Source: Muribaculaceae bacterium
GTDB taxonomy: Bacteria > Bacteroidota > Bacteroidia > Bacteroidales > Muribaculaceae
Direction of reading: 5' to 3'
Assembly: GCA_017409345.1 (NCBI GenBank)
Contig: JAFQSX010000012.1
Span: 1 to 64,000 of the forward strand
DNA length: 64,000 bases
Shown: positions 1-64,000 of the stretch, piece after piece
How positions within the stretch are numbered: position 1 is the first letter of the stretch
Layout: every line of letters begins with the position of its first letter
Made by a program: the position numbers and the translations under genes
Notes under the pieces: generated by a model
The model's input: only the letters and a program-made list of their open reading frames with translations
The model's database searches: none
What the model was told of the DNA's origin: nothing

Positions 1-228
1 ATTAGCCGAAATCATGTTGATTTCTTTAGAGGCAAGGTCCATCTTATGTAATCCTCCCTTAGCATTTTGAGAGAACACCACAAATGAACCATCGGGGCTA
101 ATTGTTGCTTGGTTCACCGATACGCCTTCGGGAAGATCAATTTTGTCAACCGATTGAATTTCCACCAATTGAGCGAAACCGAGAACGCTTGAACACAACA
201 ACATTGCCGAAATGAAAACTTTTTTCAT
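1..228 (-). CDS. Secreted beta-propeller-like protein, 5' end only
   Basis: The reading frame opens with ATG at 228 and runs off the left edge, so only the first 76 codons are seen. It starts MKKVFISAMLLCSSVLGFA, a classical signal peptide with cleavage likely just before or after the Gln that follows, so the product is exported. The mature part contains the stretch ATISPDGSFVVFSQ, which resembles a PD40/WD40-like blade as found in TolB- and DPP-type propellers. A TAnnTTTG box at 325-332 lies about 90 bases upstream. The full domain content and function cannot be judged from this fragment; propeller is an inference from one blade. Confidence 0.75.
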   Translation of the reverse strand, partial: MKKVFISAMLLCSSVLGFAQLVEIQSVDKIDLPEGVSVNQATISPDGSFVVFSQNAKGGLHKMDLASKEINMISAN

Positions 229-324
229 AAATAGGTAATTTTTGTTAGTGTATAAAAAATTAATAAAAAATTGTGTTTTAGCTATTTAATCGCATACACG
301 CATATATATGCACAATATGCGATG

Positions 325-332
325 CAAAGGTA
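325..332 (-). promoter_or_regulatory. -7 promoter box for the gene starting at 228
   Basis: Read on the minus strand this is TACCTTTG, a perfect TAnnTTTG match. It predicts a leader of roughly 90 bases. Apart from this box and the box at 586-593, the gene-free stretch 229-656 shows only AT-rich sequence. Confidence 0.6.
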
Positions 333-585
333 GTACTTTTAATGCAAAAAAGTGCTTAAAAATATACCAAACATATCCACATATTCACCTTTTTTAACCC
401 TCCTATAATTCATCGAATAACATGGCTAAATAAGCCTAAAATAAGGGGTGATTAACATAAGTATAAGTTTTATAAATTTACGATTTTCATAGACCCTACT
501 CCCTTTTTCCCAAAAAATCTGCGATTCAAAATAAAAACTCAATCGTTAATTAAAATTCAAACAAATCTATGTCGCAAAAAAATAT

Positions 586-593
586 TAATTTTG
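586..593 (+). promoter_or_regulatory. -7 promoter box for the 1058-aa secreted protein
   Basis: TAATTTTG fits TAnnTTTG and lies 63 bases before the ATG at 657. No clear -33 TTTG at standard spacing. Confidence 0.5.
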
Positions 594-656
594 CAAAATA
601 TTAGAGATTATAAATCAACTATCTACAAGAAAATTATTCACTTTAAATAAATTTCA

Positions 657-3600
657 ATGAAAAAATTATTACTCAGTATTGCAAGCGTAGCGATAGCATT
701 GACAATCAGCACCAATGCATCGGCATCGAATGGCAAAATCGCCACATTCGACAACAACGCATTTAAAACAGTGCTTGGCGAAGACCACCAATGGAAAAGT
801 GGCAAATTCGTTAAGCCTGCCCACACAAAGGTTGAAGCCAATGGGTTGACTCTCGGCCCTGCCGATGGTTATAGCTTTGTGCAAGGCCCCGATGACACTC
901 AATGGTATGCTATCCAAACATTTGAGGTAAGCAACTATTATTACACAGCCTCAACTATCAAGCTCTACAACAGCAAAGGGGAAGAACAAGGCACAATCAA
1001 CATCTCTATCCCCGACGGACAAAAGGTAAACCAAATATTGGTTGGCGAGGCTGTTACACCTACCCTTTTTGACCGCGACAAAAACTCTTATGAAATCCCT
1101 GTTGTTGTCCACCAAATTCTTGAAGCAGGTGTTACTGCCAATACAACATACGTGTATGATGTAGCAAGTGGAGAGTTGAAATATACCTACAATGGATTTA
1201 TGTCGCTTGTTGACTACAACACCGGTTATAGCACCGAATGGGTAGGCGTGGTGAGCAACGATACAGTTGTAAACGACACTGCTTCGGTGAAATACGACAT
1301 TTACAACAAAGCTACATGGTCATCAAACGGCGCTGCCCTCAAGAAAACTTTTATCATGCCAAAATCATTGGCCGAATATCAAGTAGGAAGTGCGTTTAAT
1401 GCCTTTGAGGTTGACAACAACATGTATTATGTTGTTTCGGCTTACGAAAAACCATTCCTCGATCCTGCTTCATATGAAGAACCTTGGGACATGATTCCTA
1501 CTGCCGACAATAATTTTGTTGCTACAATCTACAACAAAAACTTTGTAGAAGTGGGCAAAGTTACAATCCCTGTAACCTCAACTTCAAAATATCTCGTGCA
1601 ATATGGCATAGGATTATTTGGTTTTGAAGATCTCAGCAACGATTATTGGGACGAATCGGGTGCATTGCGCTTGGTGGTTGCCACAACAGGATTTGACGTT
1701 ACTTCTGAATCTGAAGCAATAAGCTTTGATGTTTATGACTTGGAAAGCAACAAGGTGAAATCAATTGCCGGCAACGTGAGCAACTGGATGAAAATGTATA
1801 ACGTACCCAGACAATCAGACCAAATGGCATTCCTTAACACCGATGGTGTAACCCTATCAATGGTTGATGTTCCTTCGTGTGAAACAGCCGTTACATTTGG
1901 TTCGGAAGTAGATGGCGAGCCTATCTCTACTAATATCGACCGTTATCCCGTGGGCGATTCTTATCAATATGTAATAGGTCTACCTTCACCCGAAACCGAT
2001 AGCGAAAACAATTATTACCACCGCTTTGCATGGATTACCAAAGAAGCAAAAATTGACCGCATAGTTAAATTCAACCTTGGCCAAAGCAATGCAAGCTGGG
2101 TTCCATTGGTAATGGGAGAAGCCCTCAATCCATACCTCTTCGACACCGACGACCAACATGAATATGTGTTTATCGCCAACCAATATGCATCGGGCACATC
2201 AGGCACTATGCACGATGAACTCCGCATTATGAAAGAAGATGGAACAGAATTGAAATCATATAAAGAAGACGGAACAAACGGCGACCTCGGCACTTGTGAC
2301 ATCTTGGGCTTGAATTCCGACAATCCGTCATTGATTATTCCATTCCTGAACTCAAGCACCGACCAAATCACATTGCAAGTTGATTTCCTTCCATTCGCAA
2401 TGTTCTCAAAAGGTGGTGACGGTAGTGCCGAAAATCCTTATCTCATCTCAAGCGCAGGCGACATGGCTATGATTGCCCGCGACCCTGCCGCTAACTATAA
2501 AGTGGTTAATGACTTCAGCGTAGCCGATTATGGCATGTGGAATCCTATCGCATATTTTACCGGGACACTCGATGGTGGTAACTTCACTATCAGCGACCTC
2601 ACTCTCGCCGGTAACAATTTCGAAGCCGCAATATTTGCAGCAACCGAAAATGCCACAATCAAAGACCTCAAATTTGAAAATGTGAACTTAGAAGTGAGTA
2701 CAGCAACATCAGCCGGTATCGTGGTGGGCGAAGCCAACACTACTACTATCAGCAATGTTCACATCAACAATGCAACTATCACAGCTACTGCCGATGCATC
2801 GGCCACTATCGGTGTAATCGCAAGTGGCGCATCACTTGAAACTAAAATCTCAGAATGTTCGGCTACAAATCTCACTATCGACGCTCCAAGTTGCACAACA
2901 GTGGGTGGCATCATTGGTGCATCACGCACAAGCTCTACAATCGCAGCATGCGCCGTTAGCGGTACAATCTCTGCCGACAACACTATCGGCGGTATCGCAG
3001 GTAGTGCCTCAACCGGTTGTAGCGTAATCAACTGTCACGTTGATGCCGACATCGTAGGTAAAAACACTATCGGTGGTGTTGTAGGCTCGGCCGATCGTGG
3101 CGGAATTCACCTTTGCTATGTTGAAGGCACTCTCACAGCTACCGAAGGAAACTGGTCGGGCAATTATAGTGTAGGTGGTATCGCTGGTTCACTCTCTACC
3201 GATTGGGAAGCAACAGGCGAAGATAATCCCGAAGATGCATGGAACGGCAAAGTTATTTCTAACAATGTGATTGCTCTTTCTGAAATCAAATCTGAAGCCG
3301 GTGCCGCTCACCGCGTAGTGGGGTACACTCGTTGGGACGAAGATGTTGAAGCATCACAATGGGATCCCTCAATTGTTCCAATGGCTGAACCTTGCCTTGA
3401 TAAAAACTATGTAGTATCAAGCCTAGCAGTGATTGACAACTCCGTTGAAGCAGCTGCCAACACTACCGAAGGTGCAAATGTAGAGGCTTCGGCTCTCAAT
3501 AAGCAATATTTCACCGACCTCGGATTCGCATTCGGCACTTCGGTTGATGCTCCATGGGCTGAAAAAGAAGGAAATGGCGCAGTTCTCTATTTCGAAACAA

Positions 3601-3833
3601 GTGCGACCAATAGCGTGGAAAGCATCATAAACAATATGGTTGAAATCAACTATAACGGAAGTGTTATCAACGCCGGTGAAGCTGTTGAAATCGAAGTTTA
3701 CAACATTAACGGTGCTAAAGTGGCCTCAGGAGCCTCTACAATCGACGCAAGCAACCTTCAAAAGGGGATTTACGTTGTAGTAGCTACCGACGCAACTGGC
3801 GCTAAGAAAACAGCTAAAATCGCAGTGAAATAA
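657..3833 (+). CDS. Large secreted protein with GLUG-like repeats and C-terminal sorting-like domain
   Basis: 1058 aa. Residues 1-23 form a signal peptide (MKKLLLSIASVAIALTISTNA). The first ~580 residues are a beta-rich extracellular region without a family I recognise. From about residue 585 the sequence has the 'GGDGSAENPYLISSAGDM' type entry seen before GLUG repeats, followed to ~870 by degenerate repeats with recurring GGIAG/GGIIG/GGVVG motifs, suggesting a beta-helix. The last ~70 residues (VEVYNINGAKVASG, GIYVVVA, ending KIAVK) look like a type A T9SS C-terminal sorting domain. The gene stands alone, with its own promoter and a strong terminator at 3875. Likely role is cell-surface or secreted adhesin or binding protein; substrate unknown. 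T9SS export is inference from the C-terminus only. Confidence 0.85.
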   Translation: MKKLLLSIASVAIALTISTNASASNGKIATFDNNAFKTVLGEDHQWKSGKFVKPAHTKVEANGLTLGPADGYSFVQGPDDTQWYAIQTFEVSNYYYTASTIKLYNSKGEEQGTINISIPDGQKVNQILVGEAVTPTLFDRDKNSYEIPVVVHQILEAGVTANTTYVYDVASGELKYTYNGFMSLVDYNTGYSTEWVGVVSNDTVVNDTASVKYDIYNKATWSSNGAALKKTFIMPKSLAEYQVGSAFNAFEVDNNMYYVVSAYEKPFLDPASYEEPWDMIPTADNNFVATIYNKNFVEVGKVTIPVTSTSKYLVQYGIGLFGFEDLSNDYWDESGALRLVVATTGFDVTSESEAISFDVYDLESNKVKSIAGNVSNWMKMYNVPRQSDQMAFLNTDGVTLSMVDVPSCETAVTFGSEVDGEPISTNIDRYPVGDSYQYVIGLPSPETDSENNYYHRFAWITKEAKIDRIVKFNLGQSNASWVPLVMGEALNPYLFDTDDQHEYVFIANQYASGTSGTMHDELRIMKEDGTELKSYKEDGTNGDLGTCDILGLNSDNPSLIIPFLNSSTDQITLQVDFLPFAMFSKGGDGSAENPYLISSAGDMAMIARDPAANYKVVNDFSVADYGMWNPIAYFTGTLDGGNFTISDLTLAGNNFEAAIFAATENATIKDLKFENVNLEVSTATSAGIVVGEANTTTISNVHINNATITATADASATIGVIASGASLETKISECSATNLTIDAPSCTTVGGIIGASRTSSTIAACAVSGTISADNTIGGIAGSASTGCSVINCHVDADIVGKNTIGGVVGSADRGGIHLCYVEGTLTATEGNWSGNYSVGGIAGSLSTDWEATGEDNPEDAWNGKVISNNVIALSEIKSEAGAAHRVVGYTRWDEDVEASQWDPSIVPMAEPCLDKNYVVSSLAVIDNSVEAAANTTEGANVEASALNKQYFTDLGFAFGTSVDAPWAEKEGNGAVLYFETSATNSVESIINNMVEINYNGSVINAGEAVEIEVYNINGAKVASGASTIDASNLQKGIYVVVATDATGAKKTAKIAVK

Positions 3834-3874
3834 TAAGCGGCTATATAGGGTATTCTCGGCCCTTTGACTACAAT

Positions 3875-3920
3875 AATGGAGATGTGTCAAAAATCAAATA
3901 ATGACACATCTCCATTGTTT
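3875..3920 (+). terminator. Intrinsic terminator after the 1058-aa protein
   Basis: Perfect 15-bp arms, 3875-3889 (AATGGAGATGTGTCA) and 3902-3916, with a 12-base loop, followed by GTTTATTTTC. It starts about 40 bases after the stop codon at 3833. Confidence 0.85.
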
Positions 3921-3954
3921 ATTTTCGGTGTCTGATAAAACTTTTCAATCACAA

Positions 3955-4092
3955 ATGTAACCCCAAAGGGTTACGTAGTATGTAGCCGGGTATAGCCTAA
4001 TGCGTTTCGACAAAGATTCAATAGCAAATGCAATCCGAGAGGATTGATTAAAAAATAGCCGGGCTTATCCCTTTTGGGGTTAAGCCCGGTAT
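3955..4092. repeat. Intergenic palindromic repeat, copy 1
   Basis: Two imperfect copies of a unit occur here (about 3958-4000 and 4025-4092). Each has a CCAAAGGG-type or CCGAGAGG-type mini-hairpin followed by AGCCGGG and a CCC/GGG hairpin. The second has perfect 9-bp arms CCGGGCTTA at 4059-4067 and 4081-4089. A related unit lies at 7670-7731. It may act as a terminator for the convergent minus-strand lytT-like gene ending at 4187, or be a dispersed REP-like element. Confidence 0.5.
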
Positions 4093-4186
4093 TGTGTTAA
4101 ATAGAGATTGATTCTTGATGACCCATTAATTAGGGGTGTGGCAAGAAGTAACTGAATGGCAAATCTTGACACTGACTCATTGGTGA

Positions 4187-4930
4187 TTAACCGAGATTGG
4201 CATCTTCGCGATTTTGCGAGAGAAGATGAGTGGCTACGTAGTCAGAGAAGGTCTGTTTGTAGGAGTCGCTGATGGGTATATATTTGTTGCCAAACACGAT
4301 GCGATTTCGTTCGATAATTTTGATTTTGGTGGTATTGACGATAAATGAACGGTGCACTCTCATAAACGTTGACGGGAGCGATTGCTCTAGAGTTTTCATG
4401 TTCATGAGTGTCATAATGCTTTTTTGTTCATCGACGGTATATATTTTCACATAATCTTTTAGCCCTTCGATAAATAGAATGTCGGATGTCGGAATTTGAA
4501 CAAGTCGATATTCGCTTTTTACTATTACATAATCGCGAGTGGAACCTTGCGATGAGCTATTGCGTTGTATTTCAATCCATCGTTGAGCCTTGTTGGCCGA
4601 TGCCAAAAAGTCCTCATAACTGATAGGTTTGAGTAGGTAGTCTAGAGCATCGACTTTAAATCCTTGAATGGCATATTGGTCATAGGCTGTGGTGAAAATG
4701 ATGCGAGTGGTTGGTGGAATGATTTTGGCAAATTCCAATCCATTTAATTGGGGCATTTCTATGTCGAGAAACACAAGGTCAACTTGATTGTCAAGAATGG
4801 TTTTAATCGCCTCTTGAGCCGATGAATATGTTCCCACCAATTGCGTGAAGGGGGTTTTCTCGATATAAGAAGCGATTAATTGGCTAGCCAATGGTTCGTC
4901 ATCAATAACGCAGCATTTAAGAATTGTCAT
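4187..4930 (-). CDS. LytTR-family response regulator
   Basis: 247 aa. An N-terminal receiver domain (1-~120) has the acidic pair in CVIDDEP and the phospho-acceptor Asp at about residue 56 in VFLDIEMPQ. The C-terminal half (~135-235) is a LytTR DNA-binding domain (YVIVKSEYRLVQI, then MRVHRSFIVN). It overlaps the upstream histidine kinase gene by 14 bases, so the two are co-translated and form one two-component system. The family controls envelope, autolysis or nutrient-transport genes in other bacteria; the target here is unknown. Family-level call is firm. Confidence 0.93.
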   Translation of the reverse strand: MTILKCCVIDDEPLASQLIASYIEKTPFTQLVGTYSSAQEAIKTILDNQVDLVFLDIEMPQLNGLEFAKIIPPTTRIIFTTAYDQYAIQGFKVDALDYLLKPISYEDFLASANKAQRWIEIQRNSSSQGSTRDYVIVKSEYRLVQIPTSDILFIEGLKDYVKIYTVDEQKSIMTLMNMKTLEQSLPSTFMRVHRSFIVNTTKIKIIERNRIVFGNKYIPISDSYKQTFSDYVATHLLSQNREDANLG

Positions 4931-6101
4931 TTTGGTTAAATTTTGAGTTATTTAGATTGATAATTAATTCTACTTGGAAAGTGTTATCTTGTTGGATAAC
5001 ATTGAATGAAGCATCCTTGCCATAAATAATATTTAGCCGTCGTTTCAAATTGGCAAAACCGATGCCTGAATCTTTTTTATCTATATGGTTATTATTGTCA
5101 AAATGGTTAAATGTATAGCATCTAACTATTCCCTCATTGACCGAAATTTCAATCTTTATAGGGTTAGAGATATTGCCGGTGTTGCCATATTTAAATGCAT
5201 TCTCAATGATAGGGATAAAAATGAGTGGAGCAACTTTGTAATCGCAATAACCTTTGCATGATAATGTCGTTTCAATAGGTCGCTTTCTATTCATTCTCAT
5301 CGTCATTAGTGAAATAAAATTATTCAAGAAATCAATTTCTTGCTTAAGAGTCACCATTTCAGATGTATCATATAGAGCATACCTCATCATTCCGCTCAAT
5401 TCATGTATCGCCTTTTGGGCTTTAGTGGGATTAATAGCAATGAGGGCATAAATGGTGTTGAGCGTATTGAATAAAAAGTGTGGATTAATCTGACTTTTAA
5501 GATTTTCCAATTCAGTTTCGCGTTGTGAGGCTATCAATGCTGCTTGCTTGCGTTGTGTTTCAAGCCAACGAGCAGTTACTCTCACTGCAAAAGCCAAACC
5601 AATGGAGAGAATTGCAATTAATAGGTCGCGCGATAATCGCCCTGCAGCATGGAGATAAATATTATTATGCTCATGACGAGGCGGATGGATATACTCAAAT
5701 GGTTTGCCTTTGGGCGTTTCGTGGGCATGGGGGGTGAATTTTTCTTCTTGATGATGAGGTGGTTTTTTTATCGGATGAAAACCTTTGTCGGTATAACCAT
5801 GTGAAGTAGTTAAGATAATGCATGATGCCACGAATAACAACATTATATTAACCCCAAAGAAGTGCCATTTACCACCTTTTTTATCAAGAAACCTATCAAT
5901 CAAGAAGTAATTGATATAAAAAATAACCAAATATATGATAGTCTTGATGATTATGCCATCGGGTACTGGTCGTTGATCATCTATATTGGTAATTACTTCG
6001 GGGAGAACAAACAAAGAAATAGCCGAAAGGTGAATCAAAAGATTCACTAATGAATGTTGTTTTGATTTAATAAAACTTATAAATTTTTCTACCATTTTCA
6101 T
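4917..6101 (-). CDS. LytS/YehU-type membrane histidine kinase with His-rich loop
   Basis: 394 aa. About four membrane segments fall in residues ~18-175. The His_kinase domain follows, with the phospho-acceptor in QINPHFLFNTLNTIYALI (~205) and an ATP-binding N box in PIIENAFKYGN. Between the third and fourth membrane spans, residues ~100-152 contain ten histidines (HPIKKPPHHQ, HAHETP, HPPRHEH), unusual for this family and suggestive of metal or pH sensing. Start may be Met1 or Met3. It sits just upstream of, and overlaps, the LytTR regulator at 4187. A TAATTTTG box lies at 6127-6134. Kinase call is firm; the ligand is speculative. Confidence 0.92.
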   Translation of the reverse strand: MKMVEKFISFIKSKQHSLVNLLIHLSAISLFVLPEVITNIDDQRPVPDGIIIKTIIYLVIFYINYFLIDRFLDKKGGKWHFFGVNIMLLFVASCIILTTSHGYTDKGFHPIKKPPHHQEEKFTPHAHETPKGKPFEYIHPPRHEHNNIYLHAAGRLSRDLLIAILSIGLAFAVRVTARWLETQRKQAALIASQRETELENLKSQINPHFLFNTLNTIYALIAINPTKAQKAIHELSGMMRYALYDTSEMVTLKQEIDFLNNFISLMTMRMNRKRPIETTLSCKGYCDYKVAPLIFIPIIENAFKYGNTGNISNPIKIEISVNEGIVRCYTFNHFDNNNHIDKKDSGIGFANLKRRLNIIYGKDASFNVIQQDNTFQVELIINLNNSKFNQNDNS

Positions 6102-6126
6102 TCTTTATCAAGTCTTATTCAAGATA

Positions 6127-6134
6127 CAAAATTA
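6127..6134 (-). promoter_or_regulatory. -7 promoter box for the two-component operon
   Basis: Minus-strand TAATTTTG, 26 bases before the kinase start. The rest of the gene-free stretch 6102-6421 holds a weaker TATCTTCG at 6362-6369 on the plus strand, possibly for the next gene, and nothing else I recognise. Confidence 0.55.
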
Positions 6135-6421
6135 TCTTTCGCAAGTCAATGCTCAAAAAAAAATCGCCATAGCGCATATATTAACGGATAATTTGACTAC
6201 ATATAGATATTATTTACCGACAAATTAAGGTATTTTAACGGCAAATTCGTGCCGCGAAAATTTCCTCCGTTTCCTTGGTAAACCTAATTGTCTTAATTGA
6301 ATTAATAAGAATCTTTTGTGAAATATTTTGACTTAAAAATAAATTATTCAACAAAAAGATGTATCTTCGTTGAAAAATTAATCAACAACAATCATAACTC
6401 TATAAATTCAAAACTATAAGA

Positions 6422-7630
6422 ATGGCTAAAGTTATTATTATCGGAGCCGGTGGTGTGGGTACCGTTGTGGCTCACAAATGCGCTCAAAATCCTGATGTGT
6501 TTAACGAAATAGTGCTTGCTTCGCGCACCAAAAGCAAATGTGATGCGATTGCAAAGGCTATAGGTGCTTCAAATATTACAACCGACTCGGTTGATGCCGA
6601 CAGTGTGCCTCAACTCGTGGAACTTTTCCGTCGTCACAAGCCCGATTTGGTTATCAATGTCGCTCTTCCTTATCAAGACTTGACAATCATGGATGCTTGT
6701 CTTGAGTGTGGAGTAAACTATCTCGATACAGCCAACTTTGAGCCTAAAGATGAAGCTCACTTTGAATATTCTTGGCAATGGGCCTATCGTGAACGATTTG
6801 AGAAAGCTGGGTTGACTGCAATCCTCGGCTGTGGTTTTGACCCGGGGGTATCGGGTGTATTTACCGCCTATGCTGCTAAACATCATTTCTCGGCTATGGA
6901 ATATCTCGACATCGTTGACTGTAATGCCGGCGACCATGGCAAGGCTTTTGCTACCAACTTTAACCCCGAAATTAATATCCGCGAGATAACCCAAAACGGC
7001 CGTTATTATCAAGATGGCAAATGGGTCACTACCGGTCCTCTCGAAATTCATGCACCATTAAACTATCCTAATATCGGTGCTCGTGACTCATATCTTCTTT
7101 ATCACGAAGAATTGGAATCACTTGTTATCAACTTCCCTACAATCAAGCGTGCACGTTTCTGGATGACTTTCGGTCAAGAATATCTCACTCACTTGCGTGT
7201 AATCCAAAACATTGGCATGGCTCGTATCGATGAAGTGGAATATAACGGTGTGAAGATTGTACCATTGCAATTCCTCAAAGCAGTGTTGCCTAATCCTCAA
7301 GACCTTGGCGAAAACTACAAAGGCGAGACTTCAATCGGATGTCGCATTGCCGGTAAAGACAAAGAAGGCAAAGACTTCAACTACTACATCTACAACAACT
7401 GTAGCCACGAAGAAGCATATAAAGAAACAGGGATGCAAGCCGTTAGTTACACTACAGGTGTGCCTGCCATGATTGGAGCAATGATGTTCCTCACCGGAAA
7501 GTGGAACAAACCGGGCGTTCACAACGTAGAAGAATTTGATCCCGATCCATTTATGGAACAACTCAACAAGCAAGGACTACCTTGGCACGAAGTCATCGGT
7601 GGCGACCTCGAAGTTGACAAAATAGGATAA
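6422..7630 (+). CDS. Carboxynorspermidine dehydrogenase (saccharopine dehydrogenase family)
   Basis: 402 aa. The N-terminus MAKVIIIGAGGVGTVVAHK is a Rossmann dinucleotide-binding motif of the saccharopine dehydrogenase family. Length and sequence style (ILGCGFDPGVSGVFTAYA, HEEAYKETGMQAVSYTTGVPAMIG) match the carboxynorspermidine/carboxyspermidine dehydrogenases of Bacteroidetes, which reductively condense aspartate semialdehyde with a diamine using NADPH in the alternative spermidine/norspermidine route. The partner decarboxylase NspC is not in the window. Monocistronic, ending before a strong hairpin at 7697. Alternative: another saccharopine-dehydrogenase-like reductase. Confidence 0.85.
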   Translation: MAKVIIIGAGGVGTVVAHKCAQNPDVFNEIVLASRTKSKCDAIAKAIGASNITTDSVDADSVPQLVELFRRHKPDLVINVALPYQDLTIMDACLECGVNYLDTANFEPKDEAHFEYSWQWAYRERFEKAGLTAILGCGFDPGVSGVFTAYAAKHHFSAMEYLDIVDCNAGDHGKAFATNFNPEINIREITQNGRYYQDGKWVTTGPLEIHAPLNYPNIGARDSYLLYHEELESLVINFPTIKRARFWMTFGQEYLTHLRVIQNIGMARIDEVEYNGVKIVPLQFLKAVLPNPQDLGENYKGETSIGCRIAGKDKEGKDFNYYIYNNCSHEEAYKETGMQAVSYTTGVPAMIGAMMFLTGKWNKPGVHNVEEFDPDPFMEQLNKQGLPWHEVIGGDLEVDKIG

Positions 7631-7669
7631 TAACTATATCTGTACGATAAAAGTTTCTCAAAAACAAAG

Positions 7670-7735
7670 ACAACCTCAAAGTGGGGAATATATTATAGCC
7701 GGGTTTAGCCCCGTGGGGGATAAGCCCGGCTTGTT
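7670..7735. repeat. Intergenic palindromic repeat, copy 2 / terminator-like hairpin
   Basis: Bases 7697-7731 form a near-perfect hairpin: AGCCGGGTTTAGCCCC against GGGGATAAGCCCGGCT with a GTG loop and one mismatch. It is preceded by CTCAAAGTGGGG. Same organisation as the unit at 4025-4092. It lies 66 bases past the dehydrogenase stop and could end that transcript, though the following T-tract is weak. Confidence 0.55.
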
Positions 7736-7798
7736 TAAATATAAACTGATTCTGACAAAATATTTAATAACGTATTTTTCCATTCCGCCCTTAATACA

Positions 7799-8347
7799 AT
7801 GAAATTATCATTTGAAGTAAAAGAATTATTAAAACAAAAATCGGGTAGAGATCTCACATCGCCTGCCGATTGCGACTATATCGCTTTAGATATTTTTAGT
7901 GTCACTAATGAGCATATTGGAGTAAATACACTGAAAAGATTATTGGGATTTCTTGATGAAAATCGTGAAGCGAGAATATCTACATTGAACATTATAGCCC
8001 GATATCTTGGATATCCCGATTGGGAAGCATTATCCAAAGCCGATGTGAGCAACTCCACTTTCGATAACGCAACCGAAGATCTGATTGTTGAAAATCTAAG
8101 TAAAGGACAAAAGGTAGAAATAACCTATCTTCCCAATCGGAGATTGGTGCTTGAATATAAGGGCGACTTTCAATTTGTCGTCAAAGAAAGTCTTAACAGC
8201 AAATTACAAATCGATGACACTATAGAAGTGCAACATTTATTACTAAATTATCCTCTTGTAGCATCTAATGTTATGCGTCAAGGCGAAAATTTAGGACAAT
8301 TAAAAGCTGGTGTTGTATCCGGTCTAAAATCAATTAAATTATTGTAG
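7799..8347 (+). CDS. Conserved hypothetical partner of the adjacent kinase
   Basis: 182 aa, no signal peptide or membrane span. The N-terminal ~80 residues (ELLKQKSGRDL, GVNTLKRLLGFLDE) have the helical pattern seen at the start of several Bacteroidetes regulatory proteins, where TLKRL precedes a short DNA-binding-like segment. The C-terminal half is beta-rich (KGQKVEITYLPNRRLVLEYKG). It ends 6 bases before the kinase start, so the two genes are almost certainly one operon. No family name assigned. Plausible roles are adaptor, substrate or regulator of the kinase; all inference. Confidence 0.75.
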   Translation: MKLSFEVKELLKQKSGRDLTSPADCDYIALDIFSVTNEHIGVNTLKRLLGFLDENREARISTLNIIARYLGYPDWEALSKADVSNSTFDNATEDLIVENLSKGQKVEITYLPNRRLVLEYKGDFQFVVKESLNSKLQIDDTIEVQHLLLNYPLVASNVMRQGENLGQLKAGVVSGLKSIKLL

Positions 8348-8353
8348 AAAACG

Positions 8354-9721
8354 ATGGACGTGTCGCAGTTTGGAGAGCAAAGGATTATTGATACACTTAT
8401 TGCCGATGCCCAACCATTGCAATTAAACGGGGCAACGTGCGACACCTACTATGCTCGATTGCATGGCCGACGCGTTTTTATCAAGCGACTAAAAGAAAAA
8501 TATCGATTAGACCCTCGATATCTGGCCGCACTTGAGAAAGAATTCAAATTGGGTTATCGTCTTGAGCACAAAGCATTACCTCGATATATATCTTTCGAAC
8601 AAGATGCCATTGTGATGGACTTTGTTGAAGGGGTAACCTTAACGCAATTTATTAAAGAAAACCCTGAATACTTCTCTCTCAAAAAGAATATTGATAAATT
8701 TATGATGCAATTACTTGAAGGAGTCAAATATTTGCATCATAACTCAATACTACACCTCGATTTAAAGCCCGAAAACGTCATGATTTCACATATTGGAAAT
8801 GATGTGCACATCATTGATTTGGGCTTTTGCTATTCCGATGCATTCAATGACACGATAGGCTATACTCATTCATTTGCCGCTCCTGAACAGGAAGGCAAAT
8901 CTCAAGTAAAGGTGGGAACATATACCGACATTTTTGCTATAGGCAAAATTTTGGAATACATATTGACCCGACAAAAGCGCAAGCGATATTTGAATATTGC
9001 ACGAAAATGTCAAAACGAAAACCCACAGCAACGCCCCGAAATAGAAACATTACTTTCTTTGTTTTCTGCTACTTGGCAATGGAAAAAGGGAGTATGGATA
9101 GCGTGTATTCTTGTCGCAATACTTGTCGTCGTTGGGATTTTTGTGTTTGCCAATAAACCTCACATTGAAAATGAGATTGAACCTAAGCAATCGATTACCG
9201 AAACCAAACAAGAAATAAACCACCAATCAGTCACCGTAGAAGATAGCCCCAAGATTAATAACATTCCCGATAAAACAACAGTACCACAGCAAACATCTTC
9301 CAAAAGCACTATCAAAGATAGCCAATCATCCCCTCAACCGACCTATAAATATCCGGCTCCCGACTACCCCTATCAATCAGCACAATCCACTTTGGAAGTG
9401 AAGCGAGATTGGTATCGTGAATTGCGACCTATATACGACAAAATGTTGGCGCAATATATGGCTACCGATTCAATGTTATGGTTTAACTCTGATTTTCAAA
9501 AATGTGCGTATCAATTAATTGAAAACCAAAAGACGACGATAAATAAAAAGCATTCCACGATTTCAACCGATGATATTTATAACGATGGAATGCATGTATA
9601 TACAATGATTATATGGATGCACGAAGGACTTCCCGTTGAAATAAGCGGATATAAAAGACCACCTCGACCCGATTTGACAAAATATGCCATTGAACAAATC
9701 GCTTTGTTTGAAAAACACTAG
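8354..9721 (+). CDS. Hanks-type Ser/Thr protein kinase, membrane anchored
   Basis: 455 aa. The catalytic domain spans ~25-240: VAIK-type Lys44 in VFIKRL, catalytic loop HLDLKPEN (Asp136, Asn141), Mg-binding DLG (Asp155) in place of DFG, and APEQ at 176-179. The usual Gly-rich loop GxGxxG is not evident, so the N-lobe is atypical. One transmembrane helix (~248-267, CILVAILVVVGIFVFA) follows. Next comes a Ser/Thr/Gln/Pro-rich linker and a C-terminal ~110-residue domain outside the membrane with no family I recognise, possibly a sensor. The invariant catalytic residues suggest it is active. Co-transcribed with the 182-aa protein; the next gene is more than 400 bases away. Confidence 0.9.
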   Translation: MDVSQFGEQRIIDTLIADAQPLQLNGATCDTYYARLHGRRVFIKRLKEKYRLDPRYLAALEKEFKLGYRLEHKALPRYISFEQDAIVMDFVEGVTLTQFIKENPEYFSLKKNIDKFMMQLLEGVKYLHHNSILHLDLKPENVMISHIGNDVHIIDLGFCYSDAFNDTIGYTHSFAAPEQEGKSQVKVGTYTDIFAIGKILEYILTRQKRKRYLNIARKCQNENPQQRPEIETLLSLFSATWQWKKGVWIACILVAILVVVGIFVFANKPHIENEIEPKQSITETKQEINHQSVTVEDSPKINNIPDKTTVPQQTSSKSTIKDSQSSPQPTYKYPAPDYPYQSAQSTLEVKRDWYRELRPIYDKMLAQYMATDSMLWFNSDFQKCAYQLIENQKTTINKKHSTISTDDIYNDGMHVYTMIIWMHEGLPVEISGYKRPPRPDLTKYAIEQIALFEKH

Positions 9722-9766
9722 CCTCAAATGGATAAAATGGATAAATAAAAAACAGTGATACTATTC

Positions 9767-9774
9767 TATCTTTG
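9767..9774 (+). promoter_or_regulatory. -7 promoter box upstream of the structured RNA
   Basis: Perfect TATCTTTG, predicted to start a transcript near 9780, just before the 5' arm (9799) of the long-range stem. A second match, TAACTTTG, lies at 9837-9844 inside the first hairpin. Confidence 0.55.
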
Positions 9775-9779
9775 CATAT

Positions 9780-10083
9780 AAGTTGTTATATGCGAAAAAA
9801 AACAGCTCACAAATGCCAAAGTTTAAGAATTTTTCTTAACTTTGTCCTGTTGCAATAGTGCGACAAGACATATTTTGGAAGCGTTTAGCATTATTCCATC
9901 TTGATGAACTTCGACAACTCATTTTGACTAATGGAATAAGAGTAACGTTCCTTTTTGGTGTGTTATATCTCTACATATAATATTGCCAAAAAGTGTGAGC
10001 TGTTTTCTTATTCGTAGTCAAGGCAGTCGAAGGCCCATCAAGCGAATTGGATTAATTAGCCCACACTTTCTTTTTATGCCTTG
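9780..10083 (+). ncRNA. Candidate structured non-coding RNA, unassigned
   Basis: No gene is seen in 9722-10141, but the sequence folds extensively on paper. A 13-bp closing stem pairs 9799-9811 (AAAACAGCTCACA) with 9994-10006. Inside it are four hairpins: 9817-9823/9838-9844 extended by 9825-9829/9833-9837; 9849-9854/9861-9866; a long arm 9878-9886/9943-9950 plus a perfect 9-bp 9891-9899/9931-9939; and TTTTTGG/CCAAAAA at 9952-9958/9986-9992 with an inner TTATAT/ATATAA. Downstream, 10019-10025 CAAGGCA pairs with 10077-10083. The segment 9990-10001 can pair instead with 10058-10069, followed by CTTTTT. Promoter boxes precede it. It does not show tmRNA or RNase P signatures. A 6S-type RNA or a cis-regulator of the gene at 10142 are possible; identity is open. 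Confidence 0.5.
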
Positions 10084-10141
10084 AAAACAACCCTAAATTG
10101 AAAATTCGTTCTAATCGGTAATTTAACTAATAATAAATAAC

Positions 10142-11911
10142 ATGAGACATCCTATCATTTTATGTGCGATATTAATCGCCGGCATTTTCACTTCTTGCAG
10201 TCAACTTGAGAAGGAGAAAGAGGAACAAGAACAAGAAAAGATTGTAAAAATCACACCTATGTTTAGTGCAAAAGTGCAACAATATATCGAACTGGGTAGT
10301 TTTTGTGAGGGATATGCAACAGCCTATAGAGAGATAACCGACACAACCGGTAATCGTAGATATGTTTATACTTATATTGACACTGAAGGCAATGAGATTC
10401 CACAATGTCATTATGAATATGCTAAAGACTTCAGTGAAGGGTTGGCTGCTGTGAGGAAAGACGGTAAGTATGGATATATCAACACGAAAGGTGAGGTTGT
10501 TTTGCCTTTTAAATATAGTGAAGCCGATTGTTTTGGTGATAGTTTGGCCGCCGTTTATAAAGATGGGAAATACTGTTATATAAATAGAGAGGGAGTTGAG
10601 GTAATTTCAATTCCCAAGAACGAAGACGAATATGCAGAAACTATATTGACCCCATTTTGTGAAGACCTCGCTTTTGTAATTAAGCCCAACGGTTGGGAAT
10701 ATTTTGAGTATTATGCGATTGATAAAACCGGAAAAAAACTCTTTGAAGGCAAACTTGGTGGTTGGTGTGCCGAAGAAGGTGGTCGTTTTAATGCCGATTA
10801 TATACCAAAGATTCAAAATGGTGAAGTTTATGTTCCATCTGAAGACTACGATACTTATGATGTATATAATAAACAAGGGCAAAAACTTAGGACTGAAAAG
10901 AGCAAGCCCCTAAATAATGGAAATTTTGAGATTATTGCCCAGAAAGTGTCTTTTGGGAAAAATGAATATGAGCATATTGTTCGCTATGGGATGAAAGAAA
11001 TAAAAAAAGATTCAACCGATACAACCACAACATTTGGACATATCCCTGTTATATATGATAAGATTCATGAATTGAATAATGGAGTGGCTTTAGTGTGTTT
11101 ATATGAATATGATAAAGAAGCATTGATTTATGGTGAAGTTGAAGGAGGATATATTGCAGACACACATTATGGATATGCTGATTTATATGGAAATCACACA
11201 TTCTCGCCCGAAGTTATGAAGAAATGTCATAAGGCATTTGAAAAATCGGAGTCAGCATTTAAAGCATATAAAGAAGAACTAAATAATCCACAATGGTTGA
11301 AAGGTACTTGGAGAGTTGAATCTAATAATGGATATATCTATAGGATATTTAATGATGGAAAATGCATAACATATTTCCAAAACTATCCCAATGTGCAAGA
11401 AGGGAAATATTCTCTACAAGATGGAATTATAAGCATAGAAGGAGAGGATGCGTCAATGACATTAGATTGTGAACGCGATATTGTGAGAGGTGCCGATTGG
11501 AAAGATTGGAGCAAAATATCTAATTCAACAACAATTGATAATAATCTAAAAGGTGCAAATGTTCAAAGTGCTAATTCTTCTAATTCTTCAAACTCTGATA
11601 ATGATAAAAGTTATTATGGCACTTTAGTCGCAAGAAATTGCACTGCATCTCTAAAAGCATTACATCCAATTAGACCTATGCATTGTTATTTTAATATATA
11701 CTATGATGGATATGCATTTGCTGCAAAACGGTTAGAATCAAACGGAGGTAAAGAGGTTGAAGATGAGGGATTATTGGTCGTATATATTAATCCGGAATTT
11801 GATGAAGATGCTCCTTATAATAGTATGATTAAAGACCATACATATGCACAACATATGATTATATATAAGGGTATTAAGTATTATCTAAATATCCCTGGTG
11901 TTAGACGTTGA
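10142..11911 (+). CDS. WG-repeat lipoprotein
   Basis: 589 aa. Signal peptide with lipobox (GIFTSC), so the lipid-modified Cys is at about residue 19, followed by a charged Glu/Lys linker. Residues ~50-180 carry WG/KWG-type repeats (KDGKYGYINTKGEVVLPFKY, KDGKYCYINREG), a fold of unknown ligand common in Bacteroidetes surface proteins, with further degenerate copies to ~370. The region ~380-450 (LKGTWRV, YRIFNDGKCITYF) resembles a lipocalin-like barrel. A Ser/Asn-rich linker and a ~90-residue C-terminal domain end the protein. AT content rises after ~10.7 kb. First gene of an envelope-protein run; function unknown. Confidence 0.82.
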   Translation: MRHPIILCAILIAGIFTSCSQLEKEKEEQEQEKIVKITPMFSAKVQQYIELGSFCEGYATAYREITDTTGNRRYVYTYIDTEGNEIPQCHYEYAKDFSEGLAAVRKDGKYGYINTKGEVVLPFKYSEADCFGDSLAAVYKDGKYCYINREGVEVISIPKNEDEYAETILTPFCEDLAFVIKPNGWEYFEYYAIDKTGKKLFEGKLGGWCAEEGGRFNADYIPKIQNGEVYVPSEDYDTYDVYNKQGQKLRTEKSKPLNNGNFEIIAQKVSFGKNEYEHIVRYGMKEIKKDSTDTTTTFGHIPVIYDKIHELNNGVALVCLYEYDKEALIYGEVEGGYIADTHYGYADLYGNHTFSPEVMKKCHKAFEKSESAFKAYKEELNNPQWLKGTWRVESNNGYIYRIFNDGKCITYFQNYPNVQEGKYSLQDGIISIEGEDASMTLDCERDIVRGADWKDWSKISNSTTIDNNLKGANVQSANSSNSSNSDNDKSYYGTLVARNCTASLKALHPIRPMHCYFNIYYDGYAFAAKRLESNGGKEVEDEGLLVVYINPEFDEDAPYNSMIKDHTYAQHMIIYKGIKYYLNIPGVRR

Positions 11912-11977
11912 TTAAAATATTAAACAAAGTATTACAATGATAGTAGATGACCAAATAAGAATTAATAAATAGAGAAA

Positions 11978-12012
11978 TTACTAGTTATATGCAATATACG
12001 CATAACTAGTAA
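11978..12012. terminator. Hairpin between the WG lipoprotein and the next gene
   Basis: Perfect 11-bp arms TTACTAGTTAT (11978-11988) and 12002-12012 around a 13-base loop. No T-tract follows on either side, so it may be an attenuating or RNA-stability structure rather than a full terminator. Confidence 0.4.
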
Positions 12013-12048
12013 GTAATACAAATTTATAAACTTATAAATTACATAACA

Positions 12049-12438
12049 ATGAAACGAATAGTAAAATTAGTGCTTGTGGCAATATTGATGGTGGAGGCTT
12101 CAAGTTTTGCAAATGCCTATAATTATGAGACTGATATTGCTCAAAATGTATCAAGAAAAACTAAAAATAATAAGTCAAAAGATAGACTATCGTGGTTAGA
12201 TGGAAATTGGCGTTATAAAATGTCTTACTCGGGTATAACTCAAGAAGTACAAGTGAGAATAAACGGAAACTCTATTGTCGTTTTCATGAATGGAGAAAGA
12301 TATTATGCAGGAGAGTATTCTATAGATGGAAATGTATTGCGTTATAATCGTCGCAATGGGTCGGCTGATATTCTCTATTTAGATCGAACAAATAAACGAT
12401 TAATGGTCGATAAAGGAACCCCAATGGAACGTTTCTAA
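12049..12438 (+). CDS. Small secreted protein, lipocalin-like style
   Basis: 129 aa with an N-terminal signal peptide (MKRIVKLVLVAILMVEASSFANA). The mature domain begins with a WLDGNWRYKM motif and alternates short strands (GITQEVQVRINGNSIVVFM, YYAGEYSIDGNVLRY), reminiscent of small beta-barrel proteins in Bacteroidetes. The same W..G.W start recurs inside the upstream WG lipoprotein (LKGTWRV), hinting at a shared domain. It is 18 bases upstream of the zinc-ribbon gene, likely an operon. Function unknown. Confidence 0.72.
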   Translation: MKRIVKLVLVAILMVEASSFANAYNYETDIAQNVSRKTKNNKSKDRLSWLDGNWRYKMSYSGITQEVQVRINGNSIVVFMNGERYYAGEYSIDGNVLRYNRRNGSADILYLDRTNKRLMVDKGTPMERF

Positions 12439-12456
12439 CAGTTAAGAAAAATAATT

Positions 12457-13299
12457 ATGACACAGATAAATTGTATAAATTGTGGTCAACATATTTCGGA
12501 TAATGCACAAGTTTGTCCCAAATGTGGTGCGTCTATTTCGGACTCACATCCTCAAGTGCCCACGCAACATTCTGAAGTAGTGCAACAATCCCCCAAGCAT
12601 CGTAATCTCAAAAGAGACAAAGCGAGTAAAAAGAAATCAAGAATGGGTTTGTTAATTGGGATTATTTGTGGTGCCGTGGTAGCGATAATCGCATCAATAG
12701 TAGTTGTTGTGTTATATTTCCCTCAATTAAGATTTTGGGAAAGTAACGGCAAAAGTGAATTGCTCGAAACCGCTTATAATGAGGGGTATATTTGTGGTAA
12801 ACAATTTGGAGATATGGATAAGTCTGAATTCTTTCTCGATGCTGCACGTCGCACATATATGGATGTAACTGTCGATGAAAATGTCTCTCAGGAATTTGAT
12901 ACATATTTCTTACATGGAATGATGGATGGCGTAAATGGTTTATCGCCTAATAGCGAGAGAGATTTCTCTGTTGATGAAATTAATAAAATAAAAAAAGAGG
13001 CTACAAAAAATATATCCGGTACATATTCTGGCAATGTGGGTGAGTTTAGTATAGAAATGACTCTGACTCAATCTAATGAACAAGTTAATGGGGACTATCG
13101 CTATGTTGAATATGGCAATTCTCTTAACTTGTCGGGTAGCATTAATGGAACAGAAATATCATTGAATGAAACAACTCCCAAAAAAGGAAATCACTCTGCG
13201 ACATGGACTTTAAATGTCACTAAAAATGGCCTCGAAGGTAGTATGTATGTGAACCATACAGGCAAAACTCATAATGTATCATTAACTCGTATACAATAG
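12457..13299 (+). CDS. Zinc-ribbon single-pass membrane protein
   Basis: 280 aa. The N-terminal zinc ribbon has two CxxC knuckles (CINCGQ, CPKCGAS), followed by a Lys-rich linker and one transmembrane helix (~66-90, LLIGIICGAVVAIIASIVVVV). The extracytoplasmic part has a helical middle and a C-terminal ~90-residue beta domain (GTYSGNVGEFSIEMTLTQ to the end) like other lipocalin-like domains of this cluster. The arrangement (cytosolic zinc ribbon, TM, outer domain) is common in bacteria but without a settled role. A 21-base piece of its 3' end recurs at 14954-14975. In operon with 12049 and 13324. Confidence 0.75.
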   Translation: MTQINCINCGQHISDNAQVCPKCGASISDSHPQVPTQHSEVVQQSPKHRNLKRDKASKKKSRMGLLIGIICGAVVAIIASIVVVVLYFPQLRFWESNGKSELLETAYNEGYICGKQFGDMDKSEFFLDAARRTYMDVTVDENVSQEFDTYFLHGMMDGVNGLSPNSERDFSVDEINKIKKEATKNISGTYSGNVGEFSIEMTLTQSNEQVNGDYRYVEYGNSLNLSGSINGTEISLNETTPKKGNHSATWTLNVTKNGLEGSMYVNHTGKTHNVSLTRIQ

Positions 13300-13323
13300 A
13301 AACTTAATCAAAAATATATAATT

Positions 13324-14247
13324 ATGGCACTTATAGAATGTAATGAATGTGGGACACAAGTCTCTGACAAAGCCTCAAAATGCCCCAAATGTGGGAACCC
13401 GATGAAGCCTAGTTCATCTGAACGGGCAAAAACATTTTTCAAATCTAAATTATTTATTGGTATAATCTGCTCTCTTATTGGATTAGCAGGAATATTGCTA
13501 GCATTTTTATGTATAGGTTTTCGGCCTGAATATGAGATTTGCGATGGGCTGACGAACGACTTTATCTATGACTTCGATATTAATAGAATGAGTCTTCTAG
13601 ATTGGGCATTGGGTACTGATTATAGCAAGTTATACGTTTCTGAGACCTATTCGGTGGGGCAACATTGGCTATTAGTCATTATTGGGATCATTTTTCTGTG
13701 CATTGCAATGAAAATGTTTTTCTCTGAACTAAATAAATGGATTTTAGTAGGTCTAACACTTGTAACTATTTCTTTTACTGTATTAAATATTAGAAGTAAA
13801 AGTCTTCCAGTGGAAACCAAACTGAAAAATATACAAGCACGAGTGGAAACATATATAAATAGTCCGGAATATCAGGCAGATCTATTAGAATTAGAGAAAG
13901 AGAAAGCCCGTAAAAAGAAGGTAGATGCCGGTAAAGAATTGCTTACACAAGAATTGAAAGGTTGTTACAGTAATGATGTTAGCTTAATAGGCATGCCCGA
14001 TAGTATTATAACCGGTTATTGCAATGAGTTGAATAAACTGTCAATAAAAACGTGGAATATACCATTAAATGGATTGGACCTAAAGGTATATCAAGCTAAT
14101 TATGAAAATGAATATGGCAACCGAACAATAGATCGTTTCTATGTCTTTTTCAAAGAAGACAAACCTATTAAGTATGCAAAAGAAGACTTTATAAGAGAAG
14201 GCTCTGAACTTAAGATGTTATTCTTAATGTTGCGTGATTTTGAGTAG
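13324..14247 (+). CDS. Zinc-ribbon multi-pass membrane protein
   Basis: 307 aa. Zinc ribbon at the N-terminus (CNECGT and CPKCGNP), then about three transmembrane helices (~40-62, ~115-135, ~140-156). A charged coiled-coil-like stretch (~170-205, LLELEKEKARKKKVDAGKEL) and a C-terminal soluble domain of ~95 residues follow. It is 24 bases downstream of the first zinc-ribbon gene and shares its N-terminal layout, so the two probably arose by duplication of the zinc ribbon-TM module. No enzymatic motif seen. Confidence 0.72.
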   Translation: MALIECNECGTQVSDKASKCPKCGNPMKPSSSERAKTFFKSKLFIGIICSLIGLAGILLAFLCIGFRPEYEICDGLTNDFIYDFDINRMSLLDWALGTDYSKLYVSETYSVGQHWLLVIIGIIFLCIAMKMFFSELNKWILVGLTLVTISFTVLNIRSKSLPVETKLKNIQARVETYINSPEYQADLLELEKEKARKKKVDAGKELLTQELKGCYSNDVSLIGMPDSIITGYCNELNKLSIKTWNIPLNGLDLKVYQANYENEYGNRTIDRFYVFFKEDKPIKYAKEDFIREGSELKMLFLMLRDFE

Positions 14248-14266
14248 GAAACTTCTATAAATTATT

Positions 14267-14290
14267 TTGAACTGTACCCCAAATGTTGGA
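14267..14290. other. Possible solo end of an IS3-type element
   Basis: The string TGAACTGTACCCCAAATGTT resembles terminal inverted repeats of IS3-family elements found in Bacteroidetes. No partner end or transposase is present nearby. Recognised from memory only. Confidence 0.25.
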
Positions 14291-14353
14291 AAAAAAAGAA
14301 ATAAAAAATACAGAATTTGAATCGCAAATGTCTAATTATTAAAATAAAAACTT

Positions 14354-14911
14354 ATGAAAAGATTACTATTAGGAATAAGTGTTGTGGCACTTATGTTGAC
14401 AACAAGTTGTGGAAATAACGCTGAACAAGAACGAATTGCTCAACTTGAAAAAGAACTAGCTCAATTAAAAGGTGAAAAATATAATGAATCACCAGCAACA
14501 GCAACATCATCATCTATGTCAAAGGAATATAATGATAATTCTACATCAACGGAAATAGATGAATTGATCAATCAATCATCATCAAATGAGGCAAGTGGTT
14601 CACGTTTTACAGGAACGTATCAATTTACAGATAAGGCGGGAAAAGTATGGATTGTTAATATAAAAGATGATGAAACTGCAACAATAAAAGTTAAGGGAGA
14701 AAGTTTTACTTATTACGCCGAGTGGGATGATTTTCCCTATGGAGTTCCTTGTTTGCAGTTTGGCTTTGACGATGCTCCTTATGCAAATTTCCCATCAGGA
14801 AAAGAGGCCATGCACTATGCATGTATTGATGACAATTATATCTACGAGAGCAATTCTGCCTTTTCTGCGAAAAATCCTCGCAAACGCTTGCCTATAAAGA
14901 AAATTAAGTAG
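14354..14911 (+). CDS. Lipoprotein with short coiled coil
   Basis: 185 aa. Signal peptide with lipobox LTTSC (Cys at residue ~19), followed by a heptad-like segment ERIAQLEKELAQLKGEK that predicts a short coiled coil. A Ser/Thr/Asn-rich linker and a C-terminal beta domain (GSRFTGTYQFTDKAGKVWIV onward, ~100 residues) complete it. Lipid anchoring at the outer membrane with a spacer is the likely topology. It belongs to the same set of small envelope proteins as its neighbours. No known family assigned. Confidence 0.72.
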   Translation: MKRLLLGISVVALMLTTSCGNNAEQERIAQLEKELAQLKGEKYNESPATATSSSMSKEYNDNSTSTEIDELINQSSSNEASGSRFTGTYQFTDKAGKVWIVNIKDDETATIKVKGESFTYYAEWDDFPYGVPCLQFGFDDAPYANFPSGKEAMHYACIDDNYIYESNSAFSAKNPRKRLPIKKIK

Positions 14912-14932
14912 TCGGTTGGATGTTATAAAGAG

Positions 14933-14983
14933 ATGAAAAAATTGCAAAGGTTATATGTGAACCATACAGGCAAAAAATATTAA
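14933..14983 (+). pseudogene. Relic duplicate of the 3' end of the zinc-ribbon gene at 12457
   Basis: A 16-codon reading frame ends LYVNHTGKKY. The 21-base string ATGTGAACCATACAGGCAAAA is identical to the 3' end of the gene at 12457 (about 13249-13270, encoding MYVNHTGK). This is best read as the leftover of a tandem duplication that has been deleted. Confidence 0.45.
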
Positions 14984-15014
14984 AAAAGAATTTTATCCTA
15001 AAAAATAATTTTAT

Positions 15015-15279
15015 ATGAAAAAAAGTAGAAGAATCAACATCAGATAAAAAAAATAAAACTTTTTGGGCCGATGTGATAAAAATAGTTTTTACTATAATGC
15101 TTATAATTAATTGTCTCGCAGGTTTAATTCTATTATGTGTTTTTCTAAATGATTATCATTTAGATGATATAGCCTGGTTGCCATTAGTTATCGCATTATT
15201 ATATGGAGTGCTGTTTTATCCACTTATAATGGGCTATTCAAAAGTCGTTGCTGCGGCAGAAAAGAAATTGCAATCATAA
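15015..15279 (+). pseudogene. Small two-helix membrane protein with frameshift near its start
   Basis: The open frame from the GTG at 15073 encodes 68 aa with two membrane helices (IVFTIMLIINCLAGLILLCVF and WLPLVIALLYGVLFYPLIMG). Upstream the same frame stays open back to about 15019 and reads VEESTSDKKNKTFWAD, a plausible cytosolic N-terminus, but it lacks an ATG. An ATG at 15015 is followed by seven As; with six As it would read straight into this frame. Either the gene uses GTG 15073, or the A-run is a frameshift (mutation, slippage or phase variation). A strong terminator follows at 15294. Confidence 0.55.
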
Positions 15280-15293
15280 GATAGATAATTTAT

Positions 15294-15338
15294 AAATAGA
15301 GATCGCTTGAAAAAATCTCAAGCGATTTCTATTTTTTA
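15294..15338 (+). terminator. Intrinsic terminator ending the envelope-protein run
   Basis: 17-bp stem with one G-U pair: 15294-15310 against 15318-15334, 7-base loop, followed by TTTATCC. It is 15 bases past the stop of the small membrane protein. Confidence 0.88.
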
Positions 15339-15376
15339 TCCAATATTTTCATTTTGAAAAATGTGCATTATCGCAG

Positions 15377-15405
15377 TTTGTGGGTTCTTTTCTGTTGTAC
15401 TTTTG
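15377..15405 (+). promoter_or_regulatory. Bacteroidetes-type promoter (-33 TTTG, -7 TACTTTTG)
   Basis: TTTG at 15377-15380, 17 bases, then TACTTTTG at 15398-15405. One of the clearest two-element promoters in the window; it drives the 168-aa gene at 15447. Confidence 0.7.
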
Positions 15406-15446
15406 CAGTGTTATAATTATTTATTCAATAATCTAATCTATATAAA

Positions 15447-15953
15447 ATGGAATCTACACCAACTACTTCACAACAGTTAAGCCCTGAAAGCCAAATCGTG
15501 ATACGCAAAATGTTAGGTACTATCAATAGCATGTTTGCTAAATTTGTCTTTTGGGACTCCAATAAATTAGAAAAAGCCGTTGAACGGATGTTGCAAGGGG
15601 ATTTTTCTGTTCCTACATTTTCTCACCCACGATTAAAACTTGCCTACCTTATTATTCGTAGGCAGATACTACATCTATTAACCCTTGAAAACACTATAAA
15701 CGAAAACAATAAGGAGCAAGAAGAGTGTGAAAAAATTGATGAACTCTCAAAAACTAAAGATGGTAGAAAGAGTATAAAAAGCATAGGGAATATTCCATCT
15801 ATTTATAGAGAGAAAGAGAACCGAGAATGTGTAATCAGGCGAGGATATTTCAAAAAGGCAAAAAGGTATAACAGACTTAAAAAAGCAAATGTAGGCATTA
15901 ATAATCTTCCCACAAATCACATTGTCAATAAGCCACCACCAATGAATGTGTAA
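15447..15953 (+). CDS. Hypothetical protein, helical and basic
   Basis: 168 aa, no signal peptide or membrane span. The N-terminal half is predicted helical (VIRKMLGTINSMFAKFVFW, LAYLIIRRQILHLL); the C-terminal half is Lys/Arg/Asn-rich (RRGYFKKAKRYNRLKKA) and could bind nucleic acid or be disordered. A good promoter and terminator isolate it as a single-gene unit. I do not recognise a family. The 247 bases after it up to 16200 show no gene. Confidence 0.55.
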   Translation: MESTPTTSQQLSPESQIVIRKMLGTINSMFAKFVFWDSNKLEKAVERMLQGDFSVPTFSHPRLKLAYLIIRRQILHLLTLENTINENNKEQEECEKIDELSKTKDGRKSIKSIGNIPSIYREKENRECVIRRGYFKKAKRYNRLKKANVGINNLPTNHIVNKPPPMNV

Positions 15954-16200
15954 ATGCTTTATGATGTGTATTATTGGAACACCTACTATCCGTTTAATAA
16001 GCGACATCGTATCATTAGTTAAAATCTCAATATCCAAGGTCTGGAGTACTGAAATTTTGTTGATTTTTTCGGTCTTTGTGGTTTGTTTTTCTTTATTGAA
16101 GGAAAATTAAGAATGGCTTATTGTGAGAATAAAAAATCTTTAATATTTTCGCAACAAAGAAGAGTGAAATATTGTTATTCCACAAATATATAGTGATACT

Positions 16201-17646
16201 ATGAGATTGAGGTTTTTCTTATTATTGGCAGTAGTATTGGCCGTTCCGGAGGTATCGGCATCGCAACTTGTGTCGCTTGATTCATGTCGTGCTATGGCGT
16301 TGCGTAATAACAAGCAGATGCTTATAAATGCCACTCGCATAGAGGCTGCAAAGTATAAAAAGAAAGAGGCACAAGCGGCTTATCTGCCGGGATTGGATTT
16401 TGCCGGGGGATACACCTATAATCAAAAGAATATTTCGGTGTTTGGCTCCGATCAATTGTTACCGGTAAAAACTTTTAACCCGGCAACAGGTAGTTATGAG
16501 TTTAGCATCGCTAAAAATCCTATTACGGGAGAGCCTATAACATCGCCCGATGGCACTCCGGTGCCACAAGAGGTCGCATTGATACCCAAAGAGGCGATGA
16601 CCTACGATATTCATAACGTGTTCTTCGGAGCATTGACATTGACTCAGCCGGTATATATGGGTGGGAAAATCAGGGCATTGAATCGCATAACTGATTATGC
16701 CGAACAGTTGGCTGTGGCAAAAGGTCAGAGCGACGCCGAGAATATAATCTATGATGTCGATGTGGCTTATTGGCAAGTGGTGTCTCTTGGTGCCAAGGAA
16801 CGTCTTGCTAAAGGGTATGTGGCATTACTTGATACTCTTAATCGAAATGTGCAAGCGATGATTAGTGAGGGAGTAGCCACGCCGAGCGATCGATTAATGG
16901 TAAATGTAAAGTTAAATCAGGCTCAAGTAGATCTCACAAAGGTAAAGAATGGAGTAACTTTATCACGAATGGCTCTTGCTCAATTATGTGGTTTGCCCAT
17001 TGATAGTGATTTGCATCTTGAAGATGAAAATAAAGAAAAATTATCAATAGTGATGCCTCAATCGGTGCAGTATGAGGATATGGAACAAGTGTATTCTCGT
17101 CGTCAGGATATTCGCCAACTTGAGATAGGTTCAAATATAGTACATCAACAATCAAAAGTGGAGTTGTCTTCAATGTTACCCAAACTATCGGTCATTGGTG
17201 CTTATTCGTTTAGTAATCCCAATATGTTTGACGGATTCAGCAAAAGTTTTGATGGCGCATTTTCAGTAGGAGTGATGGTGTCGGTACCTCTATGGCATTG
17301 GGGCGGAAATTATAACAAATATAAGGTGGCGCAAACACAAGAGACGATCATGCAACTAAATATTGCCGATGCCAAAGAAAAGATTGCCTTGCAAGTGCGC
17401 CAAGCATCGTTTAAAGCGCAAGAAGCCGTAAAAACTTATAAAATGACACTTGAAAATCTTGCAAGTGCCGATGAGAATCTTCGTCAAGCACAAATAGGCT
17501 TTCGCGAGGGTGTGATGACCATTGATAATGTAATGGAGGCACAGACGGCATGGCTCAAGGCAAACTCGGAATGTGTTGATGCTCAAATTGATGTGCAATT
17601 ATGTAATACATACTTGCAAAAGGTATTGGGATTGTTGTCATATTAG
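16201..17646 (+). CDS. TolC-family outer-membrane efflux protein
   Basis: 481 aa with a signal peptide (MRLRFFLLLAVVLAVPEVSA). It has the two OEP repeats of the TolC fold: SLDSCRAMALRNNKQML near the N-terminus, long coiled-coil helices, and a second copy around residue 280-470 with FREGVMTIDNVMEAQTAWLKA near the end. It forms the outer-membrane duct of a tripartite exporter. First gene of a four-gene operon: 15 bases separate it from the HlyD-like adaptor. Family call is firm; the transported substrate is unknown. Confidence 0.93.
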   Translation: MRLRFFLLLAVVLAVPEVSASQLVSLDSCRAMALRNNKQMLINATRIEAAKYKKKEAQAAYLPGLDFAGGYTYNQKNISVFGSDQLLPVKTFNPATGSYEFSIAKNPITGEPITSPDGTPVPQEVALIPKEAMTYDIHNVFFGALTLTQPVYMGGKIRALNRITDYAEQLAVAKGQSDAENIIYDVDVAYWQVVSLGAKERLAKGYVALLDTLNRNVQAMISEGVATPSDRLMVNVKLNQAQVDLTKVKNGVTLSRMALAQLCGLPIDSDLHLEDENKEKLSIVMPQSVQYEDMEQVYSRRQDIRQLEIGSNIVHQQSKVELSSMLPKLSVIGAYSFSNPNMFDGFSKSFDGAFSVGVMVSVPLWHWGGNYNKYKVAQTQETIMQLNIADAKEKIALQVRQASFKAQEAVKTYKMTLENLASADENLRQAQIGFREGVMTIDNVMEAQTAWLKANSECVDAQIDVQLCNTYLQKVLGLLSY

Positions 17647-17661
17647 AAAACGGAAAAAATT

Positions 17662-18663
17662 ATGGATACAAATCAAGAAAAAAGAGAAAACAAGGTATTG
17701 CTTATTTCGTTGGCAGTAATCATTTTAATGGTAGTGACGTTGGCTGTTATCGGATTTATGTTTATAAATGAGCCTACCGAGGTGGTGCAAGGTCAAGCCG
17801 AGGCTACGACCGTGAAGATATCGGGAAAATTGCCAGGACGCGTTGAAACATTCTATGTGCAAGAGGGTGACTCGGTCAAAGCCGGTGACACTTTGGTACA
17901 CATCCATTCATCGGTAGCAGAGGCCAAGTTGATGCAAGCACAAGCGATGACCACTGCTGCACAGGCACAAAATCGCAAGGTTGATGCCGGAGTGAGGACG
18001 CAAACGATACAGTCGGCTCAAGACTTGTGGAAACAAGCACAAGCGGCAAGTGAGATTGCGCGTAAAACATTTGAACGAATGGAATCGCTATACAAGCAAG
18101 GTGTTGTGTCGGCTCAAAAACGCGATGAGGCTCAAGCGGCCTATACCGCTGCTCAAGCAGGTGAAAGTGCGGCATTGAGTCAATATAATTTGGCAAAAAG
18201 TGGCGCTCAACAAGAGGACAAAACAAGTGCGGCTGCAATGGTGACTGTGGCTCGTGGAGGTGTGAAGGAAGTTGAGGCTGTGCTTGAAGATCAATTTTTG
18301 CTTGCTCCATGTGATGGTGTGATTGATGAAATATATCCTCAACAAGGCGAATTGGTGGCTCTTGGTGCCCCGATAATGAGCGTATTACAAGCCGATGACA
18401 AGTGGATAACTTTTAATGTGCGTGAAGAGTTGCTCAATGATATGCCAATGGGTAAAGAGATTGAGGTAATGATACCTGCTCTTGGTGATACTATTGTAAA
18501 AGCACGAGTGTATTATGTGCGTGATATGGGTGACTATGCTGTGTGGCGTGCCACAAAAGCAACAGGGGAATGGGATAGTCGCACATTCAAAATCAAAGCG
18601 CGCCCCACTGTAACTTTGCCTAATCTTCGTCCCGGAATGTCAATTATTTATCAGCCTAAATAG
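17662..18663 (+). CDS. HlyD-family periplasmic adaptor
   Basis: 333 aa. One N-terminal membrane anchor (~14-34, LLISLAVIILMVVTLAVIGFMF), then the split lipoyl domain: first half VKISGKLPGRVETFYVQEGDSVKAG, second half FLLAPCDGVIDEIYPQQGELVALG. Between them lies a long Ala/Gln-rich hairpin (AKLMQAQAMTTAAQAQN), and a beta-barrel domain follows. It bridges the TolC-like duct at 16201 and the inner-membrane permeases at 18673 and 19841. Confidence 0.93.
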   Translation: MDTNQEKRENKVLLISLAVIILMVVTLAVIGFMFINEPTEVVQGQAEATTVKISGKLPGRVETFYVQEGDSVKAGDTLVHIHSSVAEAKLMQAQAMTTAAQAQNRKVDAGVRTQTIQSAQDLWKQAQAASEIARKTFERMESLYKQGVVSAQKRDEAQAAYTAAQAGESAALSQYNLAKSGAQQEDKTSAAAMVTVARGGVKEVEAVLEDQFLLAPCDGVIDEIYPQQGELVALGAPIMSVLQADDKWITFNVREELLNDMPMGKEIEVMIPALGDTIVKARVYYVRDMGDYAVWRATKATGEWDSRTFKIKARPTVTLPNLRPGMSIIYQPK

Positions 18664-18672
18664 ATTGTATTA

Positions 18673-19830
18673 ATGGCATTGTGGACGATAATAAAGAGAG
18701 AAGTGCGACGACTTGCGAGCCGTCCCATATATCTGTTGTCAATGGTGATTGTTCCCATTGCTTGTGCTCTCTTTTTTGTGTCGTTACTTGATGAAGGATT
18801 ACCGACAAAGGTCCCTACGGCAGTAGTGGATAAAGACAACTCTGCTTTGTCGCGCCAAATGATTCGCGACCTTGATGCAACGCAGTTGCTGGCTATCAAT
18901 AGCCGTTATAATAGTTATCATGATGCACTTGAGGCTGTGAGGCGAGGGGAGATATATGGTTTTTTTGTCGTTCCCGATGATTTTGAAAAAAATGCCATAG
19001 CGGGTAACTCTCCCACGATAACATATTATTGTAATATGGCATATTTTATTCCCGGAACTTTGACATTTAAGGGCTTTAAGACCATTGCTGTGAGTACAAC
19101 AGGCTCAATGGCAACGATGCAACTTGTGTCGGCAGGAATGGATAGTGAATCGGTGGGAGCATTGATACAACCTTTAGCGATTCAGGACCACCCTATGGGC
19201 AATCCGTGGAGCAATTATTCGATATATCTATGTAATTCGTTTGCGCCCGGAGTGTTGGCTTTGATGATTATGCTCGTTACGGTGTTTTCAATATGTGAGG
19301 AGATGAAGCGAGGCACATCGATAGAGTGGATTAAACTGTCGCAAGACTCTATTATTGTGGCATTATTGGGTAAGATGTTACCACACACGGCAATATTCTC
19401 AATGGTAGGAATATTTATCCAATCGTTATTCTTTGGATATAATCATTATCCTCTTAATTGCTCAATATGGGTAATGATATGCGCTATGATGATGTTTGTA
19501 GTTGCTTGTCAAGCCTTTGCTTTGATTGTTTGTTGTGTGTTGCCCAATTTGCGATTGGCATTGAGTGTTGTATCGTTGTTTGGAGTATTGTCGTTCTCCA
19601 TTACGGGATTTTCGTTCCCTCTTGAGGATATGTATGGAGCAGTGGCGATATTCAGTCACATTGTGCCGGTGCGATACTACTTCTTGATATATATAGATCA
19701 AGCCCTTAATGGCATTGCATTATATTATTCGCGGTGGTATTTTGTGGCATTGGCAATATTCCCTCTTATAGCCACAACAATGCTTTGGCGATTGAAAAAA
19801 GCGTGTAAAAATCCGGTATATGTGCCTTAA
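18673..19830 (+). CDS. ABC-2 type permease (YhhJ/YbhR-like), first copy
   Basis: 385 aa. One N-terminal membrane helix (~18-40), a ~130-residue periplasmic domain beginning GLPTKVPTAVVDKDNSALSR, and five C-terminal helices from ~185. This is the ABC2_membrane_3 layout of YbhS/YbhR/YhhJ proteins. No nucleotide-binding domain is fused to it and no ABC ATPase gene is next to it, as is common for this operon type in Bacteroidetes. It probably forms a heterodimer with the paralogue that starts 10 bases after its stop. Confidence 0.92.
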   Translation: MALWTIIKREVRRLASRPIYLLSMVIVPIACALFFVSLLDEGLPTKVPTAVVDKDNSALSRQMIRDLDATQLLAINSRYNSYHDALEAVRRGEIYGFFVVPDDFEKNAIAGNSPTITYYCNMAYFIPGTLTFKGFKTIAVSTTGSMATMQLVSAGMDSESVGALIQPLAIQDHPMGNPWSNYSIYLCNSFAPGVLALMIMLVTVFSICEEMKRGTSIEWIKLSQDSIIVALLGKMLPHTAIFSMVGIFIQSLFFGYNHYPLNCSIWVMICAMMMFVVACQAFALIVCCVLPNLRLALSVVSLFGVLSFSITGFSFPLEDMYGAVAIFSHIVPVRYYFLIYIDQALNGIALYYSRWYFVALAIFPLIATTMLWRLKKACKNPVYVP

Positions 19831-19840
19831 ATAAGAAGCA

Positions 19841-21010
19841 ATGAGAAAAGTTGTGAAATACATAATATCGTGGTTTATATCACTGTTTCGTGTGTGGCGG
19901 AGGGAATTCTATCTTGTCACGCATGATGCCGGCGTAATGCTCTTTTTCGTTGCTCTACCGTTGTTTTATCCTGTGGCTTACACTCTCATATATAATCCCG
20001 AATTGGTTGAAGAGGTGCCGTTTTGTGTCGTTGATGACTCTCGTTCTCCACAAAGTCGTGAACTAGTGCGAATGGCCGATGCCACTCAATCAATGCAACT
20101 CATCGGATATGCTTCGGATATGAACGAAGCACGGCGGTGGATGAATGAAAAAGCGTGCTATGGAATAATGCTTATTCCGAGCGACTATTCCGTGAAAATC
20201 GAAACTCATCAGCAAGCAGTGGTGCCGTTTTATTACGAAATGAGTCTATTGATGCGATATCGCACCTTTATGAGCGCGCTCACTGATATTCAGATGGCTG
20301 TAGGGGCCGAGGAACGACAAAGATTGATAGCTGAAGCCGGCGATGCAGTTGCCGGACTTGATGTGTCGGCTATCGATTCTCAAGCATTCTTTCTTGGGGA
20401 TGTGACACAAGGATTTGCATCGTTTGTGATTCCAGGCATATTGATACTTATCATTCAACAAAGTATGATACTCGGCATTGCTATGCTTGGTGGTACCTCG
20501 CGCGACCGCCGACGGCTAAATGGGGGTGTTGACCCTCTCGCCATTGAAGCCCCGGCAGTAGCAACGGTGATAGGAAAAGTGTTGTGCTATATCCTAATAT
20601 ATACACCGCTCACATTGTATATGTTACATTATGTGCCACTAATGTTTGGGTTGCCACATAGTGGATGTGCCATTGACTACCTATTGTTTATCGTGCCATT
20701 ACTGCTTGCTTCGGCATTTATGGGAATGGTAATGCAAGTATTTGTTAGTGAGCGAGAAACCTCATTGTTGGTAGTAGTGTTCACCTCATTGATATTCCTA
20801 TTCCTTTCGGGACTCACCTGGCCACGCTACGCCATGGACTTCCCCTGGCGCGAACTTGGCGACATAATCCCTGCTACATGGGGCGTGGAAGGCTTTGTCA
20901 ACATCAACTCCAACGGCGCCACACTCTCCCATGCCCAAATCCCCTACACAATGCTCTGGCGCCTCACCACCATCTACTTCCTCCTCGCATGCCTGTTGTG
21001 GAAAAAATGA
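19841..21010 (+). CDS. ABC-2 type permease, second copy
   Basis: 389 aa with the same layout as its upstream neighbour: one N-terminal helix (~30-50), a periplasmic domain starting EEVPFCVVDDSRSPQSRELV, and five C-terminal helices. The conserved pair (PTAVVDKDNS / PFCVVDDSRS) shows they are paralogues. It closes the tolC-hlyD-permease-permease operon. A drug, dye or peptidic export role is typical of the family; energy coupling is unexplained locally. The last ~200 bases are visibly more GC-rich than the rest. Confidence 0.92.
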   Translation: MRKVVKYIISWFISLFRVWRREFYLVTHDAGVMLFFVALPLFYPVAYTLIYNPELVEEVPFCVVDDSRSPQSRELVRMADATQSMQLIGYASDMNEARRWMNEKACYGIMLIPSDYSVKIETHQQAVVPFYYEMSLLMRYRTFMSALTDIQMAVGAEERQRLIAEAGDAVAGLDVSAIDSQAFFLGDVTQGFASFVIPGILILIIQQSMILGIAMLGGTSRDRRRLNGGVDPLAIEAPAVATVIGKVLCYILIYTPLTLYMLHYVPLMFGLPHSGCAIDYLLFIVPLLLASAFMGMVMQVFVSERETSLLVVVFTSLIFLFLSGLTWPRYAMDFPWRELGDIIPATWGVEGFVNINSNGATLSHAQIPYTMLWRLTTIYFLLACLLWKK

Positions 21011-21065
21011 CGAAGATGACATTTGGTGCGATTTACGAATAATAAAGCTAGTTTTCTATTGTTGG

Positions 21066-21893
21066 CTAATCATATTTAAGCATCTCTGCTAATTGAATGA
21101 AATAGTCGTTTGACCAAATATCAAGTTCTTTAGGATTGCGAACGAATGGCAATACATCGGCTTTTACTTGTGAGATGTCGGCTGTAGCAAGACGATCCAA
21201 GAGTTTTGCCTTGAATGATTCGTGAGTGATATTTTCTTTATTGAATTGTCGGCAACGTTCTGTCAAATGTGCGAAGTCAAGAGCAATATTGTGTCGTACA
21301 TACCACTCAAAGTCATACCAATCACGTCCCTTAACTCGATTCTTCCACGCTCGGTAAACTAATGCGTGCATTTTACCGGCAAACAAATCGGGTAATGTAA
21401 AGCAGCGCGTCATAAATGAGTGTGGTTGAAGAAGTAGTTTTTGCTCGGTCTTAAAGTTCAATGGAGGGCAAGTGTCAACTTCAATTTTTATCTTAATTGA
21501 CTTCTCTGTTTGGAATGTAATGTCATATACATCTGTATTATCCTTAAGAAATGCCGATTCTACCTTGCCAAAATTTCTCTTATCTTTCTTCTTGATTTCC
21601 ACTTCACGGCCCACCATAGCAAAGGCGTCAATTATAGCAGGAAAATATTTTGTAAAATCAAAATTTTCATCTTGCGTAAGTAACGAGAAATCCATATCCT
21701 CGCTAAATCGTTGCAAACCATGAAATATTCTCAAGCAAGTTCCTCCATAGAATGCTGCTGATTCAAAAAAACCTCCTGCATATAGGCCTGCAAGTATTAC
21801 TTGTTGGTTAACTTCAAATATGGCATTTCTTTTATGTTGCTCTGTTGTCAAATCATAATGAGACAACATGTTATCAAAAATTTCATTCTTCAT
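21066..21893 (-). CDS. AbiEii/AbiGii-type nucleotidyltransferase toxin
   Basis: 275 aa. Motif GGT at residues 50-52 followed by RFSEDMDFSLL (Asp66, Asp68) is the nucleotidyltransferase core of the AbiEii family. The C-terminal helical part (PDLFAGKMHALVYRAWKNRVKGRDWYDFEWYV) is also characteristic. AbiEii enzymes transfer nucleotides and halt growth; the pair acts as a type IV toxin-antitoxin and phage-abortive system. Its start overlaps the antitoxin stop by 4 bases (21890-21893), so translation is coupled. Assignment is strong; defence activity in this host is inference. Confidence 0.93.
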   Translation of the reverse strand: MKNEIFDNMLSHYDLTTEQHKRNAIFEVNQQVILAGLYAGGFFESAAFYGGTCLRIFHGLQRFSEDMDFSLLTQDENFDFTKYFPAIIDAFAMVGREVEIKKKDKRNFGKVESAFLKDNTDVYDITFQTEKSIKIKIEVDTCPPLNFKTEQKLLLQPHSFMTRCFTLPDLFAGKMHALVYRAWKNRVKGRDWYDFEWYVRHNIALDFAHLTERCRQFNKENITHESFKAKLLDRLATADISQVKADVLPFVRNPKELDIWSNDYFIQLAEMLKYD

Positions 21894-22516
21894 TGTCTGA
21901 GAAATTTAAGTAGTGTTGTAATGGATTCAGTTTTCTTGCCAACCTTGATATAATCTTCTAATATATTAGTGTCAAACTTGAAAAATTCATCAATGTCCAT
22001 ACGAATGTCTTGTTCCAAATAAATCTCAACATCTTTCTTGTAACGAAGATTTACCATTGACGAATTGGCAATCAAATCACACAAAGCCTTTTCAGGTGAT
22101 GCAATTAAGAAAGCGAAGTCACCCTTATGCTCACTTCTAATTCCAACTGAAAAAGCCTTCTTTGAAATTTGCTTATAATCATAAAGTCCGATTGGTGTTT
22201 CAAAACTACGTGAATGCTTTATTGTCATAGATTGGTGCGTATAAACAGCTTCAGGGATAAGCCCATAGTATCGAAGTGCAGATGACATTGATACGTATGA
22301 TGGTGTATAGAGATGATTCGCAATCAATTCACTTGAAAGAGTCTTTCCTGTATGTTTGGGATTTACCACATAAAGCCCTCTTTTTAGCCTTATGAGATAA
22401 CCATTCTTCTCAAGCCAAATAACTTTCTTATCTGCCGACTTTAGTTCCGGATACATCGATTCAATGATTGACGTAGTAATCGGAACTGCTCCTATTTCAC
22501 TTAATTGTCTATTCAT
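21890..22516 (-). CDS. AbiEi-type antitoxin / transcriptional regulator
   Basis: 208 aa. The N-terminal winged-helix domain (SEIGAVPITTSIIESMYPELKSADKKVIWLEKNGYLIRLKRGLYVV) and the segment SYVSMSSALRYYGLIPEAVY are typical of AbiEi antitoxins, which neutralise AbiEii and repress their own operon. The gene is upstream of the toxin and overlaps it by 4 bases. A -7 box at 22521-22528 ends only 4 bases from the ATG, so the mRNA may be leaderless, and a 16-bp inverted repeat at 22527-22542/22570-22585 is a likely operator. Confidence 0.9.
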   Translation of the reverse strand: MNRQLSEIGAVPITTSIIESMYPELKSADKKVIWLEKNGYLIRLKRGLYVVNPKHTGKTLSSELIANHLYTPSYVSMSSALRYYGLIPEAVYTHQSMTIKHSRSFETPIGLYDYKQISKKAFSVGIRSEHKGDFAFLIASPEKALCDLIANSSMVNLRYKKDVEIYLEQDIRMDIDEFFKFDTNILEDYIKVGKKTESITTLLKFLRQ

Positions 22517-22520
22517 AGCG

Positions 22521-22585
22521 CAAAAATAGTAAAATTTTGAACAATAAAAGAATTTTTACTTCCTTTTCTGTTCAATTTTTTACTA
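22521..22585 (-). promoter_or_regulatory. AbiE operon promoter with inverted-repeat operator
   Basis: Minus-strand TATTTTTG (22521-22528) overlaps one arm of an imperfect inverted repeat: TAGTAAAATTTTGAAC at 22527-22542 and GTTCAATTTTTTACTA at 22570-22585 (14 of 16 positions complementary). AbiEi antitoxins of characterised systems bind paired inverted repeats at their promoter, so autoregulation is expected. Confidence 0.65.
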
Positions 22586-22838
22586 TTATGGCAATTAATA
22601 CACATTGCCACAAAATCCAATAAAATATTAAAATGCCACCAACGTGCAAAGCACATGAATGCGCAGCGATTGCAACCTTTAACTCACCGATGCTTGACCG
22701 AGGTAATAATCGCATAGTTGAGGGCATTAGTCCGAACCCTCAGGATTTGATGCCATCTTCTGAGTGTAAAGAATTTGTTTTCTCCCTACTTTTTTCGGGA
22801 AATGTTGTGTTTTTTCCCTACTTTTTGTGATTTTCACC
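22586..22838. other. Intergenic region with three direct CCCTACTTTTT repeats
   Basis: No gene seen. CCCTACTTTTT occurs three times at about 22786, 22817 and 22838, the last overlapping the queG stop. The middle part (22633-22760) resembles relic intergenic DNA I have seen in other Bacteroidetes but cannot name. Confidence 0.4.
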
Positions 22839-23762
22839 CTACTTTTTTGAGCAGTGGCGGTTGTTGCGTTGTAGGCCGGCGAGTTTTGTGCGTTTAATGG
22901 CTGAGTGGCGGAATATGCGTGAGAATTCCTCTTGGGTCATTGTGTCGATATCGTCGTGGGTGAGATTGAGGATTTCTTTGCGTGGTAGGAATTCTGCAAT
23001 ATTGGTAGTGGGTACGTTGAGGTTGTGAGGGCATACACTTTGACACACATCGCAGCCATATACTCGATTCCCAAGGTCGAGGTCATCGGGGAGATCTCCA
23101 CGATATTCGATAGAGAGATAGGAATGGCATTTTCGTGCATCAATAGGGCCGTTTAGAGAAATGGCTTTGCCGGGGCAGTGGCGAATACATGCGTTGCAAC
23201 CCATGCAGTTGAGTGTGCAAGGTTCGTCGGGCTGAAATTCGACCGATGATAGAATTATCCCTATAAACACATATGAGCCAATTTGAGGCACGATAAGCAT
23301 TTTATTGCGACCAATAAATCCCACACCGGCTTGTTGCGCCCAATAGCGTTCAAAGATGGGTGCGGTGTCAACACACACACGAGTCACGCCGCCCCATTTT
23401 TCTTGGATAAAAGAGGCGAGGAGGGAGAGCCTTTCGCGCACTACCTCATGATAATCATCTCCTAAAGAATATGCTGCAAATTGAGGATTATCGGAAGGTG
23501 TTTTAATGGGGGAATGGTAATTGAATGCCGCAACAATTATTGATTGTGTGCCGGGAAGTAATCCTTGGGGATTGAGGCGTATCTCTTTGTATTTTGCCAT
23601 ATACGCCATTTCGCCGTGTTTTTCGGCGTCAATCCACTGCTGATAGGTATTTATTACTTCGGGAGGAATGGCGTGATTACAGGCAATCCCAAGTGCCGAA
23701 ATTTGCAACTCTTGAGCAAGAGAATACAAATCATTACTACATGGGGATTGGGAGGATTTCAT
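22839..23762 (-). CDS. queG: Epoxyqueuosine reductase QueG
   Basis: About 308 aa from the ATG at 23762 (MKSSQSPCSNDLY); a longer frame to 23804 would overlap the upstream gene more. Two 4Fe-4S clusters are visible: CTLNCMGCNACIRHCPGKA and CDVCQSVCPHN. Sequence around PIFERYWAQQAGVGFIGRN matches the cobalamin-dependent QueG family, which reduces epoxyqueuosine to queuosine in tRNA as the last step of Q synthesis. A cytoplasmic enzyme. It overlaps the deacetylase gene by 26 bases and is the third gene of a minus-strand operon with 24370 and 23737. Identification is firm. Confidence 0.93.
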   Translation of the reverse strand: MKSSQSPCSNDLYSLAQELQISALGIACNHAIPPEVINTYQQWIDAEKHGEMAYMAKYKEIRLNPQGLLPGTQSIIVAAFNYHSPIKTPSDNPQFAAYSLGDDYHEVVRERLSLLASFIQEKWGGVTRVCVDTAPIFERYWAQQAGVGFIGRNKMLIVPQIGSYVFIGIILSSVEFQPDEPCTLNCMGCNACIRHCPGKAISLNGPIDARKCHSYLSIEYRGDLPDDLDLGNRVYGCDVCQSVCPHNLNVPTTNIAEFLPRKEILNLTHDDIDTMTQEEFSRIFRHSAIKRTKLAGLQRNNRHCSKK

Positions 23763-24354
23763 AACCTTCGGATTTGAGCCATTCGATGGCTTTTGGTAAG
23801 GCATATTTCAGGTTGTGCTCGGCTCTCAAGGAATCGTGAAATACGATTATTGAACCATTTCGTACATAATGTCGCACATTTGCGAGCACTTCTTCTCCGT
23901 TGAGTTTATAACTATAATCGCGAGTCACAAGGTCATACATCACAATGTTGTAACGGTCTTTAATTGCCTTTGCTTGTGACCAACGCATAAGCCCATGTGG
24001 AGGGCGAAATAGAGTAGAGTCGATGTAGTCGTTGGCTTCGGTTATATCTCGCATGTAGCGTAGTGTCGTAACCTTAAATCCTTGCAGATGGTGCATAGTG
24101 TGATTGCCATAACTATGTCCACGCTTTTTAATCTCTTCTACCAACCAAGGGTGTCGGCGAGCATTGTCGCCTACCATAAAGAAAGTTGCTTTGATATCAT
24201 ATTTATCGAGTGTATCCAATACCCAAGGAGTAACCTCGGGTATTGGACCATCGTCGAATGTGAGATATACCACACGTTGCTTTTTGCGTTTTATACGCCA
24301 TATTGCCTCGGGGAAGAGGATGCGATATAGCAATGGTGGTTGTTCGATTAACAT
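23737..24354 (-). CDS. Polysaccharide deacetylase (NodB domain)
   Basis: 205 aa. The NodB catalytic motifs are all present: TFDDGP with the two Asp residues, the zinc His pair in GNHTMHH, and RPPHG (about residue 123). The family removes N- or O-acetyl groups from cell-surface polysaccharides, peptidoglycan or chitin-like substrates. No signal peptide is evident, though MLIEQPPLLYRILFPEAIW may be a weak membrane-associated start, so location is uncertain. It follows the DUF2723 gene by 15 bases and overlaps queG. Confidence 0.92.
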   Translation of the reverse strand: MLIEQPPLLYRILFPEAIWRIKRKKQRVVYLTFDDGPIPEVTPWVLDTLDKYDIKATFFMVGDNARRHPWLVEEIKKRGHSYGNHTMHHLQGFKVTTLRYMRDITEANDYIDSTLFRPPHGLMRWSQAKAIKDRYNIVMYDLVTRDYSYKLNGEEVLANVRHYVRNGSIIVFHDSLRAEHNLKYALPKAIEWLKSEGYEILPIPM

Positions 24355-24369
24355 ATTGATTAAACCTGA

Positions 24370-27300
24370 TTAATCAGTACTTTCAGCATTAAAGTATTCG
24401 TCAAATGCTTGTTTTAGTTTATTGGTATCTATACCAAGATTGCCAAAGAATGCAATTATATGTTTGTCAACTTCGTCAGGTTTGTAGTTAAGCATGAGAT
24501 AATACTCGGTCATTGGGTTGATAAATGAGTGGATTGTAACCATCGGATTATCAAGTTTGTATAAACGATAACGAAGAGATAGAACATCTTCAATAGTGGT
24601 GCCAAGTTCATTAAGTTTCTTATCTATGTCACCACCGGCTTGTTGATATAAAGTGATGAAATGAGGAAGAGCGACATTTGACACATATTTTTCGCTATAA
24701 GCAATCGAATTGAGTTGCCAATCATTAAGATTAATCAAGTAGGGTATAAACTTGGTGTAACGATTCAAGCCGTCGTTGGCAAGTGCGAGAGCGCGTTCTT
24801 TGTCGTCATTATTGCCGGTTTCTTCGTATAATTTTATATAGAGTTCGGCAACATCTATGCCTGAGTAGTTTTCGTAAGGCATCACACTTGCAGGAAGTTT
24901 TTCTTCCATGAGGTTAAGCACTTTACGTGCTTTGTCGAAGTATTCTTTTCCCGCATTATTGATTGAGTCATATTCTTGAGCAATAATACCATTTAAGTAT
25001 AATTCTTCGGCAAGAGTACTCATGGTGTTGCGAGTGGTAGAAACCATGCGACGCACTGTTTCATCGAGATATAAGTCTTTACCTTGGTCAAGACCACCCC
25101 AACGATACTTATTCATTACCACGTCATACATTTTGTCAACATTCACGCCATGGCTGCCATTTCGACCTGCTTTCACCGGAGTAACTTGGTAGGCCATACC
25201 TGTTTGTTGTAGATATGGAGTGAGTCCTAAATGATATGAATTGGGTACGGTGACAGCATAATAGATGGGACGAGTCCAACCATTTTCTGCGCTTTTAGCA
25301 ATCATGTCAAGAGTAAGTATCTTATTGAGCATTAGTCCTGCTTCTCCCGAACTTTGAGCATGTCGAGCCACTTCGATAAATAGAGTGTCAACAATCTCTT
25401 CGCGTTGTGATTCGGGAACGATACCTGATTTGATTACTTTGTCGGCATCAATAGGAATATAAACAGTTGCAGCATTAAATATATCTATATCGTATTGAGG
25501 TAAATAAGATTCTTTACTATAAGCAAATTGCAATGCTTCTTTGGCCGAACTTAACTCTTTTTGAGGTAAGATATATCGATATTGCAAATTGTCATTACCA
25601 TATACTTGAGGCGTAGCATACATTTCAATAGCGGGAGCATCATAGTAGGGGTGTTGCATTTGAGATGCATACCAGTCGGTTGTGAGGTAAGACATATTTA
25701 CCACTTTCACATCGGTGCGATATCCTTCTACTTCTTGAGCATACCACAATGGGAAAGTGTCGTTGTCACCATTTACATATATGATACCGTTTTTGTCCAC
25801 ACTAGAGAGGTAATTCATACCGAAGTCACGCGCTGTATATCGTCCGGAACGATCGTGGTCGTCCCATGTTTGTGACACCATTTGAAGAGGAACGATAATT
25901 CCCACAATAGCGGCCACAATAGCGATGGCAAGTGATTTTTTATCTTCGGGTTGAGCCTCAATGGCAGTGTTTTTTTGATTTTTAGGTGCTTTTTTAGCAA
26001 ACAATGATTTTATACCTTGCCAAATACCTGGAACGGCAAGACCAATCCATATTGCAAAGGCATAGAACGAACCGGCAAAGGCATAGTCGCGTTCACGAGG
26101 TTGGTTAGGAGTTTGGTTAAGGTATAGAACGATTGCAATACCTGTCATGAAGAATAAGAAGAATATTACCCAGAATTGTTCGATACCACGTTTAGAAGTG
26201 AATGCTTGCCATAGCAACCCTATAATACCCATCAACAAAGGTAATAAATAGAATACGTTGTGACCTTTATTTCCTGTTCCGTATTCTTCGGGAAGAAGCG
26301 ATTGGTCTCCAAGACGAGCATTGTCAATAAATGGTATGCCTGAAATCCAGTTACCTTGAGTAACCTCACCATTGCCTTGAATGTCGTTCTGACGACCGGC
26401 AAAGTTCCACATGAAGTAACGCCAATACATGTGATTGAGTTGGTAGTTCATGAAGTATTTGAGGTTGTCGGTAAATGAAGGCATAGCCACCTCTTTAGCC
26501 ACCATTCCTCGCTCGTTAGAGTCATACATATTTACAATCTTGCGAGTGGCATTATTGGCATCATAACTAATCCAATCTTTATATGCTCTCACATGGTTTC
26601 CATCGGTGCTATAAATGCGAGGGAATAGCATTTTAAATTCGGGAATTTCTTCATATTCGGTTTTTTGCCCTGTTACGACATATTGGTCGGGTTGGTCGGG
26701 AGAAGTTTTTACCACTTTACCATAAGTAGAGCGACCGGTAGTGGTAACAGCCGATCCATCGGCCGAGCGTAAAATAGCCGAAGCCGGCACATATTTAACA
26801 CCCGCTTCCCCTGTAGATGGATCTTGTTGATATGTCACAAATTCACCGAAAACAGCACCATGGAACAATGGGCGTTGGCCATATTGCTCACGGTTGAGGT
26901 ATGATGAAAGTGCAAACACGTTGTCGGGCGCATTTTGATTCATTGGAGGGTTGGCATTGGCACGGATAAGCAACAATGCATAAGAAGAGTATCCAATGAA
27001 GATTACAAAAATGCCGGTGATAATGATATTGAGAATGCGAATGGGTAGTTTTGTGGTAAAAATGAAATAAAGCACAAGACCAACCATAAACAACACTGGA
27101 ATGATAAAACTTTCACCAATAAATGGCATTCCCGAAAGAAGAATAGCCAAGCATATTGAAAGTTTGATGCTTGTATCTGATTTTTGGCGATAAAGTTCGT
27201 AGATGGCCCAAACAAATGCTGCTACAAGGACTATAGCATATATGAGAGTTCCGGTGTTGTAACTCATTCCACAACTATTCACAAAGAATAATTCAAAATA

Positions 27301-28041
27301 TTGAGCCATTTCCACAAAGCCCGGAACCAATCCATAAAGAACTAACCCAACTACCACACATGAAACACCAAGTGCAATCAATGAGCCTTTCACGTTAGTG
27401 CTTTTAAACTTGCGATAGTAAATAACCAATCCTATTGCAGGGATACACAAGAGGTTGAGTAGGTGAACGGCGATAGAAATACCTATCACATAGGCTATGA
27501 GAATGAGATATCGGTCGCTAGTGGGGTCATCAGCGCGATTTTCCCATTTTAAAATGAGCCAGAACACTAGGGCAGTACAGAATGATGAGAATGCATATAC
27601 CTCGCCTTCAACAGCCGAGAACCAGAATGTGTCGCTCCAAGTGTAGGCCAATGCGCCACATAATCCTGCACCGAAAATCACAATCATTTTAGTAAGAGAT
27701 ACTTCGGTGGCATCATCTTTAACCACCAAGCGACGCACAAGATGTGTAATGGTCCAGAATAATAACAAAATCGTTCCGGCACTTAATAACGCCGACATGG
27801 CATTGACCATGAGGGCTGCCAATGACATGTCACCACCTGCAAAGTTGATAAAGAAACGTGCGGTGAGCATCCATATAGGGTTGCCGGGTGGGTGTCCCAC
27901 TTCGAGTTTCGCACCTTGTGAAATAAATTCGGGGCAGTCCCAAAAACTAGCCGTAGGCTCAAGGGTGAGCAGATAGGTTACCGCTGCGATGACAAAACAT
28001 AGCCACCCAAGCGAGTTGTTAATGATATTATACTTTTTCAT
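24370..28041 (-). CDS. DUF2723 giant membrane protein
   Basis: 1223 aa. The N-terminal ~340 residues contain a dozen or so hydrophobic helices, starting with a membrane span followed by the acidic motif TLEPTASFWDCPEFISQGAKL, which resembles GT-C-type glycosyltransferases that use an Asp/Glu in the first outer loop. Another cluster of helices lies at ~600-760, and the C-terminal ~400 residues are soluble and TPR-like. The family is near-universal and single-copy in Bacteroidetes. Role is probably transfer of a sugar to lipid or protein; this is inference from fold. First gene of the operon with the deacetylase and queG. Confidence 0.9.
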   Translation of the reverse strand: MKKYNIINNSLGWLCFVIAAVTYLLTLEPTASFWDCPEFISQGAKLEVGHPPGNPIWMLTARFFINFAGGDMSLAALMVNAMSALLSAGTILLLFWTITHLVRRLVVKDDATEVSLTKMIVIFGAGLCGALAYTWSDTFWFSAVEGEVYAFSSFCTALVFWLILKWENRADDPTSDRYLILIAYVIGISIAVHLLNLLCIPAIGLVIYYRKFKSTNVKGSLIALGVSCVVVGLVLYGLVPGFVEMAQYFELFFVNSCGMSYNTGTLIYAIVLVAAFVWAIYELYRQKSDTSIKLSICLAILLSGMPFIGESFIIPVLFMVGLVLYFIFTTKLPIRILNIIITGIFVIFIGYSSYALLLIRANANPPMNQNAPDNVFALSSYLNREQYGQRPLFHGAVFGEFVTYQQDPSTGEAGVKYVPASAILRSADGSAVTTTGRSTYGKVVKTSPDQPDQYVVTGQKTEYEEIPEFKMLFPRIYSTDGNHVRAYKDWISYDANNATRKIVNMYDSNERGMVAKEVAMPSFTDNLKYFMNYQLNHMYWRYFMWNFAGRQNDIQGNGEVTQGNWISGIPFIDNARLGDQSLLPEEYGTGNKGHNVFYLLPLLMGIIGLLWQAFTSKRGIEQFWVIFFLFFMTGIAIVLYLNQTPNQPRERDYAFAGSFYAFAIWIGLAVPGIWQGIKSLFAKKAPKNQKNTAIEAQPEDKKSLAIAIVAAIVGIIVPLQMVSQTWDDHDRSGRYTARDFGMNYLSSVDKNGIIYVNGDNDTFPLWYAQEVEGYRTDVKVVNMSYLTTDWYASQMQHPYYDAPAIEMYATPQVYGNDNLQYRYILPQKELSSAKEALQFAYSKESYLPQYDIDIFNAATVYIPIDADKVIKSGIVPESQREEIVDTLFIEVARHAQSSGEAGLMLNKILTLDMIAKSAENGWTRPIYYAVTVPNSYHLGLTPYLQQTGMAYQVTPVKAGRNGSHGVNVDKMYDVVMNKYRWGGLDQGKDLYLDETVRRMVSTTRNTMSTLAEELYLNGIIAQEYDSINNAGKEYFDKARKVLNLMEEKLPASVMPYENYSGIDVAELYIKLYEETGNNDDKERALALANDGLNRYTKFIPYLINLNDWQLNSIAYSEKYVSNVALPHFITLYQQAGGDIDKKLNELGTTIEDVLSLRYRLYKLDNPMVTIHSFINPMTEYYLMLNYKPDEVDKHIIAFFGNLGIDTNKLKQAFDEYFNAESTD

Positions 28042-28097
28042 TGTAAAATTGATTATTCTATTGCATCATGGCACAATAATGCCAATATATCAATTTG

Positions 28098-28105
28098 CAA
28101 AGATA
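28098..28105 (-). promoter_or_regulatory. -7 promoter box for the DUF2723 operon
   Basis: Minus-strand TATCTTTG, giving a leader near 50 bases. The neighbouring string GCAAAGATAATATAAAGAAT is identical at the cysE promoter (42536-42555), and both are abutted by the same repeat block. Confidence 0.65.
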
Positions 28106-28111
28106 ATATAA

Positions 28112-28590
28112 AGAATTGAGAGTTGGGAGTTGAGAGTTGAGAATTTGGGTGTAATTGCAAAAATTAAACAAAGTTTAAGTGTTTATAATGCAGAGGCAAT
28201 CGAGAGAGGGCTAATGGGACATCTGGGACTACTGAGACAACTAGGAGCCAATGCTGGCAAATTTCCTTAATAGGACACGGCACGCCGTGTCCCTACAAAA
28301 AACACTCCGCACTCCGCATTAATTTAACCACCTCCCCCCTTCGGGGTACTCCTCCTATTTTTCTGCGAAAAACAAGAGGAGAGTTGTGGCTGACGCGTGA
28401 AAATTATGCATTATGCATTATGAATTAAATTTAACCACCTCCCGGCTTTACCGTACTGACTATGTCTTCATTGGGTTGCACTCGGCAATAATCAAGTAAA
28501 GACCACCTCCCGGCTTTGCCGTACTCCTCCTAAAAATTACTTTGTAATTTTCAAGAGGAGGGTTGTGGCTCTTATTGGCACTATTGTTCC
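28112..28590. repeat. Composite intergenic repeat block, copy 1
   Basis: No gene in 28106-28594. A 139-bp core (28172-28310) is repeated at 42802-42940 with three mismatches and no indels; it includes a 20-bp palindrome GGACACGGC..GCCGTGTCC (28273-28292). Flanking units of the form ACCACCTCCC-hairpin-ACTCCTCC...AAGAGGAGRGTTG occur at 28328-28385 and 28502-28568, with a truncated one at 28436. The block starts with GAGTTGRGAGTTGAG micro-repeats. Probably a dispersed non-coding repeat family. Confidence 0.7.
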
Positions 28591-28594
28591 TTTG

Positions 28595-29410
28595 TTATTT
28601 GAAGCGCCAAGTGATTGTTCCGCGTTGTTCTTTGGTTTCGGTTTTAGAGACTGAGAAAGAGCATTTAAGGGATGCTTGTTCGCAACGAGAGCGAGTGGCA
28701 GCATCGGCATAGGCCGGTCCTGAACCACCTGTTACCTTGGCAGAGGTAACTTTGCCTTGAGGATTAACGCTCACCGACACAATGATAGATCCCGATTTGG
28801 TGCTTGAGGTCTTTACCCAATGAGCAAGGGTGCGTCCACCGAGGTTTGCTCCCGGAGCACCGGAAGTGCTTCCTGTTTCGCTGTTTCCATCGGCTTGACC
28901 GTTTTTGCCTTTACCACCTTCGGCTGTGCCTTTGCCTTTACCGGCAAATTGATTTTTTATCTGATCTTGAATTTTTTGTTGCTGTTCTTTTTCAATTCGA
29001 GCCTTTTCGGCTGCAGCGGCAAGTTCTTCTTCAGAGGGTCCCTGTTTGGGTGTTTCCACCGGCTTTTTTTCTACTTTCATGGGTGACTCTTTAGGAGTTG
29101 AAACAACTTGAGCCGGTTCACCTTTAGAGCCTGCATTATTTAGGTCGTCGGATTCAGGAGCATCTGTTTCATCGGCGGCAGGGGCAGGCTGTTGTTGATC
29201 GTTCTGAGTTTGAGGCTGATCAATATCGCCAAGCATCACATATTCGCCACCAAAAAGTATTTCACTTGAATCGACCGGAGGCCATTGGGCGTTTAGATCG
29301 TGTTGAGGCGAATGCTCGATGACAAAACAAAGTGATATCACGAGTATTAACACGTGAATAACGATAGTGCCGGCGATGGCGATGATGCGAGTCTTTTTGT
29401 TTGATTCCAT
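28595..29410 (-). CDS. TonB-like energy transducer
   Basis: 271 aa. Cytoplasmic tip, one N-terminal transmembrane helix (~9-30, IIAIAGTIVIHVLILVISLCF), then a long periplasmic Pro/Gln/Glu/Lys spacer with a Gly-rich patch (~160-200), and a C-terminal ~80-residue TonB/TolA-like domain (SGSIIVSVSVNPQGKVTSAKVTGG to ITWRFK). It is last in the pdxJ-exbB-exbD-tonB operon, 12 bases after exbD. It would couple proton motive force from ExbBD to outer-membrane receptors or to TolA-like envelope work; which of the two cannot be told. Confidence 0.88.
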   Translation of the reverse strand: MESNKKTRIIAIAGTIVIHVLILVISLCFVIEHSPQHDLNAQWPPVDSSEILFGGEYVMLGDIDQPQTQNDQQQPAPAADETDAPESDDLNNAGSKGEPAQVVSTPKESPMKVEKKPVETPKQGPSEEELAAAAEKARIEKEQQQKIQDQIKNQFAGKGKGTAEGGKGKNGQADGNSETGSTSGAPGANLGGRTLAHWVKTSSTKSGSIIVSVSVNPQGKVTSAKVTGGSGPAYADAATRSRCEQASLKCSFSVSKTETKEQRGTITWRFK

Positions 29411-29422
29411 CGCTATGGCAAA

Positions 29423-29884
29423 TTATTGAGGTTGAGTAGATGATAATTGTTGAGAGGCATCGGGAGTAGCCGAAGTGGGAGCCGGTTTAGTGGCAAGTAC
29501 CATCTTGAGGTTGTTTTGCGCGGCAAGGTTGAGGATTTCAACAACTTTACCATAGGGAACTTCTTCATCGGCATATAGAGCGATGAAACTTTCGGGTGCT
29601 TGCACCTGAACGGTCACAAGGTAGGTCACAAGGTTGTCAAGATGTATGGCTTGAGGCTCCTCTTTGTCGTGTGACACAAATAGTTGCATCTCTTTGTCGA
29701 GATACACTCGAGTGCCGGGCTTAATGGCGGTCTGCTCCGAACTTTGAGGGAGGTTTACTTCAAGAGCAGTGGGGAACACAAATGTAGAAGTAACCATAAA
29801 GAATACGAGCAGAAGGAATATAACATCGGTCATCGATGCCATGGAGAAGTTAGCCGATATTTCGTGTTGTCGTTTAAGTGCCAT
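29423..29884 (-). CDS. exbD: ExbD/TolR-family protein
   Basis: 153 aa. Short cytoplasmic start, one transmembrane helix with the conserved Asp (SMTDVIFLLLVFFMVTSTFVF, Asp at ~20), and a periplasmic ExbD/TolR domain (VPYGKVVEILNLAAQNNLKMVLATKP). Works with ExbB as the proton-driven motor for the TonB-like protein encoded 12 bases downstream. The start is 2 bases from the exbB stop. A short Ser/Thr/Gln tail follows the domain. Confidence 0.92.
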   Translation of the reverse strand: MALKRQHEISANFSMASMTDVIFLLLVFFMVTSTFVFPTALEVNLPQSSEQTAIKPGTRVYLDKEMQLFVSHDKEEPQAIHLDNLVTYLVTVQVQAPESFIALYADEEVPYGKVVEILNLAAQNNLKMVLATKPAPTSATPDASQQLSSTQPQ

Positions 29885-29886
29885 AA

Positions 29887-30627
29887 TTATTCTTCGTTAG
29901 GCTCGTTTATGAGGTCCATGAATTCCATAGTGCGTGCTTCAAGTTGGTTCATAACCGAGTTGATGCGAGCCACTAGGTAGTTGTAGGCAAAAAGGGCAAT
30001 AATACCAACAATGAGCCCGGCAACAGTAGTAACCAAAGCGGTGTATATGCCTCCGGCGAAGTCGCCAATAGAAGCCGCATTACCCGAATTGGCAATGCTG
30101 AAGAATGCGTCAACCATCCCTATCACAGTACCCAAGAATCCAAGCATGGGAGCGCCTGCGGCAGTAGTAGCGAGCCAAGGTAATCCTTTTCCGAGGTTGG
30201 CAATCTCAATGTTACCAACATTTTCGATAGCAACTAGAATGTCGTTGGCAGGGCGACCTATGCGAGTGAGCCCTTTGGCAATGAGTCGAGCCACCGGTGA
30301 AGGATTGGCTTTGCAAAGGTTTTGAGCACTTTCGATTTCTCCGTCATGAACATAGTCTTTGATGCGATTCATGAAAGAAGGGTCATATTTAGTCGCTTTA
30401 TGAATAGTAATAGCACGTTCGATAAAAATGTATAATGCTAGAATAGAGAGCAATGCAAGAGGAATCATGATAAAACCACCTTCAAGGCAAAGTTCCCAAA
30501 TAGAAAGATTGGTAGTCATGGTTGTACCGGCTGTTTCAGCAGCGGCGTTTGTAGCAGTAGTGTCAATAATCGTAGCAACAGAGTCGGCTATTACGTTTTG
30601 AGCCGGAATTGAATTAAGAAGAACCAT
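29887..30627 (-). CDS. exbB: ExbB/TolQ/MotA-family proton channel
   Basis: 246 aa. An N-terminal extension (~1-45) that is partly hydrophobic, then three helices typical of ExbB: ~50-72 (GGFIMIPLALLSILALYIFIE), ~150-175 (WLATTAAGAPMLGFLGTVIGMV) and ~195-220 (IYTALVTTVAGLIVGIIALFA). The GFLGTVIGM and ALVTTVAGL motifs are the family signature. It forms the inner-membrane proton channel with ExbD. It follows pdxJ by 37 bases in the operon. Confidence 0.93.
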   Translation of the reverse strand: MVLLNSIPAQNVIADSVATIIDTTATNAAAETAGTTMTTNLSIWELCLEGGFIMIPLALLSILALYIFIERAITIHKATKYDPSFMNRIKDYVHDGEIESAQNLCKANPSPVARLIAKGLTRIGRPANDILVAIENVGNIEIANLGKGLPWLATTAAGAPMLGFLGTVIGMVDAFFSIANSGNAASIGDFAGGIYTALVTTVAGLIVGIIALFAYNYLVARINSVMNQLEARTMEFMDLINEPNEE

Positions 30628-30664
30628 AAGGCAAAAAAAGTTTTATTTATGTTAGTTTAGAAGG

Positions 30665-31378
30665 TTATTTAAGACATTTTTTGTATCGAGCAATTGTTTC
30701 GCTCAATCCCAAGTATAAAGCATCGGAAATGAGAGAATGCCCTATTGATACCTCGTTGAGATAGGGAACTTGCTTGTGAAAGTATTCAAGATTTTCGAGG
30801 CTCAGATCGTGTCCTGCATTAACACCAAGCCCAACTTTGTGAGCGGCTTGGCTCGCCAATATGTAAGGAGCCACTGCTGCTTCAGGGTCTTTGGCATAAT
30901 TGTCGGCATAGGGTTTGGTGAAAAGTTCAACGCGGTCGGCCCCAGTTTTAGCCGCCATCTTGATATTGTCAATATCAGTGTCAACAAATATTGAAGATCT
31001 AATTCCGGCATCGCGAAGGGCGTCAACGATTGATGTGAGGAATTCCATATTAGGCTCTATATTCCACCCGGCAGAAGAAGTGAGAGCGTCGGGAGCATCG
31101 GGAACAAGAGTGACTTGCTCGGGCTTAACTTTAAGCACAAGGTCCATGAACTCGGGAGAGGGATATCCCTCGATGTTGAATTCGGTTTTCACCAAAGGGC
31201 GAAGTTTAAAAACATCGTCATATTTGATGTGTCGTTCATCGGGGCGAGGGTGCACAGTGATGCCATTGGCACCAAACGCTTCGCAATCAACGGCAACTTG
31301 TTGAACATTTGGTTGATTTTCGCCACGAGCATTACGCAAGGTGGCAATTTTGTTGATATTAACGCTTAAATTTGTCAT
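30665..31378 (-). CDS. pdxJ: Pyridoxine 5'-phosphate synthase PdxJ
   Basis: 237 aa, the normal length. It begins [18 protein letters not shown] and carries the family motifs [21 protein letters not shown], and [11 protein letters not shown] near the end. It condenses 1-deoxyxylulose 5-phosphate with 3-amino-2-oxopropyl phosphate in de novo vitamin B6 synthesis; pdxB, an earlier pathway step, is also in this window (36762). It is first in the operon with exbB, exbD and tonB, an arrangement I know from other Bacteroidales. Divergent from the gene at 31507. Confidence 0.96.
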
Positions 31379-31448
31379 TTTTTGTTATAAAAATCCTTTT
31401 GACGAGTTAACTTGTTGAATAATTGATTACGATATAAATAATTATTCG

Positions 31449-31479
31449 TAAATTTGTCAAGATTTAGACTACAAAAATA
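31449..31479. promoter_or_regulatory. Divergent -7 promoter boxes between pdxJ and the ACT-like gene
   Basis: Plus-strand TAAATTTG at 31449-31456 faces the gene at 31507. Minus-strand TATTTTTG at 31472-31479 faces pdxJ. The two start regions overlap, so the transcripts may interfere. Confidence 0.55.
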
Positions 31480-31506
31480 GTTAGAAATAATAAAATAGCG
31501 AAAGAT

Positions 31507-31902
31507 TTGAGCGCAAAAGATAACATATTAACTCAAATTGACACCCTTGAAGGTGATTTAAGGTCAAAATCAAGTGAAAAACTTGCACGATTGTTCCCAT
31601 TTGTCGGAGATGCGTGTCGTTTGACTATGGTATGCCGCAAGGATGATTATGCTGCTTCAATCGTGTCGCGAGCAGTAGAAGATTGTGATGCTCACCTGTT
31701 AAATCTCAATGTAACCGACCAAGTTACCGAAGATGGAGGTATGGTCGTGGATTTGCGAGTAGGAGTCAATAATGGCGAGAGTGTGGCTCGAAGTCTTGCT
31801 CGATATGGATATGAAGTGATAAATATAGAGAATGAGTCGGGAGTCGATGCCGAAACAATGCGTCGACGCATCGATGAATTAATGCATTATATTGAATTAT
31901 AA
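31507..31902 (+). CDS. ACT-like protein, CBS-less version of a Bacteroidales CBS-domain protein
   Basis: 131 aa starting at a TTG codon (31507); no ATG lies in frame between the upstream TAG at 31465 and this point. The C-terminal part (ESVARSLARYGYEVINIE, RRRIDELMHYIEL) resembles the tail of a ~220-aa CBS-domain protein that, as I recall, sits beside nadK and pdxJ in Bacteroides. Here the tandem CBS half is absent, and only 128 bases separate the gene from pdxJ, so there is no room for it. The remaining ~75 residues have an ACT-like beta-alpha-beta pattern. Function unknown; ligand-binding regulator is likely. Confidence 0.7.
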   Translation: MSAKDNILTQIDTLEGDLRSKSSEKLARLFPFVGDACRLTMVCRKDDYAASIVSRAVEDCDAHLLNLNVTDQVTEDGGMVVDLRVGVNNGESVARSLARYGYEVINIENESGVDAETMRRRIDELMHYIEL

Positions 31903-31928
31903 AATATTAACCACTCACATCAACTATA

Positions 31929-32801
31929 ATGAAAATCGCTATCTATGGCAATATGTATCAAGAAGATTATCTGAATCAACTTTCAGATTTTCTTGTTGCG
32001 CTATCGCATTCAGGCATAAAGGTTGAAATGGAATCAAAGTTTTATAACTATTTGTGCCGATTGCTCCCTCAAGAACCTCAAGTTGACGGAGTTATTGTGG
32101 GGACTGATTTTGAGGCCGATATGGCTATAAGTATAGGTGGTGATGGGACATTCCTTCGCACTGCACGTTGGGTGGGAGATAAACAGATACCTATCCTAGG
32201 GATAAATACCGGTCATCTTGGATATCTTGCAGATATAACTGTTGATGAAATGATTCCGGCAGTGGATGATTTGAAAAATGGGTTGTATAAGGTTGAAAAT
32301 CGCTCACTTATAGAAGTTACCAGCACTCGCAAAGAGGCGATTGTGGATTGGAACTATGCATTGAATGAAGTGGCTATCCTCAAGCAAGATACATCTTCAA
32401 TGATTGAAGTGGAAACAAAGGTAAATGAAATGGATCTGGCTACTTATAAGGGGGATGGATTGATTGTTTCAACACCTACGGGAAGTACGGGTTACAATCT
32501 GTCGGTGGGAGGTCCTATCGTAGAGCCGACTGCACCCAACTGGATAATATCGCCCATTGCTGCACATTCTCTTACGATGCGTCCACTTGTGGTGAGTGAT
32601 TCGCGAGAATTGACTATTACCACCACTTCGCGAGCTACCAACTATCGAGTGAGTCTTGATGGTCGCTCGGTTACATTACCTGTTGGCACTACTATCAAGT
32701 TGCGTAAGGCGTCATTTGAGGTGAAAGTGGTGCAGCGTCTTAAGCATAATTTTGGTTCTACACTTCGCAATAAATTGCTTTGGGGAGTAGATAAGCGATA
32801 A
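31929..32801 (+). CDS. nadK: NAD kinase
   Basis: 290 aa. The GGDGTFLRTAR motif (~72-82), DGLIVSTPTGSTGYNLSVGG and the C-terminal SLDGRSVTLPVGT segment define the ATP-NAD kinase family, which makes NADP+ in the cytoplasm. It starts 27 bases after the ACT-like gene and is followed within 6 bases by the metallopeptidase, so the three likely form an operon. Highly confident. Confidence 0.96.
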   Translation: MKIAIYGNMYQEDYLNQLSDFLVALSHSGIKVEMESKFYNYLCRLLPQEPQVDGVIVGTDFEADMAISIGGDGTFLRTARWVGDKQIPILGINTGHLGYLADITVDEMIPAVDDLKNGLYKVENRSLIEVTSTRKEAIVDWNYALNEVAILKQDTSSMIEVETKVNEMDLATYKGDGLIVSTPTGSTGYNLSVGGPIVEPTAPNWIISPIAAHSLTMRPLVVSDSRELTITTTSRATNYRVSLDGRSVTLPVGTTIKLRKASFEVKVVQRLKHNFGSTLRNKLLWGVDKR

Positions 32802-32806
32802 GATAG

Positions 32807-33517
32807 ATGATAGCAACCGGATATGAGTTTGAATACCCGGCATTGGGGATGGTGCGAGTAAACCCACGACGCAATTCTAATCGCATATCAGCGCGTTGGC
32901 GCGACGGAAAAGTCTATATAAATGTTCCATGGGGTATATCCGAATCGGAAATGATGAGGGCTCTCGCTACGTTTGAACCGCGATTGCTGTCGTCGCGTCC
33001 CGATATCCTTTACTATGATGGTCAATCGTTTGAACTCGATGGGGTTACGATAACGATAAGCCGACAATCCTATGCCCCCAATCAAATCATCACTCAAGCG
33101 CAATTGCCTCACTCGGTGATAGAGGTGGGGCGCAACTTCGATTTTAACAAACCCGACACGTCACGCACTATAAGCAATATGATGTGTCGCATTGCTCAAC
33201 GCATAGCGGCAGATATTCTCATTCCTCGAGCCCGCGAATTGGCTGCAGAGGTGAATCGTGTACCGGTGGGGTGGAGTATCTCAAACGGACATCGAGTGTT
33301 GGGGCGTTGCGATACCAACGGCGTTATTGCTCTCTCGTATATATTGGTTTTTCTCCCTCCACAATTGCGTGATTTCGTGATATATCACGAACTTGCACAT
33401 CTATCAGAAATGAATCACAGCCCTCGTTTTCATGAGCTTTGCAACCAATATTGTGGAGGCCGCGAAGCAGAACTAACTGCCATGCTCCGTGCCCATAAAT
33501 GGCAGGTGTATAGGTGA
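32807..33517 (+). CDS. YgjP-like (DUF45/M48-type) metallopeptidase domain protein
   Basis: 236 aa. The C-terminal zinc motif HELAHLSEMNHSPRFHELC (about residues 190-208) is HExxH plus a downstream His, as in the YgjP/SprT-like family. The central RVLGRCDTNGVIALSYILVFLPPQLRDFVIYHEL is characteristic. The N-terminal ~80 residues are a beta-rich DUF45 start. Cytosolic; physiological substrate unknown. It begins 5 bases after nadK. Confidence 0.88.
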   Translation: MIATGYEFEYPALGMVRVNPRRNSNRISARWRDGKVYINVPWGISESEMMRALATFEPRLLSSRPDILYYDGQSFELDGVTITISRQSYAPNQIITQAQLPHSVIEVGRNFDFNKPDTSRTISNMMCRIAQRIAADILIPRARELAAEVNRVPVGWSISNGHRVLGRCDTNGVIALSYILVFLPPQLRDFVIYHELAHLSEMNHSPRFHELCNQYCGGREAELTAMLRAHKWQVYR

Positions 33518-34074
33518 TTTATAATTCATAATGCATAATTAACTTGGGCAAGCCTCGGTGAGCCATTCGGGGCTCATAATGTATAATTCATAATTTTCAT
33601 GCGTCAGCCCCTTATGTTCATTTGGGTCTTCTGCCTAAAAATCATTCTTCTTGTGCTTCGCACGATGGTGGGTGAGGGTACTATTGACGTTTTTGGTTTA
33701 ACTTGATATATTCTTGGTTGAGAGCATCGTTATAATCAATTTTGAAATATTTGATGAATAGAGCTTCAATATTATCTATTTCGGAATGATTAATGTTGAA
33801 TAATAAGATGTTACAATTGCCGATATGTAGGATTTTATGTTCTCTGTTTGAAGTTTCAGCGACATGACGCAATGTTTCAAAATCAGCTCCACTTGTATCT
33901 TGGCTATATCGGTCATCGAGGAAGTCAAAAAAATAACCGATTAAGGTACAACAAAAAACTCTTGCCGAAGCAAGTCTATTTAAGAAATAGTGTTGCTATT
34001 TATTTGGATAGAAAATTAAATAGTATTTTTTTTGCAGACAAAAAGTGTGTAAATACACAGAAATTGTTTGCAGT
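33518..34074. other. Intergenic region with palindromic debris and a decayed frame
   Basis: 33518-33600 holds repeats of ATAATGCATAATT/TAATTCATAAT type, and 33653-33663 has the palindrome GTGCTTCGCAC also found at 42699 and 62112. The rest contains the decayed minus-strand frame listed separately and, close to 34021-34045, an AT-rich leader of the next gene. Confidence 0.4.
33681..33989 (-). pseudogene. Remnant of an unidentified protein gene
   Basis: The minus-strand frame is open from just below a TAG near 33992 to the stop at 33681 and reads like a real protein end (GADFETLRHVAETSNREHK, NINHSEIDNIEALFIKYF). Its only ATG gives 63 aa (33681-33872), in mid-domain, and upstream codons lack a good start. 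I take it as a 5'-truncated gene. No family recognised. It runs against the ATPase gene at 34075. Confidence 0.3.
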
Positions 34075-35313
34075 ATGAAATTCGCAAGAGAAAACTACAT
34101 AGCAAAATTAAGCAACCTCAAGCACAATGGCTTAATAAAAATAGTGACAGGGTTACGTCGTGTTGGCAAGTCATATTTGCTTTTTAACTTGTATCGGCAA
34201 CATCTTATAAAGAATGGAGTGCAAGAAAATCAGATAATAGATATTCAACTTGATTCTTTTGCTCATAGAAAATATCGCAAAGCCGAGACGCTTTATGAGT
34301 TTGTGGAAAATATTGCAAAACAAGATTCACAAATGCACTATGTAATGATTGACGAAGTGCAAATGCTTGAAGATTTTGTGGATGTATTAAATGGTTTTCT
34401 TCATATTAAGAATCTTGATGTGTATGTAACCGGAAGTGATGCAAAGTTTCTATCTTCAGATATTGTAACTGAGTTCAGAGGACGAGGTGTTCAAATCCAT
34501 CTTCAGCCTTTAACATTCAAAGAGATACAAAGCAATAGTAGCGAAGAAATATCCACTTTATGGCGAGATTATATATATTATGGTGGTCTTCCAATGGTGG
34601 TTTTGGAGAGTGAAAAGACTCGCAAGACTGAAATTTTGCAAGAACTACTTCAAGAAACCTACTTGAGTGACATTAAGAATCGAAACAACATAAAAAATGA
34701 TGCCGAGTTAGAAGAACTGTTCAGCCTATTAGCTTCAAATATAGGGGCTTTGACCAATCCCAATAAATTAGCAAATACATTTATTAGCGAAAAAAAGGTA
34801 AAAATAAGCCATAACACAATTAAAACGTATATAGATTACTTTATTGATTCATTTTTGATAAGTAGAGCTGTTCGCTACGATATTAAAGGCAAAAAATATA
34901 TTGATACTCCATTTAAGTATTATTTTGCAGACTTAGGATTGAGAAATGCACTATTGAACTTTCGACAAGTTGAACCTACACACATAATGGAGAATATCAT
35001 ATACAATCATCTGTTAGGTGAAGGATATAAAGTTGATGTGGGATGTATTACCCATTATCAAAAAGATTCATACGGCAAAACCACAAGGAGTACATTGGAA
35101 GTCAACTTTGTTTGTAATAAAGGTAGCGAACGCCTTTATATGCAATCAGCGTATTCTCTGCCAGATGAAGAGAAAATACGCCAGGAACAAAGGTCACTTA
35201 CACTTGCCAATGATTCATTTGTGAAGATGATACTCACAACCGATAATATCCCTACTTATACAACCGATAACGGCATTATAATGATGAATATATTTGAGTA
35301 TCTCCTTAAATAA
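34075..35313 (+). CDS. DUF4143-type ATPase (AAA_14), copy 1
   Basis: About 412 aa from the ATG at 34075 (MKFARENYIAKL); the frame opens 30 bases earlier but that extension looks like leader. Walker A is GLRRVGKSYLL (~residue 27-37), Walker B region MHYVMIDEVQML, then DVYVTGSDAKFLSSDI. The C-terminal DUF4143 part includes a winged-helix segment (KVKISHNTIKTYIDYFIDSFLISRAVRYD) and a nuclease-like end (LEVNFVCNKG). These ATPases are abundant in Bacteroidetes, often solitary, with unsettled roles. Compare copy 2 at 43854. Confidence 0.87.
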   Translation: MKFARENYIAKLSNLKHNGLIKIVTGLRRVGKSYLLFNLYRQHLIKNGVQENQIIDIQLDSFAHRKYRKAETLYEFVENIAKQDSQMHYVMIDEVQMLEDFVDVLNGFLHIKNLDVYVTGSDAKFLSSDIVTEFRGRGVQIHLQPLTFKEIQSNSSEEISTLWRDYIYYGGLPMVVLESEKTRKTEILQELLQETYLSDIKNRNNIKNDAELEELFSLLASNIGALTNPNKLANTFISEKKVKISHNTIKTYIDYFIDSFLISRAVRYDIKGKKYIDTPFKYYFADLGLRNALLNFRQVEPTHIMENIIYNHLLGEGYKVDVGCITHYQKDSYGKTTRSTLEVNFVCNKGSERLYMQSAYSLPDEEKIRQEQRSLTLANDSFVKMILTTDNIPTYTTDNGIIMMNIFEYLLK

Positions 35314-35374
35314 TATCATCATGAGATACTTATAATTCATAATTCATAAAGTGTGTAGGTTAAATAGGAATAAA

Positions 35375-35404
35375 ATAGGCATCACCATCAAAGGTGATGC
35401 CTAT
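35375..35404 (-). terminator. Terminator for the 371-aa gene
   Basis: Perfect 12-bp stem: ATAGGCATCACC at 35375-35386 and its complement at 35393-35404, 6-base loop. On the minus strand it is followed by TTTTATTCC, fitting termination of the gene ending at 35432. Confidence 0.85.
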
Positions 35405-35431
35405 TGCATATTGGTTAATGAGATTGAGTTG

Positions 35432-36547
35432 TTATTTGATGTAGAATGGGCTTTTTACACCGGTTCCGCCGGCACGTAGTTTGCCGTATTTTCCGTTGCC
35501 TATATAGTCTTCGACCCACATGCGAGGCAGACACATAAGTCCTTGTGCGTCTTTCACTACATAGTAACCATATATATTGCGATTAACAGGAATGAGTCCA
35601 TTCATTTTTACGTCCCATTTAGCACTTGTAATGATGACATCTACCACATCTTTGTCATCGGCTTTAGCCACAGCGAGAGCTTTTGCTTTCATAGAAGCAT
35701 GCATGGCACCTGTTGCAGGACGTGGCTTGCGTTCAATATTTTCGGGGGTGTTGGCTTTGCAAGCGTCTTCAACAGCGTTGGCATAGATTCCGCAGTAGTT
35801 GTAGAGTACGCGAAAGTTTGGATCACATTTTTCACCGGCTTCTTGTAGCATAACATGGAATGCATAGGTGAGGGTTTGAAATTTGCGCATGCGTAGAGCG
35901 GCTTCTTTTGCGGTTGCGAGGTCTTCGTTGCTAAGGAATGCGCCATCTCCACTGGTTACACAGAATCGATAATTGCCATCTTTTTTCATAACCCAATAAC
36001 CGATGCCTCCGCCTTGACGAGAGGTTACAAGTAGATGAGGATCGCTAGTGTCGATGGCTCCATTATTTAGGGGTACGTTGCTTACGTTGATGCGTACAAT
36101 CATTTGAATTTCATGGTAAAAGCGCATTAGATTCTCATTTTCCATTCGAGCTTGAGAAGAACCATCGCCCATGTTATTGATAATCTTGGCGTTTTCTTTA
36201 TAACGCGAGTACATTTCTTCGCGTAAAGATGTGAGGTAATCATCGCTTTCGTCAACGATGTTATACAAAAATGCGCGCACATCTCTGCCTTTGTAGGAGG
36301 GATTGCTACTCATGGGCCAAGGTGCTTGGCTACGTGCAGTTGATGTTGCAACTCCGGGGACATTGCCGTTACTAACACTTTCGGAGATGTTGCCAATGCT
36401 TTCGCCTTTATTTTTGGTTGACTCTTTTATCTTTTCCTTTAATTTATTACCTAATCCTTTTAGTTTCCCAAATTGAGCATTGGCAGTCGTAGGCACAAGG
36501 AGTGCCACAGCAAGCATCACGACTAATAAGATTGAATTGCGTTTCAT
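35432..36547 (-). CDS. Secreted conserved hypothetical protein
   Basis: 371 aa. Signal peptide MKRNSILLVVMLAVALLVPTTANA, then FGKLKGLGNKLKEKIKEST, an amphipathic Lys-rich start typical of a group of Bacteroidales periplasmic proteins. The body (~75-370) is mixed alpha/beta with WPMSSNPSYKGRDVRAFLYN and a C-terminal VVDVIITSAKWDVKMNGLIPVNRNIYGY stretch. Monocistronic, with a TATCTTTG box at 36579-36586 and its own terminator at 35375. Function unknown; periplasmic or outer-membrane location expected. Confidence 0.78.
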   Translation of the reverse strand: MKRNSILLVVMLAVALLVPTTANAQFGKLKGLGNKLKEKIKESTKNKGESIGNISESVSNGNVPGVATSTARSQAPWPMSSNPSYKGRDVRAFLYNIVDESDDYLTSLREEMYSRYKENAKIINNMGDGSSQARMENENLMRFYHEIQMIVRINVSNVPLNNGAIDTSDPHLLVTSRQGGGIGYWVMKKDGNYRFCVTSGDGAFLSNEDLATAKEAALRMRKFQTLTYAFHVMLQEAGEKCDPNFRVLYNYCGIYANAVEDACKANTPENIERKPRPATGAMHASMKAKALAVAKADDKDVVDVIITSAKWDVKMNGLIPVNRNIYGYYVVKDAQGLMCLPRMWVEDYIGNGKYGKLRAGGTGVKSPFYIK

Positions 36548-36578
36548 AAGTTAAATGTTTAATGTGAAAAATTATAAC

Positions 36579-36586
36579 CAAAGATA
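36579..36586 (-). promoter_or_regulatory. -7 promoter box for the 371-aa secreted protein
   Basis: Minus-strand TATCTTTG, about 32 bases upstream of the ATG. Confidence 0.6.
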
Positions 36587-36761
36587 TGAAAAACCCCTCA
36601 TAAATATTTAAAAATCAAAGAATAAAATAATGAGCAAATGCCTGTATTAGATGTTTTTAACATAAGTGGGAGTTTGCAATTTGGCATAATGATGCATAAT
36701 ACGCGATTTTGCCAAATTGTGATTAGATGTGCTCGGAATTGATGGTTGGTGTTGTTTAAAG

Positions 36762-37781
36762 TTATAACAAGATTTCAGTCACTTCGGGGCGATAGTTGTA
36801 GTTGTTGCGAAGTGCTTCGAAATTGTCTGGATATGATTTTAGCGCCCGAGTGTCGATGAGTGGGTTGTAGGTATTGATGATAGAATTGAAGGTTACGTTT
36901 TGGGCAGCTCCCATGGGTATGCCTTGTGCCACGTTGGGTATTGAGAGGTTGAAGTGGCGAGCGAGGGCATCAAGAGCCATTGCTGTGGCACGAATTTTAC
37001 CTTCGCGAGAGTATCCGGCTATGTGAGGTGTGGCAATAGTGGCTTTTTCGAGCAAAATGGGGTTGATATTTGGTTCCCCTTCCCAGCAGTCAACAATCAC
37101 ATTTGAAATCTTGCCTGTATCAAGGGCTTTAATCACTGCTTCGGTGTCAAAAATGCCACCTCTGGCACAATTTACGATGATGGCTTGATGTGAAAGATTG
37201 TTAATGAATGATTCACTGCATATATGGTGGGTGGGGTGTTTTCCGCTGGTAGTCAGAGGTGTATGGAATGTGATGATGTCGCAGTGGCGTGCTATCTCGT
37301 CTAAAGACACAAAATTATTGGTGTTTTCAACTTCGGCTCGTGGCGGGTCGCACACAAGTACTCGCATGCCTAATTGGTGAGCCCATCGTTCGACGATGCT
37401 TCCTACGTGTCCCACGCCTACGATTCCTATGGTGTAATCGCTAATGGGGCGATTGATAACATGTGCCAAAGACGCAAACACGTATTGAGCGACAGCCGGA
37501 GCATTGCATCCGGGAGCGTTGGCTACGGTGATGCCACGACGGCGACAATAGTCGAGGTCAATGTGGTCGGTGCCTATCGTTGCGGTGGCGATGAAAGAGC
37601 AGTTGGAGTTGTCAAGGAGTGATGCGTTGCAATGGGTTCGAGTGCGACAAATGAGCGCATCGGCATGGCGCATGGCATTGGCGTCTATCTCATTGGCACT
37701 GAGATATTCTACCTGTGCCATATCATCAAGTATTCCTTTGATGAAAGGGATGTTTTGCTCTATAATAATTTTTAAATCCAT
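36762..37781 (-). CDS. pdxB: Erythronate-4-phosphate dehydrogenase PdxB
   Basis: About 339 aa from the ATG at 37781 (MDLKIIIEQNIPFIKG); another ATG exists at 37790. NAD-binding motif GIVGVGHVGSIVERWA, catalytic-region IVNCARGGIFDTEAV and HIAGYSREGK place it in the D-isomer 2-hydroxyacid dehydrogenases, and the start and length fit PdxB. It oxidises 4-phosphoerythronate in the DXP-dependent vitamin B6 pathway that PdxJ (30665) completes. It overlaps the upstream membrane-protein gene slightly, so it belongs to the purD operon. Confidence 0.93.
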   Translation of the reverse strand: MDLKIIIEQNIPFIKGILDDMAQVEYLSANEIDANAMRHADALICRTRTHCNASLLDNSNCSFIATATIGTDHIDLDYCRRRGITVANAPGCNAPAVAQYVFASLAHVINRPISDYTIGIVGVGHVGSIVERWAHQLGMRVLVCDPPRAEVENTNNFVSLDEIARHCDIITFHTPLTTSGKHPTHHICSESFINNLSHQAIIVNCARGGIFDTEAVIKALDTGKISNVIVDCWEGEPNINPILLEKATIATPHIAGYSREGKIRATAMALDALARHFNLSIPNVAQGIPMGAAQNVTFNSIINTYNPLIDTRALKSYPDNFEALRNNYNYRPEVTEILL

Positions 37782-38755
37782 GCTCCCCACAAATATAGCC
37801 CCAAATAAACAGCAAAAACGGCAATAATGCCTATGTAACTACGACGAGACTCGTATATGGTGAAAAGGTGTCCCAACTGAAGTGCAGTGCAACAATTGAG
37901 CAACGGTACATATATGATGAAATTAGTGAAGTCAATAAGCATCAAAAAAACTGATAATAATGACAACATGGCAAAGAAACCATTGTAGGCTCTTGTCTGT
38001 GCATTATAACTTATAATTTTTACAAGGTTCACGATCCATGCACCTATGCAGGTAATAACCGAGATGGCGATTGAGACCAAAATGTGAATAATCTCGGCCG
38101 AAGATAATTGTTCGTATATGCCTGAAAATTTGGGGAAAGAGAATTCTTCGGGAGTAATTATACCAAATCCAAATAATATCCACGGAGGAGTTGCAATGCC
38201 TAAAATGGCAGCAAGAGCGATGCGAAGGTCAAGGATTCTCATTTGTACACATCCAACAAGCATGATGGGAGCAAAAAACATAAATGCATATTGGAAAAAT
38301 GTGCCAAAAGAAAGGATTGTGAATATTGTGAAGATAGCCCATGGATTGGGACTATTATATGTGGAAAATAGATAACAGGCACAAATTAGAATAATGGCAC
38401 ATATTACTGTGCCACCATATAATTGTCCAGTGATGATGGATATAGGGATTTGTAATATTAGGAATAGTCCGGCAAAAATGAGAGTAGGGCTTCGAAGTAT
38501 ATTGAATGCTTTGTTGAGGTATATCATCAAAGCCGCTATCCCGAAATTGAGTAACATGTTGACCATCATAGAGGATCGGCCGGGCTCAAACCATTGATTA
38601 ATAGGAGTCAAGCCCAGGCTTTTGTTATCGAGAATGGGAGTGATATTCCCATTCGAAAATGCGATGTTGGTGGTAATAAATGCAATAATCGCAAAAAAGA
38701 CTAATGCCACTCGCGAATGCAAAAACCGTGTAATATCGCTCTCGTTGATGTTCAT
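37772..38755 (-). CDS. Polytopic membrane protein (DUF6427-like)
   Basis: 327 aa with about nine to ten hydrophobic helices, beginning with a short cytosolic SDITRFLHSRVALVFFAIIAF. The layout and position between purD and the next cytosolic enzyme recall a Bacteroidetes family of uncharacterised membrane proteins (DUF6427), recalled from memory. Conserved-looking loops include PINQWFEPGRSSMMVN and SYNSPNPWAIFTIF-like motifs. Starts 9 bases after purD ends and overlaps pdxB. No catalytic motif seen. Confidence 0.8.
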   Translation of the reverse strand: MNINESDITRFLHSRVALVFFAIIAFITTNIAFSNGNITPILDNKSLGLTPINQWFEPGRSSMMVNMLLNFGIAALMIYLNKAFNILRSPTLIFAGLFLILQIPISIITGQLYGGTVICAIILICACYLFSTYNSPNPWAIFTIFTILSFGTFFQYAFMFFAPIMLVGCVQMRILDLRIALAAILGIATPPWILFGFGIITPEEFSFPKFSGIYEQLSSAEIIHILVSIAISVITCIGAWIVNLVKIISYNAQTRAYNGFFAMLSLLSVFLMLIDFTNFIIYVPLLNCCTALQLGHLFTIYESRRSYIGIIAVFAVYLGLYLWGAWI

Positions 38756-38764
38756 AGGGTTGTG

Positions 38765-40042
38765 TTACTTCATTAGGTCTTTGCCTATATCGCGACGGAA
38801 GTATTTGCCTTCGAATTCAACTTTGTTGATAGACGCATAACTATTTGAAAGAGCATCGGCGATATCTTTACCATAAGAACTAACTGAAATTACACGACCG
38901 CCAGAAGTAACTAATTCGCCGGCATCGTTGATTTTAGTTCCGGCATGGAATAGGATGCTATCGGTAACATTTTCGCAACCTGTAATGACTTTACCTTTTG
39001 CGTAGTCACCGGGATAACCTCCCGAAACGATCATAACAGTTACGGCAGTGCGAGGGTCTTCTTTCAACTCGGTGTTACCGAGGTTGCCTTGTGCAGCGGC
39101 TTTCATCAAAGCCACGAGGTCGCTATCGATGCGAAGCATCACGGCTTCGGTTTCGGGGTCGCCCATGCGCACGTTGTATTCGATAACCATAGGTTCGCCA
39201 CCCACGTTGATAAGTCCGAGGAATATGAACCCACGATATGTGATATTGTCATTGATAAGTCCGTTGATAGTCGGCTCTATGATGCGAGAGCGCACCTTTT
39301 CCATAAATGCTTCGTCGGCAAATGGAACAGGGCTAACGGCACCCATACCGCCGGTATTCAACCCGGTATCGCCTTCGCCAATGCGTTTGTAGTCTTTGGC
39401 TACAGGAAGCACACGATATCCACCATTGCCATCGCTTAAAACGAATACCGAACATTCAATGCCAGAAAGGAATTCTTCAATGACAACTGTAGCAGAAGAA
39501 GCGCCAAACATGCCCGAAAGCATTTCTTTTAGAGAGGCTTTGGCTTCTTCTATTGTAGGAAGGATTAACACACCTTTTCCGGCAGCCAATCCATCGGCTT
39601 TCAACACATAAGGAGCTTGTAATTGTTCAAGGAATTTGTAACCATCTTCGATAGTTTCGGCAGTGAAGCTTTGATAGCGGGCAGTGGGAATATTGTTTTT
39701 CACCATAAATTGCTTAGCAAAGTCCTTGCTTCCTTCAAGAGCTGCACCTGCTTTAGAAGGACCAACAACGAGGATGTCTTTATCTTCAAAGTAGTCATAT
39801 ATCCCTGCTACCAAAGGGTCTTCGTTTCCAACGACAATCATGTCAATCTCGTTTTCTCCCACCCACTTTTCGATAGCGGGGAAGTCAAGAGGAGAAAGTG
39901 CGATGTTTTCACCATACACACTAGTGCCACCATTGCCGGGTGCGATAAACAATTTGTTGAGGAGTGGGCTTTGGCTCATTTTCCAAGCAAGAGCCGATTC
40001 ACGACCACCCGAGCCAAGGAGCAGTATATTTAATTTTTCCAT
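38765..40042 (-). CDS. purD: Phosphoribosylamine-glycine ligase PurD
   Basis: 425 aa. N-terminal [22 protein letters not shown], the ATP-grasp core ([15 protein letters not shown]), and [15 protein letters not shown] are all PurD signatures. It ligates glycine to phosphoribosylamine in purine synthesis. It heads a three-gene minus-strand operon with the membrane protein and pdxB. No obvious TAnnTTTG box precedes it within the 37-base gap to the RlmL-like gene, so transcription may come from cysE/rlmL upstream. Confidence 0.96.
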
Positions 40043-40079
40043 AAGTATATAGTTTTATTATTTTTTGACAGATAATTTA

Positions 40080-41594
40080 TTAATCTTCAGTATATTCATC
40101 ATCTTGAGGGTTGCGTTTCCACCCACGTTTCACCATGTTGGGAATCGATGGGCGTTTGCCGATTACAGATTTCAACGCATGTTCGTTGCGACGCCATCCT
40201 AATGGATTTTCAGAATTAAACTCTTCGGTGTTTTTGCGACGAGAAGTTTTGTCAAAACGTCGAGTTTTTGGGGTATATTTTTCTTCAAGAGCCGAGCGAC
40301 GTTTTTCGCCTTTGCCACGAGAGTCTTTGCCCCCCATTCCTTGTTTGCGTGCTTGTGCTTTCCATTCTTTGTCGCTCAATCGACGAGGGAGGTCTTTGGA
40401 TTTTTCAACTCGTTTACCGTCTTTAATCTTTCCACCACCTTTGCGGAATGAAGCATAGTCTCCATCAAATACCACATATTCACGCAATTCACATTCAAGC
40501 GCCCCATTGAGGATAGGAGTTTTTGAAGAAGGAGTGAGACCTATTTTGTGGAAATATTCGTCGCGATATCCGATAATCCAAGCCGATCCTTTAAATACAT
40601 GTTTGAGTTTTGACCCAATAGTAGAATAAAGCCCTTCCATATCGTTTGAACTGATACGTTCCCCATAGGGAGGGTTGGTAATTACCATGCAATCTTCAGG
40701 CGCATCGTCCCATTGCGATATTGGTTTAACTTGAATGTCAACATATTTGGCAACGCCGGCGCTTTTGACATTTTCGGTGGCAATAGCCACTGCTTTTGGA
40801 GAAATGTCGGCGCCATAGATTTTGAAATTAAAGTCACGCTCTTCACTTTCGTCATTATAAAGCGAATCAAATAACTCGGCATCAAAATCATTCCATTGTT
40901 CAAAAGCAAAGTTCTTGCGATATATACCTGGATTGATGTTAGTTGCAATAAGTGCAGCTTCAACAAGGAAGGTTCCAGAACCACACATTGGATCAACTAA
41001 TGGGCATTGTCCATTCCACCCACTTTTAAGGATGATCCCGGCAGCGAGAACTTCGTTGATAGGAGCCTCGGTCTGCGCCACACGATAACCACGTTTATGA
41101 AGCGATTCGCCCGATGAATCAAGCGATAGAGTCACACGATTGCCAGTAATGTGAACATTTATGATAACATCGGCATCTTGCAATCTCACGCCGGGGCGTT
41201 TGTCCGGTCCATATTTGTCTTTAAAAAAGTCAACAATAGCATCTTTAACTCGATAGGTGACGAAGCGAGAGTGAGTAAACTCTTTTGAATTGATTACCGA
41301 GTCAATGGCAAACGTTTTATTTAGAGAAAGCACTTGTGTCCAGTCAAATTCTTTCACCATATCATATAGGCTGTCGGCATCATCGGCAATGAATTTATAT
41401 ATGGGCTTGAGAATGCGTAATGCAGTGCGACAACATAAGTTGGCGCGATAGAGAGTCTCAAGTGTACCTTCAAAAGATACCATACGACGTCCCACTTTGA
41501 TGTTTTCGGCATCAAGGTCGGATAATTCTTTGGCAAGCACATCTTCCAATCCTTGGAAGGTCTTTGCCACCATTTCAAATTTTTCCTTCATCAC
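40080..41594 (-). CDS. RlmL/TrmN-like THUMP-domain RNA methyltransferase with basic tail
   Basis: 504 aa. N-terminal ferredoxin-like/THUMP part (~1-160), then a class I methyltransferase with SAM motif LVDPMCGSGTFLVEAALIA (~193-211) and catalytic NPPYGERIS (~308-316). This is the RlmL/YcbY-N family, which makes m2G in 23S rRNA (G2445 in E. coli). After ~375 there is a ~130-residue Lys/Arg-rich, probably disordered extension (KGEKRRSALEEKYTPKTRRF) likely to bind rRNA. The RlmK-like second domain of E. coli RlmL is absent. Start overlaps cysE stop by 4 bases. Confidence 0.9.
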   Translation of the reverse strand: MMKEKFEMVAKTFQGLEDVLAKELSDLDAENIKVGRRMVSFEGTLETLYRANLCCRTALRILKPIYKFIADDADSLYDMVKEFDWTQVLSLNKTFAIDSVINSKEFTHSRFVTYRVKDAIVDFFKDKYGPDKRPGVRLQDADVIINVHITGNRVTLSLDSSGESLHKRGYRVAQTEAPINEVLAAGIILKSGWNGQCPLVDPMCGSGTFLVEAALIATNINPGIYRKNFAFEQWNDFDAELFDSLYNDESEERDFNFKIYGADISPKAVAIATENVKSAGVAKYVDIQVKPISQWDDAPEDCMVITNPPYGERISSNDMEGLYSTIGSKLKHVFKGSAWIIGYRDEYFHKIGLTPSSKTPILNGALECELREYVVFDGDYASFRKGGGKIKDGKRVEKSKDLPRRLSDKEWKAQARKQGMGGKDSRGKGEKRRSALEEKYTPKTRRFDKTSRRKNTEEFNSENPLGWRRNEHALKSVIGKRPSIPNMVKRGWKRNPQDDEYTED

Positions 41595-42511
41595 TGCTTG
41601 AATCTTAAAAAATTGTTTGCTTTTGCTTGAACGAGTTTTTCCCCTTCAGCGACATCTTCGGTAACCCAAATGTTGCCACCAATCACGGCGTTGGCACCGA
41701 TTGTGATGCGTCCGAGGATAGATGCGTTTGAGTAGATGACCACATTGTCACCAATGATGGGGTGGCGTGGAATTCCTTTGATGGGATTGCCATCGGAATC
41801 GGTGTCAAAACTTTTTGCACCGAGAGTCACACCTTGATATAATTTTACATTATTGCCAATTATTGCTGTTGCCCCCACAACAATGCCTGTGCCGTGGTCA
41901 ATAGTGAATCCTTCTCCTATCGTCGCAGCCGGATGAATGTCAATACCGGTCTCGCTATGAGCCTGTTCGCTAATCATGCGAGGGATAATGGGGACATCAA
42001 GTTTTACTAGTTCGTGGGCGATGCGATAGTTGCTGATGGCACGAATGGCGGGGTAGCAATATATCACTTCGTCGGTGGAAATTGCAGCAGGGTCGCCGAG
42101 ATATGTAGCCTTTACATCGGTAAAAAGCAATCGGCGCAATTCGGGAAGATTGGCAATAAATTGATCGGCTTTTTCTTGAGCCGAATCTTTGACAATATTT
42201 AGATTGAACGACATTTTGTGAGAGGTGTTAAAGCAAAGCCCGGCAGTGATTTGCTCTACGAGTACTTCGCGTAACTGTTCGCAACGAATACCTACATAAT
42301 GAGTTACGTTGTTGCTATTGACATCGCTATCGCCAAAAAATCCGGGGAAAATTAAGCCTCTACACAATTCAACAATGCGAGCAACCGATTGCTGCGAAGG
42401 CAAGGGTTCGCCGTATTGGCGAAGATGACACACATCTTTAATGTTTTCTTTGCACGACAAGGCCTCAATTGTGAATTGCAGTGTCGCGTCTGAATGATTT
42501 TTTGCTCCCAT
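41591..42511 (-). CDS. cysE: Serine O-acetyltransferase
   Basis: 306 aa from the ATG at 42511 (MGAKNHSDATLQF). A longer frame to 42592 is rejected because the TATCTTTG promoter (42537-42544) lies inside it. The N-terminal helical SATase domain precedes left-handed beta-helix hexapeptide repeats (GTGIVVGATAIIGNNVKLYQ, VVIYSNASILGRITIGANAV) with the active-site HPAATIGEGFTIDHG. It forms O-acetylserine for cysteine synthesis; the length fits the longer Bacteroidetes/plant-type form. Downstream it overlaps the methyltransferase gene by 4 bases. Confidence 0.92.
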   Translation of the reverse strand: MGAKNHSDATLQFTIEALSCKENIKDVCHLRQYGEPLPSQQSVARIVELCRGLIFPGFFGDSDVNSNNVTHYVGIRCEQLREVLVEQITAGLCFNTSHKMSFNLNIVKDSAQEKADQFIANLPELRRLLFTDVKATYLGDPAAISTDEVIYCYPAIRAISNYRIAHELVKLDVPIIPRMISEQAHSETGIDIHPAATIGEGFTIDHGTGIVVGATAIIGNNVKLYQGVTLGAKSFDTDSDGNPIKGIPRHPIIGDNVVIYSNASILGRITIGANAVIGGNIWVTEDVAEGEKLVQAKANNFLRFKQ

Positions 42512-42536
42512 TGTTGTCAAATTGTCTATTAGAATG

Positions 42537-42544
42537 CAAAGATA
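42537..42544 (-). promoter_or_regulatory. -7 promoter box for cysE
   Basis: Minus-strand TATCTTTG, 25 bases before the chosen cysE start; it decides the start codon. Confidence 0.65.
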
Positions 42545-42549
42545 ATATA

Positions 42550-43100
42550 AAGAATTGAGAGTTGAGAGAGGAAAGAGGAAAAAGTAAAGCATAATTGTGC
42601 TTTATGCATTAATTTAGTCCTTCCGTCACTTCGTGTTTTCTCCGACCGAGGGTATCGTTGCTCTCACCCCCCGGCTATTATAGTCGCTGCGCTTTCACGT
42701 GCTTCGCACGAGGCTAACCACCTCCCCCCTTCGGGGTACTCCTCCTATTTTTCTGCGAAAAACAAGAGGAGAGTTGGGGCTGACGCGTGAAAATTATGCA
42801 TAGTTTAAGTGTTTATAATGCAGAGGCAATCGAGAGAGGGATAATGGGACATCTGGGACTACTGAGACAACTAGGAGCCAATGCTGGCAAATTTCCTTAA
42901 TAGGACACGGCACGCCGTGTCCTTACAAAAAATACTCCGCATTCTGCACTCCGCACTGCGCGTTAATTTAACCACCTCCCCCCTTCGGGGTACTCCTCCT
43001 ATTTTTCTTCGAAAAACAAGAGGAGAGTTGCTGCTCTCATTGGCACCATTGTTCCTCCTAAAATTTCTATGAAATTTCAAGAGGAGAGTTGGGGATGGCG
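42550..43100. repeat. Composite intergenic repeat block, copy 2
   Basis: The 139-bp core 42802-42940 matches 28172-28310. ACCACCTCCCCCC...GAGGAGAGTTG units occur at 42719-42776 and 42971-43030, and a partial one at 43053-43092. The stretch 42691-42715 (GCTTTCACGTGCTTCGCACG AGGCT) is nearly the same as 62226-62250. As with copy 1, the block starts next to a TATCTTTG promoter. No coding potential is evident. Confidence 0.7.
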
Positions 43101-43221
43101 CATGGTGAGTTAAGATTTTAAGGTTAAATAAAATAAATAATATTTTTAGTTCTTGTATTGCCGAGGAGTGACGATATAGAGTTTTAATAGACTATAATTC
43201 CGATTATGACCTGAAAAATGT

Positions 43222-43229
43222 TATTTTTG
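43222..43229 (+). promoter_or_regulatory. -7 promoter box for the methyltransferase gene
   Basis: TATTTTTG lies 15 bases before the ATG at 43245 and overlaps the alternative ATG at 43218, arguing for the later start. Confidence 0.55.
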
Positions 43230-43244
43230 CAGAAAAATGAATTG

Positions 43245-43766
43245 ATGGGAGGTAATGAGCGGGAAATAAAAGTGTGGCGATATGCATCGCCGTGTGGAAG
43301 GTTGCTTATTGGTGACTGTGAGGGTAAGGTGTGTTTGTGTGATTGGGATTTGCCATTGCGTGCAGTGCAAGTGGTGGAGCGTGTTTCAAGGGTTCTTGAT
43401 GCTGAATGTGTAGAGGGTAAAACTCCATTGATAGAACGTGTTATAGGGCAACTTGAGGAATATTTTGAGGGAAAACGTAGCGAGTTTGATTTGCCGTTGG
43501 TTGTGGCCGGCAGTGATTTTCCACAGAGAGTGTGGCGAGAATTGCAACAAATCCCTTATGGAGAGGCGATATCATATCTACAACTTGCCAATCGCATAGG
43601 GCGGCCACGAGCAGTGAGAGCCGTGGCATCGGCATGTAGGGCAAATGCGATGTCGATTATCATTCCTTGTCATCGAGTTGTGGGAGGAAATGGCTCATTG
43701 ACCGGTTATGCCGGAGGTCTTGATGCAAAGCAATTCCTACTCGATTTGGAGCGTGAAAATCAATAA
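43245..43766 (+). CDS. ogt: Methylated-DNA-[protein]-cysteine S-methyltransferase
   Basis: 173 aa from the ATG at 43245. The active-site motif IIPCHRVVG with the alkyl-accepting Cys, and the DNA-binding segment GEAISYLQLANRIGRPRAVRAVASACRAN, define the Ogt/MGMT family, which removes O6-alkyl groups from guanine in a suicide reaction. Length is normal for Ogt. It is monocistronic; the 32-bp palindromes of the next gene begin 5 bases after its stop. Confidence 0.93.
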   Translation: MGGNEREIKVWRYASPCGRLLIGDCEGKVCLCDWDLPLRAVQVVERVSRVLDAECVEGKTPLIERVIGQLEEYFEGKRSEFDLPLVVAGSDFPQRVWRELQQIPYGEAISYLQLANRIGRPRAVRAVASACRANAMSIIIPCHRVVGGNGSLTGYAGGLDAKQFLLDLERENQ

Positions 43767-43770
43767 AAAT

Positions 43771-43802
43771 GTAAAAATCGTCAGTCAACTGACAAAATTT
43801 AC
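43771..43802. repeat. 32-bp palindromic unit P1
   Basis: Left arm GTAAAAATCGTCAGT, centre CA, right arm ACTGACAAAATTTAC. It differs from the perfect unit P3 only by GATT to AAAA in the right arm. Directly abuts P2. Confidence 0.85.
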
Positions 43803-43834
43803 GTAAAAATCGTCAGTGTGTTGACGATTTTTAC
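43803..43834. repeat. 32-bp palindromic unit P2 overlapping the promoter
   Basis: Perfect 13-bp arms GTAAAAATCGTCA (43803-43815) and 43822-43834 around GTGTGT. It ends at the base before the TATATTTG -7 box, so a bound protein would occlude the -33 region. A probable operator. Confidence 0.85.
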
Positions 43835-43842
43835 TATATTTG
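43835..43842 (+). promoter_or_regulatory. -7 promoter box for ATPase copy 2
   Basis: TATATTTG, 12 bases before the ATG at 43854; an upstream in-frame start at 43818 would lie in the palindrome and is rejected. Confidence 0.65.
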
Positions 43843-43853
43843 CAAAAAATAAG

Positions 43854-44990
43854 ATGTCAACTATGGTGATAAAGCGATTATTACAAGAAAAAATATCAAA
43901 AAGAATAACGCCCGGTAAGGTTGTTATAATATATGGTGCACGTCGTGTAGGGAAAACAGTTTTATTGCGAGAATTGGTTAATTTGTTTGAAGGTAAAACG
44001 TTGCTTTTAAATGGCGAGGACTATGATGTCCAATCAATGTTGGCAAATAGGTCGGTGGCAAATTATCGTCATTTGTTTAACGGAGTGGAATTAGTGGCTA
44101 TCGATGAGGCGCAAAATATCCCTAATATAGGTAGTGTGTTGAAATTGATGGTTGATGAGATTGATGAATTGAGTGTTATTGCCAGCGGTTCTTCCTCATT
44201 TGATTTGTTGAATAAAACAGGCGAGCCTTTAGTGGGGCGCAGTGTGAAATTTCAATTGACACCATTGAGTTGCAAAGAAATTTTGAGTGTGGAAACTCCA
44301 TTTGAAATGAGTCAAAATCTCGAACAAAGAATGCTCTATGGTATGTATCCCGAGGTGGTTACGATGTCGAGCAATGATATGCGAATAGAGTATCTTCGCG
44401 AAATTGTTGATTCATATTTATTAAAAGATATACTTGCGGTAGATGGTATCAAAAATGCATCAAAAATGCAGAACTTGTTACGTTTAATCGCTCTGCAAGT
44501 GGGTAGTGAAGTGAGTTATGATGAACTTGGCACACAGCTAGGCATGAGTAAAAACACAGTGGAAAGATATCTTGATTTGTTGTCAAAAGTATTTGTGGTG
44601 TATAGAGTTGGGGCCTTTGCCCGAAATATACGCAAAGAGGTGTGCAAAGCAGGTAAGTGGTATTTCTATGACAATGGAGTGAGAAATGCTATCCTGAATA
44701 ATTTCTCACCACTCGCTGTGCGAAACGATGTGGGGCATCTTTGGGAAAACTATTTCTTAAGTGAACGACGTAAATATATTCACAACAATCTTAAATATAT
44801 TGAGCAATATTTTTGGCGCACTTATGATAAGCAGGAGTTGGATCTTGTTGAGGAATGTGATGGAAATTTGCTTGCTATGGAAATTAAATGGGGTAAGAAA
44901 ACCCCAAAGTTGCCTAATGTTTTTGCAAATGCATATCAAGGCGCTGAATTTCAAGTGATAAATAAAGATAATTACTTAGATTGGGTGTAA
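43854..44990 (+). CDS. DUF4143-type ATPase (AAA_14), copy 2, bracketed by palindromes
   Basis: 378 aa from the ATG at 43854 (MSTMVIKRLLQEK). Walker A is IIYGARRVGKTVLLREL, Walker B LVAIDEAQNI, sensor-like VIASGSSSFDLLNKTGE. A winged-helix segment (VSYDELGTQLGMSKNTVERYLDLLSKV, ~residues 215-245) could bind DNA. The DUF4143 end (ELDLVEECDGNLLAMEIKWGKK) has a nuclease-like D..E.K pattern. Two 32-bp palindromes precede the gene and an identical perfect one overlaps its stop codon. Together this suggests autoregulation or a self-contained cassette. Homologous in layout to 34075 but clearly divergent. Confidence 0.88.
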   Translation: MSTMVIKRLLQEKISKRITPGKVVIIYGARRVGKTVLLRELVNLFEGKTLLLNGEDYDVQSMLANRSVANYRHLFNGVELVAIDEAQNIPNIGSVLKLMVDEIDELSVIASGSSSFDLLNKTGEPLVGRSVKFQLTPLSCKEILSVETPFEMSQNLEQRMLYGMYPEVVTMSSNDMRIEYLREIVDSYLLKDILAVDGIKNASKMQNLLRLIALQVGSEVSYDELGTQLGMSKNTVERYLDLLSKVFVVYRVGAFARNIRKEVCKAGKWYFYDNGVRNAILNNFSPLAVRNDVGHLWENYFLSERRKYIHNNLKYIEQYFWRTYDKQELDLVEECDGNLLAMEIKWGKKTPKLPNVFANAYQGAEFQVINKDNYLDWV

Positions 44991-45018
44991 AAATCGTCAG
45001 TCAACTGACGATTTTTAC
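44987..45018. repeat. 32-bp palindromic unit P3 at the ATPase stop codon
   Basis: Perfect 15-bp arms GTAAAAATCGTCAGT (44987-45001) and 45004-45018 with a CA centre. The TAA stop (44988-44990) is inside the left arm. With the following TGTTTTTATGG it could also terminate transcription. Confidence 0.88.
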
Positions 45019-45052
45019 TGTTTTTATGGGGCTGTTGGATTTGTGAGATGTA

Positions 45053-45478
45053 TTACATTGCACCAAAGTAGTGAAGTATTGTGATAGTTAAGCCCAAAAG
45101 AAATATCATAAAAATGATAATCGAGCACCCAGTAATCCATTTGTTGACAATGCTTTCGGGTGAAATTTGGTTGATATAATCTTTTGCTTCTTTTAATGTG
45201 CAGCCGGTAGCTTCTTTATAGAATTTTATTGCCAATAATCTTTTCCCTTCATTCAACGCTTTTTCCACATCGGGAGGAATGGCATTATTAGATGCTGTGG
45301 GGTTGAATATAGATCTTAGTTGAGGTATGTTTTCGGCATTTTCCCAATAAGTCATGCCTTGATGCCACACTTTTGTTTTAGGAGAAATATTTAAAGTTTT
45401 CAACTCATGGATATTGAGTGGCCCTTTTTGCTTATTATTGATGATTGCAAAAAAAGAAATATCGTTGGGGAGATCCAT
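45053..45478 (-). CDS. GYF_2-domain membrane protein
   Basis: 141 aa. The N-terminal ~55 residues (FFAIINNKQKGPLNIHELKTL, VWHQGMTYWENAENI) match the GYF_2 pattern of bacterial proteins. A helical segment EATGCTLKEAKDYINQI resembles the L7/L12-like hairpin found in such proteins. One C-terminal transmembrane helix (~115-138) anchors it with the domains in the cytoplasm. Adjacent to the flippase-like gene (18 bases). Role unknown. Confidence 0.78.
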   Translation of the reverse strand: MDLPNDISFFAIINNKQKGPLNIHELKTLNISPKTKVWHQGMTYWENAENIPQLRSIFNPTASNNAIPPDVEKALNEGKRLLAIKFYKEATGCTLKEAKDYINQISPESIVNKWITGCSIIIFMIFLLGLTITILHYFGAM

Positions 45479-45496
45479 ATTGCAATTGGTTGTTAA

Positions 45497-46507
45497 TTAG
45501 CTTTTCAGTGGTGTGTTGCGGCGCTTTTCGAGGGCGATGGCTGTGAAGGTGATGATGCCGAGAATGATGAGTAAGATTGTTTGTGAGCCGAGCACGAGGT
45601 TGGCAAATGCCAATGAGATGCCGTTGGTGGGAAGTCCGTAGATGCTTAGCCCAAATATTACAGCCCATTGCCATGGTCCTATACCGCCGTTAGATGGCAC
45701 ACCCATAGCGATACTTGAAAATACAAAGCACACCAATACTGCTATAATTCCGTGATTTTCAACTACTGCAGTGGTCTCTTTAAAAGCAAAGAAAGCCACA
45801 AAAAGTTGAATGAAATAGCAGCCCCAAATAGCAAATGTGAGAATCAACCATTGCCCTTTTCCTTTCATCTTGGCGATAGCGGCAAATCCCACCCAAAGGC
45901 CTTTGGCAAATTCGATGATTTTGGCAACGATTTTATTGTTGCGTTTTTTTGCTAATATCCACCATGTCAAAGCAATAAAGGCGACGAATACGACCCATAG
46001 CCATGGCGAAGATATAAGCGCTATGACTTTTTCATATAGAGCGGTGTTTTGTGCAAGATATTGCGTGATAGCTCCACTTGCAAGGAGGAATGTTGAGAGG
46101 GTGAGCACGAGCACCGTTACGGTGTCGGCCATGCGGTCGGCTACCATTGAGCCGAAAACGGCAGTGAATGATGCATTTTGTCGTTGGGAGATATATGTGG
46201 TGCGCCACACCTCGCCCAAACGAGGAAACACGAGGTTGACGGCATAAGTGCCGAAAATGCTATATGTCAGAGCCAAAAGGGGAGCATTGATGTTGAGCGC
46301 ACGCAGTTGAATGCGCCATCGCATGGCACGAAACAGGTGTGAGAACAGGCTGATGAACAATGCCAATCCTATCCACCAAAAGTTACATTCATTGCGAATG
46401 GTTTCAATCATCTCATTGAAGTCAATACCGGTAAAAAGCAAGTAGCAAAGGCCGATGCTAATCACCAATGGCACTCCATATTGTAGTAGTTTCTTGAGCA
46501 TATTCAC
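45497..46507 (-). CDS. Lysylphosphatidylglycerol synthase TM-region family (flippase-like) protein
   Basis: 336 aa, seven to eight helices. It begins LLQYGVPLVISIGLCYLLF and has the family motif FRAMRWRIQLRAL near residue 62 and a Pro/Gly-rich SSIAMGVPSNGGIGPWQWAVIFGLS near ~265. This is the AglD/UPF0104-like family of inner-membrane proteins linked to lipid or glycolipid translocation and, when fused, to MprF. No synthase domain is present. A TATCTTTG box lies at 46524-46531. Confidence 0.88.
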   Translation of the reverse strand: MNMLKKLLQYGVPLVISIGLCYLLFTGIDFNEMIETIRNECNFWWIGLALFISLFSHLFRAMRWRIQLRALNINAPLLALTYSIFGTYAVNLVFPRLGEVWRTTYISQRQNASFTAVFGSMVADRMADTVTVLVLTLSTFLLASGAITQYLAQNTALYEKVIALISSPWLWVVFVAFIALTWWILAKKRNNKIVAKIIEFAKGLWVGFAAIAKMKGKGQWLILTFAIWGCYFIQLFVAFFAFKETTAVVENHGIIAVLVCFVFSSIAMGVPSNGGIGPWQWAVIFGLSIYGLPTNGISLAFANLVLGSQTILLIILGIITFTAIALEKRRNTPLKS

Positions 46508-46523
46508 CGTTTGTTATTGGCTA

Positions 46524-46531
46524 CAAAGATA
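46524..46531 (-). promoter_or_regulatory. -7 promoter box for the flippase-like gene
   Basis: Minus-strand TATCTTTG, 17 bases before the ATG. Confidence 0.6.
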
Positions 46532-46639
46532 GTGTTTTTTTAATACATAAACCCACAACAATGCCATTGAATTGCGAAAAAATAGCATTGTTAAATTTAA
46601 TTATGAGTTGAGAATTGTGAAATATGAATTTTTTTGTGT

Positions 46640-46647
46640 TATCTTTG
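46640..46647 (+). promoter_or_regulatory. -7 promoter box for pfkA
   Basis: TATCTTTG, 35 bases before the ATG at 46682. Divergent from the box at 46524. Confidence 0.6.
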
Positions 46648-46681
46648 CATATATTTGTGATTCAATAAAAACGAAACAATT

Positions 46682-47662
46682 ATGGCAGAAATTAAATGTA
46701 TAGGGATTCTTACATCGGGGGGCGATGCTCCCGGTATGAATGCGGCAATTCGTGCCGTAACCCGTTCGGCGATATATGGTGGATTTAAAGTGAAAGGAAT
46801 CTATCGTGGCTACAAGGGTATGATTACCAACGAAATTGTGGAATTTAAGACGCAAAATGTGTCGAATATCATACAAATGGGGGGAACTATCCTCAAGACG
46901 GCTCGTTGTAAGGAGTTTACCACTCCCGAAGGCCGCAAGTTGGCTTACGACACTCTTCGTTCACACGACATTGATGCTCTTGTGGTGATAGGTGGTGATG
47001 GTTCGTTGACCGGTGCCCGCATCTTTGCTAATGAGTTTAATTTCCCCATCATCGGTCTTCCCGGAACAATCGATAACGACCTTTATGGCACTGACCTCAC
47101 AATAGGTTACGACACGGCTCTTAACACTATTATGGAATGTGTCGATAAGATTCGCGACACTGCTACCTCTCATGAGCGTTTGTTCTTTATCGAAGTTATG
47201 GGGCGCGATGCCGGTTTCTTGGCGCTTAATGGTGCTATCGCATCGGGTGCCGAAGCGGCTATTATCCCTGAAATCTCTACAAAGGTTGACCAGTTGGCTG
47301 AATTGATTCAAAACGGGTTCCGTAAGAGCAAAAACTCATCAATCGTGTTGGTGGCCGAAAGTCCGGTAACCGGTGGTGCGATGGCTCTTGCCGAACGTGT
47401 TAAAAACGAATATCCCGGCTATGATGTGCGAGTGTCGATTCTCGGTCACTTGCAACGAGGTGGCTCGCCAACGGCTCAAGACCGTATTCTTGCATCGCGC
47501 ATGGGGGCTGCTGCGATTGATGCGCTTCTCGACGATCAACGCAACGTGATGATTGGTGTGAAGAACGACGAAATCGTTTATGTGCCATTTAGCAAGGCTA
47601 TCAAAAACGATAAACCTATCAATAGCGAATTGCTTAACACACTTCGTCGTCTGTCAATATAA
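46682..47662 (+). CDS. pfkA: ATP-dependent 6-phosphofructokinase
   Basis: 326 aa, the standard bacterial PfkA length. Motifs: [19 protein letters not shown] at the start, GGDGSLTGA, catalytic PGTIDNDL, and [18 protein letters not shown]. It phosphorylates fructose 6-phosphate in glycolysis. The GGDGS form is that of ATP-dependent enzymes (a PPi-dependent enzyme would usually show GGDD). Own promoter and a strong terminator. Confidence 0.96.
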
Positions 47663-47685
47663 AGTCATCGACGAAATAATATAAC

Positions 47686-47725
47686 ACATAAGGGCTGTAT
47701 CATTTATTTGATACAGCCCTTATGT
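47686..47725 (+). terminator. Terminator after pfkA
   Basis: Perfect 17-bp stem: ACATAAGGGCTGTATCA at 47686-47702 and its complement at 47709-47725, 6-base loop, then TATTTATG. Confidence 0.85.
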
Positions 47726-47817
47726 TATTTATGATCGCCACACGCATAATATCGGTGCGTCTTCACCCCATCGGAACGATAGGTGTAGTTGTAATATGTT
47801 GAACGTGGCGTGGTCAT
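47725..47817 (-). pseudogene. 30-codon frame resembling an RHS-type tail (tentative)
   Basis: A minus-strand frame MTTPRSTYYNYTYRSDGVKT continues to CGDHK and stops inside the pfkA terminator. The YxYRSDGVK phrase is reminiscent of YD/RHS repeats. A TAA precedes the ATG, so it may be a relic or a small unrelated ORF. The rest of 47818-48031 shows no gene. Confidence 0.25.
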
Positions 47818-48031
47818 TTCTTATGTTTTTATCGGCTCGCTCCTTGTGAGAGTCAAAACCAAGTGGTCTATGGATTAATTATTTTGATAATCGAGAGTAA
47901 GCGAGCAATGAATGTCTGCGAAGCAGTTTCATGTTCGTCACAGCCAAGCTAGACTTTCTTCAAATTATGTTTACCGAAGTCGGATGTGACCAAGAAGAGT
48001 TAAGTCAATTTAACCATTAAGGCTTGGGGTA

Positions 48032-48643
48032 TTATAAATTTATATCACATTGATATATACTTTGATTATTTCGCACGAAATCTGTAAGTAACCAATAATT
48101 GCTATTCTTATAAAATAGTCCGATGTATCCAAATTTATCTGACCATAGAATATAATCTAAATCATTAATATTTTCGGATTTGTAATCATCTGGAAAAAAA
48201 TCAGATGCATATATTTTATATACAGATATCCCATTAAATATCTCTTTATCTAGATATGCTCCAACTATATAAGTTGGAGTATATCTAGTAAAATCGCCAG
48301 GTCTAAAACATAGATTAACATGTAATTTCCCATTATATTTATTTATTGATAATAATGTTTTAATATGTTTATTATTTATATCTTGTATTTCAACAAATAA
48401 TATTTGATTAAATCGAGTTATAATCGCTAAATGGTCATTAGGATTTGTAAATACATTAATATTGGTAATGGTATACTCTTCTAATTGATTGTAATTTGAT
48501 TGAAAAACAACTTTATCATTGATGAGATATGGTTGCCAACTTAAATCATTTGAATTAATTGTATCTATACAGCTATTAAATCCAACTCCATTTACTAATA
48601 TAATTATAAAAATCCAACATTTTTTCTTTAAAATATTACACAT
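48032..48643 (-). CDS. Lipoprotein of unknown function
   Basis: 203 aa from the ATG at 48643 (MCNILKKKCWIFIIILVNGV); a GTG seven codons upstream (48664) is an alternative. The lipobox GFNSC makes it an exported lipoprotein. The mature part is AT-rich in coding and beta-rich, with no family I recognise. Low GC and neighbouring relics suggest recent transfer. Downstream of the pseudogene and the small membrane protein on the same strand. Confidence 0.6.
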   Translation of the reverse strand: MCNILKKKCWIFIIILVNGVGFNSCIDTINSNDLSWQPYLINDKVVFQSNYNQLEEYTITNINVFTNPNDHLAIITRFNQILFVEIQDINNKHIKTLLSINKYNGKLHVNLCFRPGDFTRYTPTYIVGAYLDKEIFNGISVYKIYASDFFPDDYKSENINDLDYILWSDKFGYIGLFYKNSNYWLLTDFVRNNQSIYQCDINL

Positions 48644-48647
48644 ATAA

Positions 48648-48849
48648 CTATCTGTATTTTTCACCGTTTTTAATAAAAATATCGTTATCTAACACGCTAT
48701 GCCTACCATTTTGATATATAAATACAGGAATATTTTTAATAAACATAGATACCTTTTTCATCATATTCTTGTAGTGTTTGTTCTATTGGAGTAAAGTCTC
48801 CAGTATAAGGGTTGATTCTTATTCTCTCGAATTCTAATAATCCAAAACA
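48648..48849 (-). pseudogene. Frameshifted end of an exported or effector-like protein
   Basis: Two overlapping minus-strand frames join into one plausible protein end: FERIRINPYTGDFTPIEQTL...EYDEKGIYVY (48736-48849), then IKNIPVFIYQNGRHSVLDND to a stop at 48648. The second frame is shifted relative to the first near 48740. The upstream end is lost (TAA at 48850). Read as a decayed gene, possibly of a toxin/immunity locus; that part is inference. Confidence 0.4.
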
Positions 48850-48886
48850 TTAATATTGCAGTAATGTTGAATATAATCGAAAAATC

Positions 48887-49213
48887 TCATTGTCGTATTA
48901 AATAAATGGGTGAACATATATTCAGAATCAGAATTAAACAAAACAAGATAATAATATATGAGGAGAGAGAACCAAAGCCTAATAAGAGCAGAATTCCTAT
49001 ATTAATTAAAATTGATAGTCCCAAGAGAATCCAGCCAATAACATGGTAATCTTTCAATATAAAAGATGAAAATATAATCAATAGGATAATATATCCTATT
49101 GATGAAAAATAATTCCCATCTCCAGAAATCCCATAAATAAAAAATAAACTCATGGCAATCCAATACAATTGAATTAAATGTATAATTAGATTATTTTTTA
49201 TATTCCGTTCCAT
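48887..49213 (-). CDS. Small polytopic membrane protein
   Basis: 108 aa with four hydrophobic helices (LIIHLIQLYWIAMSLFFIYG; YIILLIIFSSFIL; VIGWILLGLSILINIGILLLL; IIILFCLILILNIC). Very AT-rich. The IS end (49228) lies 14 bases upstream of its ATG, so its native promoter has probably been displaced. No family recognised; small membrane immunity proteins look like this, but nothing proves it. Confidence 0.5.
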   Translation of the reverse strand: MERNIKNNLIIHLIQLYWIAMSLFFIYGISGDGNYFSSIGYIILLIIFSSFILKDYHVIGWILLGLSILINIGILLLLGFGSLSSYIIILFCLILILNICSPIYLIRQ

Positions 49214-49227
49214 ATGGATTATTTTGT

Positions 49228-50298
49228 GGGAGGTCCTATAAATTCATTTTCCATTAGCGATTAGTCAGAACCTCATTAAGGCTACCGCTAATGTGTTATT
49301 GTTTTCGCAAATTTAGCAAAACTTTTTCTAATTTATACGCAAATTTCAGTGTTTTTTCGGGGGGGGGTAACATACTGAATATCAATAGTATAAACTTTGA
49401 TATTTACACAGTTATCCACTCCTTATGGTATCTATAAATTTGTATTAAGCGTGCTATGTTGTAGGTGAGGTTTGTCATTGCAACATTCGCCTTTGCTCTA
49501 ACAATGCCAATTCCTCGAAACACAAGACCACCCATCGAACGCTCTATAAACCCGAACACGTGTTCTACGCGACAACGAATCTTTGATTTAGAGCGATTGT
49601 TTTGTTTTTGCTCATCATTTAATGGATGTCCACGAAAACCTTTCTCGCAGATGACAGGAATAACAGACTTGTTTACAAAGCCATCCTCCGTACCCACATA
49701 ACCGGCATCGAGCCAGAACATTTCGCCTACCGCATCATTGTCATCAACCAATTCTGCACCTCGTTTCGAGTCGTGAACAGATGCAGATGTCGTATCATAA
49801 CCCATTATCAGTTTGGTCTTACAGCATACCTTTGCGTGGTTTTTATAACCGTAGAACGTATCTCCGCCCTTCTTTGTCCAGCGAGCATCAGGGACATCAT
49901 CGACACTGCAAATGCCTATGAAATCACGAAAGCTGGTGCGGTCTTTTATATGGTATTCAGCCTGTTCGTCGCTCAACCCGTACAATCGCTGCACAAACAT
50001 CACCTTGAACATCAATACGGGGTCTATGGGGCGACGACCTGCATTGCTCTTGCGTTCTGAAGTTTGCAGTTTGCTCTCAAGAATGGGACGGAACATTTCA
50101 AAGTCAATCATCTCGGATATAAATTCCAGAGAATTGCCTTGTTTGGATAATGCTTCGAGGGTTTGGGCATGCTCAAACAAACTGCTACTTGATTGATTGC
50201 GGCGATAATGAGAAACTTTTTTCATATTCTGTCTTATTTTTGCACAAAGATACAAAATAATTTACTGATTAGCAGGCGTTTAATTTATAGAACTTCCC
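49228..50298 (-). mobile_element. IS5-type insertion sequence, internally deleted
   Basis: Terminal inverted repeats GGGAGGTCCTATAAATT (49228-49244) and, on the other strand, GGGAAGTTCTATAAATT (50282-50298) match at 15 of 17 positions. Total 1071 bp with one transposase gene. No target-site duplication is evident (flanks TTGT and TTAT), so an end may have recombined. The left 143 bp recur at 56477-56622. The MITE at 62696-62890 has the same terminal repeats. Confidence 0.8.
49404..50255 (-). pseudogene. IS5-family transposase with in-frame internal deletion
   Basis: 283 aa where relatives I know are ~360. N-terminal helical region with VLMFKVMFVQRLYGLSDEQA and FRDFIGICSVDDVPD is followed at once by ARWTKKGGDTFYGYKNHAKV. 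In intact IS5 transposases ~80 residues lie between these two motifs, including the first catalytic Asp (VDASF-type motif). The second Asp (FWLDAGYVG) and the Glu region (RVEHVFGFIERSMGG) remain. The protein should therefore be inactive although the frame is intact. Confidence 0.8.
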
Positions 50299-50339
50299 TT
50301 ATATAAGTATATAGTTATATAATGCTATCCAAGTTAGAA

Positions 50340-51611
50340 TCAGAGTGAAGCAGAAGGACGTGTATCATCTTTATGTATGACTATTACCTCTTTAGGATTA
50401 ATAGTCTTTATGGTTTTTAGTATCGTAGTCCTATCGGCATGGCCAGACGTATGTATATCAATGACATTACAGAAAAGTTTACGAAATTTCTTATAACCAG
50501 GATTTGCAGCCACTTGTTCGGGTATAGTATAGTAACCCTCCCAAGATGAGTAAACCAGAAGTGTCTCTTCTATGGGCAGTTCTTTGAGGAGTTTTTCAAC
50601 ACGTGATATTTGAGAAGTCCCAGCAACAAGAATAAAACCTTTCTTTTTGATTCTATCCAACCCATTAAGCCGTAGCATTCGGGGAGAGAAATTAAATAAT
50701 CCATGAGACAGTTCCGATTCCCGCTGTGTGAAAAACTTCATAGTCGATGCCATGAATTTTGAACATACATAAAGTGTTTTCTTCGCTTCTAAAGCTGCAT
50801 TCTTTATGGAAGCCAATCTTTCAATGTCAGTAGCTGAAACCAATACAAAAACAAACTTGAATGCTTTCATCACATTAGCCATCTTTTCTGATACCTTACA
50901 TTCATGGATGCATTCATCATTCCGACTCAACATTGTACCCTCAGTGATAAGGGTATCAATGTTTGTAGCATACTTCCTTAATGTTGGTATCAATCCTTTG
51001 CCCATATACCCATGTTCTCTATAGTCACCTGTATGCCAAATGCGCTTCCCATCAGCCTCAATAAGAAACATGTGTGAATCATAAATGGAATGACAATTAA
51101 AGAAGGGAGTAATTGTGATATCTCCAATGGAAATAGAACATGGTTTCTTGCGAGGAGGTGTCCTACCCCATGTGTTCATCTTTGTAACTATCTTAATCTT
51201 ATTTTCTGCACTAGATTTTTGAACGATTACTTCCTCTATTTGTTCTTTTGTTGAATTTGCATCATTCTGTAATTGTTCAAGACAAAGTTCAACTCCTTCT
51301 TTCAGTGTTCTATATTTTATAAGCAACAGTTCCTTTGTACCATCACTCATATATTGTGGAACATAGGTAGGTATATATTCGAACAGTCCTACATGGTCTT
51401 CATGGCCATGAGTATAGAACACAGCTTCATGCTTTTTTGCATTATTTGCAAAGATGCTTTCCACCATTAACTTGTCTTGCTCTGGTGTTGTTGCTTCACC
51501 ATTGCCAGGTAAGTTCTGTCCAAAATCGATAAAAACACGTGAAGTTGCAGTACTGATTTCAGTAATGCAACCTCCTATTTGCTCCAAACCTCTATGTACC
51601 TTTATGTTCAT
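50340..51611 (-). CDS. Metallo-beta-lactamase/beta-CASP-like hydrolase (RNase J/CPSF type)
   Basis: 423 aa. Metal motif THGHEDHVG (His68, His70, Asp72, His73), HTGDYR later, and a C-terminal SGHADRTTILKTIKTINPKEVIVIH that matches the final motifs of RNase J-like beta-CASP proteins. Family members cut RNA or DNA. It is shorter than RNase J (~550 aa) and lacks the C-terminal domain; the extreme tail DDTRPSASL is unusual and the IS begins 42 bases on. Start overlaps the sigma-like gene stop (TAATG), so translation is coupled. Possible nuclease of the neighbouring defence-like module. Confidence 0.82.
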   Translation of the reverse strand: MNIKVHRGLEQIGGCITEISTATSRVFIDFGQNLPGNGEATTPEQDKLMVESIFANNAKKHEAVFYTHGHEDHVGLFEYIPTYVPQYMSDGTKELLLIKYRTLKEGVELCLEQLQNDANSTKEQIEEVIVQKSSAENKIKIVTKMNTWGRTPPRKKPCSISIGDITITPFFNCHSIYDSHMFLIEADGKRIWHTGDYREHGYMGKGLIPTLRKYATNIDTLITEGTMLSRNDECIHECKVSEKMANVMKAFKFVFVLVSATDIERLASIKNAALEAKKTLYVCSKFMASTMKFFTQRESELSHGLFNFSPRMLRLNGLDRIKKKGFILVAGTSQISRVEKLLKELPIEETLLVYSSWEGYYTIPEQVAANPGYKKFRKLFCNVIDIHTSGHADRTTILKTIKTINPKEVIVIHKDDTRPSASL

Positions 51612-51976
51612 TATTCTAGGTTATTTGATTTTTCAATTTCCTTTTCAATACTCTGTCTTACCCACCAAATAGCGTAGCAGATGAATTTAAAGCCACGACT
51701 TTCTTCAAAATTTTCAGCAGCTAATACCAATCCCTTATTTCCTGCCTTTATCAGTTTATCCATAGACAGACTATTGTTTGCGTACTTCATGGCCACAGCA
51801 GTCACAAATCGTAGTCTGAATTGTGCAAGCTTTTCAATAGCAGTGTCTCTTTCTTTTCCTCCTTGCTGAATAGACTTTATTATCTGTAATTCCTCCTCAA
51901 GAGAATAGCGAGCTTCTGTATCTACTTCTTTTTCATTTACTCCATTCATTCTGATGATTATTGCTTTCTTTTCCAT
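51611..51976 (-). CDS. Sigma-70 region 2-only protein
   Basis: 121 aa. Residues ~45-115 (RLRFVTAVAMKYANNSLSMDKLIKAGNKGLVLAAENFEES... WWVRQSI) match the core-binding and -10-recognising region 2 of RpoD-type sigma factors. Regions 3 and 4 are absent; the frame ends soon after WWVRQSIEKEIEKSN. The gene seems complete, with a TAATG overlap to the next gene, so a lone region 2 is probably its natural form. Could modulate RNA polymerase or be a regulator for this cluster. Confidence 0.8.
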   Translation of the reverse strand: MEKKAIIIRMNGVNEKEVDTEARYSLEEELQIIKSIQQGGKERDTAIEKLAQFRLRFVTAVAMKYANNSLSMDKLIKAGNKGLVLAAENFEESRGFKFICYAIWWVRQSIEKEIEKSNNLE

Positions 51977-52077
51977 ATATAAGTTGTTTTAAATGTTTCT
52001 CTATACTATTATACGAAAAGAAAAGTGAGTAAATGGACTAAATCGCCAAAGAGTGTGCAAAGACTTTGCACACAATG

Positions 52078-52905
52078 CTAAAAATCTGATTTTATAGAGA
52101 ACTTGACATCCTCCTTAAGTAGAATTTCACACAATCTGTGACGGTGTTCATCTCTACCTTTAGTATTCTTTTCCCAGCAATCGAATATCAATAATTCGGG
52201 GATGGGATTGATACATACTGGCCGAGTTTCAGGAACAGGCAATCCTAATGAGTTCTTTATATCATATAGCTTCTGATAGTATTCAAGAAGTTGAAAAGAG
52301 TATTTTTCAATAAACTGCTTGTATCTATTCATTTGATAAACGACCTCCGGAGTTGCATCAGTTTCATGAAGCATTCTGTTATCACTCATTCGCTTTAGCT
52401 CAACAAATGTGACCATACCGTCAGAGCATCTTACTAAATCTATACGATTGTTTGTCTCTCCATCAATATATGCAAACTCTGAATCAAGATGATACTGGCG
52501 AGATTGTACTATTAATGTTCCTTGGATGTACTTTTCTGACCATTTCTCCTTGGGAACTACACCATCGACACTACTTTTTTGAGAATAATGAGTTTTTACC
52601 CTATCTAACACATCATCCAAACAAGAGTCAATGAAATCACCATACTCAATATACAAGCTATTCTTTGAAGGTGCAGGAAGCCCCAAATATTTATGATGTG
52701 TAAAGACTTGCAGCTTCTTATGCTTACTGCAATAATGTATTCGGGCAATGCTTCCACCTTCAAAATAAACATTTACCTGATTGTCTTTTCTCACTTCTAT
52801 GTATAATGAAGAGTCTTTCTTAAATCGGTTCCACCAATGTGGATTATTATTTAGTTCAAGGAAAATTCTTGCATCTGGTTTTAATGTATCAAATGTTACT
52901 GGCAT
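52078..52905 (-). CDS. PD-(D/E)XK-like protein of the WYL cluster
   Basis: 275 aa, no signal peptide. An apparent nuclease core lies at Asp156 (NNRIDLVRC) and Glu169-Leu-Lys171 (TFVELKRM), the spacing of a PD-(D/E)XK site, preceded by a ~130-residue beta-rich N-terminal domain. C-terminal part helical with an Asp/Glu-rich tail. It is 9 bases downstream of another putative PD-(D/E)XK gene. No family recalled. Restriction-like or anti-phage nuclease is a reasonable inference; activity is unproven. Confidence 0.72.
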   Translation of the reverse strand: MPVTFDTLKPDARIFLELNNNPHWWNRFKKDSSLYIEVRKDNQVNVYFEGGSIARIHYCSKHKKLQVFTHHKYLGLPAPSKNSLYIEYGDFIDSCLDDVLDRVKTHYSQKSSVDGVVPKEKWSEKYIQGTLIVQSRQYHLDSEFAYIDGETNNRIDLVRCSDGMVTFVELKRMSDNRMLHETDATPEVVYQMNRYKQFIEKYSFQLLEYYQKLYDIKNSLGLPVPETRPVCINPIPELLIFDCWEKNTKGRDEHRHRLCEILLKEDVKFSIKSDF

Positions 52906-52914
52906 AAATTCATT

Positions 52915-53766
52915 TTATTTATTTAACAAGTCTATAAAATCATTCTGGTCTGATTTAATAAAATCGAAATTATATTGTGTCTTTTGTTCTGGGTCAAAAT
53001 AATTTAGTATAGTTTTAAAGAGTCCATTCATATCGATGCTATTCATCTGATTTAGCGTCAGATTATATCTATTCACAATTCTTTCTTTCATGCCTTTCTT
53101 GAAACAAGTTTCAGGCAATTCTGTAGGATTGTATATTAAATATATGAACCTTACATTTTTGTTAATTTCATTTCGCAGTAACTTATTTGCTATGCCACAA
53201 AAATGACAAACAAGTTGAATAATATCAAAGTATTCTATTGGTAAGTCTTCGCTATATGTTTTGATGCTAATCTCATTGTCTTCAGTCTCGGTACAGTCAA
53301 ATTGTAATCCAATATTCTGTTCTGATATAAATTTTAGTAGCTTATAATATACATTCTTCCTTTTCTCACCAAAATGACTACGATAATAGGGTTCTCTGCA
53401 TTTTGCTTCAATGCATGTACAACAATCAATAGAGTTAAAAAATCCATCAAGATTAGATGTTCCTCCAACATGCGTTGAGAACAGTGTCTCAAACTGAAAT
53501 CCTGGAAAACCTTTGGATAGATTATATATAAATCTGCTTGAAGAACCAAAAGAAGCCATTTTAGGAGGATAACGACCTTCTTTTAATTCACTACCACCGC
53601 CATTCTTATATGAATTATAGGCATTAGGATAGTTATCTTTCATATCTTGTAGAAATATTTCCCATATAGCATTGGCCATATAGTTCGAATAAGACTTATC
53701 TCTTATTACATATCCTCCTAATACATCTTCCTGCTTTTGAATCGCTAAATCCAATGCTTTATACAT
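52915..53766 (-). CDS. Putative restriction endonuclease-like protein (PGN_0703-like)
   Basis: 283 aa. GGTSNLDGFFNS (Asp107) then CIEAKCREP (Glu120-Ala-Lys122) is a PD-(D/E)XK-type catalytic site. The layout, with LQDMKDNYPNAYNSYKNGGGSEL upstream, resembles the family annotated as PGN_0703 putative restriction endonucleases, recalled from memory. It begins 2 bases after the WYL regulator and is followed closely by a second nuclease-like gene. No methyltransferase is nearby, so if it restricts, it must recognise something other than methylation state. Confidence 0.72.
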   Translation of the reverse strand: MYKALDLAIQKQEDVLGGYVIRDKSYSNYMANAIWEIFLQDMKDNYPNAYNSYKNGGGSELKEGRYPPKMASFGSSSRFIYNLSKGFPGFQFETLFSTHVGGTSNLDGFFNSIDCCTCIEAKCREPYYRSHFGEKRKNVYYKLLKFISEQNIGLQFDCTETEDNEISIKTYSEDLPIEYFDIIQLVCHFCGIANKLLRNEINKNVRFIYLIYNPTELPETCFKKGMKERIVNRYNLTLNQMNSIDMNGLFKTILNYFDPEQKTQYNFDFIKSDQNDFIDLLNK

Positions 53767-53768
53767 AA

Positions 53769-54674
53769 CTATTGATTGTATTTAATTAAACTATTTTCTA
53801 ATCTTCTCTTAATCTCTTCTCTCAACTCTACTGGCTCCAGTACTTCTACATTTTCTCCCATAGCCAATATTTGACTTGATAGTTCAGGAGTCAGGCATAG
53901 TTTGTATTCAAAGACACAGAACTCGCCATATTTGGAAGCTGTTTCTCTTTGTGATTTATGCAGTGGCAATGAACGCAGGTATTCTATCTGGTTTCCGTAA
54001 GCCTTGAGTTTTACCTTTACAGGAGAGAGGTCATCATTAACAAATATCCCTACGGTGTTTTCATAATACTTCTCTGCATTAAAATCTTCAGGAAGAGCAA
54101 ATGATTGTGCTGTAATGGCCATTTCAAGCAAACGATCCAGAGCGATGTTACGGATAGCATCTAATTCCTTTATATAACCGAGCACATACCATCTCTGATG
54201 ATATGTTTTCATTGCGTATGGCTGAATTGTGTATGACGCTCTATGACCATAAAATGGTTGATAATCTATTGCCAGTTCTTTGGACTGTTGCATGGCATCT
54301 ATTATAGTTTGTAGATACTCCGTGCTATGAGGGATGTCTTCAAACAGGATTCTCTCTTTCATGTTATGACCGGCAGTAATCATATTCGACAGATTGAAAG
54401 AGTTCAATAGCCACTTTCGGGTCTTGTCATTCCTCAATACTTCAGGATTTGCGATGTAGTACTTGTACCCTTTGGATGTGTTGCATTTGATTTCAACACC
54501 AAACAGTTCTTCAACGGCACCACGATGTTGATGAAAAGTACGCAAAGGCATGGGTTTATTGTCGCCCATATTGCTCTCTTTCCAGCGTTTGCTGATTTCA
54601 TCAAAGGTCATTTGCTTTTCCTGTAAGAGAAGATTAAGCAGCCATATATAACGATTGAATGTTTTGCTTATCAT
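53769..54674 (-). CDS. WYL-domain transcriptional regulator
   Basis: 301 aa. N-terminal winged helix-turn-helix (RYIWLLNLLLQEKQMTFDEISKRWKES), a central WYL domain (~130-220; IDYQPFYGHRASYTIQPYAMKTYHQRWYVLGYIKEL), and a WCX-like C-terminus. WYL proteins sense nucleic-acid or nucleotide ligands and control defence or repair genes. First gene of an operon with two nuclease-like genes (2-base and 9-base gaps). A TACTTTTG box at 54711-54718 and ATGCAAAA direct repeats, 21 bp apart, precede it, a likely operator. Confidence 0.9.
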   Translation of the reverse strand: MISKTFNRYIWLLNLLLQEKQMTFDEISKRWKESNMGDNKPMPLRTFHQHRGAVEELFGVEIKCNTSKGYKYYIANPEVLRNDKTRKWLLNSFNLSNMITAGHNMKERILFEDIPHSTEYLQTIIDAMQQSKELAIDYQPFYGHRASYTIQPYAMKTYHQRWYVLGYIKELDAIRNIALDRLLEMAITAQSFALPEDFNAEKYYENTVGIFVNDDLSPVKVKLKAYGNQIEYLRSLPLHKSQRETASKYGEFCVFEYKLCLTPELSSQILAMGENVEVLEPVELREEIKRRLENSLIKYNQ

Positions 54675-54707
54675 AACCAGTTTAAATCAATTATGAATAA
54701 ATTCTAT

Positions 54708-54736
54708 ATGCAAAAGTATAAATTATCTATGCAAAA
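54708..54736 (-). promoter_or_regulatory. WYL operon promoter with 21-bp-spaced direct repeats
   Basis: ATGCAAAA occurs at 54708-54715 and 54729-54736, exactly two helical turns apart. The first overlaps the minus-strand -7 box TACTTTTG (54711-54718). Fits binding by a dimeric regulator. Confidence 0.5.
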
Positions 54737-54786
54737 CAATTGCACACCCAAAGAAAATCCACCATTTATGGAAGATTTTGCCTGTT

Positions 54787-55205
54787 TCAAGACTGAATAC
54801 TACCTTTTTTATACTTTTCTTCCATAAACAGACTGAAATGTTCGGGCATATTGGATTTTATATACGCCATACGATAGCATAACAATGCCCTTTTTTCAAA
54901 GAATGAATAATCAGCTAAAGTACGTTTTCTACGTTCAATTTCACTCTTCAAAATTTTGATGGCAAGCTTGTACGTCTCTTTTTCTTCGTTACTCATTCCT
55001 TCGATGTAATCACTTATCTGTGCAGCTTGATGTTGGTACACTAATAATCCATACGTCTCTTTAAGGACAGATTCTACATATTCAATTCTAGTGTATATCG
55101 GGTAAGTAAAAGGATGAACCTCCTTCATCTTCAAAAAGGTATAGATATAAGGATTAAGCGATAGATTATGACTGAAAGCAACACATGCAACAAGCTCTTC
55201 AAAAT
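54787..55205 (-). pseudogene. DNA polymerase III alpha (dnaE) relic
   Basis: The frame contains LKETYGLLVYQHQAAQI and a later YRMAYIKSNMPEHF, matching the DnaE motifs ETYGVMVYQEQVMQI and the AYQTAWLKAHYP-type end of the finger domain. The homology extends upstream in frame past the apparent ATG (55134) to about ELVACVAFSHNLSLNP near 55200. Intact DnaE is ~1150 aa; ~140 residues remain and the central part is shortened. A degenerate fragment, not a working polymerase. Confidence 0.6.
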
Positions 55206-55231
55206 TCTATCTTTGTAAACGCAACTCTACC

Positions 55232-55750
55232 TTAACTCTCCATTATACTCACAAGCATGTCATACTCTTCTTGCGTGATACCTAATTCACCGATGACCTG
55301 CTCTATTGCTTCGTCTGATAAATCTGATATAGACAACAACCACTTTATGTCTTTTTTATCTCGGTCGTTCCCTCTGGTAAGCTTCTGCCACAGAAGGTAT
55401 TCTGGTTTCATTACTAAAACTCCGTCCACTAAAGTCTTGTAAGGTTCAAAGTCGTGAGACCTTACTAGCATGAGATCGACCTTGACTTTTTCTGGGTCGA
55501 TGTTTTCCTTGACCCATTTTGAGAATTCTTGTGATTTGCTTATGCTTCCAACTATAAAATCAAGGTCATTGTCTGACCTTTTCCTTACTCCTTCTGTTCC
55601 TGTTGCTGCTGCCCACACTTCTAATGCTGTTCCTCCGATAAGTGGAAGTCCCATCTCTGTAGCCTTCTTGATAACTTTGTCGTCAAGATCGGAATATCGT
55701 GAGTACGCCACCCTACATGCCTTTACTTTTGTGTACTTTTTTAAATTCAT
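55232..55750 (-). CDS. Nucleotidyltransferase-fold protein
   Basis: 172 aa. GGTALEVW (Gly39-Gly40) followed by RSDNDLDFIVG (Asp60/62/64) is the minimal nucleotidyltransferase core seen in AbiEii-like and phage-encoded proteins; the later segment VKVDLMLVRSHDFEPYK and LLWQKLTRGNDRDKKDI also fit. No antitoxin partner is adjacent. Codon use and the neighbouring tRNA-Arg and amidase fragment recall a large-phage gene block. Biological role unknown. Confidence 0.7.
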   Translation of the reverse strand: MNLKKYTKVKACRVAYSRYSDLDDKVIKKATEMGLPLIGGTALEVWAAATGTEGVRKRSDNDLDFIVGSISKSQEFSKWVKENIDPEKVKVDLMLVRSHDFEPYKTLVDGVLVMKPEYLLWQKLTRGNDRDKKDIKWLLSISDLSDEAIEQVIGELGITQEEYDMLVSIMES

Positions 55751-55765
55751 GTTGTTACTTGTTTG

Positions 55766-55839
55766 TGATCCAAACAGGATTCGAACCTGTGACCGACGGT
55801 TTAGAAATCCGTTGCTCTATCCAACTGAGCTACTGAACC
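55766..55839 (-). tRNA. tRNA-Arg (anticodon TCT)
   Basis: 74 nt without CCA. Acceptor GGTTCAG (55839-55833) pairs with TTGGATC, discriminator A at 55766. D-arm GCTCAGTTGGATAGAGC, anticodon loop TTTCTAA reading UCU, T-arm ACAGG TTCGAAT CCTGT. The 31-39 pair is A-A. CCA is not encoded. It sits amid accessory genes rather than a tRNA cluster. Confidence 0.93.
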
Positions 55840-55983
55840 GGAAATGCAGTGACTTCTCTCCCACTCACTGCTATGAAGCTAGATACGGCTAGCTATTCTG
55901 CGACTTAGTGCCAGAACGAGTTACGTTGCTCCTCAGACTAGTATTATAGAGCTTTCTTGTTTCTTTTACTACGAAATTGATTT

Positions 55984-56476
55984 CTACTTGCCGTTTCGTA
56001 ATTTTGTTATCTCCTGCATTGCTTTGATGTGCAGATTTACTATCGCTTCAAATCCCTCCTCTGAGTTGAGATACTTGCAGTCTTCATGGGATGTCATAAA
56101 GAGATTTTCTGTAAGCAAAGCTGGACATACTGTGTCTCTTAAAACTGCGAAATTAGAATCCCAGTCGGGGTCTCCGTCTGACTGATCACCTCTCATCTTG
56201 GTTCCTACAGGAAGAGTCTCCTTGGCCTTATTCCAGAAGATCGTAGCATACTCATCAGAAGCTGACTTGCCGAGATACGTGTGTACTTCCCAGCCTATAG
56301 GAGCTTCCTGATTTTTCTGAGATGCGTTAAGGTGGATTGATACCAATATCACGTTATCTTTTCCAAAATGTGCAGCTAACTTATTAGCTCTCTTGCAACG
56401 TTCTGATAAAGAAATGTTCTCATCCTCGGGAACTAACACCTGGACAGATATACCTGCCTGAGCTGCTCTCTCTTCA
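55984..56476 (-). pseudogene. N-acetylmuramoyl-L-alanine amidase, 5' end removed by IS
   Basis: The frame reads PEERAAQAGISVQVLVPEDE at its 5' end and continues to a stop at 55984. VSIHLNAS and TENLFMTSHEDCKYL hold the second zinc His and catalytic Glu of the amidase_3 family. The first zinc motif (DPGHGG-type) and ~40-60 residues are missing, because the frame is cut at 56477, the first base of an IS end. A GTG start at 56439 would make only 151 residues without the zinc site. Probably a phage or accessory lysin in origin; non-functional now. Confidence 0.75.
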
Positions 56477-56622
56477 GGGAGGTTCTATAAATTCTTTTTC
56501 CATTAGCGATTAGTCAGAACCTCATTAAGGCTACCGCTAATGTGTTATTGTTTTCGCAAATTTAGCAAAACTTTTTCTAATTTATACGCAAATTTCAGTG
56601 TTTTTTTCGGGGAGGGGGGTAA
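56477..56622 (-). mobile_element. Solo left end of the IS5-type element
   Basis: 146 bp starting GGGAGGTTCTATAAATT and ending at a G-rich run; nearly identical to 49228-49370, the left end of the IS. No transposase or right end adjoins it. It truncates the amidase gene. Confidence 0.8.
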
Positions 56623-56661
56623 ATTTTACTTTTGTTTGCAGAGCAAGAGAGTATCCTTGTT

Positions 56662-57375
56662 TTATAGGATATCTAATGTGAAAGGTGCTTCTTCGTCGAG
56701 GGAGTAGTTGAGGAAGTCGTTGAGGGGTTTTAGTAGGGAGAATCGCTCGGCGGCAATTTCAACCCAAGCGGGGTCGCGGAAGAATGCTTCTTTACAAGAG
56801 CATAGACGGCCATATTCTTTGAGTTTTAATAACTCGGCTTGTGGGTGCTCTTTGTCCCAGCCTTTGGGAACATTCTTAAGTGAGTCGCCAATCCACGAGG
56901 GGTAGTGCTTGAGAAGTGTGGGATTGTTGATTATTTCCTCAAATTCTTCGATATTGTCGATGATGGCATGGCGAAGTTTGTTGAGCATAGCCGAGTCGGG
57001 GCACCAGATGCCACCATACAGTCCCGAACCACCCCAAAGGTTTTCTTCGTCGATGCCCATGTGCAAGTAGAATCCGGCACGATGCGCTTTGCGTCCCCAC
57101 GGACTGATTGCAGCCGAGAAGAACGTTTTGTAGGGCGATTTATCTTGCGAAAAACGAGTGTCGCGATAGAAGCGATAGGCACACGATCGGGCCGATTGTG
57201 AGGCTAATTGAGGCTCCCACGCAGCCATGAGTGAGATTAATCGGTCGAGATCTTCCATCCACAAGGCTCGCAGTTCGTCGTATTCGTCTTTGTGGGCGTG
57301 AAACCATTCGCGGTAGTTGTTTGCCGCCACTTGGTGAAGGAAATCAAAGAGTCGATGGGTGTAGTATTGTGCCAT
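56662..57375 (-). CDS. DUF2461 (TIGR02453) family protein
   Basis: 237 aa. The start YTHRLFDFLHQVAANNYREWFHAHKDEY and the middle YRFYRDTRFSQDKSPYKTFFSAAISPWGRKAHRAGFYLH are family signatures. It is a cytosolic protein of unknown biochemical role widespread in Bacteroidetes. The following gene starts 7 bases away in the same direction, so an operon with YjbR-like, DUF4834, pssA and psd is likely. Confidence 0.9.
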   Translation of the reverse strand: MAQYYTHRLFDFLHQVAANNYREWFHAHKDEYDELRALWMEDLDRLISLMAAWEPQLASQSARSCAYRFYRDTRFSQDKSPYKTFFSAAISPWGRKAHRAGFYLHMGIDEENLWGGSGLYGGIWCPDSAMLNKLRHAIIDNIEEFEEIINNPTLLKHYPSWIGDSLKNVPKGWDKEHPQAELLKLKEYGRLCSCKEAFFRDPAWVEIAAERFSLLKPLNDFLNYSLDEEAPFTLDIL

Positions 57376-57382
57376 GGGTGGG

Positions 57383-57736
57383 TTATTTTATGTTTAATTC
57401 GTCTTTTGTTTTGCGAGGAAGTTTTGCCATAACCAGGTCGTAGGAGTGAGCCACAAGCTCTTTAATGAACGAGTGAGATAGCGAGCCGGTGAGGTCGATT
57501 TGGTTCCAATGCTTTTTGTTCATGTGCCATGCCGCATTTATTTCGGGGTAGCGTTCACGCAGTTCGATAGCTCGCTCAGGGTCGCATTTTACCAGTATGA
57601 AGTTGGGTTTTTCGAGGGGGTAGAGAGTAAACATTTTGCCCCCAACTTTAAACACAAGTGTAGAGTCGTCGAAGGGGAATGTGGCTTGGGCATAAGGAAA
57701 TTCCATGCACATTGCATATACCTCTTCGGAGTTCAT
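57383..57736 (-). CDS. MmcQ/YjbR-family protein
   Basis: 117 aa. CMEFPYAQATFPFDDSTLVFKVGGKMFTL and ILVKCDPERAIELRERYPEINAAWHMNKKHWNQIDL match the YjbR/MmcQ fold (a CyaY-like alpha-beta domain, sometimes DNA-binding). Normal length. Located between the DUF2461 and DUF4834 genes on the same strand. Confidence 0.9.
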   Translation of the reverse strand: MNSEEVYAMCMEFPYAQATFPFDDSTLVFKVGGKMFTLYPLEKPNFILVKCDPERAIELRERYPEINAAWHMNKKHWNQIDLTGSLSHSFIKELVAHSYDLVMAKLPRKTKDELNIK

Positions 57737-57761
57737 TGTGTGATGTGGATTATGGTGTTAA

Positions 57762-58100
57762 CTACTTGATTTCTTCCCACTCGGCATCGGTGATGAGTGG
57801 TTCATCTTTGATGCGTGACGGTTTTTTAGTAGAGCCTTGGTGGGGATTGGCTGATGATTGTGTAGAGTCGTTTACCTCTTCAAAGTCAACATATTCTCCC
57901 ATTGATTTGCGACGTTGGCGTTGTTGTTGACGGCGTTGTTGTTTTTCGTATTCTTCGGCTTGTTCTTGTTGCTTCCGGTTGAATTGCGAGAAGGCTTTTT
58001 TGGCCTCTTTCTGCATACGATAAACTTTATATCCCACTTTGAAAAGTGGAATACCTATAAATATTACAAATAATAAGAATAGAAATCCTAGAAAACTCAT
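57762..58100 (-). CDS. DUF4834-type small membrane protein
   Basis: 112 aa. One N-terminal membrane helix (FLGFLFLLFVIFIGIPLFKVG), then a basic coiled-coil-like cytosolic stretch rich in Gln/Arg/Lys (~35-65), then EYVDFEEV and a short C-terminal acidic tail (ITDAEWEEI). Fits the Bacteroidetes DUF4834 family, which I recall beside phospholipid genes. Function unknown. Confidence 0.8.
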   Translation of the reverse strand: MSFLGFLFLLFVIFIGIPLFKVGYKVYRMQKEAKKAFSQFNRKQQEQAEEYEKQQRRQQQRQRRKSMGEYVDFEEVNDSTQSSANPHQGSTKKPSRIKDEPLITDAEWEEIK

Positions 58101-58139
58101 TTTTTCAAAATAGTAGATTAAAATAGATGTAGAATGTTG

Positions 58140-58844
58140 TTATTTAATGTTTTTGCGAGAAAATACCGATAGCAATATGTATAAAATAATTTCATACGCC
58201 AATCCGCAAATTCCAAAGAAAATAACAAACAAGATGGCTGCAAGGATTATGATATATCTCTTAATATTCTCTTTCAAATTGAGATTGTGGAATTTAAGAG
58301 AGTACATCTTGATAGGAGCAACCATTAATAATGACATGATTATCAATGCGATAATTACTGCAGTGTCGCCGGGGTATCCAAATTGGTAGATTAATGCGCT
58401 CGCTCCAATCCAGAATATAGCATTGGCTGGAATGGGCAAACCGATAAATGTGTCGGTCTGACGATCATCGACATTGAAACGAGCAAGACGAATGGCCCCA
58501 AACACGGCAATCGCCAAGGCTGCAAATGCTGAATAAGATCCACCATTGTGGAAGGTCATTGTGTTGTACATGAGCATCGCCGGAGCTACACCAAAACTGA
58601 TTAGGTCGGAAAGCGAGTCAAGTTCTTTACCAATATTTGAGGTCGCATGAAGCAAGCGGGCTGCTGCTCCATCAAAAAAGTCAAAAATGGCTGCTGCTCC
58701 AATGAGCATATATACTAGTTCATAGCCTTTGAATGCACCGAATGTATCTTGAGAATGGAAAGCGAAGATACAAGCCACACAACCCGATAGGAGGTTGAGG
58801 CATGTGATGGCATTAGGTATATTGGCTTTGATTTTCTTAATCAT
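58140..58844 (-). CDS. pssA: CDP-diacylglycerol-serine O-phosphatidyltransferase
   Basis: 234 aa with about seven helices. The CDP-alcohol phosphotransferase signature DGxxARx8Gx3Dx3D is complete starting at DGAAARLL (~60). The enzyme makes phosphatidylserine from CDP-DAG and serine at the inner membrane. It overlaps psd by 8 bases (58837-58844), matching the two-step route PssA then Psd to phosphatidylethanolamine. Confidence 0.95.
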   Translation of the reverse strand: MIKKIKANIPNAITCLNLLSGCVACIFAFHSQDTFGAFKGYELVYMLIGAAAIFDFFDGAAARLLHATSNIGKELDSLSDLISFGVAPAMLMYNTMTFHNGGSYSAFAALAIAVFGAIRLARFNVDDRQTDTFIGLPIPANAIFWIGASALIYQFGYPGDTAVIIALIIMSLLMVAPIKMYSLKFHNLNLKENIKRYIIILAAILFVIFFGICGLAYEIILYILLSVFSRKNIK

Positions 58845-59517
58845 TTTTTTGAGGTTTTAGACGAGCCACCTCGGTAATCCCACCGGTGGTGATGTCGCCT
58901 ATTTTTACATTAATTTCAGTATCGAGAGGGAGATATAAATCGACACGAGAGCCAAATTTAATGAATCCCATGTGATCTTCGATTGACGCCTCAACGCCGG
59001 GTTGTGCATAAGTCACGATGCGACGCGCCATGGCACCTGCTACTTGACGCATGAGGATCTCTTGTCCGTTTTTAGCACGTATTACCACGGTTGAGCGTTC
59101 GTTTTCAGTGCTAGATTTTGGAAGATATGCAGCCATGAATCGGCCTGAATGGTGTTTTGAGTATATCACTTCGCCGTCAACGGGGAACCAGTTGGCGTGC
59201 ACATTAAAAATACTCATAAATACCGATACTTGAATCACTTCGCGATGAAGATACTCGTCCTCAAAAGTGCGCTCAAGAGCCACAACTTTACCGTCGGCGC
59301 TTGCCACGACTACATTTTCGCGATTGCCTGTGAAACTGCGACGAGGAGAACGGAAGAAATTAACTACCAACAACCAGAGGATTGCTGATATTGCAGAGAT
59401 TGTGATGTTGAGAGCCAAACAATCCACATATAGCCATAAAGGGATATTGATTGCCAATAAGATTATTAGCAAAACGATTATAATATTAGTTCCTTCGTGA
59501 TGAATCTTGACTCTCAT
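58837..59517 (-). CDS. psd: Phosphatidylserine decarboxylase
   Basis: 226 aa from the ATG at 59517 (MRVKIHHEGTN). The open frame continues upstream through the tRNA-Asp gene but the promoter at 59546-59553 places the start here. Two N-terminal helices, then the decarboxylase domain with HANWFPVDGEV and autocatalytic cleavage site FGSRVD near the C-terminus, where Ser becomes the pyruvoyl group. Length and cleavage motif fit the short PSD type of Bacteroidetes. It precedes pssA with an 8-base overlap. Confidence 0.93.
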   Translation of the reverse strand: MRVKIHHEGTNIIIVLLIILLAINIPLWLYVDCLALNITISAISAILWLLVVNFFRSPRRSFTGNRENVVVASADGKVVALERTFEDEYLHREVIQVSVFMSIFNVHANWFPVDGEVIYSKHHSGRFMAAYLPKSSTENERSTVVIRAKNGQEILMRQVAGAMARRIVTYAQPGVEASIEDHMGFIKFGSRVDLYLPLDTEINVKIGDITTGGITEVARLKPQKND

Positions 59518-59545
59518 TAGGGCACAATTAGTACATATTAATATG

Positions 59546-59553
59546 CAAAGATA
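59546..59553 (-). promoter_or_regulatory. -7 promoter box for the psd operon
   Basis: Minus-strand TATCTTTG, giving a leader of about 22 bases to the ATG at 59517; this decides the psd start. Confidence 0.65.
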
Positions 59554-59680
59554 TATTAAAAAATTAAGAAGTCCAAAGAGAGAGGAGATTTTTTTAGTAA
59601 ATGTATAGGAGAGGATACAAAAAAAGAATGAGTAAAGAAATCTAAAAGATTTTCGATTACTCATTCTCCTCTCTCCTCTG

Positions 59681-59754
59681 CGGTATGGACGGGACTCGAA
59701 CCCGCGACCCCCTGCGTGACAGGCAGGTATTCTAACCAGCTGAACTACCACACC
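59681..59754 (-). tRNA. tRNA-Asp (anticodon GTC)
   Basis: 74 nt, no encoded CCA. Acceptor GGTGTGG (59754-59748) pairs with CCATACC, discriminator G at 59681. Anticodon stem CCTGC/GCAGG with loop CTGTCAC reading GUC, T-loop TTCGAGT. All arms pair well. Confidence 0.95.
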
Positions 59755-59938
59755 AGATTTTTTGAGGTGCATAGCGGTTATTGCCGTTTTGCGAGTGCAA
59801 AGATAATGCGAGTTTTTATTCTGTGCAAATATTTTTCAAAAAAAATGCGATTTTTTTCAAATTTCTTTGATTTGAGGTCTTAAAAAGGGTGTTTTTTTTG
59901 AGAAAAATAGATGAAAATCGGTTTAATTTCTAAATAAA

Positions 59939-59976
59939 AAAATATCGGGCTGACTATTTGGACAACCCGATATTTT
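59939..59976 (-). terminator. Terminator for the AAA ATPase gene
   Basis: Arms AAAATATCGGG (59939-59949) and CCCGATATTTT (59966-59976). On the minus strand the hairpin is followed by a T-rich tract. It lies 14 bases past the stop at 59990. Confidence 0.75.
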
Positions 59977-59989
59977 CGTTGAAAAACCG

Positions 59990-61942
59990 TCAAAGTTGAA
60001 ACCCGATGCGACGGCGATTGGAGTTTTCATTATTTATTGGTCGAGGAATGTCACACTCCAAAATCGTGGTGAGATCGTTGGTAGAGTGAGAACTGATGAC
60101 GCGTGCAGCCATTGCCGGGATGATATCTGTCTGAATCAGGTTCATCACATGTCGGGCGTTGCCAAAAGACTCATCTTTGTTGATAAAATCGGCATTTAGT
60201 CTAGAGGCAAGAGCTTCACGTGCCTTCTCGGAAAGGGTATATTGATTTTGAGTAAAATAGTTTTCGGCTATTTCCATCAATTCTTGTTGGGAGAAGTCTT
60301 CAAAAGTGTAGATATTAGTGTCGGGGATGCGAGATTTCAACCCCGGGTTGATGTCATATAGACGAAGCGTTTGCTTGGGATATCCTGCAAGAATCAACAT
60401 CCAGTCGCGATTACTTTCGTCAGATAATTTGGATAGCAGAGTGTTGATGACGTGGCGTCCCGGGTCGCGAGGGTCGTGCTCGTTTATCAGTTGATATGCT
60501 TCGTCAATAAATAGGATTCCTCCTTGTGCTTCTTTTAAAGCCTCAAGAGTGCTTTCCTCTTCCGATCCATAGAGTTTACCTATTAAAGAAGATCGTTCTC
60601 TGACTACAACATGTCCTTTAGATAGGATTCCCATGTCGGCAAGCATTTCACCTAGTGCATTTGCTACTGTCGTTTTGCCGGTGCCCGGAGCCCCTAAAAA
60701 CATGGCATGGAGTGGAGCCTTAAATGTGGGTAATCCTTTGAGTGAACGGAGGTTGGTAAATTCGATTAGTTGTTTGTAACTATGAAGTTTCTCTTTTACC
60801 GATTTCAGCCCGGTCAATTCGTCAAGGTTTTCCCAACTGCTTTTGTGTTTCTTGGCGGGTAGATACTTGTATGTGGTGGGTTTCTTTTTTGGGGGTTGGC
60901 TGTTAAGAAACGTATTGTCGTCATCATCGCCCTTATCCCACGAGGTGTCGGCCATCTCTTCTTTATCAAGTTCAGCGGCCATCAAATCGAAAAAATCATC
61001 AATCAACTCATCGACGTTTTTAGGGTCGTAGTGTTTAATGGTGGCGTGGAAACGCTTTTCGCCATCAATGTAATCGTAATTGTATAATGGAGAAAGTCCT
61101 TCGTTGGCTTCTTTCCACGACCCTTTTTTCTCGGTTTCACAAGTATTGAAAAGAAAACCGGCGATAGGAGAGCCTAGGAGGCGGAGTTCGGCATAATGTA
61201 CGCCATGTTCGTTAAGGACAAAATAGTCCTTAATGATGAACTCATTTTTGCTTAACTCATCATCGTCATTGTTGTACTTTGGTTTGAAATAAGGGGCTAA
61301 AATTGAACTTTCAATATGACCATCGGGAAAATGTATCATTATTTCAAACTCTTTAAGGAGAGGGTCGGAGGGGTCAAGCAATGAGTATCCATTAAATGTT
61401 ATTAATGGGAGTGGTGAGAGCTTGGGATTGATGGAAATGTAGTGAGTGGAATTGTCCCTGGCGATATATGCGTCTTCAATCATCAGCCCTGCGCATGGTA
61501 ATTTTGGGAAATCGTCAAGGTCAAATATTTTAAAGTCATAAGTGCCGATTGTTTCGTTTTCCGATTCGTTGGTTATGATAACTTTGAAGTCGTCATGGAC
61601 CAAGAAGTCGGTGAATTCAAAGGGGATTTCTTTTGTATAGTTTTTTTTGACGGTTGCTTTAGGGAGGTAGGCATAGAATGATGTTCTTTGCAATTCTTTG
61701 TTGCTTGATAATTCAATAACTGAGATTGATATTTTCTGTCTGATGCCTGTCATTTCGAGTTGTTCTTCGGTCGATTCTTTGTGGAATGTTAGATCTACAA
61801 AGAGTAAACAGGTATAAGTGTCAATGGGGAATACGTGTCGTTGGTTCCAATGCTTAGCCTTTAGTTCGGTGTCGAAGTCAAGCATTGTATTGAGGGGGCA
61901 AATATTGAGATTGGTTAGTTTTAGTTTTGTTGAATTTTTCAT
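59990..61942 (-). CDS. CbxX/SpoVK-type AAA ATPase with long N-terminal domain
   Basis: 650 aa. The last ~260 residues are an AAA+ module: Walker A FLGAPGTGKTTVANALGEML (~415-430), Walker B GGILFIDEAYQL (~472-483), and an arginine-finger region DPGLKSRIPDTNIY. The best likeness is the CbbX/SpoVK class. The first ~380 residues are beta-rich (Ig-like or C2-like) with acidic linkers (DKGDDDDN), unlike CbbX itself. Monocistronic. Probably a chaperone-like remodeller; the client is unknown. Confidence 0.85.
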   Translation of the reverse strand: MKNSTKLKLTNLNICPLNTMLDFDTELKAKHWNQRHVFPIDTYTCLLFVDLTFHKESTEEQLEMTGIRQKISISVIELSSNKELQRTSFYAYLPKATVKKNYTKEIPFEFTDFLVHDDFKVIITNESENETIGTYDFKIFDLDDFPKLPCAGLMIEDAYIARDNSTHYISINPKLSPLPLITFNGYSLLDPSDPLLKEFEIMIHFPDGHIESSILAPYFKPKYNNDDDELSKNEFIIKDYFVLNEHGVHYAELRLLGSPIAGFLFNTCETEKKGSWKEANEGLSPLYNYDYIDGEKRFHATIKHYDPKNVDELIDDFFDLMAAELDKEEMADTSWDKGDDDDNTFLNSQPPKKKPTTYKYLPAKKHKSSWENLDELTGLKSVKEKLHSYKQLIEFTNLRSLKGLPTFKAPLHAMFLGAPGTGKTTVANALGEMLADMGILSKGHVVVRERSSLIGKLYGSEEESTLEALKEAQGGILFIDEAYQLINEHDPRDPGRHVINTLLSKLSDESNRDWMLILAGYPKQTLRLYDINPGLKSRIPDTNIYTFEDFSQQELMEIAENYFTQNQYTLSEKAREALASRLNADFINKDESFGNARHVMNLIQTDIIPAMAARVISSHSTNDLTTILECDIPRPINNENSNRRRIGFQL

Positions 61943-62629
61943 AATGATTACAGTTTTAATTTATAAAAGTTGTTGTTTTTAAGTGAAAAAAGTGTGTAAG
62001 TGTTTGTATGATGCGATATTCGCGTCTTTGCAGACGCTTGAGAGAGAGTGCCGTAGCCCCGGGGGTGTCGCTTTCGCTTTATCCTCGGTTACTCATACGC
62101 TTCGCTTTCTCGTGCTTCGCACGGCTGCAGAGATAGGATGTTTTCGCTATCCGTGGGTATCGCTTAGCACTACCCTCGGTTATTGCCTCGGTTAAGCTTC
62201 GGGGTGCTAAAGGTTCCTACGCCATGCTTTCACGAGCTTTGCACGAGGCTTGAGAGTGGTGGCTGGGCTTTACCTCCATATATCGGGAGCCTTCTCCCGA
62301 TGTGCGCAATTCCAAAATGTCAATGTACGACAAGTCTACGGCATGTCGAAGTGTATCGACACACCAATGGCTGTCATCGTCTTTTTCTTTGATTTTTTAG
62401 TAGGGGGACAACAAGATCTCGCCCCTTTAACTCAAAATCAAAGGAGGCAATGTTGCCAATAGAAAAATTTGAAAATAGGTAATTGCGCCATAGCTGTTAA
62501 AAAAAGGATTAAAATAGATTAAAACTGTAATAAAAAATTATTGATTTTTAGTGTGTAAAAATTGAGCTATTATTCGCATTGATGCAAAGGTAGAGATTGT
62601 TTTGATATTTGCAAAGAAAAAAGCAAAAA
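61943..62629. other. Gene-free stretch with REP-like palindromic sequence
   Basis: 62012-62300 is a GC-richer tract of short palindromes (CGTGCTTCGCACG at 62111-62123) and ACCCTCGGTTA-type direct repeats. Its segment 62226-62250 nearly matches 42691-42715. A minus-strand TACCTTTG box at 62585-62592 could start a long leader for the AAA gene. No ORF is credible here. Confidence 0.5.
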
Positions 62630-62663
62630 AAATACTGCCGAGGCTTTTTGCTCGACAGTATTT
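62630..62663 (-). terminator. Terminator of asnA, now displaced by a MITE
   Basis: AAATACTG (62630-62637) pairs with 62656-62663 and CGAG with CTCG inside. Minus-strand continuation is a T-rich tract (TTTTTTGCTTTTTTC). It is 228 bases past the asnA stop because the MITE lies between them. Confidence 0.75.
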
Positions 62664-62691
62664 CTTTTATGGATATGTTTTTATAGATGTT

Positions 62692-62894
62692 TTAAGGGAA
62701 TTTCTATAAATTCCACGAATAAATTAAACTTTAGTTATTGGGAACGTTCTTTTATGTGTTTTATGCTTTTCTTTGGCATCTTTTAGCCTTTTGATTCAAT
62801 TGCATAGTTCGCTATGCTCATTCAACAAAAGACAAAAATCAGCTCAAGTAAAATTCATAAATCGTCACAAAGCAATTTATAGAAGTTCCCTTAA
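62692..62894. mobile_element. 195-bp MITE with TTAA target duplication
   Basis: Element 62696-62890; TTAA duplications at 62692-62695 and 62891-62894. Terminal repeats GGGAATTTCTATAAATT and GGGAACTTCTATAAATT (read inward) match at 16 of 17 positions and match the IS at 49228. The interior has no ORF but a GCATAG-TTCG-CTATGC hairpin. TTAA fits the YTAR targets of IS5-group elements. Confidence 0.85.
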
Positions 62895-63925
62895 ATCAAT
62901 TCGATGCCGGCTGCTTGGCATTGTGCAATTTGTTCTTCGGGCCAGATGCTGGCTTGCACTTCGCCCACATGGGCTTTTTGGAGGAGGAACATGCACAAGC
63001 GGCTTTGTCCTATACCTCCACCAATCGAAGAGGGTAGCTCGCCGTTGAGCAACATTTGGTGGAAACGATATTGTGAGCGTTCTTCGCAGCCACGAGCCTT
63101 AAGTTGTTGCTTGAGAGACTCTGGCTCTACGCGTATTCCCATTGAAGATAGTTCAAATGGACATTCAAGGATGGGGTTCCAAAATATCATATCACCGTTC
63201 AAACCGGTATATCCGTCGGAGTTGGGGGTAATCCAATCGTCATAGTCGGGGGCGCGACCGTCGTGTGGTTCGCCGTTTGATAATGGATTGCCTATGCCAA
63301 TGAGGAAGATTGCACCATATTTCTTGGCTGCGGCTGCCTCGCGATCTTTGGCGTCAAGGTCGGGGAACTCTTGCAGCAGTTCTTCGGCATGTATAAATTT
63401 TATCTCTTCGGGAAGCACGGGTGTGATGTGTGGGAAACTGCGATAAATCATCTGCTCGGTTTCGCGCACAGCGTTATATATCTTCACCACGGTTTCTTTG
63501 AGATAATCGAGGGTGCGATCTTCGGGGGTGATGGTTTGTTCCCAGTCCCATTGGTCAACATATAGAGAGTGGAGATTGTCGAGATCCTCGCAAGCGCGAA
63601 TGGCGTTCATGTCGGTGTAAAGACCATACCCGGGAGCGATGTCATACGCTCCGAGTTTGGTGCGTTTCCACTTTGCGAGAGAGTGAACCACCTCGGCAGG
63701 GCTGTTATTCATACATTGGATATTAAACGTAACCGCTTTTTCAATGCCGTTGAGGTCGTCGTTGAGACCGGTGCCCGATAAAACGAATAGCGGAGCGGTG
63801 ACACGGCGCAAGTTAAGAGCCGTAGCCAATTTTTCTTGGAAAGCCTCCTTGATGTCTTTAATAGCCACCTCGGTGGTTTCGGGGAGGAGCTTACGTTTGT
63901 ATTTCTTTGGTATGATAAGAGCCAT
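62891..63925 (-). CDS. asnA: Aspartate-ammonia ligase AsnA
   Basis: 344 aa, normal length. VKDIKEAFQEKLATALNLRRVTAPLFVLSGTGLNDDLNG near the start and GGGIGQSRLCMFLLQKAHVGEVQASIWP near the end are AsnA signatures. It makes asparagine from aspartate and ammonia with ATP. The TAA stop is part of the TTAA target duplicated by the MITE at 62692-62894, so the last codon and protein end are intact. Preceded by TATCTTTG at 63955-63962. Confidence 0.96.
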   Translation of the reverse strand: MALIIPKKYKRKLLPETTEVAIKDIKEAFQEKLATALNLRRVTAPLFVLSGTGLNDDLNGIEKAVTFNIQCMNNSPAEVVHSLAKWKRTKLGAYDIAPGYGLYTDMNAIRACEDLDNLHSLYVDQWDWEQTITPEDRTLDYLKETVVKIYNAVRETEQMIYRSFPHITPVLPEEIKFIHAEELLQEFPDLDAKDREAAAAKKYGAIFLIGIGNPLSNGEPHDGRAPDYDDWITPNSDGYTGLNGDMIFWNPILECPFELSSMGIRVEPESLKQQLKARGCEERSQYRFHQMLLNGELPSSIGGGIGQSRLCMFLLQKAHVGEVQASIWPEEQIAQCQAAGIELI

Positions 63926-63954
63926 AATTATGCTTTAATTTCAAGTTTGGACTG

Positions 63955-63987
63955 CAAAGATAGTACAAATTTCTTGAATAACGCAAA
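63955..63987 (-). promoter_or_regulatory. asnA promoter
   Basis: Minus-strand -7 TATCTTTG at 63955-63962, with TTTG at 63984-63987 as a possible -33 element; leader about 25 bases. Confidence 0.6.
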
Positions 63988-64000
63988 TTTTTCTTGCAAA

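Follow-up and report, generated by a model that had tools for sequence, protein, structure and literature searches.

A candidate leader RNA with two complementary-loop hairpins ahead of accessory operons in Bacteroidia

In the CopA–CopT extended kissing complex, complementary hairpin loops pair, and the pairing extends into a multi-helix junction near the gene start. In the repZ pseudoknot of IncI-alpha/IncB, an upstream element pairs close to the start codon, and the EAR, put and LoaP-leader antitermination RNAs are structured RNAs that head operons. The RNA described here comes from a Muribaculaceae bacterium and lies in a window of 64,000 nt, the whole stretch of DNA that was analysed. It resembles CopA–CopT in its complementary hairpin loops, but both hairpins belong to one molecule. 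It resembles repZ in a pairing near the start codon, but the gene is not a plasmid replication gene, and the loop involved (that of hairpin Z) covaries with a terminator-like arm. Different from the EAR, put and LoaP leaders, it has no Rfam match, another anatomy and other taxa. With riboswitch and attenuator leaders it shares the leader position, the mutually exclusive helices and a helix plus T-run before the ORF; in contrast to them, it has no known aptamer, its switch would consist of two complementary-loop hairpins, and the genes it leads are mostly unrelated.

The RNA occupies the + strand of the interval 9780–10083, ahead of a WG-lipoprotein start codon at 10142. The fold of this interval has an energy of −87.6 kcal/mol versus −58.8 ± 4.4 kcal/mol for shuffled sequences (z −6.5, 0/100). 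Since the opposite strand also reaches a shuffle z of −5.5, fold energy alone cannot pick the strand, and the + strand was chosen because of the promoter boxes, the T-run, the following start codon and the homologues. A coding gene was rejected as an explanation of the interval, where the sole + strand ORF of at least 40 aa is 40 aa long and starts with GTG. A sequence-only reading had proposed a large structured RNA in a gene-free interval, which is borne out by the fold z score, the homologues and the lack of a convincing CDS. The stems it listed are present, including the 9-bp perfect arm 9891–9899/9931–9939. Its 13-bp stem exists as well, with the 5′ arm at 9799–9811, but the 3′ arm is 9994–10006 rather than 9990–10001. 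For the mid segment, the second partner it named, 10058–10069, pairs at 11 of 12 positions, next to a T-run at 10066–10075. The inner −7 box, the loop–loop pairing 9909–9915/10026–10032, the flanking helices and the recurrence in many genomes go beyond that reading. The parts of the element are as follows.

9767–9774, + strand: outer −7 box TATCTTTG, Bacteroidetes-type (sequence)
9799–9811, + strand: 5′ arm of P0, partner 9994–10006 in the long transcript (covariation, 33 long-type loci, z −8.8)
9837–9844, + strand: inner −7 box TAACTTTG, Bacteroidetes-type (box or close variant 20–66 nt before the anchor, 69/71 loci)
9849–9864, + strand: first hairpin, GTTGC/GCGAC (alignment)
9878–9889, + strand: conserved GAAGCGTTTAGC (alignment)
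9891–9939, + strand: hairpin X (covariation)
9891–9899 TTATTCCAT with 9931–9939 ATGGAATAA, + strand: X stem, the 9-bp arm
9900–9906 and 9923–9930, + strand: X flanks; 9909–9915: X tip loop (covariation)
9951–9993, + strand: hairpin P4, CTTTTTGG/CCAAAAAG (covariation, z −10.7)
9990–10001, + strand: mid segment, pairing with 10058–10069 (P7) or, as 9994–10006, the P0 arm
10007–10050, + strand: hairpin Y, stem 10007–10014 with 10043–10050 (covariation)
10022–10024 (GGC) with 10033–10035 (GCC), + strand: Y tip stem (covariation)
10026–10032, + strand: Y tip loop; 10015–10021 and 10036–10042: Y flanks (covariation)
10058–10066, + strand: 3′ box, the 3′ arm of P7 (comparison of loci)
10066–10075, + strand: T-run CTTTCTTTTT (sequence, alignment)
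10142–11911, + strand: led gene, WG-repeat lipoprotein-like ORF (PF14903, E 9e-29)

In the window, the X tip loop is complementary to the Y tip loop. When 9850–10075 was folded freely, the X:Y state had −67.1 kcal/mol versus −56.9 kcal/mol with P7 enforced; for 9780–10075 the energies were −85.8 kcal/mol free versus −78.9 kcal/mol with P0 enforced. On these values, the states exclude one another under nested pairing, with X:Y the stablest of them. The possible pseudoknot and the switch-like anatomy suspected earlier are supported. An arrangement with GAA/GCC and AATTC/GGCA as internal loops of a single long stem was dropped, and the tip-stem reading was adopted because GGC/GCC is seen as GGT/ACC in 7 of 62 rows. 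Directly 3′ of the T-run, the letters ATGCC (10076–10080 in the window) are conserved in many loci; they could pair with GGCA at 10022–10025, and in some loci they form a two-codon ORF.

By blastn against 61 genomes, the own genome and related ones, seven full or nearly full copies (69–73% identity) were found in four genomes of the genus besides the own one. These copies have the same anatomy, with TAnnTTTG boxes, a GGAAGCG-type region, GGCAGTC...GCC and a GCTCACACTTTCTT-type end in common. Searching 297 genomes of the family with a 3′-end pattern yielded 10 matches, spread over 7 genomes, and the reversed control pattern gave zero among the matches listed for the same 297. The 3′-end pattern also picked out 73 stretches in the genome contig collection. 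These loci are labelled Bacteroidales/Bacteroidia (Prevotella, Bacteroides, Phocaeicola, Parabacteroides, Alistipes, Muribaculaceae and unclassified), except for L105, a 4.2-kb contig labelled Clostridiales that is taken to be misbinned. One carrier, that of L101, is the cultured species Bacteroides mediterraneensis. A phage or plasmid origin was rejected, as the pattern had no match in viral contigs and blastn none in the plasmid and phage collections. Four loci (L055, L066, L104 and L105) run into contig ends, and the 5′ part of L096 has diverged; this left 69 loci, thinned to 65.

A covariance model of the 3′ module, which does not contain hairpin X (R1), matched in 23 of 344 genomes of the order (E ≤ 1e-4) and in 11 of 12 genomes of the genus (E ≤ 0.01), with up to nine matches per genome, one antisense. 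A second model, R2, matched in 21 of 395 genomes of the class, including 12 that fall outside the order. In the phylum sample it matched in 4 of 395, and these four belong to the class as well (E ≤ 1e-5 in both cases). In the own genome R2 had 12 matches at E ≤ 1. Three of them are the window element, its antisense and a match at E 0.29; the remaining nine lie elsewhere, at E ≤ 0.014, and there the first listed downstream + ORF is 49–108 nt off in eight and 319 nt in one. A DUF805b RNA (RF02914) was seen at 547–582 of L178, about 950 nt from the R2 match, in a genome of another order.

The pairings were tested on the 65 loci by comparing own-strand duplex energies with 2000 partner permutations; kinship is ignored in all pairing tests. 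The tip loops (A5–A3) gave z −9.3, the outer flanks (B) −17.9, the inner flanks (C) −22.8, the Y stem −11.7, P4 −10.7 and the X stem −7.0, with 0/2000 each, and unrelated control pairs were flat (B5–C3 z +0.9, mid–A3 z −1.1). Arm swaps also score (E5–D3 z −6.1, D5–E3 z −5.6), either because a long X:Y duplex predicts such swaps, which would reflect both states, or because the short arms are merely alike. P7 is nearly invariant in this set (z −1.5, 155/2000). In alignment A5 (62 rows), 94.6% of the cells of P7 plus the Y tip stem are paired, with 38 cells changed on both sides versus 10.9 in shuffles (0/500), and slid registers lower the paired cells to 21–57%.

In 65 of 65 core loci, the tip loops are complementary over 7 nt or more. 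An exact complement of the Y tip loop, at least 7 nt long, lies upstream in 36 of the 41 R1 matches inspected (hand-listed, with L121 and L144 alike), including the new loop pairs CCTAGGAA/TTCCTAGG and TGTGGCA/TGCCACA; in the swapped control 7 nt was reached in 108/400, because many loci share one loop. The 39 R2 matches inspected were hand-listed too, and L192 and L188 were already in the R2 training set. The 7-nt loop test was passed by 30 of them, counting L169 and L206 that matched in the wrong register, versus 37/500 swapped pairs and 13/500 shuffled upstreams. On a looser test, L206 has a proper 7-nt match and L169 has 6 nt in register by eye, and complementary loop/flank stretches of 7–9 nt occur in L169, L174, L182, L197 and L204–L207. 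With at least 8 nt, the looser test was passed by 30/39 versus 41/500 shuffled. L178, L180 and L188 have at most 6 complementary nt.

A readable downstream + ORF of at least 50 aa follows the RNA in 61 of the 65 thinned loci. Its start lies no more than 120 nt from the 3′ box in 54 of these (median 53.5 nt), the other 7 having no ORF within 120 nt, and TAnnTTTG occurs between RNA and ORF in 0/54. The nearest ORF is on the same strand in 60/61 loci downstream and in 40/59 upstream. Because the ORF is close, on the same strand and without an intervening box, the RNA is regarded as the leader of the following gene. The anatomy of a leader with a terminator is seen both in this close same-strand ORF without its own box (54/61; 0/54) and in the helix followed by a T-run (P7 in alignments A4 and A5), whose terminator role is putative. 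A stand-alone small RNA, 6S-type or acting in trans and merely lying before genes, would account for the RNA's own promoter boxes and terminator-like end; nevertheless, the ORF close behind lacks its own −7 box in 54/54 tested loci, the box–Z pairing described below extends into the mRNA, and no Rfam family matches, so that we regard this reading as decidedly unlikely.

As for known families, the whole window gave two tRNA matches only against Rfam 15 at gathering level. A cmscan of 9700–10160 at E ≤ 10 returned seven matches, and none of the Bacteroidetes or general RNAs 6S (RF00013), 6S-Flavo (RF01685) and Bacteroidales-1 (RF01693) was among them; in the own genome (75% complete), RF01685 likewise had no match at E ≤ 10. 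Rfam scans of 37 relatives (17 + 20) gave tRNAs and one DUF805b element, with no family over the RNA. For want of a covariance-model match, 6S, Bacteroidales-1 and other Rfam families were rejected, and the 6S-type RNA offered by the sequence-only reading is not supported, both for this reason and because the element recurs before ORFs. A tmRNA was likewise rejected: within the window ARAGORN found two tRNAs but no tmRNA, in agreement with the lack of tmRNA landmarks noted before. In the literature, the titles, abstract starts and passages covered contain no description of the RNA. The passages covered of PMC2864571, PMC8040213 and PMC7366714 do not describe it, and the term search in PMC11109978, PMC8632094 and PMC10994844 returned no matching passage. 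The family is apparently uncatalogued.

The led genes are mostly unrelated, encoding zinc-ribbon, surface and WG proteins and one restriction-modification pair. For the Pfam scan, 107 of 110 downstream and 53 of 68 upstream protein references were covered. Among the best 25 of 89 families, the 107 downstream proteins gave zinc ribbon 9, OMP beta-barrel 5, PEGA 5, LRR_5 4 and CarboxypepD_reg 4. With its commonest family at 9/107 (best 25 of 89), this set lacks the coherent led genes of a metabolite riboswitch. A tally of defence genes in the same 107 proteins gave 41 families, none above 2/107 and mostly kinase-like, MADS and Ssp models. Control of the following operon, which had been proposed for the WG-lipoprotein genes, remains the best reading, but the family leads many unrelated operons and is not specific to WG-lipoproteins. 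Among the copies in the own genome, one stands ahead of a C5-methylase and BpuJI-like endonuclease pair (L213, 5457–7912) and another ahead of a weakly matched methyltransferase.

On the upstream side, the best 25 of 47 families in the 53 proteins include Pkinase 12, Phage_integrase 3 and Resolvase 2. In the window, a 182-aa protein without Pfam/NCBIfam match and a Ser/Thr kinase gene (7799–9721) lie upstream of the RNA. An upstream Ser/Thr kinase recurs in L053, L054, L059, L063, L065, L070, L072, L080, L091, L092, L094 and L100; at some kinase loci a protein of 182–187 aa, of unknown family, precedes the kinase. In L102 and L117, relatives of the kinase gene lie downstream. Recombinase genes are found directly upstream of the RNA in L050 (5662–6291, Mpi-type serine invertase), L051 (2858–3445) and L101 (4762–5352), the latter two XerC-like tyrosine recombinases, with relatives by blastp in L093, L110 and L119.

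A single RNA in front of many accessory operons that are unrelated and often long would also suit an antitermination RNA of the EAR/put type, which would team up with a NusG-like or some other factor, act on RNA polymerase and help it past later terminators; the RfaH, UpxY and LoaP systems provide the analogy for such operons. However, there is no consistent neighbouring partner protein (kinases make up 12/53 of the upstream proteins), and control at the site itself accounts better for a T-run immediately behind the fold. We therefore hold antitermination of this type to be quite unlikely.

Many members have, close to the start codon, a hairpin (Z) whose loop matches the inner half of the P7 3′ arm. 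Of 74 boxes, 57 are GGCTC, with an exact GAGCC downstream in 30, and 17 are other. GGCCC boxes have GGGCC downstream in 8 of 11 (two pairs of these are near-duplicates), GCTCC boxes have GGAGC in 2 of 2, the AGCTC box has GAGCT in 1 of 1, and the remaining three variant boxes, including that of the window, are without an exact complement. When boxes were paired with the downstream 90 nt at 135 loci (at least 70 nt downstream, nine near-duplicates removed by hand), own versus permuted gave z −13.7 (0/2000), and the boxes without GGCTC (n = 80) gave z −11.2 (0/2000). The box was placed by a T-run rule and is misplaced in several rows, e.g. L129, L147, L090, L091, L108 and L201. The Z element of the window is weak (−3.3 kcal/mol) and is an exception.

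This covarying box–Z complementarity raises the question of whether the fold acts through the 3′ box and Z on ribosome access alone, P7 and the T-run being no real terminator. Z lies 3′ of the T-run, where termination would already have been decided, and many loci have a conserved tail behind the T-run. Such a purely translational leader is in our judgement unlikely. A cis-acting 5′ leader, in which the X–Y pairing competes with a terminator hairpin, stands at about an even chance.

The promoter boxes bear on where transcripts would begin. A −7 box (TAnnTTTG or a close variant) precedes the GAAGCG-type anchor by 20–66 nt in 69 of 71 loci, and from the position of the inner box the short RNA should start near 9849, not 9780. 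In 33 of 64 loci, here called the long type, an inverted copy of the mid segment starts 35–40 nt before the inner box; swapped mid/upstream pairs meet this presence criterion in 561/2000, because many loci share the sequence, and the assignment of L068 is doubtful. In these 33 loci, the inverted copy pairs with the mid segment (z −8.8, 0/2000) and the segment following it with the one that precedes P4 (z −6.0, 0/2000), whereas the other 31 loci have neither 5′ pairing (z −0.1 and −0.7). The competing pairings of the mid segment, which the sequence-only reading had pointed out, covary in homologues. The second P0 arm of the window itself is poor. An outer TAnnTTTG lies upstream of the extension in 17/33 long-type loci versus 1/31 others. 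We read the long type as a putative outer-promoter transcript, with P0 closing a three-way junction with P4.

Inverted copies flanking a promoter in 33/64 loci, together with DNA invertase/recombinase genes upstream in some loci, might instead denote an invertible promoter whose P0 arms are inverted repeats flipped by the neighbouring recombinases. Nevertheless, among the 70 loci with enough upstream sequence, both orientations were not found: the 5′ half has one orientation in 69, and the exception, L096, keeps the hairpin X orientation. The pairing of the second P0 arm with the segment before P4 (z −6.0) suits a three-way junction in RNA, and 31/64 loci have no repeat. A DNA element of this kind is highly improbable. 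The repeat ends also hinted at MITE-like mobile DNA, a reading that was given up since the long-type ends pair as RNA and 31/64 loci lack the left end.

Returning to the cis-acting leader, the sequence comparisons support the RNA, its pairings, the promoter boxes and the leader position, while termination control and its direction are what we infer. Y and P7 would form an intrinsic terminator (OFF). If the X and Y loops kiss and the pairing spreads into the flanks, giving an intramolecular extended kissing complex, Y and P7 would open and RNA polymerase could read through (ON). Once read through, the mRNA of many members could pair its 3′ box with the Z loop close to the start codon, perhaps adjusting translation. 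Where a long-type copy is transcribed from its outer promoter, P0 would take the mid segment from P7, which would favour read-through. A protein, a ligand, the ribosome or the speed of transcription might bias the choice. Since the fold energy of the window favours X:Y, the OFF state would need kinetic or protein help; the order of synthesis could let a state other than X:Y win. Simple termination leaves the conserved ATGCC after the T-run unexplained. Because the loops match, the mechanism is directly testable by a change in one loop and a matching second change.

The leader family, which occurs in Bacteroidales of the gut and rumen and in some of their relatives, probably helps to decide the switching of the genes it leads. 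More tentatively, and at somewhat less than even confidence, it may represent an undescribed class of gene-control RNA, built on an extended kissing complex whose loops are free to change as long as they match. It would be a portable header of unrelated accessory genes across Bacteroidia (surface proteins, kinase-linked operons, restriction-modification), acting first on termination and then on translation via the second, box–loop pairing. Present in several copies in some genomes of gut and rumen Bacteroidales and outside Rfam 15 as tested, the structured RNAs would make up a sizeable cis-regulatory family of the phylum, as yet uncharacterised. The accessory operons that they mark may be under a common control, and the two promoter boxes of long-type copies suggest that the choice of promoter could determine how the RNA folds.

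Before the outer box there are operator-like direct repeats (ATGGATAAAATGGATAA; TTGTACA...TGTACA), at 9728–9744 of the window and in the upstream parts of L002, L004, L005 and L022.
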